NCBI GenBank assembly: GCA_009785345.1
Contig: WQWL01000002.1
Span: 61,426-125,425, forward strand
DNA from: Oscillospiraceae bacterium
Lineage (GTDB): Bacteria > Bacillota > Clostridia > Oscillospirales > Oscillospiraceae
Direction of reading: 5' to 3'
Length of the DNA: 64,000 nucleotides
Below the pieces are notes generated by a model. The model saw only the letters and a program-made list of their open reading frames with translations. It made no database searches and was not told the origin of the DNA. Within the stretch, counting starts at the first letter, position 1. The number at the start of each line of letters is the position of its first letter. Position numbers and translations under genes: made by a program. Shown one piece after another: positions 1 through 64,000 of the stretch.

Positions 1-1
1 G

Positions 2-931
2 TTTGAAAACCTTGAAGAACTGCGAATGTTTGATCATTCTTACAACGAAGCCTCAAATAACAAGATCATGAAAACCATCGCAGGAATTTTTAAATGTTCC
101 GAAGAAGAAATTCGCAACATAAAACCTATTAAATTAGGTATGACCAATCATTCATTTACTTTCACACACGATGATATTAAATACATAATGCGTATCCCCG
201 GTGAAGGTACAGATAAAATGATAAAAAGGGAGCAGGAATACTCTGTCTATCAGCTAATAGCACCACTTGATATTAGTGATAATGTCATATTTATTGACCC
301 AAAAACAGGATATAAGGTCACTGAATTTATCGAAAATGCAAGAGTATGTGATCCATTAAATACATCCGATGTTAAAGCATGTATGGCACGACTCAAAGAG
401 TTTCACAATATGAAACTAAGCGTCGATCACACTTTCGATATATTTGAGCGCATAGAATATTATGAAAACCTTTGGCTCAAACCAACATCATATTTTCGTG
501 ATTATCAGGAAACAAAAAATAATGTAATGAAACTAAAGCCATTTATTGACACAACACCAAAAGACTGGATACTAACACATATCGACGCAGTACCTGACAA
601 CTTTCTCTTCATTGATGTAGATGGCGAACGACAAATCCGTCTAATTGACTGGGAATACACAGGAATGCAAGACCCCCACGTAGATATAGCAATGTTTGCA
701 ATTTATGCAATGTACGATCGTGAACAGGTCGAAGCTCTAATTGACAGCTATTTCACCGAAGGATGTCCAGCGCCGACAAGAAAAAAAATCTACGCATATA
801 TAGCAATGTGCGGTCTACTCTGGAGCAACTGGTGCGAATACAAAAGCCACATGGGTGTAGAATTTGGAGAATATTCACTAAGGCAATACAGATTCGCAAA
901 AGACTATTACAAAATTTTCAATAACGCGTAA
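2..931 (+). CDS. licA: C-terminal part of a LicC-LicA-type bifunctional protein (cholinephosphate cytidylyltransferase / choline kinase), 5' truncated by window edge
   Basis: Choline kinase-like motifs (ILTHIDAVPDNFLF, IRLIDWEYTG, DPHVDIAMF). The frame stays open upstream of the listed ATG (FENLEELR-M), as expected for the LicC C-terminus in fused proteins. Confidence 0.8.
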   Translation, partial: FENLEELRMFDHSYNEASNNKIMKTIAGIFKCSEEEIRNIKPIKLGMTNHSFTFTHDDIKYIMRIPGEGTDKMIKREQEYSVYQLIAPLDISDNVIFIDPKTGYKVTEFIENARVCDPLNTSDVKACMARLKEFHNMKLSVDHTFDIFERIEYYENLWLKPTSYFRDYQETKNNVMKLKPFIDTTPKDWILTHIDAVPDNFLFIDVDGERQIRLIDWEYTGMQDPHVDIAMFAIYAMYDREQVEALIDSYFTEGCPAPTRKKIYAYIAMCGLLWSNWCEYKSHMGVEFGEYSLRQYRFAKDYYKIFNNA

Positions 932-978
932 GCTACAACTCAATTCCCGGCACAAGCTAAAATAGAAGGAGATGTAAA

Positions 979-2061
979 ATGAATTCATTAAACGCAATCC
1001 AAGCAAAAGAGCGACTAGAGTCGAAGTTTTTAAAGAAAGGACTCACACTTGCAATACTATCCGGTATGTTTTATGGACTGTATACAGCATTCATTACGCT
1101 GGGCATGTCATTAGGTGTATGGGATGATTGGTACGGCGTAAATACTGCTGCGCTTTCAGCATTTACCATTACATTCGCTCTCGGCGCACTGGGCAGCGCA
1201 GTCAACTATTCTATTAGTGCTGTATGGGGACTTGGAATCGCCGGAGCAAGAGGAAAGCTCGGTGACTTTTTCAGAAGCCTAAAATCACGTCCTGGCAGAA
1301 TCATGGTAATTGCAGCTTTGGTTGGTGGTCCGATATCCACAAGCGCCTATGTCATTGGACTGCAACTAGCAGGATCAATTATTGTTCCCATCGCCGCACT
1401 CTGTCCTGCAATCGGCGCAATTTTAGGAAGGCTCCTATATAAGCAAAAGCTCAATACTCGCAAAATCTTTGGAATTGCAGTCTGCCTTGCTGCTAGCTTT
1501 ATTATAGGTTTGCAAAGTGTAGCACCGGAAGCACCTCCGCAAATGATGCTCGGCATTGCAATCGCTTTCATTGCTGCAATTGGGTGGGGATTTGAAGGAT
1601 GTGTTGCCGGCTATGGCACATCAATGATTGATTTTGAAGTCGGCATTCTAATCCGCCAATCTGTATCAGGTCTCGCAGCATTATTCATTCTCACACCGCT
1701 ATTCCTATTCATCGGTGGCGATGGTTTCCGCACACTGAGCTTAATTGGTCAAGTTGTTACAGATTCAGCAGCAATGCCATTTTTCATCATTAGTGGCTTC
1801 TTTACCCTATACGCATTTAGTCTCTGGTACAAAGGGAATGCAATGTGTGGCACCGCCTTGGGTATGGCTGCAAACGGCGCTTTTTCCTTCTGGGCACCAT
1901 TCTTCTGTTGGATTATATTAGGTGTTATTTGGGGGCAAGATGGTTGGGCTCTCTCACCTATAGTCTGGTTCGCAGCAATCTTGATGTTCATTGGCATTGT
2001 GTTAATCGCAGTTAACCCGCTAACAGTGTTTAGTAAAAAGAAGGGAGCTAATGCAAAATGA
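979..2061 (+). CDS. licB: LicB-like choline transporter (DMT/EamA superfamily)
   Basis: 360 aa, about 10 hydrophobic segments, directly downstream of the choline kinase gene; upstream AGGAGA RBS. Confidence 0.75.
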   Translation: MNSLNAIQAKERLESKFLKKGLTLAILSGMFYGLYTAFITLGMSLGVWDDWYGVNTAALSAFTITFALGALGSAVNYSISAVWGLGIAGARGKLGDFFRSLKSRPGRIMVIAALVGGPISTSAYVIGLQLAGSIIVPIAALCPAIGAILGRLLYKQKLNTRKIFGIAVCLAASFIIGLQSVAPEAPPQMMLGIAIAFIAAIGWGFEGCVAGYGTSMIDFEVGILIRQSVSGLAALFILTPLFLFIGGDGFRTLSLIGQVVTDSAAMPFFIISGFFTLYAFSLWYKGNAMCGTALGMAANGAFSFWAPFFCWIILGVIWGQDGWALSPIVWFAAILMFIGIVLIAVNPLTVFSKKKGANAK

Positions 2062-2324
2062 AAAAGCCATTAAACTTTGCTATATTAAAATATTTTACCA
2101 CAGTGGACGAAGCTTGCGCAGACGATGTTATTGAAGCATTGAAGCCGGAATACGGTAAGTTTCGTCACCTCACACCAAAAGCAGTGCTCGAAGCGCTTTT
2201 CACTGGGCGGACAAATGGTTTCTTAGAAGAGTCTCGCTATGAAATGGTTGATGGCGAGCTGAAGATATATTTCAAAGCCCCACCCGAAGGCAGAGCTACA
2301 ATAAATAAGTATATCCCAGATTAA
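2058..2324 (+). CDS. small conserved-looking hypothetical protein, translationally coupled to licB
   Basis: 88 aa; 4-bp ATGA overlap with the licB stop; wHTH-like composition; family not recognised. Confidence 0.6.
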   Translation: MKKPLNFAILKYFTTVDEACADDVIEALKPEYGKFRHLTPKAVLEALFTGRTNGFLEESRYEMVDGELKIYFKAPPEGRATINKYIPD

Positions 2325-2330
2325 TTTAAC

Positions 2331-2378
2331 GAAAGAAAGGCAAGATCAATCACATGATTATGGTCTGCCTTTCTTTTT
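2331..2378. terminator. bidirectional intrinsic terminator between convergent genes
   Basis: GAAAGAAAGGCA ... TGCCTTTCTTTTT stem with T-tract on + strand and A-tract on the other side; lies between convergent stops at 2324 and 2406. Confidence 0.75.
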
Positions 2379-2405
2379 CTTCTACAAGCCATTCATTATT
2401 ATCGG

Positions 2406-4343
2406 TCAACGTATAGGGTCAGCATAATAATCCCTCGGAACAAATGTCCAATTCTCGCGGTTGTTTGCATCACCTACAATTTCCCAAACTCCGTAATCGC
2501 CTTCTATCAATGCGTGTGGCTCATTATGCCTCTTACCTAAAACGTACATAATCCTCGCCTGAGGTGGGGGAACCACACCATTTATTATGTCAAAATATGA
2601 TATACCATAACCTTCACGCAACACTCCAGCAGCCTCTAATATGCTTGCTTGAAAGTTTATATGTGAAAGCTCGGTCGTAGTGTCTACTGTAATAGACCCG
2701 ATTGAGTTTTTCGGTTTTATAAATAAACTTACTGTATCCGGTATCTGCTCTCTTAACCCATGGTCGCCGGTAATAATAATTGTAGTATTGTCGTAAACAC
2801 CTATTTCTTTCATTTCATTAAAGAAAAAGTTCAACGTCTCAAAGTTTGCTCTTACTACATCTGTGCGAGATCCGCCCTGCCATATTTCACCGCTCTCTTC
2901 ATCAAAGTGAAATCCGTTAGAGCCCGGATCATTTCTATCCCCATTAGCGTGAGGTCCGTTTAGAAATATAAATGTAAAAACACTTTCTTCACTGCTTACA
3001 GAAAACTCAGCTTGGGTTATGAATCTATGAAACCGCATGTCTGAGTGTATTCCGACAACAGGAATGAAAACTGCGTCCTCATTTTCAACTTCTATATAAA
3101 AGAAGTGACTACCAAAGTCCGGAGCAATCGTTGAAAGCCACGTGTTTTTTAATACATACGGCGATAATCTGCCAAGTGAAAGGCGCGTAGTTGTTGACAG
3201 AAGTGGTCTTATATTCGCGCCCACTCGTTCAGGCATCCTCATGTTATCAGCTCTATGCTCAATTTGTTCGTTTTCACTAAAAGCACTTATTAGGCAGAGG
3301 TAGAGGTTTGTCCTAAATCCATTGTCTCTCAGAGTGTCAATAAACCCATGCTGTGCCCACGCTTCCGGCTTGTACTCCGGAGCATGTACCCAGGGTCCTT
3401 CCTTATGATGTCCGGTTAACATTGATACCAGAGATGGAATCGTGCCAAAATGTTGAGCAACATTATTTTCATACAATGTAAAGCCATCCAAGTAATCCCA
3501 CAAATGCGGGTACGCTTCAAACGTATGTCTTATGACTCTAACATCCAACGTATCAAGAACAAAAACAAGCACGTTGTTTTCTTGATTAAACTCTACAGCT
3601 GCGTCATATGTAAAATACACGGGATTTTGATCATATCCTTCCGGCAAATCTGTCGTTGCTGTTGTTGATATCAGCCCGACTATCTGCATTCCTGAAATAA
3701 TCACCAAAGACAGAACAAATGCTTTTTCATATCGAAAATGTTTTTTCTTCACTTTAAACAACAGCCAAATACATAGCGGTGCAACTATAATTACAAACCA
3801 TATCAGAGCATTAATGATATTGCTAAATGTAAGCACACCATACTCCGTTTGTTGTCCCATTATGGCCACCATGTTGCCGTTCAGGAACAGGGTTTGAATG
3901 TATGCAGCAACAAGCACACCCCACATGCCCAAAATTACAACTGTCAAAGCTTCTTCCTTAAGAAGCCTCAACAGTAGCACCCATACAACTATCGCCGCAA
4001 CAACTGCTCCGAGCATATATAGAAACATAGCCGAAAACAGCACAAAAACAAATCTTGCAGCAATGATCATCACCCCGACAACTGCGAGGGTAATTACACC
4101 TGCTATCGTTTTTTTGTGGAAAATTAAAGTAAGAACAATAGATATTGCGATAAAGCATAGCAAAAAAGCAACCAACAAAGGCGGCAACAAAAATCTCCAA
4201 CTAACCACAAAATCGGTAGGATTGTTCAGATACATATCCAATGGTGTATATAAGAAAAGTGTAAATGCAGAAGCAAATGATATTGCCAATATCGATGCTG
4301 TTTTTCTTTTTGGCGGAAGTATTGCTTTTAGTTTATCAGACAT
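2406..4343 (-). CDS. membrane sulfatase-superfamily protein, LTA synthase / phosphoglycerol transferase-like (paralog A)
   Basis: N-terminal multi-TM region, then alkaline-phosphatase-fold motifs (VFVLDTLD, GTIPSLVSMLTG, TIIITGDHG). Confidence 0.7.
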   Translation of the reverse strand: MSDKLKAILPPKRKTASILAISFASAFTLFLYTPLDMYLNNPTDFVVSWRFLLPPLLVAFLLCFIAISIVLTLIFHKKTIAGVITLAVVGVMIIAARFVFVLFSAMFLYMLGAVVAAIVVWVLLLRLLKEEALTVVILGMWGVLVAAYIQTLFLNGNMVAIMGQQTEYGVLTFSNIINALIWFVIIVAPLCIWLLFKVKKKHFRYEKAFVLSLVIISGMQIVGLISTTATTDLPEGYDQNPVYFTYDAAVEFNQENNVLVFVLDTLDVRVIRHTFEAYPHLWDYLDGFTLYENNVAQHFGTIPSLVSMLTGHHKEGPWVHAPEYKPEAWAQHGFIDTLRDNGFRTNLYLCLISAFSENEQIEHRADNMRMPERVGANIRPLLSTTTRLSLGRLSPYVLKNTWLSTIAPDFGSHFFYIEVENEDAVFIPVVGIHSDMRFHRFITQAEFSVSSEESVFTFIFLNGPHANGDRNDPGSNGFHFDEESGEIWQGGSRTDVVRANFETLNFFFNEMKEIGVYDNTTIIITGDHGLREQIPDTVSLFIKPKNSIGSITVDTTTELSHINFQASILEAAGVLREGYGISYFDIINGVVPPPQARIMYVLGKRHNEPHALIEGDYGVWEIVGDANNRENWTFVPRDYYADPIR

Positions 4344-4446
4344 TACATATCCTCCTGACTACGTTGTCTCATTCGAAAATTTTGCCGTTATGCAACCCAT
4401 ACTCAAACCATTTGCTCGTCATGAAGCAAAATTTTATAATCTTAGG

Positions 4447-6384
4447 TTAATCAATACTAGGAATAAACGTCCAATTTTCTCTCACATTGGCATCACCGAT
4501 AATTTCCCAAATCCCATAATCACCATATGCTCGTGCCATCGGCGCAGTCCAAGCCCCGACAACATGCATCACCCGCACTGGTGGCGCAAGAGCTATGCCA
4601 TTTATTATATCAAAGTATGATATGCCATACTCCGTATGCGGTATTCCTGCAGCTTCCAATATTCCTGCTGGGAAATATGTATGTGAAAGCTCCGTCGTGG
4701 TATCCGTCACAAGAGGTCCGGTCGAGCCTTGCGGCTTTATAAACAAACTTACTGTCTCTGGTAGCTCATATCTTCTGCCATGATCACCGGTTATTATTAT
4801 CGTGCTGTTGTCGAACACCCCTGCTTCTCTCATCATATTGAAATATATATTTAGCTTTTCAAAACTTGCTCTTGTAACATCCCACCGGCTGCCACCGTGC
4901 CTGATTTCTCCTGTTTCTTCGTCGAAATGATAACCGTATGAGTGCGGATCATTGATATCTCCGTGGGCATGTGCCGAATTAAAGTGCATCATGATAAAAA
5001 CATTCTGCTCACTATCCGCAGACACTTCACTCTGTCTCAGGAAGTTATGAAAACGTATATCTGATTCGATCCCGACTATCGGGATGTACGCAGAAACCGG
5101 ATCTCCGACAACCATTGTAAAGAATGCTGCTCCAAATGCTGGCTCAATAGCCGCAAGCCAGGTGTTTTTCAACACATATGGTGATAATCTACCAAGGGAA
5201 AGACGTGTTGTCATAAATAGAAATGGTCTAAGATTAAGATTAAACTCATCAGCTCTTATTAAATTATCCGTTCTATCACTTATTAAGCCGTATCTTTCGA
5301 ACGTAGATGGCAAGTCCAGATAAAGACTTGTGGTAAATCCATTTTTCCTTAGTGTATCAATAAAATTGTGATACGCCCATGCTTCTTCTCTATATTCGGT
5401 GCCACCAATATCCGGACGTATTTGTCGCTGTGTTACCATAGAAACCATTGAAGGTATGGTGTCAAAATGTTCTGCAACATTGTTCTCATATAGTGTAAAC
5501 CCGTCAAGATAGTCTTTTATGTGCGGGAAATATCCAAACGTAGCTCTCATTACCTGGACATCAAGAGAATCCAGAACGAACACAATTATGTTGTTTTCTG
5601 CGTTTAAAGTCGTCGTATCTTCGTAAGTAAAATATACAGGATTTTGATCAAACCCCTCCGGCAAATCTGTCGTAACAGCCGTTGATACCATGCCCGTGAT
5701 TTGCATTCCGGAGATAATCACTAACGATAGCACAGTCGCTTTTTCAAATCTAAACTCTTTCTTTTTCATCCTAAACAGGAACCAAATGCACAGTGGTGCA
5801 AGTACAATTACGACCCATATCAAAATGTTAATGATATTTCCAAACGTAAAATCGCTATACTCTGTCTGTTGCCCCATTATAGCTACCATGTTGCCGTTTA
5901 GGAACAATGTTTGAATATATGCTGCAATAATCACACCCCATATGCTCAGTATTACAACAGTCAAAGCTTCTTCTTTAAGAATTTTTAACAACAATACCCA
6001 TCCAACTATCGCCAAAACAATTACTCCGAGCATATATAGAAATGCGACAGAAAACAGCATAAACGCAAATCTTGCAACTATAATCATTACTCCACACAAT
6101 GCAAGAGCAATCACACCTGCCATGATTTTCCTATGCCAAATCACAATTAGTACAGCAGATAGTACAAGAAAACATAACAAAAATACACCCAGCAAAGGTG
6201 GCAATATAAATCTCCAGCTGACTACAAAGTCTGATGGATTATTCAGATACATATCCAGCGGTGTATAGAAAAATAACGTGAACGCAGACGCAAAAGATAT
6301 TGACAATATCGCTGCGAGTTGCCGCTTAGGCGGTAATATTGATTTTTGTTTACTCATATTAGTCATAATGTATTTTTCTTTCAA
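4447..6384 (-). CDS. membrane sulfatase-superfamily protein, LTA synthase / phosphoglycerol transferase-like (paralog B)
   Basis: Highly similar along its length to 2406..4343 (ILPPKR, SFASAFTLF.YTPLDMYLNNP.DFVVSWR, IIITGDHG). Real start may be internal (MTNMSKQ or MSKQ). Confidence 0.7.
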   Translation of the reverse strand: MKEKYIMTNMSKQKSILPPKRQLAAILSISFASAFTLFFYTPLDMYLNNPSDFVVSWRFILPPLLGVFLLCFLVLSAVLIVIWHRKIMAGVIALALCGVMIIVARFAFMLFSVAFLYMLGVIVLAIVGWVLLLKILKEEALTVVILSIWGVIIAAYIQTLFLNGNMVAIMGQQTEYSDFTFGNIINILIWVVIVLAPLCIWFLFRMKKKEFRFEKATVLSLVIISGMQITGMVSTAVTTDLPEGFDQNPVYFTYEDTTTLNAENNIIVFVLDSLDVQVMRATFGYFPHIKDYLDGFTLYENNVAEHFDTIPSMVSMVTQRQIRPDIGGTEYREEAWAYHNFIDTLRKNGFTTSLYLDLPSTFERYGLISDRTDNLIRADEFNLNLRPFLFMTTRLSLGRLSPYVLKNTWLAAIEPAFGAAFFTMVVGDPVSAYIPIVGIESDIRFHNFLRQSEVSADSEQNVFIMMHFNSAHAHGDINDPHSYGYHFDEETGEIRHGGSRWDVTRASFEKLNIYFNMMREAGVFDNSTIIITGDHGRRYELPETVSLFIKPQGSTGPLVTDTTTELSHTYFPAGILEAAGIPHTEYGISYFDIINGIALAPPVRVMHVVGAWTAPMARAYGDYGIWEIIGDANVRENWTFIPSID

Positions 6385-6396
6385 ATTGTAAATAAA

Positions 6397-7650
6397 TCAT
6401 TCAAACAGCTCTCGTTTCTTCTTCAAACACCAAAACAGGCGAATTAGCAGACATAGCACTATAATACCTTGACTCAAATTCATAACATGATTTGCGCCGA
6501 TTATTCCAAATGTGTTGATAAAGATACCGGTCGTTGCAAAACAAATTGCCAGACCAATTAAGTTACCGAAGAACAATCCTTTTATATCTCGAATAGTAGA
6601 AAACACGAGACTAAAGAACCATAATAATGGGATTAATCCCCCAGCTATCGCGGCACCCGGCATTAAGTATGCATATGGTCTTATTGACTCGTCAAAAATT
6701 AGGCTTAAACCCCATTCTCCCAAAAAATACGAAGCCACTGCAAAAACAAGTGTAATCCCTACAATGACTGCAAATAGTACCAAAAATATTTTCACAAAAT
6801 CAGTCTTATTCTTTTCTTTCAGCTTATTTGCCATAACCTTCATCATAGGTGTGCATAGCATAGTAACACAGATTTGTATAACAACCAATGGTGTGATTAC
6901 TATTTGATATGCACCTATGGCTTCTGTTCCGAGTATTCTTTCTATAGAAACTCTTGCAAATGTAGGTATAGCAATACCCATTGCTCCAACAATCATTAGT
7001 GGAAAACAGCGCTTCAATAGTGAAATCATTTTTTTTGCTGAGAATACCGTTGATTCAATTAACTTTTTTGTCCGAGGTATGTCATACAGAATTCCAACAA
7101 GCGTCGTAACGACCGCCATGCCTATAATCGCAGGTAATAAGTCAATTAGCCATACAAATATAACAAAAACTGTAAGCATTAGAATTCCGCGAATTGCAAG
7201 CGAAATCCCGGCGTATTCCATCTTCCAGTGCTTCTGGTCTATTCCGTGAAGTACATCAATAAACGACTCGTTAGCACGAAAAACCATATAACATATAATA
7301 ATCATTCTCTGCATGAAGGTAAAGTCAACGATAAAAACAAAGGCTGCACAAATTATAATAGAGCTTACGCATGTTATAACACGTGTGAATATATACTCTC
7401 TGTCAGTGTACTCATCATTTATATCCGAGACCTGAAATGCCCTGACATTATACAGCGCAATCGCCGTAAATAAATTGGTGATGTTCAGTGCGAGCGCTAA
7501 ATTCCCAACATTTTCACGATCATCAGATAGCCAAGCAATGACAAATGTCAGCATCCCTTGACATGCAAAGTATGTTATCATGCCAGCAGAGTTCCATATA
7601 GAATTTTTTACGAGTTTGTTTTGCATACTTAGTTCTTTTTGACCTTGCAT
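6397..7650 (-). CDS. polysaccharide flippase-like membrane protein (Wzx/MOP superfamily)
   Basis: 417 aa, about 12 TM segments, located among glycosyltransferases. Confidence 0.65.
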   Translation of the reverse strand: MQGQKELSMQNKLVKNSIWNSAGMITYFACQGMLTFVIAWLSDDRENVGNLALALNITNLFTAIALYNVRAFQVSDINDEYTDREYIFTRVITCVSSIIICAAFVFIVDFTFMQRMIIICYMVFRANESFIDVLHGIDQKHWKMEYAGISLAIRGILMLTVFVIFVWLIDLLPAIIGMAVVTTLVGILYDIPRTKKLIESTVFSAKKMISLLKRCFPLMIVGAMGIAIPTFARVSIERILGTEAIGAYQIVITPLVVIQICVTMLCTPMMKVMANKLKEKNKTDFVKIFLVLFAVIVGITLVFAVASYFLGEWGLSLIFDESIRPYAYLMPGAAIAGGLIPLLWFFSLVFSTIRDIKGLFFGNLIGLAICFATTGIFINTFGIIGANHVMNLSQGIIVLCLLIRLFWCLKKKRELFE

Positions 7651-7689
7651 TCTCCTACCTTCTACTGCTATTAATCACTCTTACGTAGT

Positions 7690-9135
7690 TTATGATTTTG
7701 ATAATACTCTCTTTATCAACATCATTCCGGACTTCATGCTTCGCCAACCTTCAGCCGGATCACGAAAAGCTTGTCCCAGTTTCATTAGTAAATAGCGTGG
7801 ACGTAGATGATAGCGTCGCAGGTTTTTCTCGCAAAGGGCTACCATTTCATCTGCGGTCATGTCATCCATATTTATAACGCAATTATTGCTACCATCCTCT
7901 TTTAGCCATTTTGAATAATCCTCAGTTATAAGATACCCTTTTTCTTTTGCCCACTCATATGCCTCTGTGCCCGGATACACAAATAGGGGATAAAATTGTA
8001 CTGAATCACAGTTTATTTTTGTTGCAAATTGGTAGTTTTCTTCCTGTATACTTCGAGAATCACCGGGGGTACCACACATCATACAGCCGTGAACCATCAA
8101 ACCCGCATGTTTGGCATCTTGAGCAAATTTATGATACTTTTCAACGCTTTGATTTTTATTCATTGAGTCCAACACTTGTTGATTTGCACTTTCAAAGCCT
8201 GCTATCACAAGACGACATCCGGCATCTTTCATGAGCCTCAAAGTCTCAAAATCAACATCTCCGCGCACATTGCAATACCATACCATGCCAACCTTACGTT
8301 CAATCAAAAGTCGACAGATTTCACGGATTCTCTTTGGATTAGCTGTAAAGCAGTCGTCTTCAATAGCAATTTCCTTTACATCCGGAAAATTCTCTTTAAT
8401 ATATTCAAACTCCGCGACAACATTTTCCGGTGAGCGTGCACGGTATCTGCGACTGTGGAATGTTTGTGGATAAACGCAATAAAAACACTGAAACGGACAG
8501 CCCCTGCCTGTAATAATCATTATCATCGGATATTTTGCAGCAGCAAAGAAATAATTCACATGATTTAAATGCTTCTTATACACAGCACTTACAAATGGCA
8601 ACTCATCAAGATTTTCAATTTTCTCTCGTGGCCCAGTACGAACAATTTCATCGCCCTCTCGCAATGCAAGCCCATGAACATCTGCCGCTGAACCTTTATT
8701 TTCAAGCACACTCGCTAAATCTCTTATTGTGTAATCATATTCACCAATTGCTATAGCATCTAAGGAGTCCGACAACTTCATGGTTTCTTCCGGCAATGCT
8801 GATGGGTGAGTGCCTACTAATATTGTGTAGCACTCAGGAAGCTCTTTTTTTATTGCATCGGCTACTTCTACATCATTATATATCGATGCTGTGCTTGTAT
8901 CTACCACTACCAACTCCGCCTCAAATTGGCGCAGCTTTTCGATGGTTTCTTGCAAAGAAAGGTCATCAGCAGGTGCATCAAGTAATATAACATCATGTCC
9001 AGCTTCATCTGCTACCCCGGTAGCATAGGCAAGCCAAAACGGATAATATATTGTACCTCCACTGGTTATAGCAGGGCTTCGTGAAGTTCTGGAAAAACGA
9101 CCTTTAAATGGCGGATTTACGAATGCGATTTTCAT
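7690..9135 (-). CDS. B12-binding-domain radical SAM protein
   Basis: N-terminal B12-binding-like fold (LVVVDTSTASIYNDVEVADAIKK), radical SAM motif GRGCPFQCFYCVYP. Confidence 0.8.
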   Translation of the reverse strand: MKIAFVNPPFKGRFSRTSRSPAITSGGTIYYPFWLAYATGVADEAGHDVILLDAPADDLSLQETIEKLRQFEAELVVVDTSTASIYNDVEVADAIKKELPECYTILVGTHPSALPEETMKLSDSLDAIAIGEYDYTIRDLASVLENKGSAADVHGLALREGDEIVRTGPREKIENLDELPFVSAVYKKHLNHVNYFFAAAKYPMIMIITGRGCPFQCFYCVYPQTFHSRRYRARSPENVVAEFEYIKENFPDVKEIAIEDDCFTANPKRIREICRLLIERKVGMVWYCNVRGDVDFETLRLMKDAGCRLVIAGFESANQQVLDSMNKNQSVEKYHKFAQDAKHAGLMVHGCMMCGTPGDSRSIQEENYQFATKINCDSVQFYPLFVYPGTEAYEWAKEKGYLITEDYSKWLKEDGSNNCVINMDDMTADEMVALCEKNLRRYHLRPRYLLMKLGQAFRDPAEGWRSMKSGMMLIKRVLSKS

Positions 9136-9168
9136 AACTTATGGCCATTCCTTTCGTACTATTCAAAC

Positions 9169-10197
9169 TTAAAACTTGACATCCTTTCGAGTAATCTTGC
9201 GATATAATCCATATAATAACAGAAAAAGACTAAATGAGCGAATTCTATATAAAAAAAGGCATGCCCATATTGCTAACCCTCTTACACCACGGTCACACAA
9301 CGAGCTAAATTTCAGTAGTCTACTTTTTTTGAACATTGCAAAGTTCTTTGAAAAATAGTAGCGTGTCCAAGAAGCGTGTTCGCCTGCATTTATATCAGGA
9401 TTATCTTTTGCTCTGATTGCCATAGATAGTCCAATATGCAAAAACGCAGCTAATTCAACAGTATCGTTGATCCTCAATTCAGAGGTTTCATCATGCAGCT
9501 TCACAAACTCTGCTGCAAATGCGTGAATATCTGCAAGCTTTGTGTTCGAAATTACAGAAGAGCTGTGTATTTGATAATGAATCAGCACCTGGTTTGTAAA
9601 TCTTATGCCACTACATTTTGCATACAAGCGCAGGAGAAAACAAACCTCTTCGCCTACACTAAACTTTGAAAAGCGAATGTCCTCAATAAGAGCGGTTCGA
9701 ATTATTTTATTCCACGCTGAAGTATTGATAAATGCAAGGATATTACTTTCATATGGTTTCTCTATAACTTCCGGAAACCCCTGCATTTCAACGCATTGAA
9801 TATCTCCCGTTTTATATTCAACTCTATCATACGCACAAACTGCAATATCTGTGTTTGGCTTTTGAACCATAGCGTATAGTATTTCAAGATATTCCGGCTC
9901 GACCGAATCATCACCATCTAAGAAGACTATGAATTCACCATCTATCTTACCGGAGTCAAGCGCAAAATTCCTTGTAAGTCCCGGCATTCCTAGATTTTCT
10001 TCCAAAAAAATCCCAACTATTCTATCGGAAAACTGTGCCATATATTCCCTTACGATATCTACAGTGCTGTCCTCAGAGCAGTCATCTATCACAAGTATAT
10101 TGAAATCTTGAAAGGTCTGTGCAAACAGCTCATCTAGGCTCTTTGCAATAAATTTTTCCAAATTATATGTGGTGATAACAACAGTAATTTTAGGCAT
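9169..10197 (-). CDS. GT2 family glycosyltransferase
   Basis: PKITVVITTYNLEKFIAKSLDELFAQTFQDFNILVIDDCS; FLDGDDSVEP. Confidence 0.85.
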   Translation of the reverse strand: MPKITVVITTYNLEKFIAKSLDELFAQTFQDFNILVIDDCSEDSTVDIVREYMAQFSDRIVGIFLEENLGMPGLTRNFALDSGKIDGEFIVFLDGDDSVEPEYLEILYAMVQKPNTDIAVCAYDRVEYKTGDIQCVEMQGFPEVIEKPYESNILAFINTSAWNKIIRTALIEDIRFSKFSVGEEVCFLLRLYAKCSGIRFTNQVLIHYQIHSSSVISNTKLADIHAFAAEFVKLHDETSELRINDTVELAAFLHIGLSMAIRAKDNPDINAGEHASWTRYYFSKNFAMFKKSRLLKFSSLCDRGVRGLAIWACLFLYRIRSFSLFLLLYGLYRKITRKDVKF

Positions 10198-10618
10198 CTA
10201 TGCTCTCCTCAAAGACAGCTTGCTCTGCTATGTCATTTTTGCCTTTGCCTTTAGTTTCAGTGTTAACCTTTTCTCTGAGGTCTCTCAGCTCTTTTTCATA
10301 CACTGCGTTAAGCTGGATGAGTTCAATAATTCTCTCGTTAAGTTTGTGCGTCGCTGCACTTTGTCTGTATATTAAAAAGAATACAAGAATGAAAAGTAAC
10401 GCGAATATCAATGCAGGTGGGTAGTCTACGCCAACCAGATGGGCAAGTCTATCGACATAATCCATATATAGCGGGGATAGAATCATTATGAATGCAGCAA
10501 TAGCCCATATAATGCTTTCTTTTTCCGAGAATTTGTTTTTTATGACATGCCTTATAAAAACGACAAGCGTTATTACTCCAATCACAACAAATGGCATATA
10601 TCGCAAGTTATATAACAT
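10190..10618 (-). CDS. DUF2304-like small membrane protein
   Basis: About 3 TM segments, hydrophilic coiled tail, pairs with a GT2 gene (overlapping ORFs). Confidence 0.65.
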   Translation of the reverse strand: MLYNLRYMPFVVIGVITLVVFIRHVIKNKFSEKESIIWAIAAFIMILSPLYMDYVDRLAHLVGVDYPPALIFALLFILVFFLIYRQSAATHKLNERIIELIQLNAVYEKELRDLREKVNTETKGKGKNDIAEQAVFEESIDA

Positions 10619-11339
10619 TATTAGGTCTCCTTACAAATATTCCGATTATAAATATTATCAACAGACTGTATATGTTTTTAATTACATATTTTATAGGTTT
10701 TACAATACCCGCATGCATACTAACCCCATCCGTGCGTTCTTTCATGATACACGACACTTCTTCCACTTTATATCCAAATAACAGCATTTTTGCAATTAGA
10801 TTTGCATCAGGAAACTCTGGATACTGCCCCGGCTGTGAGTATTTTTCTATGGTTTTTCTATCTAAGATTTGTAATCCGGATGTCGGATCTGTAATTTTCT
10901 TTTTTGTAATAATTTTTATGAGAAACGCAAATAACTTTGTCCCAAGTCTCCTAAAGAAGGAATGCTTGTATTCTGTTTTTTCTAAAAATCGTGAACCTAT
11001 TACAATATTGGCTCCGGATGTTTTTATCATATCATACAATTTATGTGCTTCACTCGCCAAGTGCTGTCCATCTCCGTCGAATTGTATTACATAATCGTAG
11101 TCATTTCTCTTTGCATACTTTATACCGGTTTGCACTGCCCCGGAATATCCCAAGTTAACCGGATGGTCTAAATAGCCAACATCAAGTTTTTTTAATGCAC
11201 CAAGCGTATTATCTTTTGAACAATCATTAACAACGATGATATCTGCGTCTTTGAAGTTTGCTCTGATATCATTAACAGGCCTGGATATATTGTATTCTTC
11301 GTTATATGCAGGAATCACAAATAGTACTCTATCATTCAT
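10608..11339 (-). CDS. GT2 glycosyltransferase (dolichol-phosphate-mannose-synthase-like)
   Basis: VLFVIPAYNEEYNI, IIVVNDCSKDNT, QFDGDGQH, ITDPTSGLQ. Confidence 0.85.
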   Translation of the reverse strand: MNDRVLFVIPAYNEEYNISRPVNDIRANFKDADIIVVNDCSKDNTLGALKKLDVGYLDHPVNLGYSGAVQTGIKYAKRNDYDYVIQFDGDGQHLASEAHKLYDMIKTSGANIVIGSRFLEKTEYKHSFFRRLGTKLFAFLIKIITKKKITDPTSGLQILDRKTIEKYSQPGQYPEFPDANLIAKMLLFGYKVEEVSCIMKERTDGVSMHAGIVKPIKYVIKNIYSLLIIFIIGIFVRRPNNVI

Positions 11340-11706
11340 CGCAGCTCTCCCTGCTCAATTTATTGCTGTTTTTATCTGACTCGCGCTTCGCTATTGCAAT
11401 ATTCTGTGTAAGTTTATTCAGTCTGTCAGATAAACGAGATACAACAATCGTCAGACCGATGCATACACAAGTCAAAAAAGCAATACATATTAAAAATAGA
11501 GTAAATACCGGTGTAGCTATTCCAAGCAAAGATGATAACATATCTAAGAGTTGTGGAAACACCGCAAAAATCGTAACGCCCAGCAATGCAAATATCCAGA
11601 TTAGACAGTACTTCAACTCCATTTTTTGCTTACGTAGCATACTAATAAAGAAAAAAAGCATAGCGACAGTAATAATCGCCATTATTATTCGCAACTCAAT
11701 AAGCAT
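11332..11706 (-). CDS. DUF2304-like small membrane protein
   Basis: Same topology and neighbourhood as 10190..10618; overlaps the following GT2 gene. Confidence 0.65.
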   Translation of the reverse strand: MLIELRIIMAIITVAMLFFFISMLRKQKMELKYCLIWIFALLGVTIFAVFPQLLDMLSSLLGIATPVFTLFLICIAFLTCVCIGLTIVVSRLSDRLNKLTQNIAIAKRESDKNSNKLSRESCDE

Positions 11707-11716
11707 TATACTTCTC

Positions 11717-12418
11717 CTAATCTGTTATTTTTACTCTCATTGTTGAGCTGATTATTATTCCAAGAGATACTTTAATCATATAGTAAATGGGCTGCAATGC
11801 TTTGATTGATGACACACCGCCTTGCCGCTCACGCATTGTAACAGGAACCTCACAAACTCGCAACTTATTGCTTATCGCTAACATATTACTTTCCGGTTCA
11901 GGATAGTCCTTTGCATAATTTTTCTCAAAAAGCTGCATTACTCCGCGATTTGCTGCCCTAAACCCGCTTGTTGCGTCTGTTATACGCTTTCCACTGAGAC
12001 AATATATTAGAAATTTGAAGAACTTTATTCCAGCACGTCGCATAGCTGATGACTGAAACCCGACTTTATCAAGATATCTTGAGCCAATAACTAAGTCTGC
12101 CGTTCCCTGCTCGATTGGAGCAACTATTTTATGCACTTGCCCGGGATCGTGTTGACCATCACCATCAAGTTGCACAGCTATATCATAGTTGTTTTGCAGT
12201 GCATAACGATACCCGGTTTGCACTGCGCCACCAATTCCTAAGTTCAATGGCAAATCAATGTGCGGAATATTCTCATCTCGCAATATCGCTCTGCTATCAT
12301 CAGTGCTACAGTCATTGATAACAACCACATCATATGATGTTTTTTCACGTATCTCATCATATAGTGTTGTGATTGTTTCTTGTTCATTGTAGCACGGTAT
12401 TATTATGAGTGTTTTCAA
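11717..12418 (-). CDS. GT2 glycosyltransferase (dolichol-phosphate-mannose-synthase-like)
   Basis: TLIIIPCYNEQETI, VVINDCSTDDS, QLDGDGQHDPGQ, ITDATSGFRA. Confidence 0.85.
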   Translation of the reverse strand: MKTLIIIPCYNEQETITTLYDEIREKTSYDVVVINDCSTDDSRAILRDENIPHIDLPLNLGIGGAVQTGYRYALQNNYDIAVQLDGDGQHDPGQVHKIVAPIEQGTADLVIGSRYLDKVGFQSSAMRRAGIKFFKFLIYCLSGKRITDATSGFRAANRGVMQLFEKNYAKDYPEPESNMLAISNKLRVCEVPVTMRERQGGVSSIKALQPIYYMIKVSLGIIISSTMRVKITD

Positions 12419-12452
12419 ATCAGTTCAAACCGCCTGTTCTTATTTCTAGCCC

Positions 12453-14651
12453 CTAGTTTACCACAGAATATATTCTCGAGCCACCCTCGCTATATAATAA
12501 TTCGAAGCTTACAATATCATTGCTATTTAGAGGTTCGGTTGCGTGTATAAACCTCACACCTGCTGTCGCTAGGTCGTGATATGATAACCTTAGCAACATA
12601 TGATCTGCGTGCCACAGCACAAAACTTGTATTATCCATTGTCAGCTCGACAGAGACATGGGCGTATCTATTGTATATGTATTCATATCTGTGTTCCGGAT
12701 CTAACGTGCGCCAAAGTTCAAGGTTTGGATAAAATTGAGTCGAGTTAATAGTTGGTGCACCTGAAGCTATCAAAAATGATGGTCCGTAAAATACATGATC
12801 TAAAGATATCCATCTCTCATTTTTATCCACAGCCAATTCAGAAACTGCAGTATATAATGGTTTGGAGTAAATGGCATCCAATCCTATCATAACAGGATGT
12901 ATGTTTAGCCATGTAATACCCGATATTAGTATTAAATATATACATGCAGCCATATATACCTTTTTATCGTGTAAGAATGTAAAAATGCTGTATAGTGTAA
13001 GTGAAATCCCTACAAATGTAATACCAAAGTAAAGTGTACCTATCGGATAGGTAAATGTTGTTCTACCATAAAACATTGCAATGCCTGTTAAACTCGCACT
13101 TATAACAACAGCGCATATCGCTGCTACTACATTAATTTTCTTGCTAGTCTCGCTTTTTTCTGGAAGCCATGATAACCCGCGTGCAAATAAAAGCACCTGT
13201 GCAAATAATAGGACATCCAATGCGCGACTTGTCGCAGAGAACGAAATTAATGTCACTCGTGCAAGCCAGTCAGGCCATCCCAGAAATACATAGGTACCAA
13301 GCGTAGCCGTATAGGCAATAAGGATAATGCTCAGCAAATCTATTGTTTTCTTTTTTATCATTACAAATATCGCGAATAACAATGGTACAGGAAATAGCGT
13401 AAACATTCCACCAAATTCACTATGGTTTGAATGTGCAAATGCTCTCTCTGAAGATACTGCTCCAAATATACCACCGTTCATCATTCTGTTTGCAAAATCA
13501 CCAAACGCAATACCGCCACCACTCAGATGCCTGGTTCCGGGATAAATCGTGTTTGTTATACCATATATATATTCTCTTGACTCATGAAGATATGTACCTA
13601 CAGTTGCTGCAATCAGAATCACCGTCAAGCCAAGTATACCCCAATCCAGCTTGCCCAGCTTTTTAACCCTGTCCCAATTATCAACTATTATCCATACAGC
13701 TAACCCAAAGTACAAATAGCCCGCCGGCACCTGCCATGCCGGATACAGGTTTGTAATGAACATTGAAAAGAAAATAGTAATGCCTAGCGACAACAGGAGT
13801 CTTTTAATTTTCGTATCAGCTTGCAGGAAGTAGTAAAAACAAACTAAGGCTCCTAGCCCTGCCGGTATAAATATAATATACGACCACCATTGAAAAAGTG
13901 GCGAAAATGTAATCAAGCATGCTCCGACTAATCCAAAGAGACGTTTTTTTCCGGATATAATGTACATAAATTCGAAAGTAACCATAAATGTCATGATTAG
14001 CATGCCGACCCAACGGGCGCTAAATCCGTATTCTACACCAATGAGATAAAAAATGCTCAGGGGAAATGCAAGTGTGGCCAGGTTAAATGTTAATCCAAAC
14101 GGCATATTTTCAGTTGCCGCGCCGCGCGCTATAAAGTTATATCTTCCATATGGCTCCGGGCCATGTTGTGCTGCCAGTTGAATTGGAGTTGTTACCGCCC
14201 ATTCGTCAGAACGTATAGCATTTGGATTACCAAAAATAGGCATCGTCAGTTCTGTTCCATATCCCGGTTGAATATGAAATGCATACATTCCAACTGACGA
14301 GAAGTGAACCCGTCCTATAACCAACAACAAAAACAATATTACAGCAAATGCATAGCGGTATTTAAACAAGAAATTATAGAAAACCCTGATATTCACAATA
14401 AAATGTATAATAAAAAATAATATTGGAAAAAATACGAATATTGACCTGTACATACTTCTAAGTGTATAGCTCTCAATAATATAAGCAAAATTCACTCCGG
14501 CAAGCCTGCCGCCCAATACAATAGAAACCAGCGTTTCTGCGGTAAGAGCCGCCACAAACGAGCATAGCACAACAATGACAATGCTCAATATTTTATGGTT
14601 TTTAAATCTTAACATATCCGAAAAGCCATCTTTGATATTTTCAAGTTTCAT
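12453..14651 (-). CDS. large polytopic membrane protein, possible GT-C-type glycosyltransferase / YfhO-like
   Basis: 732 aa, many TM segments, within the glycopolymer cluster. Confidence 0.5.
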   Translation of the reverse strand: MKLENIKDGFSDMLRFKNHKILSIVIVVLCSFVAALTAETLVSIVLGGRLAGVNFAYIIESYTLRSMYRSIFVFFPILFFIIHFIVNIRVFYNFLFKYRYAFAVILFLLLVIGRVHFSSVGMYAFHIQPGYGTELTMPIFGNPNAIRSDEWAVTTPIQLAAQHGPEPYGRYNFIARGAATENMPFGLTFNLATLAFPLSIFYLIGVEYGFSARWVGMLIMTFMVTFEFMYIISGKKRLFGLVGACLITFSPLFQWWSYIIFIPAGLGALVCFYYFLQADTKIKRLLLSLGITIFFSMFITNLYPAWQVPAGYLYFGLAVWIIVDNWDRVKKLGKLDWGILGLTVILIAATVGTYLHESREYIYGITNTIYPGTRHLSGGGIAFGDFANRMMNGGIFGAVSSERAFAHSNHSEFGGMFTLFPVPLLFAIFVMIKKKTIDLLSIILIAYTATLGTYVFLGWPDWLARVTLISFSATSRALDVLLFAQVLLFARGLSWLPEKSETSKKINVVAAICAVVISASLTGIAMFYGRTTFTYPIGTLYFGITFVGISLTLYSIFTFLHDKKVYMAACIYLILISGITWLNIHPVMIGLDAIYSKPLYTAVSELAVDKNERWISLDHVFYGPSFLIASGAPTINSTQFYPNLELWRTLDPEHRYEYIYNRYAHVSVELTMDNTSFVLWHADHMLLRLSYHDLATAGVRFIHATEPLNSNDIVSFELLYSEGGSRIYSVVN

Positions 14652-14654
14652 TAA

Positions 14655-14815
14655 ATACTAATCCTCGTTTAAAAGTGTATTAGATTTGCGCGGATATTTT
14701 TTGTCAGGCGATGTGACAAAACTGCAGTAATGTCACTGACCTTTCAAGGTTTTGGCGCATTGCATGGCAGAAAATATACCGCAAAGATACTATACTTTTA
14801 AACAGGGATTAGTAT
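14655..14815. repeat. MITE-like long palindromic element E1 (about 161 bp)
   Basis: 27-bp imperfect terminal inverted repeats TACTAATCC..GTTTAAAAGT.TA.TA (14656-14682 / 14788-14814), and the dyad continues inward (TTTGCG.., ATATTTT.TG.CA.GC.ATG.G.CAAAAC). Core GCAG.AATG.CACTG.CCTTTCAAGG shared with 31566-31727. Confidence 0.7.
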
Positions 14816-14848
14816 AAATACCTCGATTAATTAAAAGATTTACTAAAA

Positions 14849-15679
14849 CTATTTCAAGTACCTCTCCAACGCATCTTGCCATGTTGGTAATCGCTTGAAC
14901 CCTGCATTATCTATGTTAGCTTTAGACAAACGCGAATTTTTCGGTCGTGCCGCCTTCGTTGGGTATTGCTCTGTTGTTATAGAGTTCACTTTGCAGTTGT
15001 TGCCACTTTGCCTCATTATCTCTGTAGCAAAATCCGCCCAAGAGCAGAAGCCTTCGTTTGTCGCGTGATATTCACCATATTTCCCTGAACACACTATGCC
15101 GCAAAGCAAAACTGCCAAATCAGGAGTATATGTCGGACTACCAACTTGATCACCCACCACATTCAACTCATCTCTAGATTCAGCAAGCCGCAGCATCGTC
15201 TTAACGAAATTATTGCCATAATGACCAAACACCCATGAAATTCTGACAATGTAATACCTCTCTAAATGCTTTAGCACCGCCTCTTCACCGGCAAGCTTAC
15301 TCTTGCCATAAACAGAAATAGGACCTTTAGGCGCGTTTTCCTCATAGGGCAAATCACCCAAACCATCAAAAACATAATCAGTGCTGATATATATCATCTC
15401 TGCATCTATCTCACGACACGCTTTTGCTATGTTCTCAGTACCTTCGGCATTAACCTGGAAACAAAGTTCAGGCTCATCCTCAGCCTGATCAACCGCAGTA
15501 TACGCAGCACAATGAATAACACTACTTGGATTTAGCTTTTTTATATAAGCACTAACTGCAACTGCATCGGTAATATCAAGGTCAGCAATATCAATACCCG
15601 CATGTGCAATATTACGTTTTTTCAATTCCAAAACAACATCTGAACCAAGCTGCCCCGCAGCGCCTGTTACTAGAATCAT
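14849..15679 (-). CDS. rfbD: dTDP-4-dehydrorhamnose reductase
   Basis: ILVTGAAGQLGSDV, YISTDYVFDG, YGKSKLAGE. Confidence 0.93.
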   Translation of the reverse strand: MILVTGAAGQLGSDVVLELKKRNIAHAGIDIADLDITDAVAVSAYIKKLNPSSVIHCAAYTAVDQAEDEPELCFQVNAEGTENIAKACREIDAEMIYISTDYVFDGLGDLPYEENAPKGPISVYGKSKLAGEEAVLKHLERYYIVRISWVFGHYGNNFVKTMLRLAESRDELNVVGDQVGSPTYTPDLAVLLCGIVCSGKYGEYHATNEGFCSWADFATEIMRQSGNNCKVNSITTEQYPTKAARPKNSRLSKANIDNAGFKRLPTWQDALERYLK

Positions 15680-15705
15680 GTAATAACTCCTATCGTCGTT
15701 AGGGG

Positions 15706-16740
15706 CTAGGGGTTAGGGTATACCCTATCACTATACATCTTCTCATAGTACTTCTGATACTCACCATCGAGCACATTTTGCCACCAGGCTTTATTTTCTT
15801 TGTACCATTCAATCGTCAAACTAAGTCCATCTTCAAACTTAGTCTCAGGCAACCAACCGAGCTCTCTGTTTATCTTAGTTGGATCAATACCATAACGCAT
15901 ATCATGACCCGGGCGATCTGTCACATAGCTGATCAAAGACTCAGGCTTACCAAGTTGATGCAAAATCGTTTTAACAACCTCTATATTCGTTCTTTCATTA
16001 TGTCCACCAATATTGTAGACCTCGCCGATTGTCCCATTACGAATAATTAGATTTATTGCACGACAATGATCAATTACGAACAACCAGTCACGAACATTTT
16101 CACCTTTCCCATAAACCGGTAATGACTTATCTTGCATTGCATTAATGAGCATTAGCGGAATTAATTTCTCAGGAAAATGATATGGACCATAACAGTTGCT
16201 GCATCGTGAAATTGTTATTGGCATTTTATAGGTACGAGCATAGGCTTGACAAAGTAAATCTGCGCCTGCTTTTGAAGCTGAATATGGACTTGAAGTGTGT
16301 ATAGGCGTTTCTTCAGTAAAAAGTAAATCCGGTCTGTCAAGGGGCAAATCACCATAGACTTCATCCGTTGATACCTGATGATATCTCTTGACATCAAACT
16401 CTCTAGAAGCATCTAACAACACCTGTGTGCCCAAAATATTGGTTGTGAGGAAGATTCCAGGATTATCAATACTTCTGTCAACATGACTCTCAGCAGCAAA
16501 GTTTACAACAACGTCCGGGCGATGCTTTTCAAAAATTTTCCTTATTGCAGGCACATCTGAAATATCTGCCTTTTCAAAATGAAAGTTTTTATTATCCATT
16601 ACGGTCGCAAGTGTTTCCATGTTTCCGGCATATGTCAGTGCATCCACACAGATTATTGTATCTTCCGGATGATTTTGCAATGTGTCATGAATAAAATTGC
16701 CACCAATAAACCCAGCTCCACCTGTTACTAGTATTTTCAT
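15706..16740 (-). CDS. rfbB: dTDP-glucose 4,6-dehydratase
   Basis: MKILVTGGAGFIGGNFI, HQVSTDEVYGDL, YSASKAGADLL, NCYGPYHFPEKLIPLMI-like motif. Confidence 0.95.
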   Translation of the reverse strand: MKILVTGGAGFIGGNFIHDTLQNHPEDTIICVDALTYAGNMETLATVMDNKNFHFEKADISDVPAIRKIFEKHRPDVVVNFAAESHVDRSIDNPGIFLTTNILGTQVLLDASREFDVKRYHQVSTDEVYGDLPLDRPDLLFTEETPIHTSSPYSASKAGADLLCQAYARTYKMPITISRCSNCYGPYHFPEKLIPLMLINAMQDKSLPVYGKGENVRDWLFVIDHCRAINLIIRNGTIGEVYNIGGHNERTNIEVVKTILHQLGKPESLISYVTDRPGHDMRYGIDPTKINRELGWLPETKFEDGLSLTIEWYKENKAWWQNVLDGEYQKYYEKMYSDRVYPNP

Positions 16741-17270
16741 AGTCGAATCTCCTTTAATAATGGTGCAGTACTGTCTTTTTCAGAAACTATCGGGCTCTCT
16801 ACGCCCCAAAAAATATTGATCTCCGGGTCTGACCAGTGTATTGCCGCATCATGCTCAGGACTATAGTAGTTATCAGCTTTATATAGAACCTCAACATCAT
16901 CAGTCAATGTAATGAATGCATGACCAAAACCACGTGGAATATATATCTGCTTCTTGTTCTCCTCCGACAACTCAACACCCACCCACTGCTTAAATGTGTC
17001 ACTATTCGGACGTAAATCAACGGCAAAATCCATAATCGCACCTCTTGTACAGCGCAATAACTTCGCCTGTGCCATAGGAGATCTCTGAAAATGAATCCCG
17101 CGTATAGTACCTTTTTGTGCAGAATATGAATGATTATCCTGTACAAACTGCGTGTCAATTTCCGGCATTTTTTTCTTGCTGTATGTCTCCATAAACCAAC
17201 CACGAGCATCACCAAACACCTGAGGATCAATAATTAAAACCTCATCAAGCTTAGTCTTCGTTACATTCAT
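16737..17270 (-). CDS. rfbC: dTDP-4-dehydrorhamnose 3,5-epimerase
   Basis: RGIHFQRSPMAQAKLLRCTRGAIMDFAVDLR. ORF track starts at 17330, but residues 1-20 are encoded by a TAGGGG repeat; MNVTKTKL at 17270 is the likelier start. Confidence 0.9.
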   Translation of the reverse strand: MNVTKTKLDEVLIIDPQVFGDARGWFMETYSKKKMPEIDTQFVQDNHSYSAQKGTIRGIHFQRSPMAQAKLLRCTRGAIMDFAVDLRPNSDTFKQWVGVELSEENKKQIYIPRGFGHAFITLTDDVEVLYKADNYYSPEHDAAIHWSDPEINIFWGVESPIVSEKDSTAPLLKEIRL

Positions 17271-17371
17271 ATTCCAATAATCCCTTTTCCTAGGGGCTAG
17301 GGGGTAGGGGGTAGTATCTTTTGAAGACATAAATACAAAATCGCTACTATACCCTATACCCTATACCCTAA

Positions 17372-18247
17372 TTATTTTATTTTTCCGCTGATTACTTTCA
17401 TAAGATACTCGCCATAAGGTGATTTTCCATAACCCTCTGCAAGCTTTATAAGCTGGTTAAGATCAATGAATCCCATACGATAAGCAATTTCTTCGACTGC
17501 AGATATTTTAATACTCTGTCTTTTTTCTACAGCCATTATGAAGTTTGACGCATCCATAAGGCTATCAATTGTACCTGTATCAAGCCATGCAAAACCACGC
17601 CCAAGAGTAGTGACCTCTAATGTTCCATCTTCAAGGTAAATGCGATTAAGGTCGGTTATCTCAAGTTCGCCTCTTGCACTGGGTTTGAGATTCTTTGCAT
17701 ACTCAACACATTTGTTATCATAAAAATACAGACCTGTAACAGCATAGTTTGACTTCGGCACATTCGGCTTTTCCTCAAGGCTTATTGCATGACCATCCCT
17801 ATCAAACTCGACAACCCCAAATCTTTCAGGATCATCAACATAATAACCAAAGACAGTTGCACCCTTTTCTTTCGTCGCTGCCTTTTGCAACATACTAGAA
17901 AAACCATTGCCATAAAAAATGTTGTCTCCAAGAACCATGGCACAGGCATCGTCGCCTATAAATTCTTCTCCAAGAATAAAAGCTTGTGCCAAACCATCAG
18001 GAGAAGGCTGAACCTTGTATGAAAGGCTCAGTCCAAGATCATTTCCATCACCTAGCAATCTTTCAAAATTAGGCAAATCCTCCGGTGTGGATATTATTAG
18101 TATTTCTTTGATTCCTGCCAACATTAAAGTTGATAGTGGATAAAAAATCATGGGTTTATCATATACACACAACAATTGCTTACTCGTGACACGTGTAAGC
18201 GGATAAAGCCTTGTTCCCGCTCCTCCTGCCAGAATTATACCTTTCAT
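17372..18247 (-). CDS. rfbA: glucose-1-phosphate thymidylyltransferase
   Basis: [37 protein letters not shown] upstream of the 18247 start. Confidence 0.95.
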
Positions 18248-18336
18248 ATATGCACTCCTTTTATGTATTGACATTATCTATTATATTTCTTTTAAAAACA
18301 AGAGTTATTTGTTCTCGCACCAAGTGTAACATTTAA

Positions 18337-19245
18337 TCACAACGAAGTTATGTCAGCAGTCAAACCTGCGTAAATGCCTTTTATAAAGGCTTTTAGCCTT
18401 TCCATTCTATCGCGCTCAAATATAAACTTTACACTAAATGTAGCAAACATGCGTATCCAACGTCGAAATATGCTTGGTGTGTAATCTCTCTTATACTTTC
18501 GCATCATGTAAACAATATTTCTTATCTGATAAAAAATGCGAAAAGGTGTATAATTATGATAAGTAACATCTTTCCATAGAAATTTTCTATTTACAGTCTT
18601 AAGACCAAACTCATGACAAAGCTGAACCGTGTTCACTCGCAACAATCGATACCCTTGCAACAACAACCGCAAACATATTTCGCGATCTACTTCATCAATG
18701 AATAACCACTCATTAAAACCACCTATATCAATTACTGACCTAACATTTGTAAGACAACCTGAAGTAATGCACATTCTAACATCTTCGATTTCCGCCTGTA
18801 CCGCATCCGATGACATTTCCGCTTCAAGATTGCCTCGATCATTTACCAGCGGAGCAACCATAGCGACTCGTTCAACAACATCAGTCGTAATTCTACCAAG
18901 TGCATTAAGCTTATTGCTTACGTCACTCTCTTCATCCGCAGCCACAAGCAATTTCTGAACAAGATCATCCCCACATATACTATCCTGATCAAGAGTCAAT
19001 ATCCATTTATAATCATTCTCATCAGCAAAGCCAATCAACTGATTCAAAGCAGCTGCAATACCAACATTGGCATCATTTTTTATCCAAACATATTTCTCAT
19101 CATTAAAACGAACTTGCATTTCATCAATATTATCTGACGCATTATCAACAAAAACCAGTTTCTCAACCTGTGACTCAATTGCACCTATATTTTGTGCCAA
19201 ACGCTCAATATCAGGATTAAATAAAACAATACCAGCACAAACCAT
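18337..19245 (-). CDS. GT2 glycosyltransferase (rhamnosyltransferase-like)
   Basis: AGIVLFNPDIERL, LVFVDNAS, ILTLDQDS, INDV-like DREICLRLLLQGYR. Confidence 0.8.
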   Translation of the reverse strand: MVCAGIVLFNPDIERLAQNIGAIESQVEKLVFVDNASDNIDEMQVRFNDEKYVWIKNDANVGIAAALNQLIGFADENDYKWILTLDQDSICGDDLVQKLLVAADEESDVSNKLNALGRITTDVVERVAMVAPLVNDRGNLEAEMSSDAVQAEIEDVRMCITSGCLTNVRSVIDIGGFNEWLFIDEVDREICLRLLLQGYRLLRVNTVQLCHEFGLKTVNRKFLWKDVTYHNYTPFRIFYQIRNIVYMMRKYKRDYTPSIFRRWIRMFATFSVKFIFERDRMERLKAFIKGIYAGLTADITSL

Positions 19246-19297
19246 AAATCAGCAGTTCCTCGTCCTCACATCAATTCAGCAAAAACTACAATGCGCG

Positions 19298-19382
19298 GCT
19301 TGGAGTAAGTGCTGAGCGGTTTTAGCGAGTTTGGTGCTTGACACCATGTCTGAGCTAAAACCGCTCAGTACTTGCTTCAAGC
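19298..19382. repeat. long inverted repeat in intergenic region
   Basis: 29-nt arms GCTTGGAGTAAGTGCTGAGCGGTTTTAGC (19298-19326) / GCTAAAACCGCTCAGTACTTGCTTCAAGC (19354-19382), 3 mismatches, inner TGGTG/CACCA. Confidence 0.8.
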
Positions 19383-19415
19383 GCAAGCGCACGGCAATGC
19401 TCAATGTTACCCCTA

Positions 19416-20252
19416 TTAACCATTACGTATAAATTTTCTGTAAACAGAAGCCAATAAGCCACTCGGCAGAATTCTCGCCGGTAACCGCAAAACAACATTA
19501 CGAAGAAGTTCAAAGTTGCTAACTAACTTTAGATCCCTAAGTTGCTTTTGCATCTTTAGCTCTAAGCGAATATATGCCATTCCTCGCCGACGCCCAAAAG
19601 TATTATTATCAATTCGAGCATCTACAAGAATATCGGAAAGATTTGCGCACATTATACCATTCTTTATCATTCGTGTCCACAAATCATAATCCTCAAACCA
19701 CGGAAAAAAGCGGTAATTACCCGCTTTCATTACTGCATCTTTTTTTAACATTACAGTCATGTGATTAAAAGGATTTCGCATCTTAGCAAACTTCACTATC
19801 TCAACATGACTTGTTGGCACAATTCGAGTCGCTACAGTATGTTCCGGCGTATCAATAAACTCGGCAATCTGTCCGCCAATAAGACCAAGATCAGGGTTTT
19901 GCTCAATCACATGCAATTGCATTTCAAATCTGTCTCGTCTGCAAATATCATCAGTATCCATAATCGCAACCCACTCATGTGTTGCAGCCTCGACACCGGC
20001 AGCACGAGCCGGACCAAGCGTTACATTCTCAGGCAATGCTACAACGATTACATTCATGGGATGCTCGTTCGCAATCATCGGAAATCGATGATTAGAAAGC
20101 ACATCCTCAAGGTCAGCAGTAAGTGGTCCATCTTTAACGATAACAATTTCACTTGGAAGAATCGATGCTTCATCTATACTTTCAAGACATTGTTTGAGAT
20201 GCTCCGGATTCTCTTTTTCATATAAACATAATAATAATGAAAATTTTATCAT
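19416..20252 (-). CDS. GT2 family glycosyltransferase
   Basis: FSLLLCLYEKENPEHLKQCLESI, IVIVKDGPL, IMDTDDICRRDRF. Confidence 0.85.
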   Translation of the reverse strand: MIKFSLLLCLYEKENPEHLKQCLESIDEASILPSEIVIVKDGPLTADLEDVLSNHRFPMIANEHPMNVIVVALPENVTLGPARAAGVEAATHEWVAIMDTDDICRRDRFEMQLHVIEQNPDLGLIGGQIAEFIDTPEHTVATRIVPTSHVEIVKFAKMRNPFNHMTVMLKKDAVMKAGNYRFFPWFEDYDLWTRMIKNGIMCANLSDILVDARIDNNTFGRRRGMAYIRLELKMQKQLRDLKLVSNFELLRNVVLRLPARILPSGLLASVYRKFIRNG

Positions 20253-20385
20253 GTCACCTCAATTATGACTAATATATAGTCTAAACTATTATTGTTCAAC
20301 TCGCCCTTTTTGAGATTGCGACTCGGAGACTGCAATGACGAGGCGGATAAGTGTGTTAATAGGAACCCGTAATCTCAGTACAATG

Positions 20386-21738
20386 CTATTTCCGTAATGC
20401 TGTTGTATTGCCTGTGTCTATTCCCTCTGTGCTTGAGAAATTAAAAACCACCTTGACAGTCTGTAGTATAAGTCTGAGATCCTCTAAAATCGAAAACGTC
20501 TCTATATACATAATATCTAGAAACAACTTTTCTTCAGGGGCAGTATTGTATCGACCATAAATTTGGGCAAATCCTGTTAAGCCGGCTTTTACTTTTGTCC
20601 TAAATGCGAAGTTCGGGTATATTTCTTCATATTGCTCGGCAATCTCTGGTCTTTCCGGTCTCGGTCCAACAATAGACATAGCTCCACTCAGCACGTTAAA
20701 CAGCTGTGGAAGTTCGTCAATTCGAGTTCTTCGGATTATGCGTCCAACAGGGGTGATTCTATCGTCATCTTTAGATGTAAGACGTGGCACTCCATCATCC
20801 TCTGCATCAGGATGCATGCTGCGAAACTTATACAAAGTAAAACATTTACCACCTTTAGTGACTCTAGTCTGTTTATATATTGCCGGATGCTTATCATAAA
20901 GCCGGACAGCAATCCATACCACCAGCATAAGCAACGAGGAAAGAATTATACCAATTGATGCTATTGTAATATCTATAGCTCTTTTTACAAATTGGACACC
21001 CAAATCAGGCTCTGGTCTTTTTAGTGCAAATACCGGAGTATTCGTCAGCCACATTGTTCTTGCAGTATTGACCAGTATATTCGAAAACGTTGGCAACACA
21101 TATGTTCGCTTATTATGTAAGTAGCAATATTCTAACAGCCCATTTTGAGTCTTTTCATCTACATCAAGAAAGAAGACAGACTCCGCTTCATCAAGAACAT
21201 CCAGTATTGTTCCTATAGGTTCACTTCCTGAAATTGCGCGACTTATTCTAAATTTCATTCTTTGCATCGAAATAATTGTTTGATACTCATGCAGCTTTTC
21301 TCTATTGCCAAACACTAATACAACATTTTGTGCAGGATTTTGACGATAATATAGTTTGTTGATTCCTATTGACATTGGTATTGCACATATTATTTGAGCT
21401 AGAAGTATGATAAGAATTCCTCCCACGGGGAGTAGAGCAAGTTCCAGCAAACATAAGATTAAATATTGAAAAACGTTCGCAACAACAAGGCATAATATCC
21501 ATGACAATATTATCTCCTGCAAGGTTACACTTCCGAAACTAAATCCATTATAAATCCTGCTCATCAAGTACAAAACTGATGCATATAGTAACAGAAGAAC
21601 AAATAAGCGATTCCCCCAGAAAAAAAACAATGTCTCACTATAAAACATCCATAGACCTATAAAGAATATAGCCAAAACAATAACAACGAGAAATAATTTT
21701 GACAAAAATAGCATTAAATCGGCAATTCTCTTGCTCAT
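20386..21738 (-). CDS. undecaprenyl-phosphate sugar phosphotransferase (bacterial sugar transferase)
   Basis: YKQTRVTKGGKCFTLYKFRSMHPDAE, GRIIRRTRIDELPQLFNVLSGAMSIVGPRPERPE, GLTGFAQIYGRYNT. Confidence 0.9.
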   Translation of the reverse strand: MSKRIADLMLFLSKLFLVVIVLAIFFIGLWMFYSETLFFFWGNRLFVLLLLYASVLYLMSRIYNGFSFGSVTLQEIILSWILCLVVANVFQYLILCLLELALLPVGGILIILLAQIICAIPMSIGINKLYYRQNPAQNVVLVFGNREKLHEYQTIISMQRMKFRISRAISGSEPIGTILDVLDEAESVFFLDVDEKTQNGLLEYCYLHNKRTYVLPTFSNILVNTARTMWLTNTPVFALKRPEPDLGVQFVKRAIDITIASIGIILSSLLMLVVWIAVRLYDKHPAIYKQTRVTKGGKCFTLYKFRSMHPDAEDDGVPRLTSKDDDRITPVGRIIRRTRIDELPQLFNVLSGAMSIVGPRPERPEIAEQYEEIYPNFAFRTKVKAGLTGFAQIYGRYNTAPEEKLFLDIMYIETFSILEDLRLILQTVKVVFNFSSTEGIDTGNTTALRK

Positions 21739-21774
21739 AATAATGTTTCCATTTCTTGAATGTTTAGTGTTAAT

Positions 21775-22449
21775 TTAACTTAGCATTTCTGCAATCATGT
21801 TATCTACATCTACTCTGAACTGATCCCAGGCGCCTTCATTCGTTGTAAAATATCTCGGGCAATCTGTTGCAATAATATCAGCATGTCTTATAACATCTTC
21901 CGATGTCAAATCAAACATTATGCAAAGCCATGCTGTTAACTTAATCACTGCAGCGTAGGATTCGTCTGTAAATCTTCCTGTGTCATCGGGGTGACATACT
22001 TCGATAGAAATCGTATCATAATTTCTCTGATTAGAGGCATATGCTATTTCGTCGACAGGAACACATTGTAAAATTGAGCCGTCTAAACAAATAATAAAGT
22101 TGCTGCTGGCAAATCTTTCCTCTGTAATGGCCAGATTTGCAAAAAAGTTTCTATTTGCTTGTGCAGTAGTGCCCGGATTTCCGATATTGTGTATAACTAT
22201 TCCGTTAACTTCATCAAGACTAATGCCCGGACGCGAAAATCTGTTTATTGGTATTAAATCTTGCTCAATCCAATCTAAACCATCGATTATAGCTTGTACT
22301 TCTGACTGTGTTGAAACTGGTCGCAGTCCAAGATTTACTGAACCGCCTTCTCTATTAGTTCGTGCCTCCATTACAAATGCAAATGCTATAACTAATAACC
22401 CGACAACCACCAACACAATAAAAGACCGTGGTAATTTTTTAAATTTCAT
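21775..22449 (-). CDS. N-acetylmuramoyl-L-alanine amidase (Amidase_2-like) with N-terminal TM anchor
   Basis: GIVIHNIGNPGTTAQANRNFF, SSNFIICLDGSILQCVPVDEIAYASN, SIEVCHP, IIRHADIIATDCPRYF-like. Confidence 0.85.
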   Translation of the reverse strand: MKFKKLPRSFIVLVVVGLLVIAFAFVMEARTNREGGSVNLGLRPVSTQSEVQAIIDGLDWIEQDLIPINRFSRPGISLDEVNGIVIHNIGNPGTTAQANRNFFANLAITEERFASSNFIICLDGSILQCVPVDEIAYASNQRNYDTISIEVCHPDDTGRFTDESYAAVIKLTAWLCIMFDLTSEDVIRHADIIATDCPRYFTTNEGAWDQFRVDVDNMIAEMLS

Positions 22450-22456
22450 TTTAGTA

Positions 22457-22981
22457 TTACATATCCATTTTCATTATGTCTTTATTTTTTACAAAATATT
22501 CCACACCGGAAACCACCGTTGTTACACCAATCAGTACCCAACAGACAATAAGCATCCAATCTAAAAGTGGAAGGAACATTGCTATTATACACAAATTTCC
22601 TACTAGTGTTTTTATTTTACCGGAAACACCTGCAGCAACGACACGTCCTTTAGATGATGCAACAAGCCGCATTCCTGTTACCATAAACTCTCTTAAAACA
22701 ACAATTAAGACCAGCCACGCCGGGATAAGCCCTACTTCAATGAACCAGAGTAAGGCTGCGAATGTCAGAACCTTATCGGCTAACGGATCCATAAATTTGC
22801 CAAAATCCGTTATTAAATTCTTCTTCCGTGCTACATACCCATCTGCCAAATCCGTAAGAGTAGCAAGAATAAAAACCGTCATGGCTACATATATACTATA
22901 CGTGAATTCAAGATAAAGAATGACAACAAAAACCGGAATCATAAGGACTCGTAACATGGTAAGCTTATTGGCTAAATTCAT
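22457..22981 (-). CDS. pgsA: CDP-diacylglycerol-glycerol-3-phosphate 3-phosphatidyltransferase
   Basis: NLANKLTMLRVLMIPVF, TDLADGYVARKKNLITDFGKFMDPLADK. Confidence 0.93.
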   Translation of the reverse strand: MNLANKLTMLRVLMIPVFVVILYLEFTYSIYVAMTVFILATLTDLADGYVARKKNLITDFGKFMDPLADKVLTFAALLWFIEVGLIPAWLVLIVVLREFMVTGMRLVASSKGRVVAAGVSGKIKTLVGNLCIIAMFLPLLDWMLIVCWVLIGVTTVVSGVEYFVKNKDIMKMDM

Positions 22982-24321
22982 ACAGGTTCACCTATCAACC
23001 TTCCATTCTCAATTCCGATTATTCGTATATCGAGAAATGTATTTATGAGTGGCTTGCTTGCTTTGACAGTAATATATCCATCAACTTCCGGAGATTCAGC
23101 ATAACTACGTGCTAGATAACGTATCTCACGAGCATCATCGCTCTCTACACCTTCGATTAGAACTGTCATTATTGAATCAACTCTACTTTTGTTCCATTCA
23201 TGCATTATTTCAGATTGCAAATCTAAAAGCAGAGCCGCTCGCTCTTCAGCGATATTTTTAGAGGGTCTCTCCATTTTTGCTGCTGGCGTACCTTCCTCTG
23301 GAGAATATGCAAACACCCCAACACGCTCAATCCTTGCCTCATGAAGAAAATCTCGTAACTCTTCAAACTCGCTCTCACCTTCACCGGGAAGTCCGGTAAT
23401 TAAGCTTGTCCTGAGTACAACGCCGGGTATTCGCTCTCGTATTTGTGTAAAGAGATTTTTTATATCATTACTACTACCACGACGATTCATTTTTCGCAAA
23501 ATTTCATCATTAATATGCTGAATGGGTATATCAAGATACTTTAGTATTTTACCACTTTTTGCGATAACGTCAATAAGTTCATCATCAAACTTGTCCGGAT
23601 ACAAATAATGAAGACGAATCCACTTAAGATTTTCAATGCTATTTAGGTCATGCAAAAGTGCAGAAAGCGTATTCTTACCATATATATCAAAACCATATCT
23701 CGTAACATCTTGTGCAACAATTATAAGCTCTTGAATCCCTGCATTAGCAAATCTCCTTGCTTCAGAAATTATATTTTCCATCGGACGACTACGGAATTTA
23801 CCGCGAATATCAGGAATGCTACAAAATGCACAACGGTTATCACAACCCTCAGCAATTTTAAGATAAGCCCAAGAAGCAGAAGTTGAAATAATTCGAGGTG
23901 TTTCACTAACAGGAGCATCTATATTATCAAAAAACAATCTATCTGAAACATTGACAAATTCATTATTCTCAACCGCTCTAACGACATTCACAATATCATC
24001 AAAACTACCGGTACCAACAACAGCATCAATCTCCGGAAGCTCCGACAAAATAACCTCTCTCTCTCTCTGAGGCAAACAACCAGCAACAATAATCTTGCCA
24101 ATTCTCCCCTCGTCCTTGGCCGCAATAAGCTCCAAAATCATCTCAACAGCCTCAGACTTGGCATCATCAATAAAACCACAAGTATTCAGCAGAACAATAT
24201 CCGCAACATCAGTATCACCGGACACAACATACCCGGCTTGACTAAGCAAGAACATCATCTGTTCAGTATTAACACGATTTTTAGAACACCCAAGAGAAAT
24301 AACGCCAATTGTTTTACTCAA
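22978..24321 (-). CDS. rimO: ribosomal protein S12 methylthiotransferase
   Basis: SLGCSKNRVNTE, NTCGFIDDAKSEAV, EGCDNRCAFCSIPDIRGKFRSR. Confidence 0.95.
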   Translation of the reverse strand: MSKTIGVISLGCSKNRVNTEQMMFLLSQAGYVVSGDTDVADIVLLNTCGFIDDAKSEAVEMILELIAAKDEGRIGKIIVAGCLPQREREVILSELPEIDAVVGTGSFDDIVNVVRAVENNEFVNVSDRLFFDNIDAPVSETPRIISTSASWAYLKIAEGCDNRCAFCSIPDIRGKFRSRPMENIISEARRFANAGIQELIIVAQDVTRYGFDIYGKNTLSALLHDLNSIENLKWIRLHYLYPDKFDDELIDVIAKSGKILKYLDIPIQHINDEILRKMNRRGSSNDIKNLFTQIRERIPGVVLRTSLITGLPGEGESEFEELRDFLHEARIERVGVFAYSPEEGTPAAKMERPSKNIAEERAALLLDLQSEIMHEWNKSRVDSIMTVLIEGVESDDAREIRYLARSYAESPEVDGYITVKASKPLINTFLDIRIIGIENGRLIGEPV

Positions 24322-24324
24322 AAT

Positions 24325-24837
24325 CTATTCACCATTTTCCTCAAGATACGCATTTATTGCTGATCTGGCATCGCTGTAGCTGAAACCACGTCGCACAAGA
24401 GCATCTGTGGCACGCCGCAAATCATTGTCGTCTACACTCCCACGTAATTTTTTGCGTAAAAACTCAATCGCAGCATCACCAAGCTCTTCACCATCTAGCT
24501 CTGCAAGCTTCTCTTCCCACATATCGCGCGGAATCCCACGTTTATGCAGTTCGTCGCGAACCCGCTTTTCACCATATCCCTTTAGAGAGTAGTGTCTGAC
24601 TATGCTAGAAGCATAGTCAGAATCATTTATATATCCAAGCTCAACAAGCCATCGCGCCGTCTCCTCAGCATTTTCAGCCGATTCGCCTTTTTGCATCAAA
24701 CGTTGAGCCATCCCTTTTTCAGAGAAGCTAAGGTTGCCCAAAATACGCAAAGCACGTTTCTTAGTTTCAGCAAGACTATTAGCATTTATAAGGTCATCCA
24801 TGAGATTATCCATCAAAATCCTCTGCATCAATATCAA
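24325..24837 (-). CDS. recX: regulatory protein RecX (true start probably internal, near 24801-24813)
   Basis: RecX-type repeats; directly downstream of and overlapping recA. Confidence 0.88.
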
Positions 24838-25897
24838 TTGCTCGACCTGCAGCTACTGCAGCTTTCTTCTCGTGAACAGACATCAACTTTTGCGAGTCAC
24901 GGCGAATTGCAGCTTCAATTTCATCTGAAACTTCGGGATTTGCTTTAAGATATTCTTTAACATTTTCTTTTCCTTGGAAACGCTGCTCATTAACCGTAAA
25001 CCACGATCCACCTTTTTCAATAAGGTCGAGTTGAACACCTAAATCAAGTAACTCACCATACTTTGAAATGCCTTCACCGAACATAATATCAAATTCAGCT
25101 TCTCTAAATGGAGGAGCTACTTTGTTTTTAACAACCTTTGTGCGTGTACGAGCACCAATATTCTCTGCTCCGGCTTTAATGAATTCGCCTTTTCTCACTT
25201 CAATACGAACACTTGAAAAATACTTGAGCGCGCGACCACCCGGCGTTGTTTCGGGATTACCGTATCCACCGATTTTTTCTCTAAGCTGGTTAATAAATAT
25301 AACAACACAATTCGTTCTTGAAATTGAACCTGCAAGTTTACGCAATGCTTGAGACATAAGCCTTGCAACCAAACCGACTGTAGTGTCACCAATATCACCC
25401 TCTACTTCAGCCCTTGGAACCAATGCTGCAACTGAGTCAACAACAACGACATCAACTGCACCGGAACGAACCAACATCTCACAAACAGCCAGAGCTTCAT
25501 CGCCCATGTCCGGCTGTGATATGAGCAAATTATCTATGTCTACACCAAGAGCACGTGCATATGCTGGCTCAAGAGCATGTTCTACGTCAATAAAAGCAGC
25601 CTCACCACCAGCTTTTTGTGCTTCAGCAATTATGTGAAGAGCGAGTGTTGTCTTACCAGATGACTCCGGACCGTAAACCTCTATAATCCTACCACGAGGT
25701 ACTCCCCCAATTCCTAGTGCATTATCCAATGCGATAGAACCAGTTGGAATTGATTCAACATGGACAGCTTGCTTGTCACCCATTCTCATTACTGTGCCTT
25801 TGCCATGCTTCTTTTCAATATCTGCTAATGCAGTTTCAAGTGCTTTTTTCTTATCTGCTGCTCGAGAGGCAGCAACATATTTTTTCTTATCAGCCAT
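24806..25897 (-). CDS. recA: recombinase RecA
   Basis: [70 protein letters not shown]. Confidence 0.97.
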
Positions 25898-25929
25898 GTG
25901 TTTTCCTCCATTTTAGAATAACATTTTCT

Positions 25930-26008
25930 TGTAGGGACGACCGTCCTCGGTCGCCCGTTGTTTGTTTGTTGCTTATATTGCGGGCGATCGAGGACGATCG
26001 TCCCTACA
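25930..26008. repeat. short MITE-like / REP-like hairpin element between prmC and recA
   Basis: 28-bp arms TGTAGGGACGACCGTCCTCGGTCGCCCG (25930-25957) / CGGGCGATCGAGGACGATCGTCCCTACA (25981-26008), 26/28 complementary. Confidence 0.85.
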
Positions 26009-26018
26009 TAATTGCCTG

Positions 26019-26882
26019 CTAAGTAATCAGCATTCCTGTGACCACTCGTTCTATATCGAGTGTGTCTTTATATGTATTTATATCAATAAAACCATGCTGC
26101 TTCATGATATAGCGTACTGCGGCTGCTTGTCCTTCTCCGCACTCAAACGCTAAGTGCCCACCATCTTTCAAAAGCTTGCTCCAATTAGTTACTATTGCTC
26201 GATAATAATCTAAACCATCTTCACCACCATCGAATGCCATTAATGGCTCGTAATCTTTAACTGAGTAATCTAGTGAGTCAATGTCGGCCGTTGGAATATA
26301 TGGCGGGTTGCTCACAATTAAATCAAACTCCCCAATAATTGCAGGCGGCTTTTCCAGAACGTCTGACTCAATTACAGTAATGTTGCGGCTCAGATTACTC
26401 TTAAGCATGTTTTGCCTACACATAGCAAGCGCCTCTTGCGACGAATCAATCATTACGATTTTACAATCAGTTATATTCGCAGCAATTGCAAGTCCTATGC
26501 AGCCACTTCCTGCACATAAATCTAACACTCTCATTTGATGAACTTGTCCCTTAAGCAAGTTTATCGACTCACGTGCAAGTACTTCTGTATCAATTCTCGG
26601 TATAAGTACATGTTCATTTACAAATATAGGAATGCCATAGAACTCCCACTCACCTAAAATATATGCTATTGGCTCACCTTGTAATCTTCTCTCAAGGCAC
26701 TCATCAATTTTTTTTCTTATTTTTATGTCTGTTGCATATAGTTTATTTAGTGCAAGCAGTTCTTCTCGGCTTCGCTCTGCACAATGACAGATTATTAGGC
26801 GCGCTTCAAGTTCACTCGCCTCAACCCCCGATAGTTTCAACTCTTTTCTTACTCTTAAATATATGTCGTTATATGTTTCCAT
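26019..26882 (-). CDS. prmC: peptide chain release factor N5-glutamine methyltransferase
   Basis: VLIPRIDTEVL, LDLCAGSGCIGLAIA, FDLIVSNPPYIP. Confidence 0.95.
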   Translation of the reverse strand: METYNDIYLRVRKELKLSGVEASELEARLIICHCAERSREELLALNKLYATDIKIRKKIDECLERRLQGEPIAYILGEWEFYGIPIFVNEHVLIPRIDTEVLARESINLLKGQVHQMRVLDLCAGSGCIGLAIAANITDCKIVMIDSSQEALAMCRQNMLKSNLSRNITVIESDVLEKPPAIIGEFDLIVSNPPYIPTADIDSLDYSVKDYEPLMAFDGGEDGLDYYRAIVTNWSKLLKDGGHLAFECGEGQAAAVRYIMKQHGFIDINTYKDTLDIERVVTGMLIT

Positions 26883-26924
26883 ACTATATTAATTCTTTCT
26901 TAAATTGTTTTTGTTAACCGGCTT

Positions 26925-27872
26925 TTACCAAATTGCTTCGTCTTCATTTTCAGGAATAACCAGTTCAAGAGCTCTTTGAGCTACTTCAATCATCTCATCA
27001 TCAGGCTCACTAGTTGTAAGTCTTTGCAACCCTTTTCCCGGCGCTGATATTATTCGCGTTAGTATATTATCATATCTTCCTGCAAGTCTTATGATTTCGT
27101 AACTTATAGCTACAACAACCGGAAGCAAAGCAATCCTTAATGCCATTCTAATAAAGACATTATCCCATGTTGTAAAGGAGAACACCAGTATACTAACAGT
27201 CACTACAATAAATAAAAAGCTTGTTCCGCATCGTGCATGCAAGGGCGATTGCATTCTTATATTCTCTACAGTCAACGGTAAATTCTTTTCATAGCAATAT
27301 ATCGCCTTGTGTTCAGCGCCATGATACGCCCATACTCTCCCGATTGACTTAATTCGAGATGTTACCCAAAGGTATGTAAGGAATATTGTTATCCGAAGCA
27401 CACCCTCGACTAAATTTCTAAGTATTGCATTATCAATCCACTGCGCCACAAACCCTGCCAGCAATGTTGGTAGTAGCATAAATAAACCAACAAACATCGC
27501 TATGCCTAACACTACCGCAATACCAATTATTATCTTCTCAGCTTTCTCGTTACCAAGTTTCTCCTCAATCCATTTGTCAAACTTGGACGGATCTTCTTGC
27601 TCTTCCTCAGGCATTTGCTCTGCCGAAAACATAATCGCGCGCATTCCCAATTTCATCGTACTTATAAAATTAACAGCCCCTCTAATAAAAATAAATCCCA
27701 AAATTGGATGTTTATCTTTGGGTTGAACAGTATCGTCAACTTTTTCTACAAGTCCATCTTCTGTCCTTACCACAATCGCTGTTTTCTTTGGTCCTCGCAT
27801 CATTATACCCTCAATCAGCGCTTGACCGCCAATTGACGTTTTAAATTCTTTACCATTATTTTGCTCTGTCAT
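26925..27872 (-). CDS. DUF1385 family membrane protein
   Basis: GGQALIEGIMMRGPKKTAIVVR, YHGAEHKAIYCYEK, SPLHARCGTSFLF. Confidence 0.92.
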   Translation of the reverse strand: MTEQNNGKEFKTSIGGQALIEGIMMRGPKKTAIVVRTEDGLVEKVDDTVQPKDKHPILGFIFIRGAVNFISTMKLGMRAIMFSAEQMPEEEQEDPSKFDKWIEEKLGNEKAEKIIIGIAVVLGIAMFVGLFMLLPTLLAGFVAQWIDNAILRNLVEGVLRITIFLTYLWVTSRIKSIGRVWAYHGAEHKAIYCYEKNLPLTVENIRMQSPLHARCGTSFLFIVVTVSILVFSFTTWDNVFIRMALRIALLPVVVAISYEIIRLAGRYDNILTRIISAPGKGLQRLTTSEPDDEMIEVAQRALELVIPENEDEAIW

Positions 27873-27898
27873 TATTCATACTCACTTATCTATAATTA

Positions 27899-29398
27899 TT
27901 ACAAAGTCCCGAAACTGGAACTTTCCGCGGCTTCCGCAGTGATCGGGAGCGCTATTGTTACTAAGAATCCGCCACCTTTAGCATTTAAAAGTTCAAGGCT
28001 TCCACCATGGTATTTTATTATTTCCTCACACACAGCAAGACCAATACCACTACCGCGCTCTTTTGAATTGCTGCCCTTATAGAACTTCATTTTTAAGTTA
28101 TCCAATTCATCTTCTGCAACACCTGGACCAAAATCACGAATTGTTATTACAATATCGTCACTAATTTCACCAACATACACTTCAATACGCTTTCCATCAC
28201 GACCATACTTTAGCGCATTATCGAAGAGATTAAGGAATACTTGTTTCAATCTGTTTGCATCCCCCGGGATTAGAATTTGATCTTCCAGATCAAGATGATA
28301 ATCGAACTCTAAATCTTCTTGATGCAACAATTCGCGAAATGTATATATGGCATCTTCTAGTTCAGCAACAATATCAATTTCTTCGATATTAAGGGTAAAG
28401 CGCCCATCTTCAATCATTGTAAACTCAAGCAGCTCTTCAACCATTTTAGTTAATCTTCTCGCTTCTTTAAGCATAATTGATACACCAAGCTTTGAGTCGT
28501 TGTCAAGATCTTCGTTGTATGTAAGTGTTTCGCCCCAACCTGTTATTGCTGTCAATGGTGTACGAAGCTCATGTGATATCGAAGATATGAATTCAGATTG
28601 AATTTTTTCTGTTTGTGCAATTTTCAGAGACATTTCATTAATCGACCCTACCATGTCTCCTATCTCGTCACGATATGTATTGTTTATTTGAATTCCATAA
28701 CTTCCATCGGCTATTCGTTGCGACATCTTCGTTATTTCACTAACAGGGGTAATTACAAAGCGAATAAATACAACATTAAGTATGAATACCATTGAAATAA
28801 CAACTAACCCAACAGCAACAACCACTAGTACATTTAGAAGCACTTGCCTATCTACCAAGCGCAAACTCGTGACATAACGCATGACGCCAATAACCTCACC
28901 ATCGGCAAATACCATTGGTGCAGATGCTGCCATAATGCGTTCTCCAGTCGATGGATGCCTGCCAACCCATGTTGATATTTGTCTTGTTTCAATCGCAGAT
29001 TCAATGTCCGGAGAATCCGGAGAGGTGCCTGAAGCCATAGCTGATGAAGAAATCAATATGCTTCCATAGCTGTCTAAAAACTGCATCTCAATGCTGCCTG
29101 CTTCACTAAAAGTCTCGGCATATCTTAATGCACTATCAAAATAGTCATCAAATGATCTAACTACATAGTTTGCGAAGAAATCAGTTGCCGTTCTCGCTTT
29201 CGTCTCAAGCCCGGTTCGAACTGTCGTGTAGTAATGGCTGTAAATGATAATAGAAAACATAGCTACGACTGTGATAACACCAATAAATGCAATAAACACA
29301 GTGCCTCTTATCCACCGTCTTCGTAGCCCACCCATGAATTTCTCATAGAATCTTATTAATTTTTTTAATATGTTTTTTATTACATGCCAAATTTTCAT
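27899..29398 (-). CDS. sensor histidine kinase (HAMP-HisKA-HATPase)
   Basis: SSISHELRTPLTAITGWGETL, N-box VFLNLFDNALKYG, G-boxes GSGIGLAVCEEII. Confidence 0.95.
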   Translation of the reverse strand: MKIWHVIKNILKKLIRFYEKFMGGLRRRWIRGTVFIAFIGVITVVAMFSIIIYSHYYTTVRTGLETKARTATDFFANYVVRSFDDYFDSALRYAETFSEAGSIEMQFLDSYGSILISSSAMASGTSPDSPDIESAIETRQISTWVGRHPSTGERIMAASAPMVFADGEVIGVMRYVTSLRLVDRQVLLNVLVVVAVGLVVISMVFILNVVFIRFVITPVSEITKMSQRIADGSYGIQINNTYRDEIGDMVGSINEMSLKIAQTEKIQSEFISSISHELRTPLTAITGWGETLTYNEDLDNDSKLGVSIMLKEARRLTKMVEELLEFTMIEDGRFTLNIEEIDIVAELEDAIYTFRELLHQEDLEFDYHLDLEDQILIPGDANRLKQVFLNLFDNALKYGRDGKRIEVYVGEISDDIVITIRDFGPGVAEDELDNLKMKFYKGSNSKERGSGIGLAVCEEIIKYHGGSLELLNAKGGGFLVTIALPITAEAAESSSFGTL

Positions 29399-29426
29399 TT
29401 AATTCTTATGACCAATTCCTAACATA

Positions 29427-30158
29427 CTATAAACCCCATTTGTAACCAAACCCCCATACGGTAATAATATACACAGGGTTTGTCGGATCATCTTCTATCT
29501 TAATACGAAGACGCCTTATATTAACATCAGCTATTTTTAACTCTCCGAAGTAATTGCGCCCCCAAACAGTATTGAGTATATCCTCTCGTGAAAGTGCTTT
29601 TCGCGGATTGTCCATGAACATTTTCATGATTGAGTATTCAACTTGTGTAAGTTTAATGTTGACACCATCCTTTTCTAGTGTCCTATTCAATGTGTTAAGT
29701 CTGAATGGTCCTTGAACTATTTCTCCGGGTTCAGCTTGACCGGACGATCCGGTTCGTCTGAAGATAGCATCGATTCGCGCTGTTAACTCTGCTGGCGAAA
29801 ATGGCTTTGTAATATAATCATCGGCACCGGTCATAAGACCTGTAACCTTATCCATTTCTTGCGTTTTTGCCGACAACATAACTATCCCCATATGCTGATC
29901 TGCAGTCCTTATTTTTCGACAAACTTCAAACCCATCTGTATCAGGAAGCATAATATCAAGTATTGCTACTTGTATATCAGGGTGTAGACGAAGTTGTTCA
30001 AACGCTTCTGCGCCTGTTCCTGCCTCGATAACCTCATACCCTGCTCGAGTGAGATTTATTTCAATAAAACTGCGTATACTGGTTTCATCTTCAAGCACAA
30101 GAATTTTTTTCATTATATCAATGACCATTCCTTTCAGTGTTCTTTTGTACTCCATCAA
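29427..30158 (-). CDS. OmpR-family response regulator (start probably internal, at MKKILVLEDE)
   Basis: ILVLEDETSIRSFIEINLTRAGYEV, AILDIMLPDTDGFEVC, C-terminal winged helix. Confidence 0.95.
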   Translation of the reverse strand: MMEYKRTLKGMVIDIMKKILVLEDETSIRSFIEINLTRAGYEVIEAGTGAEAFEQLRLHPDIQVAILDIMLPDTDGFEVCRKIRTADQHMGIVMLSAKTQEMDKVTGLMTGADDYITKPFSPAELTARIDAIFRRTGSSGQAEPGEIVQGPFRLNTLNRTLEKDGVNIKLTQVEYSIMKMFMDNPRKALSREDILNTVWGRNYFGELKIADVNIRRLRIKIEDDPTNPVYIITVWGFGYKWGL

Positions 30159-30166
30159 GTTGGTTT

Positions 30167-31528
30167 TTATGTTGTTCTACCGGCAAGCCATTCGGAATAT
30201 ATCAGTCTAAAATTATCTCTAACCATAGTCTCATTAAATGTCAACCCAAAACTATTGGGCGGTGCAAGTAATTCAAATGCAAAGGTAGAAGCTCCTTCAA
30301 TCATTAATAGCTCCCTATTATCAATATTCGCTCTTTCTTCCGCATTTTCACCAGAGATTCTAAATATCTTCAGAAAATCTTCATACGGTCCGGCAGGATT
30401 TGAAAAATACGAGAATACAATAGTTCGTTCGCCCGGTACTGTATCATCTCTGCGAACGGAAACTTTTTCACGCCAATCAAATGGAAGTATTAAAAACCAC
30501 TCATCGAAAGTATTATGGTATGTAGTTAACGCAAGGGTGCTGTCACCTGTGCTGTGAAACGCATACCAGTCTATTGCGTAATATACTGTTTCAGATTGTG
30601 CAATTAAACGCCGCAAATATGGCACTTTGATTATACCATCATTATTAACATCAGCGCTTGACATTCTATGTCTGACAGTACTATCGCTTATTCTTATTCC
30701 ACCCGCCACATCCATAGATACATTCGTAAACTCATTGTCATGCATTGCGAAAACATCGGTTACAAGGCTACCGTTCTCGAATGTACCCTCGCTATCAACA
30801 AATATAGCAGGAGAACCATCGATTAAATTACCCGTCAAAATTCGCGAAATTGACTCAACTCCGGTTGAAAGTGGAGCTTCCTGATAGATTGGCTCACCGT
30901 CCTGCATCAACGAATATATTACCGCAACTGGCTCTGCATCATGTGTCTGCATTCTGAATACAACTACATCATTGTTTCCATCTCCGGTGATATCGTATGT
31001 TGCAATCTCTGAGTATTCTATCCCACTAACTATGGTTTGGCTATGAAAGTCCGTAAGGGAATATATAGACATAAACCTTAATGCAGGACCCATTTGCCAA
31101 CCAATAATTAATTCCTTAGTGCCATCGCCATTCATGTCAACATATCTGACACTATCTATTTCCGTACCAAAACCCTCAATTATCTCTGCAATTTCATAAT
31201 CACCATCTACAAGTTTAAAGATATAAATCTGTAGTGCACTTTCTTCGTCCGGAATCGAAAAGAACACAACAACCTCATTTTGACCATTGCCGTTCAAGTC
31301 AACGAGCTGAACTGCTTGTCTATTCGGACCCCTCACAGGAGGAGCAAATTCAGCACCTTGACTGCGCAATAAATTAATATGAGCTTCAAGTCTTAAATAT
31401 TCTTCTGATATTTGTGGTAGTGCATATAATTCATCGGCAGTTATACGAAAGCATCCCGAAACAAGCACAATTATCAACAGTGCCAATATTAATACAATGA
31501 TTTTTCTTTTAATGGTTTTGGCTTTCAA
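30167..31528 (-). CDS. lipoprotein with VCBS/FG-GAP-like repeats
   Basis: Lipobox-like LIIVLVSGC; repeats VDLNGNGQNEVVV, VDMNGDGTKELIIG, YDITGDGNNDVVV. Confidence 0.75.
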   Translation of the reverse strand: MKAKTIKRKIIVLILALLIIVLVSGCFRITADELYALPQISEEYLRLEAHINLLRSQGAEFAPPVRGPNRQAVQLVDLNGNGQNEVVVFFSIPDEESALQIYIFKLVDGDYEIAEIIEGFGTEIDSVRYVDMNGDGTKELIIGWQMGPALRFMSIYSLTDFHSQTIVSGIEYSEIATYDITGDGNNDVVVFRMQTHDAEPVAVIYSLMQDGEPIYQEAPLSTGVESISRILTGNLIDGSPAIFVDSEGTFENGSLVTDVFAMHDNEFTNVSMDVAGGIRISDSTVRHRMSSADVNNDGIIKVPYLRRLIAQSETVYYAIDWYAFHSTGDSTLALTTYHNTFDEWFLILPFDWREKVSVRRDDTVPGERTIVFSYFSNPAGPYEDFLKIFRISGENAEERANIDNRELLMIEGASTFAFELLAPPNSFGLTFNETMVRDNFRLIYSEWLAGRTT

Positions 31529-31565
31529 GTTGACGCCTCCAGATTTAGGTTTGCGGTTCGCCCCA

Positions 31566-31727
31566 GGGTAGTTTGTTAGGTCTGAAGGCTTGCATAATTG
31601 CGTTGGATTTTTTGATTATCAAGGCAAAATACCGCAGGAATGCCACTGGCCTTTCAAGGGTTTTTAACGCAGATAAGCGAAACAAGACAACGTAAGTATG
31701 TAAGTTTTTAGACCTAATAGACTGCCC
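31566..31727. repeat. MITE-like long palindromic element E2 (about 162 bp)
   Basis: 40-nt terminal arms (31566-31605 / 31688-31727) with 31/40 complementarity; core homologous to 14655-14815. Confidence 0.75.
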
Positions 31728-31848
31728 CAATATAATATCATAAAAAAGCTCGCTATGCCAGTAATAATTCTCATAATTCGTATAACGATAAATGCATGTG
31801 GAAATCTATTGTGCCTATGTAGAAATTTCACAGTTAACCAATCTGTCC

Positions 31849-31917
31849 TTGCGGCCTCCGAGCCGCAATCTTGTGAATAGCAATCCATAACAATATATCC
31901 CGGGTCAAGCCCGGGAT
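31849..31917. repeat. two adjacent small palindromes, including ATCCCGGGTCAAGCCCGGGAT
   Basis: TTGCGGC-CTCCGA-GCCGCAA (31849-31868) and ATCCCGGG-TCAAG-CCCGGGAT (31897-31917). Confidence 0.7.
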
Positions 31918-31953
31918 GACGGTGTGAATGTGAATGAATAACACATTTTAACT

Positions 31954-33366
31954 TTAATTTTTTATATCCGCTACAACTGCTGCTTTGATTGCTTCTCCGA
32001 TATTTTTCACATATATGAGTTCAATACCATCAGGCGCTTGTAACTTGTTCCTCGAACTATATGGCATAATACAGGCTGTGAATCCCATCCTTGCTATTTC
32101 TGTTAGTCGCTGATTTACTTGTGATACCTGTCTTAGTTCTCCCGTTAATCCAACTTCACCAAACACGGCTATATCGCTTCGTAGAGGTTTATCCTTATAT
32201 GCGGACGCAAGTGCAAGAATTGTCGCCAAATCCGCACCCGGATCATCTATGCTAAGACCACCTATTACATTGATATATGCATCGCATCCGCCCACCCGTA
32301 ATCCTCCACGTTGTTGCAGTACTGCAAGTAACATCATTGCGCGATTGTACTCAATTCCGTTCGAGTTTCTACGCGGCATGCTTGCGCTGCTTGGTGTAAC
32401 AAGCGCTTGAATTTCTGCAAGCAGTGGTCTTGTTCCTTCAATTACACAGGTCACACAGGTGCCGGGTGTCATTGCCGGTCTCCCGGAAAGCAGCATTTCA
32501 GACGGATTCATCACTTCACTAAGTCCTGTATCTAACATCTCAAAAACGCCTATCTCGTTTGTCGAGCCAAAGCGGTTTTTCGCTGCACGTAATATTCTGT
32601 AATTGAGTGAGCGCTCACCCTCAAAATATAATACGCAATCAACCATATGCTCCAGCACCTTTGGTCCTGCAATCGCTCCTTCTTTATTCACGTGACCGAC
32701 AAGAAATACTGTTACGCCAACATCTTTTGAAAATCTTAACAGCGACATTGTACAGTCTTTGACTTGTCCGACACTACCGGGCGATGTTGTCAATTCCGGA
32801 TTATATAGTGTTTGAATAGAGTCAATAATTAAAACATCCGGCTGCAACTCTTCTGCACTTGCGAGTATCTCAGATATTTCCGTCTCTGCAAGAATAAACA
32901 CGCTGCCACCATCAACACCAAGTCGTTGTGCACGCATCTTAATTTGGCGCTCTGATTCCTCACCGGAAACATAGAGCACCTTTGTGTTTTTATTCATAAG
33001 TCCACATATTTGTAAAAGTAGCGTAGATTTACCAATTCCGGGTGCGCCGCCAACTAAACAAAGTGAGCCTACAACAGCTCCACCACCTAGTACCCTGTCC
33101 AACTCACTAAAACCAGTTGTAAAACGGATTTCCTTGGATATGTCAAGGTCTTTCAGCTCCCGAGGTGTACTTCTTGAAAGTCCGGAACTTCCACTACTTG
33201 AAGTTCCGCCCCCCACGTATTTACCTCCGGATTTTCCACCTTTGGGCTTTGTATACGATGGCTGCTCCACAAGTGTATTCCACGATCCACAGGTGGCACA
33301 CTGTCCTGACCACTTAGGAGTTTCATTGCCACAATCTGTACAAAAAAAGACCGTTTTTTGCTTCAT
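31954..33366 (-). CDS. radA: DNA repair protein RadA (Sms)
   Basis: FFCTDCGNETPKWSGQCATCGSWNT, GGAPGIGKSTLLLQ, KNRFGSTNEIGVFEM. Confidence 0.96.
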   Translation of the reverse strand: MKQKTVFFCTDCGNETPKWSGQCATCGSWNTLVEQPSYTKPKGGKSGGKYVGGGTSSSGSSGLSRSTPRELKDLDISKEIRFTTGFSELDRVLGGGAVVGSLCLVGGAPGIGKSTLLLQICGLMNKNTKVLYVSGEESERQIKMRAQRLGVDGGSVFILAETEISEILASAEELQPDVLIIDSIQTLYNPELTTSPGSVGQVKDCTMSLLRFSKDVGVTVFLVGHVNKEGAIAGPKVLEHMVDCVLYFEGERSLNYRILRAAKNRFGSTNEIGVFEMLDTGLSEVMNPSEMLLSGRPAMTPGTCVTCVIEGTRPLLAEIQALVTPSSASMPRRNSNGIEYNRAMMLLAVLQQRGGLRVGGCDAYINVIGGLSIDDPGADLATILALASAYKDKPLRSDIAVFGEVGLTGELRQVSQVNQRLTEIARMGFTACIMPYSSRNKLQAPDGIELIYVKNIGEAIKAAVVADIKN

Positions 33367-33385
33367 AGATAATGTTTCCTAACCC

Positions 33386-34162
33386 CTAACGCCGTACTAT
33401 AACCACATGTACGGCACTTGCATAGGGATTTGACATATTTACAAATCCCTCTCCCTCATAAGGATGCCATCCTAATGCAAGATCGGCTCTTCCGTGCCAA
33501 ACCGCAGTAACCAATTCACGTGGATCTTGCTCCAAAACAGTGAGTTCAATGCCGAGAACATGACCTATCGCAACTGCAACTTCAACATCCATTCCGACAA
33601 ACATATCATCAGCATTTCTGAAAGAAAATGGCGGAGAGTCCGGCGGAAACGCAACCGTTAAGTATCCCGGACGCATCTCAATGTTCTCTGGAGGCTCGTA
33701 GGCGAAGTCTCCTCTTGCAAAATACTGATACGCAAGACCCTCAAGTGTACCGTTTTCCTCAAGCTCGGCAAGTGCGTTATTTACAGCATTCAGTAAACCA
33801 ACATTTTCCATTGCAATGGCTATACGTAAATCATACTCAACCAAAGGTTCATTTAATATACGAACCCCTGATGTGTTTTCAACAAGCTCCATAGCAGTCG
33901 CTTGCTCCATGATGACAGCATCGATTACTTCAGCCCGCAGTGCTCTCATCATCTCTGACTCTGAATAAAATGCTCTCGCTGTGCCGTTTTCTCTAGCAAG
34001 GCGCAAAGACGGAGTACCAGCAAGTGCTCCAATTGTCATACCCTGAATTTCCTCAGGTGAACTAATTGCACCATCTTCGCTACAACCAACCAACACCAAA
34101 AGCATTGATATTACAAGTGTGAAATAAATTAACTTTTTCATTGTATTATTTGTCATCACCAA
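33386..34162 (-). CDS. extracellular solute-binding (SBP family 3) lipoprotein
   Basis: Lipobox LLVLVGCSE; PGYLTVAFPPDSPPFSF..DDMFVGMDVEVAVAIGHVLG. Confidence 0.8.
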   Translation of the reverse strand: MVMTNNTMKKLIYFTLVISMLLVLVGCSEDGAISSPEEIQGMTIGALAGTPSLRLARENGTARAFYSESEMMRALRAEVIDAVIMEQATAMELVENTSGVRILNEPLVEYDLRIAIAMENVGLLNAVNNALAELEENGTLEGLAYQYFARGDFAYEPPENIEMRPGYLTVAFPPDSPPFSFRNADDMFVGMDVEVAVAIGHVLGIELTVLEQDPRELVTAVWHGRADLALGWHPYEGEGFVNMSNPYASAVHVVIVRR

Positions 34163-36104
34163 AGAAACTACTCAAATCGGGAATCTCCGGAAAGTCGCTT
34201 TTTGATGGAGGGGTGTCCGAAATATATTCAGTTACTTTTTTCTCTGGCATTTTCCCATTGTTTTCACAAAAAGTCTTAAATTCCTCGCCATCCAATGTTT
34301 CATGCTCAAGCAGATACTCCGCAAGCGCGACCATAAGCTCACGATTTTCAGTAATTATCTCTTCGCAAATCTCGTTTGCGGAATCAAAAATTGCTTTTAC
34401 TTCATCATCAATTGCGGCAGCGGTTTTCTCCGAATAGCTCTTTGTTTGGGAGAAATCACGACCTATAAATACAGATTGGCTACTACTATCAAATGAAATT
34501 GGACCTATCGCATCACTCATACCATATTTCGTAACCATAGCGCGAGCCAAGGCACTTGCATGTTGGATATCTGATGCTGCTCCTGTGGATATATCATCCA
34601 AAAATATTTTCTCTGCAATCCGACCGCCGAGAGCTGAAACAATGCGCTCAAACATTTCGCTTCTAGATGTGTAATCCTTATCTTCTTGTGGGCGATATAC
34701 AGTCATTCCTCCAGCCTGTCCGCGGGGAACAATTGTAACCAAATGTACAGGGTCAACGTTCTCAAGGTTGTATGAAACAATTGCGTGACCCGCCTCGTGG
34801 TATGCAGTTATTTTGCGACTCTTTTCGGTGCATACACGACTTTTCTTCTCAGGTCCAGCAAGAACCTTGAGAGTTGCTTCTTCTACGTCAGCCATTGTTA
34901 TAACACGTTTATCCGCTCTTGCTGCTAATAAAGCTGCTTCGTTTAATAGGTTCTCTAAATCAGCACCGGTAAAACCAATTGTACCTTTTGCTATTTCTGC
35001 AAGGCTTATATCCTCACCAAGAATCTTTCCGCGTGCGTGCACTTTAAGTATCTCTTCACGTCCTTTGATATCCGGTAGACCTACATAGACTTGACGGTCA
35101 AATCTACCGGGACGTAGTAGTGCATTATCAAGAATATCTGCACGGTTTGTTGCTGCAATTATAATAACGCCTTCGTTCGTTGCAAAACCATCCATCTCAA
35201 CAAGCAGTTGGTTAAGTGTTTGCTCACGCTCATCGTGACCGCCACCCATTCCGGCCCCACGCTGGCGTCCAACTGCATCAATCTCATCAATGAATATAAT
35301 TGACGGTGCTGCTTTCTTTGCTTGATCAAATAAATCGCGTACACGGGATGCACCAACACCGACATAAAGTTCAACAAAATCGGAACCAGATATCGACAAA
35401 AACTGAACACCGGCTTCTCCTGCAACTGCTTTGGCGATTAATGTTTTACCTGTTCCCGGCGGACCTACAAGTAATACACCTTTTGGTATGCGAGCACCTA
35501 TAGTAATATACTTTTGAGGACCTTTGAGGAAGTCAACGATTTCGCTGAGTTCTTCTTTTTCCTCTTCTGCACCGGCAACATCGGCAAATGTGATTTTTTT
35601 CTTATCATCACTTGCAACGCGTGTTCTGGCTTTACCAAAACGCATTGCACCTTTATCTCCACCCATACCCGAACGATTCATCATTGCATTCCATATGAAG
35701 AAGAACACAGCGATTAAGAGCAGATACGGCAACAATGACACCCACCACGGTATTCTCATCCCCGGCGCAAAATTATAATAAAACTCCGCATTGCTGACCA
35801 TTAAGCGATCTATTTCACTGCTAAAATCTGCATAGAACAGCTCTAGGCTAAGTAAATCATGTGTAACCGTAGTGTGATTGTTGTCTCCGAAGCCACTTCT
35901 TAACTCTGCTGTAACAATGTTGTTGCGTATAGTAAATGAAATCACTTCATCATTCATGAATAAGCGACGCAGTTCTGAATATTCTACTGATGTTGACGCT
36001 GCGCCTCCGGGAGCATACATAAAGAAAAAGGCTGACAATATTATAATTGCGAGGAATATATATAAACCTATTTCTCTTGGACTTCTATTTCTTTTAGTAT
36101 TCAA
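34146..36104 (-). CDS. ftsH: ATP-dependent zinc metalloprotease FtsH
   Basis: [54 protein letters not shown]. Confidence 0.97.
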
Positions 36105-36174
36105 CGGCTGATCTCCTACCCTATTTAATGCAATAATTTGTTCTTAATCATATAAATGTAGTATGCGAAGTGTA

Positions 36175-36711
36175 TTACGAGTAAATCTCCGGTTTGAGCG
36201 ACCCCACAAATGGCAAGTTGCGGTAACGCTCGCCATAATCCAGACCATATCCGACAACGAACTCGTTTGGACATACAAAGCCCGTATACTCGGCCGTAAT
36301 CGGTAATTGACGGCGGTCGGGTTTATCAAGTAAAGTGCATAATTTTAATGATGCAGGCTTGTGCTTTGCAACGAAAGCACGTAGTGCCGTCAATGTTATT
36401 CCACTGTCGAGTATATCTTCAATAATTAAAACATTTTTTCCTTCAACGTCAAAGTCAATGTCTTTCTCTATATTGACCTTACCTGATGATACTGACGAAA
36501 ACCCATAAGATGACGCTGTAAGGAATCTGATTTCGCAATCAACATCGATATGTCTTGCCAGATCGGCAAAGAAAATAAAGCAACCTTTCAATACACCAAT
36601 AAGCAACAACGACTTTCCGGCATATTCTTTATTAAGCTCTTCTCCGAGTTCTTTTACTCGTTTTTGAATCATCTCTTCTGTAAAAATAATTTCTTTAATA
36701 TCGTTCTTCAA
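36175..36711 (-). CDS. hpt: hypoxanthine phosphoribosyltransferase
   Basis: LIGVLKGCFIFFADL, VLIIEDILDSGITLTAL, YGLDYGERYRNLPFVG. Confidence 0.95.
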   Translation of the reverse strand: MKNDIKEIIFTEEMIQKRVKELGEELNKEYAGKSLLLIGVLKGCFIFFADLARHIDVDCEIRFLTASSYGFSSVSSGKVNIEKDIDFDVEGKNVLIIEDILDSGITLTALRAFVAKHKPASLKLCTLLDKPDRRQLPITAEYTGFVCPNEFVVGYGLDYGERYRNLPFVGSLKPEIYS

Positions 36712-38078
36712 AATGACATCTCCTCAAAAATAAGCATTATTGCAGGTTCCCCGGACTCCGGTATTGCTCGTGTTCCCACGCCAATCTTGTATATACCCAG
36801 TACTCCTTCATCGTCACTAATAACCGGAATCAGGCTTCTTTTCCGGACGGGAACGCGCTTTTCAATAAACAGTTTTTTTAGTGACTTTGTACCGCGCCGT
36901 CCTTGTAATTTTATAGAATCACCTTCTAAACGCGACCTAACAGTCATTTTACCACAGATGTCAATACTTTTAAATACAAAAGTAGTTAACGTTGTGTTAA
37001 TTTCTGACTTATATATATTTATATCAAAAATTACAGTTTTACACAACATTTTTATCCCCGCTTCCGGCATTTCATATGAAATGCCATCCGCAGGAAATAT
37101 AGGTGTAAGCCCACAGTCATTATTTTTAGATTTTGCATCGAAAACTATCTGCTCATACTCCCTGTATGCAACCATTCCCGGCAACGATAACTCAGCAGAC
37201 GGGTGAATATCAGTACATAATGCCAATACATCTTTAACATGCTTATAAGATAAGTTCCCGCCGCATAGCTTTCGTATAACACGTGACGACACAGAAAAAG
37301 ACAAACTTGCAAGCTTTGCAGCATTTGCTCTTTGACCCGCACAATGATTCCGGACAAACTCATCCGCAATGCCGCTTATAAAGCTCTCATCAGCACGAAA
37401 CAACTCTGTCGCCATACTCGCAGCCTCATCAAATCGGGGATTTAGTTCTTTTATCAATGGTATAATTTTATGACGAACCTTGTTGCGTGCATAGATATCC
37501 AAACTATTCGTTGAATCATGAACATACGAAAGTTCTCTATTTGCAATAAACGCCATAACTTCATCTCTTGAAACACATAACAGTGGACGGACAATCATAT
37601 CTCTAACGATTGGTATACCGGACATCCCCTTTGACCCCGCTCCCCGGACAAGATTCATAATCATTGTTTCTGCATTATCGTTTTTATTATGAGCCGTTGC
37701 TATTTTTTTCGCACCTATGGTCTCAGCAGTACTATAAAAGAAATCATAACGCATATCCCGCGCGGCTTCCTCAATGCTTAAACCATGCGCATTTGCAAAA
37801 GCAGACACATTCCCTCTGCCTGAATAACATGGTATCTCATATTCTCTGCACACCGTCTCAACAAACACCTCATCACGATCCGATTCCTCACCACGCAACT
37901 CATGATTAAAGTGAGCAACAGCTGTTGAAAACTCAGCATCACAAGAAATTTCTCTCAAAATTTCAAGTAAGCACATCGAATCAGCGCCCCCTGATACACA
38001 CACCAGTAAAAGCCCTGATTTTGGAAGCATCTCATGCTCACTAGAATATTCAAATACTCTTTTAATTAATTCATTCAT
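36708..38078 (-). CDS. tilS: tRNA(Ile)-lysidine synthetase
   Basis: LVCVSGGADSMCLL, HFNHELRGEESDRDE. ORF track extends to 38150, but MNELIKR at 38078 is the likely start. Confidence 0.92.
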   Translation of the reverse strand: MNELIKRVFEYSSEHEMLPKSGLLLVCVSGGADSMCLLEILREISCDAEFSTAVAHFNHELRGEESDRDEVFVETVCREYEIPCYSGRGNVSAFANAHGLSIEEAARDMRYDFFYSTAETIGAKKIATAHNKNDNAETMIMNLVRGAGSKGMSGIPIVRDMIVRPLLCVSRDEVMAFIANRELSYVHDSTNSLDIYARNKVRHKIIPLIKELNPRFDEAASMATELFRADESFISGIADEFVRNHCAGQRANAAKLASLSFSVSSRVIRKLCGGNLSYKHVKDVLALCTDIHPSAELSLPGMVAYREYEQIVFDAKSKNNDCGLTPIFPADGISYEMPEAGIKMLCKTVIFDINIYKSEINTTLTTFVFKSIDICGKMTVRSRLEGDSIKLQGRRGTKSLKKLFIEKRVPVRKRSLIPVISDDEGVLGIYKIGVGTRAIPESGEPAIMLIFEEMSF

Positions 38079-39414
38079 CGTGATGTCTATCCAAGGACGA
38101 GAAACTTGTGAACTCCGGATCCCACCGGAGCTCCACTGTACCGGTCTCACCTCGACGATTTTTCAGAATTATACACTCAGCTACACCGGGTCTTTCTGTC
38201 TCCTTATTATAATAGTCATCCCTATACAGCCCCATTACAATATCGGCATCCTGCTCAATCGAGCCGGACTCACGAAGATCGCTTAATTGCGGTCTTCTCT
38301 CATCTGCTCCTCTTTTTTCATTAGCCCTGCTTAACTGCGAAAGGCAAATCAGCGGAACATTTAGCTCTTTTGCCATTACCTTCATCGTCCTACTTATTTC
38401 CGACACAACCTGCACTCTGTTTTCACCTCTGCTTCTATCAGAAGAAGCCGCGGACATTAGTTGCATATAGTCAATAACAATAAGACCGAGATTCGTTAAA
38501 CGACGGCATTGCGCATTCATTTCAGTAACTGTTAAAGACGCATCGTCATTTATCAACAACTTCGATTCACTAATCTGCTTCCCGGCTCCGGCAAGCCTTC
38601 CCCACTCATCATTATTCAGTCTACCGGTATGAAGGCGTTTACCGTCAACATAAGCTTGCCCTGCCAAAAGACGCATCGCTAATTGCTCCCGGGACATTTC
38701 CAACGAAAAAATTGCAACCTCTTTACCTGATTTCATCGCTACATGCAGAGCAATATTGAGTGCAATACTTGTTTTCCCCATACCGGGTCTTGATGCTATG
38801 AGTATCAGATCCGAGTTATTCAAACCCATGATAATTCTGTCGAGGTCTCGAAAACCTGTTGTTAAACCTGGTATTCCTGCATCGACCTTTGAGGCTTCTC
38901 TAATTTGTTTATACACATTGACCATGATTTTAGAAATTTCTTCAAGAGAAGCTCTGCTTCTGCCTTGTCGAAGCGAATACACTTTTTTCTCAGCAGCTTC
39001 AAGGATATTTAAAGCTCCATCTTCTCCGGAAATTGCCATTTCTGTAATAGACGAGCCTGCATCAGCAACACCGCGTAATAATGATTTGTCTTTGACAATC
39101 CACGCGTATTCAATTGCGTTTGCAGCCGTCGGAGTTATAAGCATTAGGTCACGTATATAGCTAGGCGTATCGTCTGTCCAGACCCCATCTTCGCGCATAC
39201 GTTCAATAACAGTAACCGGATCTATAGGCTTTGCAAAGCTGAACATCGAGAAAATTGTCTCAAAAATGTTCTTGTTTGTTGTTGAATAGAAGTCATCGGC
39301 ATTAAGCACGCCGATAATATCGCTAACACAGCGCGAATCAATCAGCATCGATCCCAACACCGCCTGCTCGGCTTCTATACTATGCGGAATTTGTCTGTGT
39401 AATAAGTCCTCCAA
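38071..39414 (-). CDS. dnaB: replicative DNA helicase DnaB
   Basis: PHSIEAEQAVLGSMLID, LILIASRPGMGKTSIALNIA, EISRTMKVMAKELNVPLICLSQLSR. Confidence 0.97.
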   Translation of the reverse strand: MEDLLHRQIPHSIEAEQAVLGSMLIDSRCVSDIIGVLNADDFYSTTNKNIFETIFSMFSFAKPIDPVTVIERMREDGVWTDDTPSYIRDLMLITPTAANAIEYAWIVKDKSLLRGVADAGSSITEMAISGEDGALNILEAAEKKVYSLRQGRSRASLEEISKIMVNVYKQIREASKVDAGIPGLTTGFRDLDRIIMGLNNSDLILIASRPGMGKTSIALNIALHVAMKSGKEVAIFSLEMSREQLAMRLLAGQAYVDGKRLHTGRLNNDEWGRLAGAGKQISESKLLINDDASLTVTEMNAQCRRLTNLGLIVIDYMQLMSAASSDRSRGENRVQVVSEISRTMKVMAKELNVPLICLSQLSRANEKRGADERRPQLSDLRESGSIEQDADIVMGLYRDDYYNKETERPGVAECIILKNRRGETGTVELRWDPEFTSFSSLDRHHDE

Positions 39415-39417
39415 AAA

Positions 39418-39873
39418 TTACTTTTTCCCTTCAATTACTAAAACATTTATAATACCCGTAATTTCAAATCCAAGTTTGCATTTAACTTCGTAATTGCCGA
39501 ATGTTTTAATCGGTTCATCTTGGACAATCTTATTTTTCTCAATTTCAACACCGTGTTGTTTTTGCAGCTCTTCAGAAATTTCTTTTGATGTAATTGAACC
39601 AAATAATTTGCCACCATCACCGCCACCCTTTGCTGATATTGTCACAAGAATATCGCCCAGTTTATCTGAAATTTCTTTCGCTTTAGCTTTGTCAGCTTCC
39701 ATTTTTCTCAACCGTGCTTTCTCTTGTTGCTTCATAACTGTTAAGTTTTCAGTTGTAGCTTGAATAGCGAGTTTTCTCGGTAACAAAAAGTTGCGCGCAT
39801 AACCATCAGAAACATTAACCAATTCGCCTTTTTTCCCCGACCCTTTAACATCTTGTTGTAAAATAACTTTCAT
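39418..39873 (-). CDS. rplI: 50S ribosomal protein L9
   Basis: [36 protein letters not shown]. Confidence 0.97.
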
Positions 39874-39984
39874 TTATTCACATTCCTTTCATTTTGCTCA
39901 GGCACAAAACAACCCATAAGTGGTCATAAAAATGTGCGTACGAGCAATGGTTTCGCGCAAGCGAGAGTCACTCACGCATATAAT

Positions 39985-40006
39985 AAGTTTGAATTTATTC
40001 AAACTT
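39985..40006 (-). terminator. candidate hairpin between gdpP and rplI
   Basis: AAGTTTGAA-TTTA-TTCAAACTT, 9-bp perfect stem beyond the gdpP stop; no strong T-tract. Confidence 0.4.
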
Positions 40007-40019
40007 TAACTCTCCATTC

Positions 40020-42002
40020 TCAGCTTAATAAATAATCATCTATTGCCTGTTGCAATTCATCTACGATTTCAGAAACTTTTTTATTCTGTACTTGCAACCC
40101 AGCCGTTGCCTGACTGCCGCCGCCACCTAGTTTCTCAAGAATTACCTGAACATTTACATTTCCAATGCTGCGCCCCGAAACAAAAACAGTACCGTTATCT
40201 TCTGCGATAACAAATGATGTATCTACACCTTTTATTCCAAGCAACTCGTCGGCAGCTTGAGCTATACTTATCCTGCAATGTCCTGATTCGCTTACTGCAA
40301 TAGCTATTGCATCTCTATATATCTTAGCTTCACGCAACAGCTCATATTTTGCAACTGCAATATCTATGTCTGTTTGCAGCATTCTCTTAACTTCAGCAGC
40401 ATCGGCTCCCGCTCTTTTGAGAAATGCTGCTGCATCAAATGTTCCGCTGCCTGTGTTTATTGTAAAACTTTTTGTGTCAAGAACAATGCCTGCAAGGAGC
40501 GCTTCCGCTTCTTCACGCAATATATCATTTCGCTCCACCAAGTACTGCATCATATCTGTTACCAATTCTGCTGCTGAAGAAGCATATGGCTCATGGAAGT
40601 TTAAAACTGCATTTTCAATGTAGTTTGACGCTCTACGATGATGGTCAATAACTGCTATACGCGTACATGATAAAAGCAATGATTCTGATTCAACTTTTTC
40701 CGGTCTGCTTGTATCTGTTACAACAAGTAACGTTTTGCTATCTGCTTGCAAAATAGCTTCTTGTGCAGATATAAAAACATTCTTATATTCCGGCAATTGC
40801 CTCATCATATCGATAAGATTATTCGCGACACTAGTTTCCAAATCGACTACAACATGTACTTGCTTACTTTTTGCACGAGCTATACAACAAACCCCTATGG
40901 CCGCGCCTATCGAGTCAAGGTCTGCAATTTTATGACCCATAACAAAGACCTTTGACGCATCATTTAGCAATTCACCAAATGCACTTGCCATAACCCTTGC
41001 TTTGACTTTTGTTTTCCTCTCGATTCGCTGTGGACGACCACCATAAAACTCGAACCCATAACTATTTCTGACAACCGCTTGATTCCCGCCTCTACTAAGC
41101 GCCATCTCGATTCCCAAGCTTGCAAAACGATAGTTTTCTTGTGGCGAACCCCCGTCTTTTCCGATGCCTATACTTAGTGTTGCCTGAATTCCTCCCGAAC
41201 CTGTGCAAGTACTGACCTGCTCAAGAACAGAAAAGTTGTCATTTATGATGGTTTCAAGGAATCTCTCCTCAAACAAAAAGAAATATCGATCCCTATCATA
41301 TCTGCATAAATACCCATCTTTATCTGCAATCCATGCGGTAATAATTTCATTTATTCTGGAACGAAGTGATGATTTTTCTGTTTCGTTTAAACCATTTACC
41401 AGTTCATCATAATTGTCAAGTACAAGCAGTGTAAAAATTAAACGAGAATCAATGTACTCATTACACATTTCTGTGTGTTCTGTAACATCAATCCAGTATG
41501 TCATTGCAACATAGTCACGTTCAGAAAGTACAATGCTTCCGTATACCATATATAGTTTGTCATTTATCTGAACAGGCTCATCCGATTCATTTTTGCCATC
41601 TAACAACCAGTCCCATGTATAACCGGGCACTATATCCGTAACACTTCGTTCAAAAAATGGTTCTTCTGTACCAGATATTGAAGCAAATAGTTCGTTTGAC
41701 CAAACTACTTCGCCTGTCTCTGTGTTGTATATAAGAACGGGTAGTGGTGTGTCACGGACTGTCAGGTCCATGCTTTCAGACATGGATTCCAGGTAACTGA
41801 GTAGTTTTTTCGTGCGATTTCTTGTGGAGAAGTGCAGATAAATAGCTGCAATAATAACTGCCAAAATTTGAGCACCTGCCAGTATTCTGCCGTGCTCACC
41901 AAGAAAAAAAGTAGAAATGGCAAATAAAATGAGCATAATAAAATAGATTCGCACATTCGATTGGAGAAATCGCGGTAGCTTTTTGCTCATAGTAATGACC
42001 AT
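40020..42002 (-). CDS. gdpP: GdpP-like cyclic-di-AMP phosphodiesterase (PAS, degenerate GGDEF, DHH/DHHA1)
   Basis: Two N-terminal TMs, VFVMGHKIADLDSIGAAIGV (DHH), VIDHHRRA, C-terminal GGGGSQATAGLQ. Confidence 0.93.
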   Translation of the reverse strand: MVITMSKKLPRFLQSNVRIYFIMLILFAISTFFLGEHGRILAGAQILAVIIAAIYLHFSTRNRTKKLLSYLESMSESMDLTVRDTPLPVLIYNTETGEVVWSNELFASISGTEEPFFERSVTDIVPGYTWDWLLDGKNESDEPVQINDKLYMVYGSIVLSERDYVAMTYWIDVTEHTEMCNEYIDSRLIFTLLVLDNYDELVNGLNETEKSSLRSRINEIITAWIADKDGYLCRYDRDRYFFLFEERFLETIINDNFSVLEQVSTCTGSGGIQATLSIGIGKDGGSPQENYRFASLGIEMALSRGGNQAVVRNSYGFEFYGGRPQRIERKTKVKARVMASAFGELLNDASKVFVMGHKIADLDSIGAAIGVCCIARAKSKQVHVVVDLETSVANNLIDMMRQLPEYKNVFISAQEAILQADSKTLLVVTDTSRPEKVESESLLLSCTRIAVIDHHRRASNYIENAVLNFHEPYASSAAELVTDMMQYLVERNDILREEAEALLAGIVLDTKSFTINTGSGTFDAAAFLKRAGADAAEVKRMLQTDIDIAVAKYELLREAKIYRDAIAIAVSESGHCRISIAQAADELLGIKGVDTSFVIAEDNGTVFVSGRSIGNVNVQVILEKLGGGGSQATAGLQVQNKKVSEIVDELQQAIDDYLLS

Positions 42003-42190
42003 TCCTTTTGTTTAATAAAAGACATTATACGCTTCGCTCTAATCGGCACTCGTTCGGTCATAGGCAAGCAAGCTTGCCTGCGACTCTCACTTCATTTGAT
42101 TATACCATATCAGAGCGTCAATACAATTAAAAAAATATACATTAGAAAAATCACCGCAAAGATTTCTGTGTATACTCTACAATTAGTGGA

Positions 42191-42220
42191 GGGGCTGTTG
42201 CATCATTTTGCAACAGCCCC
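42191..42220 (-). terminator. strong hairpin downstream of the GH16 gene
   Basis: GGGGCTGTTGCA-TCATTT-TGCAACAGCCCC perfect 12-bp stem. Confidence 0.6.
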
Positions 42221-42257
42221 TGCTCACTTACACTACTTTCTCGTCCAATAAATCTAG

Positions 42258-45200
42258 TTATGGCAGCCTGTATAATATGGCATCTCTGTTGGTATTTAAC
42301 GGACGGTCCCCATCAACTTTTCCTTCGTTAATGAATACAGTTCTTGCACGCACTTCAAATCTGGCATTGTTGATTATTGTACCGTAGTTATACACCGTAG
42401 AATTTGATACATTCTCCACATGTCCATCATTTATCAGTATACCACTCTCTTCAATAATTATTGTACCGCCTCCATTGGGGCTGCCCTGGTTATTGATTCT
42501 TCCGCCCGGAAGTACCACTACACGACCTTCTATAATAAGTTCGGCATCACGCTGTATATTCAGGGTAGTTTCTACATACAATGTTCTGCCCGCAGGCACT
42601 ACAAACGGACTGTGTTGAGTAAATATACCCAGATTACCGCGAGTTTGCACTGTTGCATCCCCATCTTGCAGAAGCGCTCTTAGATGGTTCGGGTTGGTTC
42701 CAGAAAAGTCTGTTGGAGGTACCACTTCGCCGACTGCCATCAATCTTATCTCTGACAACCACATATCAATATTAGTACCTGTTGGTTGACGCCCTGTTTC
42801 ATGCAAACCTAACAATATACTGATATCCACAGTTTGATCAGCGGGAACAGTGAATCTGTATGTGACTGTGGTCGGGTCGGCAGCAGCTATAGACTCAACA
42901 CTTACAAGCAAAGTCTGTATGTCACCAATTTGAACTGTAACATCGCGTCTTGCAGCATTTGAACCTGCTCTTGCCGCAAATGTGAGCTCATAGATGATGC
43001 CTGCTTGCAAGTCAACACTTTGACTAAGTCGTGTTGCCTGCGGTGTGGTTCCCAATACTCCAAGATTTGTTGCTCTAAAGCGTTGGACATTACCACCTGT
43101 GCCTTGTGCTACATTTCCGCCATCTACGGTTCTCGTCCAGCCATTATCCGCCGCTGTAACTTGTGCAGAGAACAGACCATTTCTCAGCAAGTTTCCATCT
43201 CCGTCTGTTAGGCGACGCAGGAACACATTATCCATCACTACATCAGCTTCATTGCCACCAAATAAGAACTGGATTTGCATATGCCTATTGTCCGGATTTG
43301 GCTGTGTCAATGTGAACTCATGGGTACGAAGGATATATTCTGTATCCAAAGTAATCGTGCCTGTATAGAATACATTACCCTCCATGTCTGCCACACGGAA
43401 CACAATATCACGAGCTGACGTTGCACTGCCGAGGAATTCGATGCGGTATGTATCTCTGAACATTGGTATTAGCGTCTGTGTCATCATTACATCTTCCGGA
43501 GCAGCACCTGTAATATCCGTGACATGCAGTTGCCTCGGTCTAAACGGTGCAGAAGGTTGAAGAGGCCAGTGTGGCGGATGCCATGATACACAATCCGGTA
43601 CTTCAAATGTTGCCGTTGCAGCATCTGCTACTATCGGATTCCAGAATCCCATAAAGTTCGGACCTTGATCAAAAGTGCCGTTCCATACATGGTTCATGTT
43701 AGCCCCTGTTCCAATCGGAGTTTTAATAGGCTCTTCAAATGTTCGATACGGTATCTCTTCGATTCTGACATTGCCTATCCAAATATCATTTGCGTTGCCA
43801 CCCATGTTAAACTCAACACGCGCTCTTGCATGACTTGGATCAAGCATTGTGAACTGATATGAGAAAGTGCGTGTTTCAGTAGCAAGTGTGAAGCTTTGTC
43901 CGGCATATGTTGACCAGTTGCCGCCTTCACCACCTGCGCCGATATTAGCTGCAATGTTTCTCGGTGCTTGCGCTCTTGCATCAAATGTGAACTGATAGTG
44001 ACGCCCTTGTGCCAGTGGTACAAACTGCATCATTTGAATCGCCCAAGGCTGACCGCCGCCGGCTCCGATTGCTATGTGTAATAAGTCATCATCACCTACG
44101 GAAATACCTGTAACATTGCCGCCAGCTCCGCCACCATTATAAGTTACTATCCAGCCATCTTGATGCACAGGAGCACCGTCGATAGCTTGATTGTATGGAC
44201 CTGAAACATTTGCAAAATCGTTTCCGCGTGTGAAGTTGCCTGTTTCGTCAGGCTCTTTTGAACCTTCAGGATATTCATCCTTCTCTTCCTCTCCGCCCTC
44301 ACCGGGTTGGATGAGGTCACGACCTGTGAGTTCATAAACGCGCACGAACTCTACCAACATTTCGGCATATTCAAAATCAGCCGGAATCGTGGCGAGTGGG
44401 TCAAAGTTGCCACCCATTGCCATGTTGAGCAAAATGTGGAATGGTTGATCAAATGGTGCTGGTGAGGAGAATGGAGCCGATGTATTGTTGCCGCGGCTAA
44501 ACCATTCTTCGGAATTGCGTGTGTGATAGAGATCACCGTTGATATACCATCTCATTTGACCGGGTTCCCACTCTACTGCATACAAGTTAAAGTCAGTTAT
44601 GTTACGATCCGGGAAGCTACCGGTTTCAAAATGATATACAGCCATCCTGTATTGATGCACTCCAGGCCAAGGTCCACCAAAATGCACTGCACTGCTGGCT
44701 TCTCCGGGCAAACGACCCATAGCTTCCATGATGTCGATTTCACCGCCCATAGGCCATCCGCCATATAGAGAGTTTTGTGGCAACATCCAGAATGCAGGCC
44801 ACATGCCCTCAATATCCGGGAGTGCTATACTTGCTTCAAAACGACCATATGCTTGTGAAAAACCTTCAAATTCATCATTGAATGGATCATGAACACCTGA
44901 CGCACGCTCGCCGCCTGTGCGAATTCTTGCAGATGTGAAGTTACGTCCGGCAATAGGTGCATCTTCGCGTTGTCCTCTTATGACGAGATTGCCATCGCGA
45001 ACAGAAACATTTTGCCTGCGATAATATTGAAGTTCAGCATTGCCCCAACCAACTATACCATACTGTGCGCCTGTTCCGGTTTGGACATGCCATCTCGTTT
45101 CATCTAAATCATCGCCATCAAATTCATCTGACCATGTCAGTGTCCACATATCTGAGCAAGGACCGACATTTGGTGGTAATGGTCTGCGTCCGGGTACATC

Positions 45201-48200
45201 CGGAGGCTCGGCTCTTGCCGGAGCTAATCTGATTTCAGAGAGCCACATATCAACGTTTGTACCTGTGGGCTGGAGACCTGTTTCATGCCTGCCCAACAAC
45301 AGATAAAAATAGACCGGACCATCTTCTTCGACTGTGATTATCGTATTCCATGCTGTTGGCTCTGCTGCATTTATGGATTCAATCGGTATTACAAATCTGC
45401 CTAAGCCCGGGTTGCCTGCTACAGGATTGCCACCTACTTGAACTGTGATATCACGTCTTGCTGCATTTGTTCCGGCTCTGGCTGCTAAACTCAAAGCATA
45501 CTCAACACCAGCCTCAAGATACACACTTTGACGAAGCATTGTAGAGTGTGGGGTTGTTCCTAGTGCTGCCTGATTTGCAGCTCTGAAGCGCTGAAGGTTA
45601 ACACCTGTTCCTTGAGCCACATTGCCACCATCAGTGGTTCTTGTCCAACCGTTGCCTGCTGCGGTGACTGCAACAGAGAATACGCCGTTTCGCAACATAT
45701 TATTGTCTGTAACGGTTTGTGTCAATGTAAGCGGGGCAAATCCATCGGCTGTTATCTCGATAGTCAGATTTCCTCCGCGCGTGATGAATTCGCCTGGTAT
45801 TCTGAGATTTCCGTTATTATTGTCAATTATTGTTGGAACTGTCACAAAATTGCCAAACACACCAATGCGAACCGTTTTTTCAACAGCATTAAAGATAGGA
45901 TCGAATGCTGCATTGTATCGTAAGTCCATATCAACACCCGGTACTCTCGGACCTGATATCGGTACAACGTAGAACGTTGGGATTTGCCTGAATTGATCTT
46001 GCTGAATAAATACCCGAATATTCGAGATGTAAATCCTGCCGGTCACACTTGTCGGAGGTACATTACCCATCAAGAACTTTAATTGTAAGTCCTGGCTACC
46101 ATCTCCGGCTCCTGCTGCCATAAATGCCGGCATTCTGAAAGTTTGTCTTTCAGTTGACAATGAAACTATTTCATCCAACTGACGAGTTCCCCATGGTGGA
46201 GGTTCCACGACTACTTGCATTTCACGAGGATTTTGAGCCCATGCGTCAAATTCGACAATAAACTCATGTCCTCTCGGAATGCTCATCACAGGACTTTCAA
46301 GCTGATTGTACCACGGGCTGGCGCCTAAAGTATTAATAGTTGCTGTAAAGAAACCATCCTGTACAGTAAATGGATAACTTATCTCGCCAGCTGTATTCCA
46401 TCCGGTTATACCGGCAAAGAAGTCACCATTCCATAGCGGGAATACATTGACACCTGTATAATCCACACTTAGGAATGTCAAACGACGCAAAAATACGTTG
46501 TCCATTGTAACATCAGCAGTATTGCCACCGAAATTAAAGCGCACCTGCATTTCAGCACCGTTTTCGATGCCGGACAATGTAAACTCGTGAGCACGTCTTT
46601 CCATTGTCGTAGTTAATGGAATTGCAGCTGTGTGAACCACATTGCCATTCATATCAGCAACTTCAAAAACAATATTTCTCGCAGTAGCTACCATGGCGTC
46701 AAATTCAAGTCTATATACTTCATTGTGCATTGGAATGCGAGTTTGTACCAGCTGAATATCTGACACAGCTGCGCTTTCCGAAATGCCACTTACCTCTAAT
46801 TTACGTGGTCTGTTTGGATGCTGGGAAGGATCGTCTGCCACATAAAATGTCGCTGTAACATCATTATTTCTGATTAAATTCCAGAATCCAAGACGGTTTA
46901 CACCTCTGTCAAATGTACCGTTCCATATTATATTTCCATCTCTTAAAGTAGATTTTAACGTATTATCAGTCGGGTGCACCTCAGCGGTTGCTCCGGGAAC
47001 AGGACCGAATTCCGGACCGTCCCATTCAAAAATGCGTACATAATCTACCCACATCTCGGCTGATTGGAAATCCGCAGGTGGTGCAAGACCTCCATCAAAG
47101 TTTCCACCGATTGCTAAATTGAGCAACATATGGAAAGGTTGATCAAAAGGTGCCGGACGGGTGAAGTTTGCAGCAGCCGACGTGTTCGGGAAGCCTGGCT
47201 CACGACTCCACCATGTATTGGCATCTGTCATGTTAATGGTGAAGTAATTGACATCATTTACATACCATCTTATTTGCGAAGGTTCCCATTCGACTGCGTA
47301 TACATTAAAGTCATATATTGTTCGACCAACAAGGGCATGATTCCCGGCTCTCCATGAACTGCTCGGACTTGTGCCCCAGTGAAGTGCTCCGGTCACTATG
47401 CTTGGCTGACGTCCCCGGGCTTCCATTATGTCGATCTCGCCGCCCATAGGCCAGCCGCCATACAGAGAGTCTTCGGGTAGCATCCAGAATGCCGGCCACA
47501 TACCTTGACCTACAGGAAGAGCAATACTGGCTTCTATACGACCAAACATTGTTGAAATACCTGTGAATCCTTCCGCAGGTGCATCAGCACCGGATGCAGG
47601 CATTGTACCGCCTGTGCGAATCCTTGCTGAGGTAAAATTCATTCCTCCGTGATTTTCGCGTCTTGCTTGTATCAAAAGCATGTTGTTTCTTATAGAAACG
47701 TTTTCTCTACGATAGTATTGGAGCTCGTCATTACCCCAACCGGATAAGTTATAATGACCGCCTGTACCGGTTTGAACATGCCATATTGTTTCATCAAGAT
47801 ATGGTTCGGAGAAATCGTCTTCCCACACAAGCCTAAAATACGGATTACGTGCAAAATCCGGAGCAGGCTGACGATCACCTATAGTTATTAGTCGATCTAG
47901 AGCGTTTAATGCTGTGAGCAATGCTTGCCTGGCACCATCTACTTGTACTTGCGTAGCTTCTTCATCGTCACGGACAATTATCGCTGCTGCGAGAGCAGAC
48001 TGCATACTAGCCCAACTCTCCGATGTATAGCTCGTCTCGACCCTTGCTTGCGCTGCGCCGATAGTCTCAATGAGTGCTGACTTGTCTACTGTAGGACCGG
48101 GTTCATCGCCGACCGCAACCAGACTGACTTCTCTAAGGAACACTTGATTGGGAGTAGCAGGTACGTTTGCTGCAGGCATTCCGAGATGTAACATAAAGTT

Positions 48201-48740
48201 TGCACCATCAGCATGAGTTGGAGCTGCAACTGGCGTAAATTCATGCACCCATGTAGTGTATTCGGTACCTAAGGTTACAATACGTGCCCCGCCCCCTGAG
48301 GCAGCAGCTAGAGCACCGATTTCAACCGTGATGTTTCGAGCTTCATTACTGCGAGCGGTAACACTCAACCTATATGTTGTACCTACTGTCAGTTGTGCTC
48401 TCTGATGCAGTTGTATATGCCAGAAAGTACTACCTAGGGCTGGAATATTTACCACTTGAGTATTCTGTCCTTCGTCTTCTACCATTTCAAAGCTAAATGC
48501 AGGAATATTGTCTCTGTAGACATTCCATCCATGTCCTGCTGTTGTCGTCCATGTCGACGGTGGAGCCACCAACAAAGTTTGGAAATCACCATTTGTAAGC
48601 AGATTTGTTCCAACTGCAGGTGTCGCAAAAGCTTGTATCGGCAGAATTGAGATTGCCATCAATATGGCAAGAGCAATCGCCAACACATTTCGTGTCATTC
48701 TTCTCATAAAAAGCAGCCCTCCAAATATTTTTTTGCACAC
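42258..48740 (-). CDS. secreted multidomain glycoside hydrolase with two GH16 (laminarinase-type) catalytic domains and multiple CBM4/9-like domains
   Basis: Signal peptide (MRRMTRNVLAIALAILMAISILPIQAFA, probable start at that M); two catalytic cores GGEIDIMEARG and GGEIDIMEAMG; repeated carbohydrate-binding modules (LLTNGDF, NLLRNGLFS); FIVAR-like segment; beta-rich C-terminal tail. Confidence 0.88.
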   Translation of the reverse strand: MCKKIFGGLLFMRRMTRNVLAIALAILMAISILPIQAFATPAVGTNLLTNGDFQTLLVAPPSTWTTTAGHGWNVYRDNIPAFSFEMVEDEGQNTQVVNIPALGSTFWHIQLHQRAQLTVGTTYRLSVTARSNEARNITVEIGALAAASGGGARIVTLGTEYTTWVHEFTPVAAPTHADGANFMLHLGMPAANVPATPNQVFLREVSLVAVGDEPGPTVDKSALIETIGAAQARVETSYTSESWASMQSALAAAIIVRDDEEATQVQVDGARQALLTALNALDRLITIGDRQPAPDFARNPYFRLVWEDDFSEPYLDETIWHVQTGTGGHYNLSGWGNDELQYYRRENVSIRNNMLLIQARRENHGGMNFTSARIRTGGTMPASGADAPAEGFTGISTMFGRIEASIALPVGQGMWPAFWMLPEDSLYGGWPMGGEIDIMEARGRQPSIVTGALHWGTSPSSSWRAGNHALVGRTIYDFNVYAVEWEPSQIRWYVNDVNYFTINMTDANTWWSREPGFPNTSAAANFTRPAPFDQPFHMLLNLAIGGNFDGGLAPPADFQSAEMWVDYVRIFEWDGPEFGPVPGATAEVHPTDNTLKSTLRDGNIIWNGTFDRGVNRLGFWNLIRNNDVTATFYVADDPSQHPNRPRKLEVSGISESAAVSDIQLVQTRIPMHNEVYRLEFDAMVATARNIVFEVADMNGNVVHTAAIPLTTTMERRAHEFTLSGIENGAEMQVRFNFGGNTADVTMDNVFLRRLTFLSVDYTGVNVFPLWNGDFFAGITGWNTAGEISYPFTVQDGFFTATINTLGASPWYNQLESPVMSIPRGHEFIVEFDAWAQNPREMQVVVEPPPWGTRQLDEIVSLSTERQTFRMPAFMAAGAGDGSQDLQLKFLMGNVPPTSVTGRIYISNIRVFIQQDQFRQIPTFYVVPISGPRVPGVDMDLRYNAAFDPIFNAVEKTVRIGVFGNFVTVPTIIDNNNGNLRIPGEFITRGGNLTIEITADGFAPLTLTQTVTDNNMLRNGVFSVAVTAAGNGWTRTTDGGNVAQGTGVNLQRFRAANQAALGTTPHSTMLRQSVYLEAGVEYALSLAARAGTNAARRDITVQVGGNPVAGNPGLGRFVIPIESINAAEPTAWNTIITVEEDGPVYFYLLLGRHETGLQPTGTNVDMWLSEIRLAPARAEPPDVPGRRPLPPNVGPCSDMWTLTWSDEFDGDDLDETRWHVQTGTGAQYGIVGWGNAELQYYRRQNVSVRDGNLVIRGQREDAPIAGRNFTSARIRTGGERASGVHDPFNDEFEGFSQAYGRFEASIALPDIEGMWPAFWMLPQNSLYGGWPMGGEIDIMEAMGRLPGEASSAVHFGGPWPGVHQYRMAVYHFETGSFPDRNITDFNLYAVEWEPGQMRWYINGDLYHTRNSEEWFSRGNNTSAPFSSPAPFDQPFHILLNMAMGGNFDPLATIPADFEYAEMLVEFVRVYELTGRDLIQPGEGGEEEKDEYPEGSKEPDETGNFTRGNDFANVSGPYNQAIDGAPVHQDGWIVTYNGGGAGGNVTGISVGDDDLLHIAIGAGGGQPWAIQMMQFVPLAQGRHYQFTFDARAQAPRNIAANIGAGGEGGNWSTYAGQSFTLATETRTFSYQFTMLDPSHARARVEFNMGGNANDIWIGNVRIEEIPYRTFEEPIKTPIGTGANMNHVWNGTFDQGPNFMGFWNPIVADAATATFEVPDCVSWHPPHWPLQPSAPFRPRQLHVTDITGAAPEDVMMTQTLIPMFRDTYRIEFLGSATSARDIVFRVADMEGNVFYTGTITLDTEYILRTHEFTLTQPNPDNRHMQIQFLFGGNEADVVMDNVFLRRLTDGDGNLLRNGLFSAQVTAADNGWTRTVDGGNVAQGTGGNVQRFRATNLGVLGTTPQATRLSQSVDLQAGIIYELTFAARAGSNAARRDVTVQIGDIQTLLVSVESIAAADPTTVTYRFTVPADQTVDISILLGLHETGRQPTGTNIDMWLSEIRLMAVGEVVPPTDFSGTNPNHLRALLQDGDATVQTRGNLGIFTQHSPFVVPAGRTLYVETTLNIQRDAELIIEGRVVVLPGGRINNQGSPNGGGTIIIEESGILINDGHVENVSNSTVYNYGTIINNARFEVRARTVFINEGKVDGDRPLNTNRDAILYRLP

Positions 48741-48937
48741 ATTCCGTTTCCGTGCAATGCCAATATAACATACAGAGTTCTACACTTACAATTGACTTTG
48801 AATATTTCGTGAATAATATACAAGTTTTGCAAATCACAACTGGTGAGATTGACCATGCTGGTATTTGCGCAAATACAATCACCCGATTACCCGGCAATGC
48901 ATTTCTATCCAGAAAGGGACTATTGCAAAACGCCAAT

Positions 48938-48965
48938 AACGGCGCATCTGGGATGACGCGCCGTT
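48938..48965 (-). terminator. candidate terminator at the end of the RHS cassette
   Basis: AACGGCGC-N12-GCGCCGTT stem just past the stop at 48979; TTTT follows closely on the - strand. Confidence 0.5.
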
Positions 48966-48978
48966 GTGTTATAGCCTC

Positions 48979-49170
48979 TTATTGTATGCTAGAATTTGGA
49001 ATTTCAATGGTATATGTGCCATTATCTTCGACAATTCCCAATGCATCAATACGTTCAAAGTTCTCATCACGGCGACGCAACACATCATGATTCGGATATA
49101 GTGCATTTTCCATAAACCAATCGGCTTCTGCACCATCCAGTAAAATTCTATTATCATTATATTCAGCCAT
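48979..49170 (-). CDS. small hypothetical protein at distal end of RHS cassette
   Basis: 63 aa, AAAGGA RBS about 9 nt upstream of ATG; acidic; family not recognised. Confidence 0.45.
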   Translation of the reverse strand: MAEYNDNRILLDGAEADWFMENALYPNHDVLRRRDENFERIDALGIVEDNGTYTIEIPNSSIQ

Positions 49171-49183
49171 ACCGCAATCCTTT

Positions 49184-49403
49184 CTAAACCATTACCGGCG
49201 GCATTTGCAAACCTTCCTTGTTAAACTGATAAGCATATACATCACCTCTAAAAGCGGATACTGCTGTGAAAAAGTCGTTGAACCACCTCACTTTCAGCAG
49301 ACCTTGGGGGATGGACATTACAATGAAATAAACCTGTTTCTTGTACAAAAATGCCAACATAGCTAATAGCATTGTCACCAAATCTTATACTTGAGCCACT
49401 CAT
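49184..49403 (-). pseudogene. degraded fragment(s), partly related to the candidate immunity gene
   Basis: The 49184..49381 frame ends in RGDVYAYQFNKEG, matching NIGDVYAYQFNTEE of the 49462..50331 protein. A different frame (49403-49248) encodes a plausible MSGSSIRFGDNAISYVGIFVQETGLFHCNVHPPRSAESEVVQRLFHSSIRF. Confidence 0.45.
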
Positions 49404-49461
49404 AACAAATCCACCGCACGGGAAAATGATTTCAGCTTATTACATCAACACTTCACTTTCA

Positions 49462-50331
49462 TTATAATTGCTTCCACCTAAACACTCCGTCTTCAAATTC
49501 TTCGTACTCTCTGTCTTGAAAAGAAGAAAAGCGGTAGTTAAGTGATTTTTCGATATCTCTCCAAAAAATATAAAAAAATGGCGGAGAGTTATTGGCAGGA
49601 ACAGGCATATTACCAAGATAAGAAAGATTCTTTGCAGGATAATGCACTTTTTTTTCTAAATCCATGAAACTGCTCATGAAGATTGCTTCTCCCAAATTAT
49701 TTATCTGGGCAGGTAACAATCGAGCATCCATTATATCTGCAGCTGTTGGCATTTCGTCAAACAATTTATTGAATACATGAATACTCATCCTCACTGGTTC
49801 TTTCGCAAGCTCTTCTGGAGTCTTCCACTTATAATATTCATCCTTTATGCCTTCTCCCATTTTTTGAATAAGTACATATTTCCCGTATTTTCCTGTTGCC
49901 TTTGACTCCTCCGTGTTAAATTGATAGGCATATACATCACCAATATTCCACAGATTTTGATTTACAACTTCCATCTTTTTCTCTCTGCGCATTGGTGATT
50001 CTAGCTTTTCTTTCAATTTTGACAACGTTTTCTTCCATCCCGCAGAACTCGCACCGCTATCTTCCCAAAGGCTCACACCACCATCTTTTTCAATCCACTC
50101 GAACGCTTTTTCTTTTACCTCCGATGTTAACCGACCAACTTTCCATTGCGTTTCTGCAAGAGCATACCAAAATAATGGCTCATCATCATCGCCAATTAAT
50201 TCCTCAAAGTCCATCATCGTCTTTTCAAAAGCTTCATCATTACTTAGTTGCTCCAGTAGATATTCAGTATATGTATCTCTTACATCACAAGTTGTGTCAT
50301 TTCCGTATAAACTACTACTCCACGTCCCCAT
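49462..50331 (-). CDS. candidate immunity protein for the upstream RHS toxin
   Basis: 289 aa, starts 32 bp after the RHS stop with an AAAGGAG RBS; MGTWSSSLYGNDTTCDVRDTYTEYLLEQL N-terminus; soluble and acidic; position typical for polymorphic-toxin immunity genes. Confidence 0.6.
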   Translation of the reverse strand: MGTWSSSLYGNDTTCDVRDTYTEYLLEQLSNDEAFEKTMMDFEELIGDDDEPLFWYALAETQWKVGRLTSEVKEKAFEWIEKDGGVSLWEDSGASSAGWKKTLSKLKEKLESPMRREKKMEVVNQNLWNIGDVYAYQFNTEESKATGKYGKYVLIQKMGEGIKDEYYKWKTPEELAKEPVRMSIHVFNKLFDEMPTAADIMDARLLPAQINNLGEAIFMSSFMDLEKKVHYPAKNLSYLGNMPVPANNSPPFFYIFWRDIEKSLNYRFSSFQDREYEEFEDGVFRWKQL

Positions 50332-50363
50332 TTTACACTCCTTTTGTTTGAAATTGTTTTAGC

Positions 50364-53300
50364 TTAGTCTGTACATGGAATTGTGCTGAAAAGCGTTGTT
50401 ATTCGCTGAATCTCATCAGCATATCTAGGATCATCCCAGTTTCCTCTTGCAATTGAATAAATCACGTTAGCAGTTCCATATGTGCCAAACGCCATCATTA
50501 GAGCTTGCTCCCATGTTCTTGCTTGGTCTCTTGTTAGCCCAGTCATAATTTCATTCATCTCAAATCTAAGCGCATTGTTTTCAAGTAATGGGCCAAACTT
50601 TAATTTGCTTATTTGATTATTTGTGTTGCGATGATTTCTTTGTCGACTGTCAAAATTTGTTGTGATTCCAACATACCAAACACTTTCTGCAGTTATCATT
50701 CCACCAGCATTGTCCCATACAAGATATACCGAATATCTGCCACGACCTTTACTCTCTGCTCCTGTCCGCACCTGATTTAAAGCTGAATTTCTTAAACCTT
50801 CATGTAAATTCTCTTCAACAATTCGGAGAGGCTCTTCAAGTCTAGTACGTACACGATCTCCTAAAGAATTTTCGGGATATGGCAAGCTATCTGCCGTCAT
50901 TGCATTATATATTCCATACCCAACTACAGCTGTTGCTCCGGCGCCAATCAAAGCCTCTTTGGCTTTTGTCCCAGCATTTGCGATTTCAGGACCATATTTG
51001 ACAATAAGAGCTCCAATGGTGAAAATTGTAAATGTAATTGGACCTTCTCCGGTTAAGTCAACCTGTCCTAATGGACTATTTATACAGTACGAATATAAAT
51101 TTTTGCCTTGCAAAATACCATCTTGGTACGGAAGCAATCCAGCATTCGGAGGTTCAAATGTTAAATCACCGAAGAGCATATTCTCCGGATGCCAATGTAC
51201 ATCCTCAGCGCTAAATCTACCGGTAGTCGGTGTATAATATCTCGCCTGAGCATACTGCATTCCGCTGATGCTGTCTGTTTGATACCCTGTGAATCCGAAT
51301 GGATTCTGTGTATTTCCACTTGATTCAACAGTTGGCACTCCAAACTCATCATATGCAAGCTTTTCTTGTTGCTCATCACCCATAAGACGTATAGGCGAAC
51401 CAAGATGGTCAGAAAGATAGCTAATGTTATTGCCACCCTCTGATTGAAGTAATTCATTACCCCACACAAAGCGTTGCTCACCTGTGGCAAGTAAGTCATT
51501 ATATGGTTTTGTCAAATCGAGCGTATACTTGACTTCCTTGAGTGGGTCGGGTATAGGTGTTTCGTTGCTCTGCATTATCTCAAGCATACTTACACGCTTT
51601 AAGAATCCATTGTACTCGTACTCGGCTTTACCCTTGCTCGTTATAGCTTCAACCATACGGTTTGCTGCATTGTATGTAAAGCTTGATGTGTTTTTACCGT
51701 TTTCTATAATGCCAGTCAAATTACCTCTAGCATCATAGCCGTAGTCTTTTACAACTTCACCCTCTGTAGTTTTAATAAGCTGGTTTCGTGCATTGTAGGT
51801 ATGTCTCGTCTCAATACCATTTTGCTGACTCATTATGCGATTGCCGAGACTGTCATAGTGATATTGCTTTTTGTTATTATTGTTGTTAGTTGCTTCTGTA
51901 AGCCTGCCAAGCTTATCATAGACATAGTCGAACACACCATTATCTGTGTCCATACCACTACGATGTTTCTCTATTTGTGTGATATTACCTACAGGATCAT
52001 AGCTGTATTTGAAGCTATCAAGCACTTCGCCATTCTTTTGATGCGTCAAGCTTTCAAGTCTGCCCAGCGAGTCAGCTTTTTGATGTGTTACAATATTGCC
52101 CGGCATGATACGTTCAAGCAATCTGTCAGCTATATTGTAATTATATGTTGTTGTGCCTGAACTTGATGCAACACTTTCTATTCGCCCTGATATGTCATAA
52201 CCGTAATTGACTGTGCTCTTATCCGGATATGTAACACTTTCTCTGCGACTTAATTTATCCCATGCATACTCTACCACATTTTCATCATGGTCAGTTACTT
52301 TAGTTGCTCTACCAAGTGGGTCAACCTCTATTTTCGTCGTACCAAGCCAGTCTTTTAGCTCTGTTAGCTGTCTTAATGGATTATATGATAATTCAACTGT
52401 CTTACCATCAGCATAAGCAACTTTCGTTAACTTGTTTGCAAGATTATACTCATATAATGTCTCCAATCCCTCTTCATCAATTTGAGAAATGAGATTGCCC
52501 ATTGAATCGTACTTATAGTGTGATTCTCCACCGAGTGGTGTGCTTTTCTTTACTACATCACCGCATTTATTGCGATCCCAGGTTGTCACTTGCAGTTCTA
52601 TTTGCTTAATATCCGCAATTGTTTCATCAACAATACGATATTGCTCCATACGGGTCATTCTGCTTAAGTTATCATAGCTATATTTCGTGCTATGTCCCAT
52701 GGCATCAATCACTTCAATTAATTCGCTCGTAGCAGAATAAATATATTTCGTTTCATTTCCGTTCTCATCCGTTATGCCCGTAATATTACCCAAAGCATCA
52801 TAGCCAAAGTACTTGGTATGACCAAGTGCATCTATTGTTTTTACTATGCGGTCAAGACAGTCGTAATCCAATATTGTTACACTACCTGAGGCATCAGTTA
52901 TTTTTACGATGTTGCCATTTTCATCATGCTCATAACTCTCAACCTCACCACCAGGACGTGTGATTGATTTTAGTTTACCACCGAGATAGTAATCATACTT
53001 TGTAGCTTCACCTAATGCATTAGTTGTACTCTCGACTTGTCCCAAGTTTGTGTAGGTGTATGTTGTCGTATTGCCAATCTGGTCAGCAACTGATGTAAGT
53101 TGACCTGCAACATCATACGTTCTTGATATTTCGCCGTTCTGTGGGTCAATTACTTTTGTTGCGTTACCAAGTGCATCATACTCAATTTTTGTTACAACGC
53201 CATCAGGTTCAACAATTTCAGTTTGCCTGTCAAGTGCATCATATTTCATCTCAACTTTTGCACCAAGTGGAGATGTTACTATTATCACATTGCCGTTGTG

Positions 53301-55964
53301 GTCATGTTCATAGCTTTTAACATTGCCCTCTTCGTCTTTGGTTTCTACTACTCTTTGATTCTGGTCATAGACATAGCTCACAGTATTACCGCAAGGGTCG
53401 GTCACAGCTGTCACGTTCCACATTAGGTCATATTCAAGTTTTGTAATTCCGCCTGATGGATTTATTATTTCTTCTACTTTGCCTAATTTATTATACTTGT
53501 ATTCAGTTATTCCGCCATTGAAGTCGATATTTTTTATTGCTTTACCACTTGCGCTATACTCAAATGTTTGCTCTTTACCATCGGCATTAGTAACTTTTGA
53601 TATATCGCCATTTGTGTTGTGTTCAAATATAGTTGCATTGCCTTTAGCATCTATAGTCTTGACCACTCTATTTAGCAAATCATATTCATAACTTACAACA
53701 TTCCCATCATTATCTGTAATTGATGAAATATTACCTCTGCCGTCATAACTAATGCTATTGACACTATCATCAGGCAATGTAAGATTTGTAATGAATCCAC
53801 GCTCATCATTTGCCAGCTTCATAGCATAACCCAATGGGTCAATAGCAGCTGTTATGTTGCCATTATCGTCATACTCATTCGTGACTACCCCACCAACAGG
53901 ACTTATGATTTTAGTTGGACTATTGAACGCATTGTACTCAAATGTGGTCTCATTGCCTAATGGATCGATAATCTTTGTGGGATTTCCTGATGTGTCATAC
54001 TCAAAGTTCGTCTCATTCCCATTACGGTCAACATGCTTAGTTCGCTTGCTCTGCTCGTTATACTCAAAACACTCTTCGCTATCTGAATAGATAGTACGTA
54101 TCGTACGATATTTGTTATCATGTTCATACTTTATCTCATTACCATTTTGCTCTGTGGCTATCGTCATCCTATTCTGATAACTAAGCGAACACTCACCGCC
54201 ATCGGCAAAGCTCTGAGCTATCATTCTACCATTGCCATCATACTTGTTGCGGATTGACTCTACGCCCAGCGGGTTCGTTATCGTTGACAGATGACCATAT
54301 GAATCATAACCATAGCTGTATTCTGCTCCGGATGGATGAACTACTTTGATTAATAGTACTCCTGAGTAGTCAAGCTTCACTTCACGACCTGTATGGTCAG
54401 ATATTTTCGTTATGCGACTGCTCTTGTCATATGCAAATGATAGGCTACCACTTTGTGTGGAAACCTTGCTTAGAAGTCTATCTTTGTATTCAAACTTTGT
54501 TGCATTACCGTTTGAATCACTTATGCTTTGAAGCAGTCCACCTTTGTCAAAATTATAACTTTCGCTTGCGTTCGTAAACAGCTCCCAACCATCATCAGTT
54601 TTCATTAAGCGATAATCACTCTCTAGTGGAGAGACATATCCGCTTTCCTTTGAATAGTTGTACGTCTCAACACGACCATCACCAAATGATATGTTAACTG
54701 CTGTTTCCATATCATCCAAGCATATATTGTAATTATGTGTCCAGTTTGCTCCCAGTGTGCTTTCCGTACCGCCGATACTATTGTAGAAGCGTTTAAATTC
54801 CAATGGAAAACGTCCAGGCACTGTTATATCTTCTTTACTGTATATAAAGTTCCCCGTGCTCATATTTACAGGGTCGAAGCCAAACGCACAGAAATTATTC
54901 ACTCCTGCTAATGCAAGCATGGCTTTAAAGAATAATACAGATAAGGATTCTTGGTCAGCTGGCGGCATCTGTGATTTTACATTAAGCAATCCATCCCAAT
55001 CTACAATACCCGCATTCGGACAGAAACTGCCCATTATTGCCTGAAACTGCATTGCAAGCTGGTGCATTTCTCCCGCCAATTGTTCGAACTCGCCTGCAAA
55101 GTAAGCATCACAATCTATGCATTCTTTTACATAGTGCTCAAATCTTTGGCGCGTAAATATTATATCTTGTACAAGGTCAGCTGCTCCTTGATCTAAGCGC
55201 GTCGCTTCAGTTCGGTAGGTTTGTGCTTCAGTCTGCAAGCTGTTTATGTTGCTTGTCAGTTGGCTCATTGTATTATTGCGATTACGTGCCTGGGCTACCG
55301 TTTGATTTGGAGGTATAGGCTGATTACGCATACGATTCAGTTGCCACTGCAAATCACTTACTTGCCAGTCAAGTTGTTCTGCGTGGTTACGTGCGCGCTC
55401 TGCGTAGTCATGCATATCTTCATTTACATTTTGCAGAGTTGCCTCATTGCCTACACGGTATGAATCTGCAACAGAAGATTGCATCTCAAAACCACCGCCA
55501 CCACCGCCGATACCCAACATTGCACTCCCTTGACGGTCCGTTATATCTCCGGCTCGGGTTAGTAAATCTCTCACCTGAGGTTGCAACATTCTTAGCATTT
55601 GAGTTACGAGACGTACTTGTGTACTTGTTTGGGGTAAACGTAAGCTGGTTGATACTGTGTTATCTATTAAATCATATATTTGATTCAGTTCTTGTGTTAT
55701 TTGCTCACCAAACATTCTGTGTTCATTTGCCGCACTTGTATATGCATCAGAATTTGCAACTATATTTGCACTCGTTTCGAATCCGGCAGTTACACCGGGA
55801 CTAAATACAGCTTCTGACTCTAAAAGTGGAAGATGACGTGAAGCCGGACGTGCTATCGCTGGCATATTAGTCGACGATAACGACATTACCGCATTAGCTG
55901 TTGTCATTGCCTCCTCACATACACGTAAATATTGTTGGGCTGGTGCGCCCGAATACCCTTGCAT
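50364..55964 (-). CDS. RHS/YD-repeat polymorphic toxin with helical N-terminal region and GIY-YIG nuclease-like C-terminal domain
   Basis: Dozens of YD repeats (YEYDxxGNxTxxxDPxGN); RHS core end TGRFSAEDVHWHPENM..NLYSYCINSPLGQVDLTG; C-terminus YSVYLVWDNAGGMITAESVWYVGITTNFDSRQRNHR...RTWEQALMMAFGT. ORF track start is 56030, but GAGGAGATAACAGA-ATG supports 55964. Confidence 0.85.
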   Translation of the reverse strand: MQGYSGAPAQQYLRVCEEAMTTANAVMSLSSTNMPAIARPASRHLPLLESEAVFSPGVTAGFETSANIVANSDAYTSAANEHRMFGEQITQELNQIYDLIDNTVSTSLRLPQTSTQVRLVTQMLRMLQPQVRDLLTRAGDITDRQGSAMLGIGGGGGGFEMQSSVADSYRVGNEATLQNVNEDMHDYAERARNHAEQLDWQVSDLQWQLNRMRNQPIPPNQTVAQARNRNNTMSQLTSNINSLQTEAQTYRTEATRLDQGAADLVQDIIFTRQRFEHYVKECIDCDAYFAGEFEQLAGEMHQLAMQFQAIMGSFCPNAGIVDWDGLLNVKSQMPPADQESLSVLFFKAMLALAGVNNFCAFGFDPVNMSTGNFIYSKEDITVPGRFPLEFKRFYNSIGGTESTLGANWTHNYNICLDDMETAVNISFGDGRVETYNYSKESGYVSPLESDYRLMKTDDGWELFTNASESYNFDKGGLLQSISDSNGNATKFEYKDRLLSKVSTQSGSLSFAYDKSSRITKISDHTGREVKLDYSGVLLIKVVHPSGAEYSYGYDSYGHLSTITNPLGVESIRNKYDGNGRMIAQSFADGGECSLSYQNRMTIATEQNGNEIKYEHDNKYRTIRTIYSDSEECFEYNEQSKRTKHVDRNGNETNFEYDTSGNPTKIIDPLGNETTFEYNAFNSPTKIISPVGGVVTNEYDDNGNITAAIDPLGYAMKLANDERGFITNLTLPDDSVNSISYDGRGNISSITDNDGNVVSYEYDLLNRVVKTIDAKGNATIFEHNTNGDISKVTNADGKEQTFEYSASGKAIKNIDFNGGITEYKYNKLGKVEEIINPSGGITKLEYDLMWNVTAVTDPCGNTVSYVYDQNQRVVETKDEEGNVKSYEHDHNGNVIIVTSPLGAKVEMKYDALDRQTEIVEPDGVVTKIEYDALGNATKVIDPQNGEISRTYDVAGQLTSVADQIGNTTTYTYTNLGQVESTTNALGEATKYDYYLGGKLKSITRPGGEVESYEHDENGNIVKITDASGSVTILDYDCLDRIVKTIDALGHTKYFGYDALGNITGITDENGNETKYIYSATSELIEVIDAMGHSTKYSYDNLSRMTRMEQYRIVDETIADIKQIELQVTTWDRNKCGDVVKKSTPLGGESHYKYDSMGNLISQIDEEGLETLYEYNLANKLTKVAYADGKTVELSYNPLRQLTELKDWLGTTKIEVDPLGRATKVTDHDENVVEYAWDKLSRRESVTYPDKSTVNYGYDISGRIESVASSSGTTTYNYNIADRLLERIMPGNIVTHQKADSLGRLESLTHQKNGEVLDSFKYSYDPVGNITQIEKHRSGMDTDNGVFDYVYDKLGRLTEATNNNNNKKQYHYDSLGNRIMSQQNGIETRHTYNARNQLIKTTEGEVVKDYGYDARGNLTGIIENGKNTSSFTYNAANRMVEAITSKGKAEYEYNGFLKRVSMLEIMQSNETPIPDPLKEVKYTLDLTKPYNDLLATGEQRFVWGNELLQSEGGNNISYLSDHLGSPIRLMGDEQQEKLAYDEFGVPTVESSGNTQNPFGFTGYQTDSISGMQYAQARYYTPTTGRFSAEDVHWHPENMLFGDLTFEPPNAGLLPYQDGILQGKNLYSYCINSPLGQVDLTGEGPITFTIFTIGALIVKYGPEIANAGTKAKEALIGAGATAVVGYGIYNAMTADSLPYPENSLGDRVRTRLEEPLRIVEENLHEGLRNSALNQVRTGAESKGRGRYSVYLVWDNAGGMITAESVWYVGITTNFDSRQRNHRNTNNQISKLKFGPLLENNALRFEMNEIMTGLTRDQARTWEQALMMAFGTYGTANVIYSIARGNWDDPRYADEIQRITTLFSTIPCTD

Positions 55965-56043
55965 TCTGTTATCTCCTCTGTAGTACTTAATAATTTCTGA
56001 TTTTTCATTAATTTGATTTACATGCTGCACTCTACTGGCGAAT

Positions 56044-56340
56044 TTATTGGTCAGTGATAAATCTTCTGCTTTGTGATTGGTCTACAGAAGCTGCTGCTTG
56101 AGCCGCGTTTCTTATAAAAACACTTAAGTTATGTAATGTTACACACGCTGCATCTGTAGTTTGTCTTGTGAAACCGCTAAATTGCAATATGCTATATCTA
56201 GCTGCGCCATCAAGTCCTCCTTGATGTGAGCTAGATTGTGATATGTAATTTGCAGTCGATTGTTCGGTAGCATTTGTTGAACTAGAAATAGAGCTGCTTT
56301 GCGATTGAACGCCCGAATTGTTAACAAACATCTCTGACAT
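56044..56340 (-). CDS. small helical, Ser/Gln-rich protein preceding the RHS toxin; candidate WXG100/DUF3130-like secretion partner
   Basis: About 98 aa from MSEMFVNNSG; GGGAGA RBS upstream of 56340; co-directional with the RHS gene under one promoter. Family assignment is by gestalt only. Confidence 0.5.
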   Translation of the reverse strand: MSEMFVNNSGVQSQSSSISSSTNATEQSTANYISQSSSHQGGLDGAARYSILQFSGFTRQTTDAACVTLHNLSVFIRNAAQAAASVDQSQSRRFITDQ

Positions 56341-56411
56341 CTTAGATATCTCCCATAACTTATAGATTCTTAATAGCGCTAATACTAACAACACTATGTG
56401 TTAACAAGGAT

Positions 56412-56440
56412 ATCATATTCATCATATGGCAAGATGTCAA
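56412..56440 (-). promoter_or_regulatory. consensus sigma-A promoter for the RHS cassette
   Basis: On - strand TTGACA (56440-56435), 17-bp spacer, TATGAT (56417-56412), about 72 nt upstream of the 56340 start. Confidence 0.75.
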
Positions 56441-56503
56441 GAATTTTGTTTCAGCACACTAGAACTATGGCATATTAGCTGTTCTTTTCGAGTGTTGTTA
56501 ACC

Positions 56504-56565
56504 AATTGTTCACAATTAGCGAATGCATAATAATGTGTATACAAACATCACATTATCATGCATTC
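56504..56565. repeat. two palindromes between ParB-like gene and RHS cassette
   Basis: AATTGT-TC-ACAATT (56504-56517) and GAATGCATAATAATGTG-N11-CACATTATCATGCATTC (56521-56565; 16/17 bp). Confidence 0.7.
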
Positions 56566-56612
56566 ATTATTGGAATTTTGCTGTTGTTTGAATTAACAGT
56601 CTCACACTCAAA

Positions 56613-57413
56613 CTATATACTCTTGTACAAATCTTCCAACATTCCAATGTACTGCTTTAAAGCTGTGCGTACAGATTCGGTATCATCGTCTTTTGCATAA
56701 TCTCTTAGCATATGACGAAACTCTTTTGTCATTTTACTAAACTGCACTTCCCACTCTCGCATCTCACCGGAGCCTATTGCTCCGGTTTTTCCGCTTTCAA
56801 ATGTTCCGTCTTTGATTTTATCAACGACAGCAGATATATCTTCATCTTTGCTTGTTGATAATTCTTGTAACTGTCGTCTGCTGATATGAGTTTTACCGGA
56901 GAGTATATCCATTTTCACATCAGGTGATATTTCACCTATGGCGCTTATGGCGTTTGCGACTTGTGAATCTCTTGAAATTGTACTGTGAGATACGTTATAT
57001 ATTTCTGCCAATCGAGCCGCAGTGCTGGATTGAAAAACCTCATTTTGAGGTTTTTCATTTTCCTGCACAAATTGATTGTTTCTACCTTGTATTTTCTTGT
57101 CCGTATTGTAGTGCAAACCACGATAAAAGCTCAACTGCAAAGGATTTAGGTTTCGTCGCGATACCTGCGTTGATATAATCCAGATGAGAACGTCATCTCT
57201 GGAATCGAATTCCATGTCAACAGTATTAATCGGCAAATCATGTTTTTGCAGAATACTATATCTGTTATGCCCGTCAATTAGTATGCCGTTCCACAAGACC
57301 AAAGGCTCACGACAGCCGTATTCCAGTATGTTTTCTTCAAGCCATGCGTATGTCTGTTCGTCAAGTTTCGGTAAGATACGTTCAAACTCTTCGTCTATGA
57401 TTATTTCTAGCAT
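56613..57413 (-). CDS. ParB-like N-terminal domain protein with HTH
   Basis: LEENILEYGCREPLVLWNGILIDGHNRYSILQ, AARLAEIYNVSHSTISRD. ORF track start is 57428, but GGAG lies 9 nt before the ATG at 57413. Confidence 0.75.
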   Translation of the reverse strand: MLEIIIDEEFERILPKLDEQTYAWLEENILEYGCREPLVLWNGILIDGHNRYSILQKHDLPINTVDMEFDSRDDVLIWIISTQVSRRNLNPLQLSFYRGLHYNTDKKIQGRNNQFVQENEKPQNEVFQSSTAARLAEIYNVSHSTISRDSQVANAISAIGEISPDVKMDILSGKTHISRRQLQELSTSKDEDISAVVDKIKDGTFESGKTGAIGSGEMREWEVQFSKMTKEFRHMLRDYAKDDDTESVRTALKQYIGMLEDLYKSI

Positions 57414-57453
57414 AATTATGTTCTCCATTCGCTCAATATAATGTATTTATTAC

Positions 57454-57484
57454 ATTATAAACCTTCAAGTAACTTGAAGGTCAA
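57454..57484 (-). promoter_or_regulatory. MerR-type promoter/operator for the ParB-like gene
   Basis: On - strand TTGACC-(19 bp)-TATAAT, with perfect 10-bp dyad ACCTTCAAGT-T-ACTTGAAGGT (57481-57461) spanning the long spacer. Confidence 0.65.
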
Positions 57485-57588
57485 GTGCTTTTTGAGAAAA
57501 TATTCTTATACGATAAGGGACAGCTATTATGATAACGAGAACAGTTTTCATTCTCTATAATTTCATCAAAAAGCTACCTTCTAAACTA

Positions 57589-57617
57589 TTGCGATTTCTA
57601 CTCAGGTAGGCTATACT
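57589..57617 (+). promoter_or_regulatory. sigma-A promoter for the Septu-like operon
   Basis: TTGCGA-(17 bp)-TATACT, followed by GGAGGG RBS at 57642-57647. Confidence 0.6.
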
Positions 57618-57652
57618 TAAATACATTCCAAGCAGTAAAATGGAGGGCGATT

Positions 57653-58948
57653 ATGAGATTAAACTGGATGCAACTGAAAAACTTTCGTTGTTTTGAAACC
57701 CTTGACATTACCTTCAAGGAAAGGATGTCTGTAATTGTCGGCATAAATGGCGCGGGTAAATCTTCTGTTTTAGACGCAGCAAGTATTGCAATTGGTTCTA
57801 TGTTGCTTGGTATAGACGGAGTATGGTCATCGGGGATTCTGTCTGATGATGTACGATATGTCTCTTATCATGCCGGTAGTAAACTAGATTTGCAGCCACA
57901 ATTTCCTGTAACGATTACCGCAGACGGTGAGTTGCAAGGGGAAGAGGTTCGCTGGTCTCGCTCGTTACGGGGAGAAAATGGCAAAACGACAAGTGTTGAT
58001 GCGAAACAGTTGTCTAATATTTCAGCAAATATGCAAAAAAAGATACGACGAGGTAATATGTCGGTGGTTATTCCGCTTATCTCGTACTACAGCACAGGGC
58101 GACTCTGGGCAAAGAGGCATCAAAAGAAAAGCGGTTTAAAGCACATTCAAAGTACAGGCAGATTTTCAGGCTACTTCGGTTGCCTTGATACAAAGGCGAA
58201 TGAACAATTGCTCATGAAATGGTTTGAAGAAATGACTATGATTGAGCTTCAAGAAAGACGCACGATTCCCGAACTGTCTGCAGTAAGGGGTGCAATTGAA
58301 AAGTTTTATACACGTATGACCAATCATACAAATGTTGAGTTTCACTTCCGCCTTGCAACAAAAATGCTTGAGTTTGAGTATACTAACGAGTATGGCGATC
58401 GATGCAAAGTACCTTTGAAGGATCTGAGCGATGGATATCAAAACACGCTCAATATGATTGCCGACATCGCATATAGGATGGCTACTTTGAATCCTCAACT
58501 ACTAGAGAATGTAATTGAGGAAACACCCGGCATTGTTTTGATTGACGAGGTTGACCTGCATTTACACCCGACATGGCAACAACGAATCTTGCACGACTTA
58601 ATGGAAATTTTTCCAAAGGTACAGTTTATTGTTACAACCCACGCCCCTGCGGTAATCCAGTCAATCCAAACAGAAAGCCTAATTATTTTAGACCATTCAC
58701 AAACCTTCGAACCCCCAATCCCAACATATGGACGAGATGCGAACTCTGTATTATCCATTATTATGGGAACAAGCACGCGTCCAAAAGAAGTGCAAGATAA
58801 ATTCAAGGAACTGGACAATGCACTATCGGAGAGTGACCTTGAAAAAGCTAGGGTTCTATTATCAGGCTTGGAAGATCAGATTGGGGACGGTGACCCAGAT
58901 TTAATCGCTGCCCGAATTTCCTTAGAGCTTGAGGAGTGGGAGGACTGA
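57653..58948 (+). CDS. ptuA: Septu PtuA-like AAA/ABC-type ATPase
   Basis: MRLNWMQLKNFRCFETLDITF, Walker A GINGAGKSS, LKDLSDGYQNTL signature, GIVLIDEVDLHLHPTWQ; paired with an HNH gene. Confidence 0.75.
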   Translation: MRLNWMQLKNFRCFETLDITFKERMSVIVGINGAGKSSVLDAASIAIGSMLLGIDGVWSSGILSDDVRYVSYHAGSKLDLQPQFPVTITADGELQGEEVRWSRSLRGENGKTTSVDAKQLSNISANMQKKIRRGNMSVVIPLISYYSTGRLWAKRHQKKSGLKHIQSTGRFSGYFGCLDTKANEQLLMKWFEEMTMIELQERRTIPELSAVRGAIEKFYTRMTNHTNVEFHFRLATKMLEFEYTNEYGDRCKVPLKDLSDGYQNTLNMIADIAYRMATLNPQLLENVIEETPGIVLIDEVDLHLHPTWQQRILHDLMEIFPKVQFIVTTHAPAVIQSIQTESLIILDHSQTFEPPIPTYGRDANSVLSIIMGTSTRPKEVQDKFKELDNALSESDLEKARVLLSGLEDQIGDGDPDLIAARISLELEEWED

Positions 58949-58951
58949 GCC

Positions 58952-59590
58952 GTGATTGTAATAAACAAACGTTCTGGCGAGCCTCCAGAATTATCGCGAT
59001 ATCGCAAAACAATGGGTGCTACATATGATGACCTCAAAGGAGACCCAAAACAGAAAGTAAGGGAAAGCCTTGTGAAAGAACAGGGTGGTATCTGTGCATA
59101 CTGTATGAAACGGATTCAAGCGACAAGTGAAGACATGAAAATTGAACACTATCTACCGAAAGCGAAAAAAGAATTTCGAGATAAAGAATTATGCTATCAG
59201 AACATGCTTGCTGTTTGTTATGGAAACGAGAAAATCCCGGATACAGATAAAACCTGTGATACTAGTAAGCAATATGAAATGCTCACCATCAACCCGATAT
59301 CAGGATATGGAATATCAAAAATCAAGTACAAACCAATAAGCGGAGAAATTTATTCTGAAGACTCTGAAATCCAACATGATCTCAATTACACACTAAATCT
59401 AAATTTCATATGGTTAAAGCAAAGTCGAAAAGCTGCATTGGATGCATTAAAAAAGATGCTAAATGACAAATATAAAGGGGATTGGAAATTGATTGCCCAC
59501 AAATGGCATAATAAATATCAAACAGCTAATCCCAAGCAGGAATATGTTGGAATTTTGTTGTGGTATCTGCAAAAATTCGCGAATCGATAG
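58952..59590 (+). CDS. ptuB: Septu PtuB-like HNH endonuclease (TIGR02646-like)
   Basis: GTG start 3 nt after the ptuA stop codon; SLVKEQGGICAYCMKRI...MKIEHYLPKAK HNH core. Confidence 0.78.
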   Translation: MIVINKRSGEPPELSRYRKTMGATYDDLKGDPKQKVRESLVKEQGGICAYCMKRIQATSEDMKIEHYLPKAKKEFRDKELCYQNMLAVCYGNEKIPDTDKTCDTSKQYEMLTINPISGYGISKIKYKPISGEIYSEDSEIQHDLNYTLNLNFIWLKQSRKAALDALKKMLNDKYKGDWKLIAHKWHNKYQTANPKQEYVGILLWYLQKFANR

Positions 59591-59948
59591 GTATTCCTTA
59601 TCATGGTTCGTGCATGAAATATATTACGGAATTGGAGTTGTAAAGAAATTGGGTGAAATCACCTCCTGGCATAGCATTAAGGACATACGTGGAGCGTTTT
59701 TCATTTCATTGGTATAATACAAATCACAGGCTAAACATAGATATTTTTGCTAATCTTATTAACGTTCAATATTATGATTAGTATAAAATGCAGATTGAAA
59801 CCCAAAATCGCGCACAAAAGTCTTGCAATTGCAAGAAATACGTGATAATATGCCAATTGTGATACTGCTGTGCACGTTTGTTGCGCATTGCGTGGTCACG
59901 AACGCTGTGAACATATCCTTGAATATATGTACACATGCGAGTCCTGAT

Positions 59949-59972
59949 GAGTGGGATCCCCCACTCTTTTTT
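59949..59972 (+). terminator. intrinsic terminator upstream of nusA
   Basis: GAGTGGG-ATCC-CCCACTC followed by TTTTTT. Confidence 0.8.
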
Positions 59973-60053
59973 CTGCGAATATGTGAAAAAGTAAAATTCA
60001 ACGATGATTTAACATATTTATGGTCATTATAATGAGATTACGACGAAGGAGTA

Positions 60054-61112
60054 ATGAATATGAACGCCGATTTTTTCTCTGCTATAGCGGATATTGAAAA
60101 GGAAAAAGGAATACCACAATCATACATGCTTGAGAAGATTGAGCATGCACTCTTGGCCGCCTTAAAAAAAGACTATCCTGAATATGCTGATTGTGCACGT
60201 GTAATCCTGGATCCTGTTGAAAAAACAGTTGATATGTTTTTCCAAAAAGAAGTGGTGGAGGAAATTGAAAACCCCAACACGCAATACACCCTAGAACAAG
60301 CACATGAAATTAAAAAAGACGCCGAAGTCGGCGATTTTATTAACGAACCTGTCGACACAACTAAGTTTGGACGTATTGCGGCACAAGCTGCAAAGCAAGT
60401 TATTATACAAGGTATTCGTGAAGCTGAAAGAAATATCGTATATGATGAATTCACTTCAAAAGAGCATGAAATATTATCAGGTGTCGTTACAAGGATTGAC
60501 CCGCGCACCGGCGGTGTTTCTATACAAATAGGTTCAAGCTCCGAACATACTGAAGCAATGCTTTCACATGGAGAGCGTATACCTACTGAACCTCTGAACG
60601 ATGGAGATAGAATAAAGGTTTATGTAATAGAAGTAAAAAAATCTACACGCGGTCCACAAATACTTATTTCAAGAACCCATCCCGGACTTGTAAAACGTTT
60701 ATTTGAACTTGAAGTGCCTGAAATTCATGATGGTATTGTTGAAATAAAAAGCATCGCTCGTGAAGCCGGCAATCGTACCAAGATAGCTGTTGACACAAAC
60801 GACCCTGATGTTGAGCCAATTGGCGCATGTGTTGGTTCAAAGGGCGCACGTGTAAATGCAATTGTCGACGAACTCGGTGGTGAGAAAATTGATATCGTAA
60901 GATATAGCGACGACCCGACTGAGTATATTGCATCTGCTCTTGCACCATCTGAAGTCGTCGAAGTAACAATGAATGAAGACGGGAAATCCTGTCGTATCAT
61001 AGTGCCTGACAGTCAACTGTCTTTGGCAATTGGTAAAGAAGGTCAAAACGTCCGTCTCGCTGCAAGACTTACTGGATATAAGATTGATATTAAACCTGAA
61101 AGTCAGGCGTAA
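60054..61112 (+). CDS. nusA: transcription termination/antitermination factor NusA
   Basis: S1 and KH regions: GVVTRIDPRTGGVSIQIG, SRTHPGLVKRLFELEVPEI, GACVGSKGARVNAIVDELGGEKIDIV, LAIGKEGQNVRLAARLTGYKIDI. Confidence 0.97.
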   Translation: MNMNADFFSAIADIEKEKGIPQSYMLEKIEHALLAALKKDYPEYADCARVILDPVEKTVDMFFQKEVVEEIENPNTQYTLEQAHEIKKDAEVGDFINEPVDTTKFGRIAAQAAKQVIIQGIREAERNIVYDEFTSKEHEILSGVVTRIDPRTGGVSIQIGSSSEHTEAMLSHGERIPTEPLNDGDRIKVYVIEVKKSTRGPQILISRTHPGLVKRLFELEVPEIHDGIVEIKSIAREAGNRTKIAVDTNDPDVEPIGACVGSKGARVNAIVDELGGEKIDIVRYSDDPTEYIASALAPSEVVEVTMNEDGKSCRIIVPDSQLSLAIGKEGQNVRLAARLTGYKIDIKPESQA

Positions 61113-61130
61113 GATATATAGGAGATTGTT

Positions 61131-61385
61131 TTGTCAAAGAAAACGCCGATGCGTATGTGCCTTGGTTGCCGTGAAATGAAAGAAAAGAGCCAACTCGTTC
61201 GTATAGTCAAATCACCCGACGGTGAAGTGTCTGTTGATGCTATCGGAAAGAAACCCGGGCGTGGTGCATATTTATGCCGTGATTCAAATTGCTTTAAGCG
61301 AGTTGCAAAATCTGGAGCAATTTCAAGAGCGCTTAAAACTTCGATATCTGAAAGTATACTAGCACATCACATTTTAAATAACTAA
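61131..61385 (+). CDS. ylxR: YlxR family protein (DUF448)
   Basis: PMRMCLGCREMKEKSQLVRIV, GKKPGRGAYLCRD; downstream of nusA. Confidence 0.93.
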   Translation: MSKKTPMRMCLGCREMKEKSQLVRIVKSPDGEVSVDAIGKKPGRGAYLCRDSNCFKRVAKSGAISRALKTSISESILAHHILNN

Positions 61386-61514
61386 CTTTCTCTGCCAGTC
61401 TTTTTGCCGCAATACTGCGTTGTTCGTCAGTTAAATACCAATGGGTATTCGCCCTCCTCACGCCTTATATTGCAACAAAATCCCTTGGCATATAAAGCCA
61501 CTTATTTAAAATGT
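61369..61514. repeat. MITE-like long palindromic element E3 between ylxR and ylxQ
   Basis: ACATTTTAAATAA (61369-61381) / TTATTTAAAATGT (61502-61514); dyad continues inward (TGCCA..TTTTG..GCAATA / TATTGC..CAAAA..TGGCA) to a TACCAATGGGTA centre. Confidence 0.75.
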
Positions 61515-61587
61515 AATGCGCCAGAAACACTAAGCGAATCAGTAATTGACCCCTAACTCATCCTGAAACAGAAAATGGAGAACATAT

Positions 61588-61926
61588 ATGGATCGTTGTC
61601 TATCCATTCTGGGAATGGCAAAAAAAGCGGGATATCTCGCTGTCGGCGGTGAAGCCGTCGCGTTAGCTGCTCGACACAGAAAAGCCAGATTAATTATTAC
61701 GGCAAGCGATGCTTCCGCTTCCTCAGTTAGACGAGCGAAGTCCGGAGCTGAGTCGGGTGGATCAAAATATATCGCTGTACCATACACAATGTTTGAGCTC
61801 GGTAACGTTGCGGGACGCGGTTCTCCTGGCACCATAGCGTTTCTTGACAAAGGCTTAGCAGAAAGTTTTACAAAAAGATTGGCAGAGAATGCAAAGGAGG
61901 TAGATGCATATGAGCACAATGTTTAA
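61588..61926 (+). CDS. ylxQ: L7Ae-family ribosomal protein YlxQ
   Basis: SILGMAKKAGYLAVGGEAVALAARHRKARLIITASDASASS. Confidence 0.9.
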   Translation: MDRCLSILGMAKKAGYLAVGGEAVALAARHRKARLIITASDASASSVRRAKSGAESGGSKYIAVPYTMFELGNVAGRGSPGTIAFLDKGLAESFTKRLAENAKEVDAYEHNV

Positions 61927-64000
61927 GTATAGAGTCCACGAAGTCGCAAAGGATTTTAAAATCCCTACCAAAAAGGTAAGTGAGATTTTGGAAAAATATG
62001 CGACAAAACCAAAAAACCACATGCATATACTCACTGTCCAAGAGTTGGATATCATTTTTGCATACCTAACTGCCAACAACCAAATTGAAAGTATTGAAGA
62101 GGTTTTTGCTATTGCACCCGTTGAACCGGAAGTCAAGGCAACTGCTGAAAAAACCGCTAAAAAAGCTGCGGCTACTGCAACTCCTGGGGCTGTAGCAACT
62201 GCAGTCCCAGCAGCCAGTGGTGCAACTCCTGAAGCTGATACCGCTGCTCGTAAGCCACAAAAGAAAGTTGACAAACCCTTCATGCCACATAAGACCCCAC
62301 AAAAACGTGTTATTGATACATCAGGTGCAACTATTAACATGTCTAAGTATGACGAACGTCTTGACAATCTTGTACCTGAGCGCGCGGAAAAAATGAGCCG
62401 TGGTAAAGAAAAAATAGTACAAAAAAGGCGCACACCACAACAGTCAATCGCACATGGCGCAAAGAGACGTCAAGAAGAACGCGAAAGAATGCAAAAATTA
62501 CAACTTGAAGTTGCAAAGAAAGCTCCGCTCAAAGTTATGATTCCAAATGAAATCAGTGTTGGCGAGCTTGCTTCACGTATGAAAAAAGCTGGAGCAGAAG
62601 TTGTCCGCCAACTTATAAAGATGGGTGTTATGGCATCTGTATCGGATATAATTGACCATGATACTGCTGCACTCGTTGCTATCGAGCTTGGCTGCAAAGT
62701 TGAGCATGAAGTAGTTGTAACTATTGAAGAGCGTCTAATAGATGATAGTGAAGACACTGATGAAGAACTCGTATCTCGTGCACCTGTAGTCGTCGTCATG
62801 GGTCATGTTGATCACGGCAAAACATCACTTCTCGATAGAATCCGTAAGGAAAGTGTCGCTTCCGGCGAAGCAGGCGGAATAACACAACATATTGGCGCTT
62901 ATCAAACTTCAATTCATGGAAGCCCGATAACATTCCTTGATACTCCCGGACACGAAGCCTTTACAGCCATGCGTGCACGTGGTGCCAGCGTTACTGATAT
63001 AGCTATTCTAATTGTGGCTGCCGATGACGGAATCATGCCACAAACAATTGAGTCCATAAATCACGCGAGAGCTGCATCAATACCTATTATTGTTGCGATA
63101 AATAAAATTGATACAACAGGCGCAAACCCTGATAGAATTACGCAGCAACTCACAGAACATGAACTCGTTCCGGAAGAATGGGGTGGTGAAACAATTGTCT
63201 GCCCGATTTCTGCAAAGACTGGTGAAGGCATCGACCATCTCTTAGAAATGATTATTTTAACATCAGAAATGGGCGAACTGAAAGCCAATCCAAATCGTCT
63301 TGCTCGCGGTACTGTTATTGAAGCAAGACTTGACAAGGGACGCGGTCCTCTTATGACGGTGCTCGTACAAAATGGTACTCTAAAACATGGTGATACAATC
63401 ATCGCAGGTACAGCAGTAGGTAATGTTCGTGTTATGATGACTGATACAGGCGAGCGTATTGAGACTGCCGGTCCATCTGTTCCTGTTGAAATCTCAGGTA
63501 TGTCAGAAGTGCCTGATGCTGGTGATATGTTTAACGTCGTTACTGACGAACGTATGGCAAAAGAGCTTGCTGATCAACGTAAAACAGAAAAACGTGACAT
63601 GTCTGCTAATAAAGTCAGCGTATCCTTGGATGATTTATTCAGCAGAATACAACAAGGTGAGTTAAAAGATCTCAACATCATAGTCAAGGCTGATGTTCAA
63701 GGTAGTGCTGAAGCTATCAAAGCTTCTCTTGAAAAAATAACAAACGAAGAAGTTCGTGTTAGAGTTATCCATTCCGGTGTTGGTGCAATTAATGAATCTG
63801 ACATAATGCTCGCCTCTACAAGTGGTGCTATCATTGTAGGATTTAATGTGCGTCCTGATAACGCCGCAAGGGATAGCGCAGTTCGTAACAATGTTGATAT
63901 GCGTATGTATCGTGTTATCTACGAATGTATCAACGAAATTGAACTAGCGATGAAGGGCATGCTCGCACCAAAATATCAAGAAGTCGTTTATGGCCATGCA
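61910..64000 (+). CDS. infB: translation initiation factor IF-2 (3' truncated by window edge)
   Basis: [42 protein letters not shown]-domain [36 protein letters not shown]. Not in the ORF track because it runs off the window. Confidence 0.97.

Follow-up and report, generated by a model that had tools for sequence, protein, structure and literature searches.

The question raised by this locus is how a giant RHS protein, encoded between a small helical protein and a soluble protein, might act and by what route it might leave the cell. We think it likely that the product of this cassette is an antibacterial polymorphic toxin that leaves the cell through a type VIIb secretion system (T7SSb), with a partner-bound N-terminus, a nuclease tip and a 289-aa antidote, both export and toxicity being predictions. 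According to the proposed mechanism, the helical N-terminus of the RHS protein and a bound 98-aa partner would together form a composite targeting signal for EssC, and the RHS shell would carry its C-terminal GIY-YIG (URI-fold) nuclease out via the T7SSb to a neighbouring cell. There the tip would cut nucleic acid, and the 289-aa soluble protein would neutralise the nuclease in the cytoplasm of the producer. At the level of sequence, support comes from the order of the genes, the pairing of toxin and partner, the presence of a T7SSb in the genome, an operon-borne homologue, a nuclease motif and the co-occurrence of tip and immunity gene; complex formation, export, killing and neutralisation are what anatomy and precedent would lead us to expect.

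The window, by which we mean the entire 64,000-nucleotide stretch that was analysed (G000:C2:61426-125425), belongs to a genome of 3.5 Mb in 237 contigs that is 86% complete, and its home is probably the termite gut, judging from a same-genus relative (G002). The layout originally described, in which a promoter is followed by the 98-aa protein, the RHS protein and the 289-aa protein, all on the minus strand, is borne out. The near-consensus sigma-70 promoter upstream of the partner gene (TTGACA-17-TATGAT; 56412..56440, minus strand) was correctly called, given that it agrees at 11 of 12 positions and ranks top among the sigma-70-like sites across a scanned 8.1 kb. That region holds 31 such sites in all, no more than shuffled sequences give (27.1 +/- 5.7), and no conserved counterpart precedes the sister cassettes with which it was compared. 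The Ser/Gln-rich helical partner of 98 aa, a proposed T7SSb targeting factor, is encoded at 56044..56340 (-), and the RHS protein of 1866 aa at 50364..55964 (-). The open reading frame listed for the latter begins at GTG 56030, whereas close homologues all begin at the equivalent of ATG 55964 (MQGYSGAPA...), and we therefore prefer ATG 55964 and regard the GTG start as unlikely. The 289-aa ORF (49462..50331, -) begins 32 bp past the RHS stop codon.

Past these three genes, the layout is less sharply defined than had been described. A degraded paralogous fragment was expected, and what can be recognised is probably the short remainder of a second immunity gene (49184..49381, -); the match is weaker than claimed, consisting of an 11-aa stretch (GDVYAYQFNKE, compared as GDVYAYQFNxE, 10 of 11 residues identical, E=0.005) plus one overlapping weak out-of-frame match. 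The 63-aa ORF is present as described (48979..49170, -), with no relative in the fetched loci and no family match by profile search. The terminator-like hairpin past the last ORF (48938..48965, -) does fold with 11 pairs, but it has no T-run and we do not call it a terminator. To call the cassette self-contained was also an overstatement, as export would need machinery encoded elsewhere.

Other genes in the vicinity deserve mention in their own right. Adjoining the cassette, at 57653-59590 (+), are PtuA (486 bits) and PtuB (215 bits), anti-phage effectors of the Septu/retron-Ec78 type, and beside them is a ParB-like-looking ORF of 271 aa (56613-57428, -) that matches no family above cut-off. 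The region 42258-48740 (-) encodes a protein of 2160 aa that seems to carry a signal peptide and contains repeats resembling GH16 glycosidases; contig C32 encodes a comparable protein of 1889 aa, in which a GH16 domain is found, near the T7SS locus.

Since the window carries no secretion machinery, a search of the whole genome for EssC had been set beforehand as a test that could refute the T7SS idea. The idea survives, as EssC is encoded on contig C32 (TIGR03928, 1429 bits against a cut-off of 778). EssB/YukC is found on the same contig (128 bits with TIGR03926, below its cut-off, and 178 bits with the YukC Pfam model, above its cut-off), together with a WXG100 protein marginally under the Pfam cut-off (23.2 bits), and an EsaA N-domain is found on contig C19 (TIGR03929, 73.6 bits, under its own cut-off of 122). 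With EssC, EssB, EsaA and WXG100 represented, we regard the genome as carrying T7SSb machinery. The C32 locus also holds DUF4176, a YwqH-like protein and an LXG-domain N-terminus cut by the contig end. A YukD-like ORF in the genome (L005:7424-7746) is broken by a frameshift at a run of A, which could be real or an assembly error, and for this reason the function of the genome's own T7SSb machine is uncertain.

The strongest evidence for the predicted T7SSb export of this cassette family comes from the placement of a homologue in G002, a same-genus metagenome-assembled genome (record WQXS01000017, contig C17, Oscillospiraceae bacterium Emb289P3bin50) whose source, Emb289, is the termite Embiratermes neotenicus. 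There, an RHS gene whose product has a 52%-identical N-terminus lies 24 bp downstream of EsaA within a T7SSb operon. The order of genes is WXG100, EssA-like (a weak match only), YukD-like, EssB, EssC, TIGR04197, a helical 125-aa protein, an LXG-like toxin, a candidate lipoprotein, EsaA, the RHS gene, a small membrane protein and a 98-aa-type partner. In the window genome, EsaA lies 2.6 kb upstream of the C19 cassette. A true EssC, scoring above cut-off, was found in 11 of the 119 relatives, and both genomes with the full module are among those 11.

The window copy itself resides on a contig other than that of essC and is not linked to a secretion operon, and this distance lends some weight to the view that, though a polymorphic toxin/immunity locus, it is not exported and serves as a reservoir or relic from which T7SS-linked copies draw by recombination. 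Broken siblings in the same genome point the same way, namely a copy at C19:2206 with an internal stop and N-terminal fragments at C19:29179 and C19:13969, as do the truncated RHS copies described in Listeria (PMC10327511). However, the three main ORFs of the window copy are intact, its promoter is good and its partner gene is full, and its core is 74-98% identical to that of the copy on contig C80 over most of residues 501-1600, with both frames open. We judge a reservoir or relic to be unlikely, and favour a cassette whose toxin is still exported.

The RHS protein has the architecture expected of such a toxin, with the helical N-terminus followed by DUF6531 (54660..54875, -; family profile match, 73.9 bits), which begins the RHS shell, about 20 RHS repeats (432 bits), an RHS core-associated domain (50.3 bits) and GIY-YIG. 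RHS/YD repeats and a core-associated domain ahead of a variable tip place it among the RHS polymorphic toxins. The tip (50367..50741, -) had been predicted to be a GIY-YIG nuclease, and this assignment is supported by a PF01541 match that, for the isolated tip, is barely over the cut-off (22.8 versus 22.6 bits), and by an alignment in which the residues Y, YxG, R, RxxE and N of Tox-URI1 are kept in both the window and the C80 tips (the list Y, YxG, R, [RK]xxE, N is taken from PMC3482391). Among sister RHS copies, the core is conserved and divergence begins past about residue 1640, leading into the tip; the window and C80 tips share roughly 25-35% identity. Exactly two RHS proteins in the genome, those on C2 (the window) and C80, have GIY-YIG tips, and the only other GIY-YIG match is a 479-aa frame on C1. 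Other cassettes carry HExxH (C19) or DUF6973 (G002) tips.

The distribution of the 289-aa protein follows that of the GIY-YIG tip. Full-length genes of this type occur in the genome at exactly the C2 and C80 loci, where the C80 homologue (53% identical) likewise comes after the RHS gene and has an additional N-terminal fragment beside it. Toxin and immunity thus appear to travel together, which supports the prediction that the 289-aa protein, for which hydropathy analysis gives no TM segment, is a cytosolic immunity protein. The HExxH- and DUF6973-tipped cassettes are followed by unrelated membrane-anchored proteins and the nuclease-tipped ones by soluble proteins, and the type of immunity would therefore change with the tip.

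It could be argued that the 289-aa protein is an accessory gene and that immunity resides elsewhere, for example in the 63-aa ORF, given that no Imm family match was found for it. Yet the 63-aa ORF has no relatives at the fetched loci, and the only other GIY-YIG-tipped RHS gene has the 289-aa homologue in the same position. Immunity genes often occur as orphans, and orphan homologues of the 289-aa protein exist in relatives. One is 69% identical and sits within a run of small immunity-like genes in G008, and another is 49% identical and fused to a nucleotidyltransferase-like (Polbeta) domain in G018 (L038:5593-6882, contig C59), a genome without a true EssC. An accessory role strikes us as quite unlikely, and we retain the 289-aa protein as the candidate antidote. 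Two family assignments were considered and rejected: Imm26 (PF15428), suspected because of its pairing with URI toxins, was not found, and DUF4259, suspected from the MGTWxSSLYGND start, gave only a sub-threshold match in one homologue. The G008 run itself (L037:7145-15893, contig C89) is made up of small membrane, lipoprotein and soluble genes and is toxin-free, resembling an orphan immunity island.

How the toxin might be recognised for export depends on its N-terminal domain (54931..55964, -), a proposed export/targeting module. The helical stretch was originally put at about 350 residues, and the domain as delimited here spans about 344; hydropathy agrees with the original view that the protein lacks a signal peptide (the Kyte-Doolittle(19) maximum in the first 70 aa is 0.92). 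The region has no Pfam or NCBIfam match above cut-off. An LXG nature is not borne out by sequence, as there is no match to PF04740, for which the C32 toxin N-terminus by contrast scores 40.8 bits, and a profile of the region finds none of the LXG-like toxins of the same genus, with shallow alignments (Neff about 2). An AlphaFold model is of low confidence (pLDDT 64, pTM 0.47), and its sole Foldseek matches, generic long coiled coils of the BAR type with none at E<=0.001, were discarded. A YxxxD at residues 97-101 is invariant, a lead only; we set it aside as a signal, as 0.56 such occurrences are expected by chance.

For the partner, a WXG100 or DUF3130/Lap-type identity had been put forward for checking, and no sequence test supports either. 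The 98-aa protein contains no W and matches neither the WXG100 models (PF06013/TIGR03930) nor the DUF3130/TIGR04197 models, nor any other family; it has no FxxxD motif (D87 is invariant, F is absent), and its profile does not match the TIGR04197 and WXG100 proteins of the same genus in similarly shallow alignments (Neff about 2). AlphaFold gives one long helix rather than a WXG100-like two-helix hairpin, at low confidence (pLDDT 75, pTM 0.33; 5-sequence alignment), and Foldseek with this low-confidence model returned no matches. Sequence searches of the PDB were likewise uninformative.

The partner appears to be dedicated to this N-terminus. Relatives of the N-terminus of at least 300 aa number four (38-76% identity; two on C19, one on C80 and one in G002), and C19 and C103 also hold fragments and less similar copies; a match on C117 spans the DUF6531 side of the query only. 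Scanning GTDB contigs with the single N-terminal sequence found none, and scanning with the alignment found the G002 record as the sole hit. The partner family (A1) has exactly five copies in the 119 genomes, all at the five loci with the N-terminal domain, giving a strict one-to-one pairing (5/5). The window partner is 43-70% identical to its four homologues, which are 98-105 aa in length and whose genes directly precede the toxin gene at three loci and come second after it in G002. When the identity matrix of the partners is set against that of the N-termini, the two correlate at r=0.95 and the true pairing is the best of 120 permutations; the comparison is small and tree-confounded but consistent with co-inheritance. 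Of the five N-termini, one belongs to a non-RHS toxin (L014:10563-12851) that has a partner of this type too, from which we conclude that the pair is a movable module independent of RHS.

Only one partner is visible here, which counts against T7SSb export because two or three are usual among the T7SSb toxins characterised so far. The N-terminus is so long that it may itself fill the role of a second partner. We regard as about evenly poised the proposal that the N-terminus of about 344 aa and its one partner constitute a distinct T7SSb targeting module, one that shares no sequence relationship with LXG/Lap or WXG100 and can pass between RHS and non-RHS toxins, and in which the N-terminus may supply that role. 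A different reading is that the toxin takes some other way out (via Sec, like WapA, or by lysis) and that the partner serves as a chaperone or regulator with no connection to T7SS; RHS proteins do use several export routes (PMC3482391, PMC10327511), and the partner lacks T7SS family signatures. Nevertheless, the missing signal peptide, the G002 operon, EsaA near the C19 cassette and the strict pairing of partner and N-terminus make this very unlikely, and T7SSb export remains our preferred route. That the target is a gut eukaryote such as a protist, as the termite origin of G002 might suggest, is highly improbable, as the matched immunity gene implies self-sensitive bacterial targets and cellulolytic flagellates are absent from higher termites (PMC11481507).

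Several known systems invite comparison. WapA-type RHS toxins, which are Sec-exported, share the RHS shell, variable tip and immunity gene but differ in their export signal. The closest parallel is Listeria LrhA, which has DUF6531, a helical N-terminus and three small helical partners (LxpABC, one of them WXG100), lies next to essC8 and is followed by the immunity gene LrhI (PMC10327511); RHS substrates have since been generalised across T7SS types (PMC11217815). Both cassettes combine DUF6531 and RHS repeats with small helical partner(s), directly downstream immunity and a T7SSb link, and both have, by description, a helical N-terminus without a known domain. However, LrhA has an unknown tip and membrane immunity and adjoins essC8, whereas the window cassette, an orphan locus, has one non-WXG100 partner and pairs its GIY-YIG tip with soluble immunity.

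Small helical partners are experimentally required for export of LXG toxins and EsaD (PMC9600955, PMC10653861). The LXG/Lap1 (DUF3130/TIGR04197)/Lap2 (DUF3958) systems resemble the present cassette in their polymorphic C-terminus, helical N-terminus, upstream small helical partner, downstream immunity and T7SSb in the genome, but have LXG, DUF3130/TIGR04197 and FxxxD features absent here, and two partners rather than one (PMC9600955). EsaD with EsxBCD is also a nuclease toxin with small helical partners and an immunity protein, but it has no RHS shell and uses three partners plus the EsaE chaperone (PMC10653861). Tox-URI1 shares the URI/GIY-YIG tip residues and RHS carriers, whereas the export routes given for Tox-URI1/Tox-URI2 do not include T7SS, and Imm26, absent here, is among the antidotes given (PMC3482391).

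Thus, T7SSb-linked RHS toxins with small helical partners are already known (PMC10327511), and what is new here is a single partner of a new family; the GIY-YIG tip with soluble immunity and the orphan location also set the cassette apart. These findings extend T7SSb-linked RHS toxins from Listeria, and neighbours of other T7SS types, to Oscillospiraceae-type gut genomes, and give the GIY-YIG nuclease tip a T7SS link that was not given in the 2012 polymorphic-toxin survey. A compact one-partner module, simpler than two- or three-partner complexes, would also offer a handle on EssC recognition.

Further toxin loci were encountered in the same genome. An additional RHS gene on C19 (L014:2197-7899) has its own 116-aa partner and a stop about 160 codons in. 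On C8 (L044:8656-13723), an LXG-like toxin is accompanied by TIGR04197 and a helical partner, and after it come displaced toxin tails, every one of them with a candidate immunity gene, in what resembles a silent-cassette array. Finally, an RHS toxin on C117 (L018:1591-7581) has two small partners, of which one clearly belongs to TIGR04197 (34.3 bits, cut-off 26), indicating that RHS toxins of this genome also use an LXG/Lap-like route.
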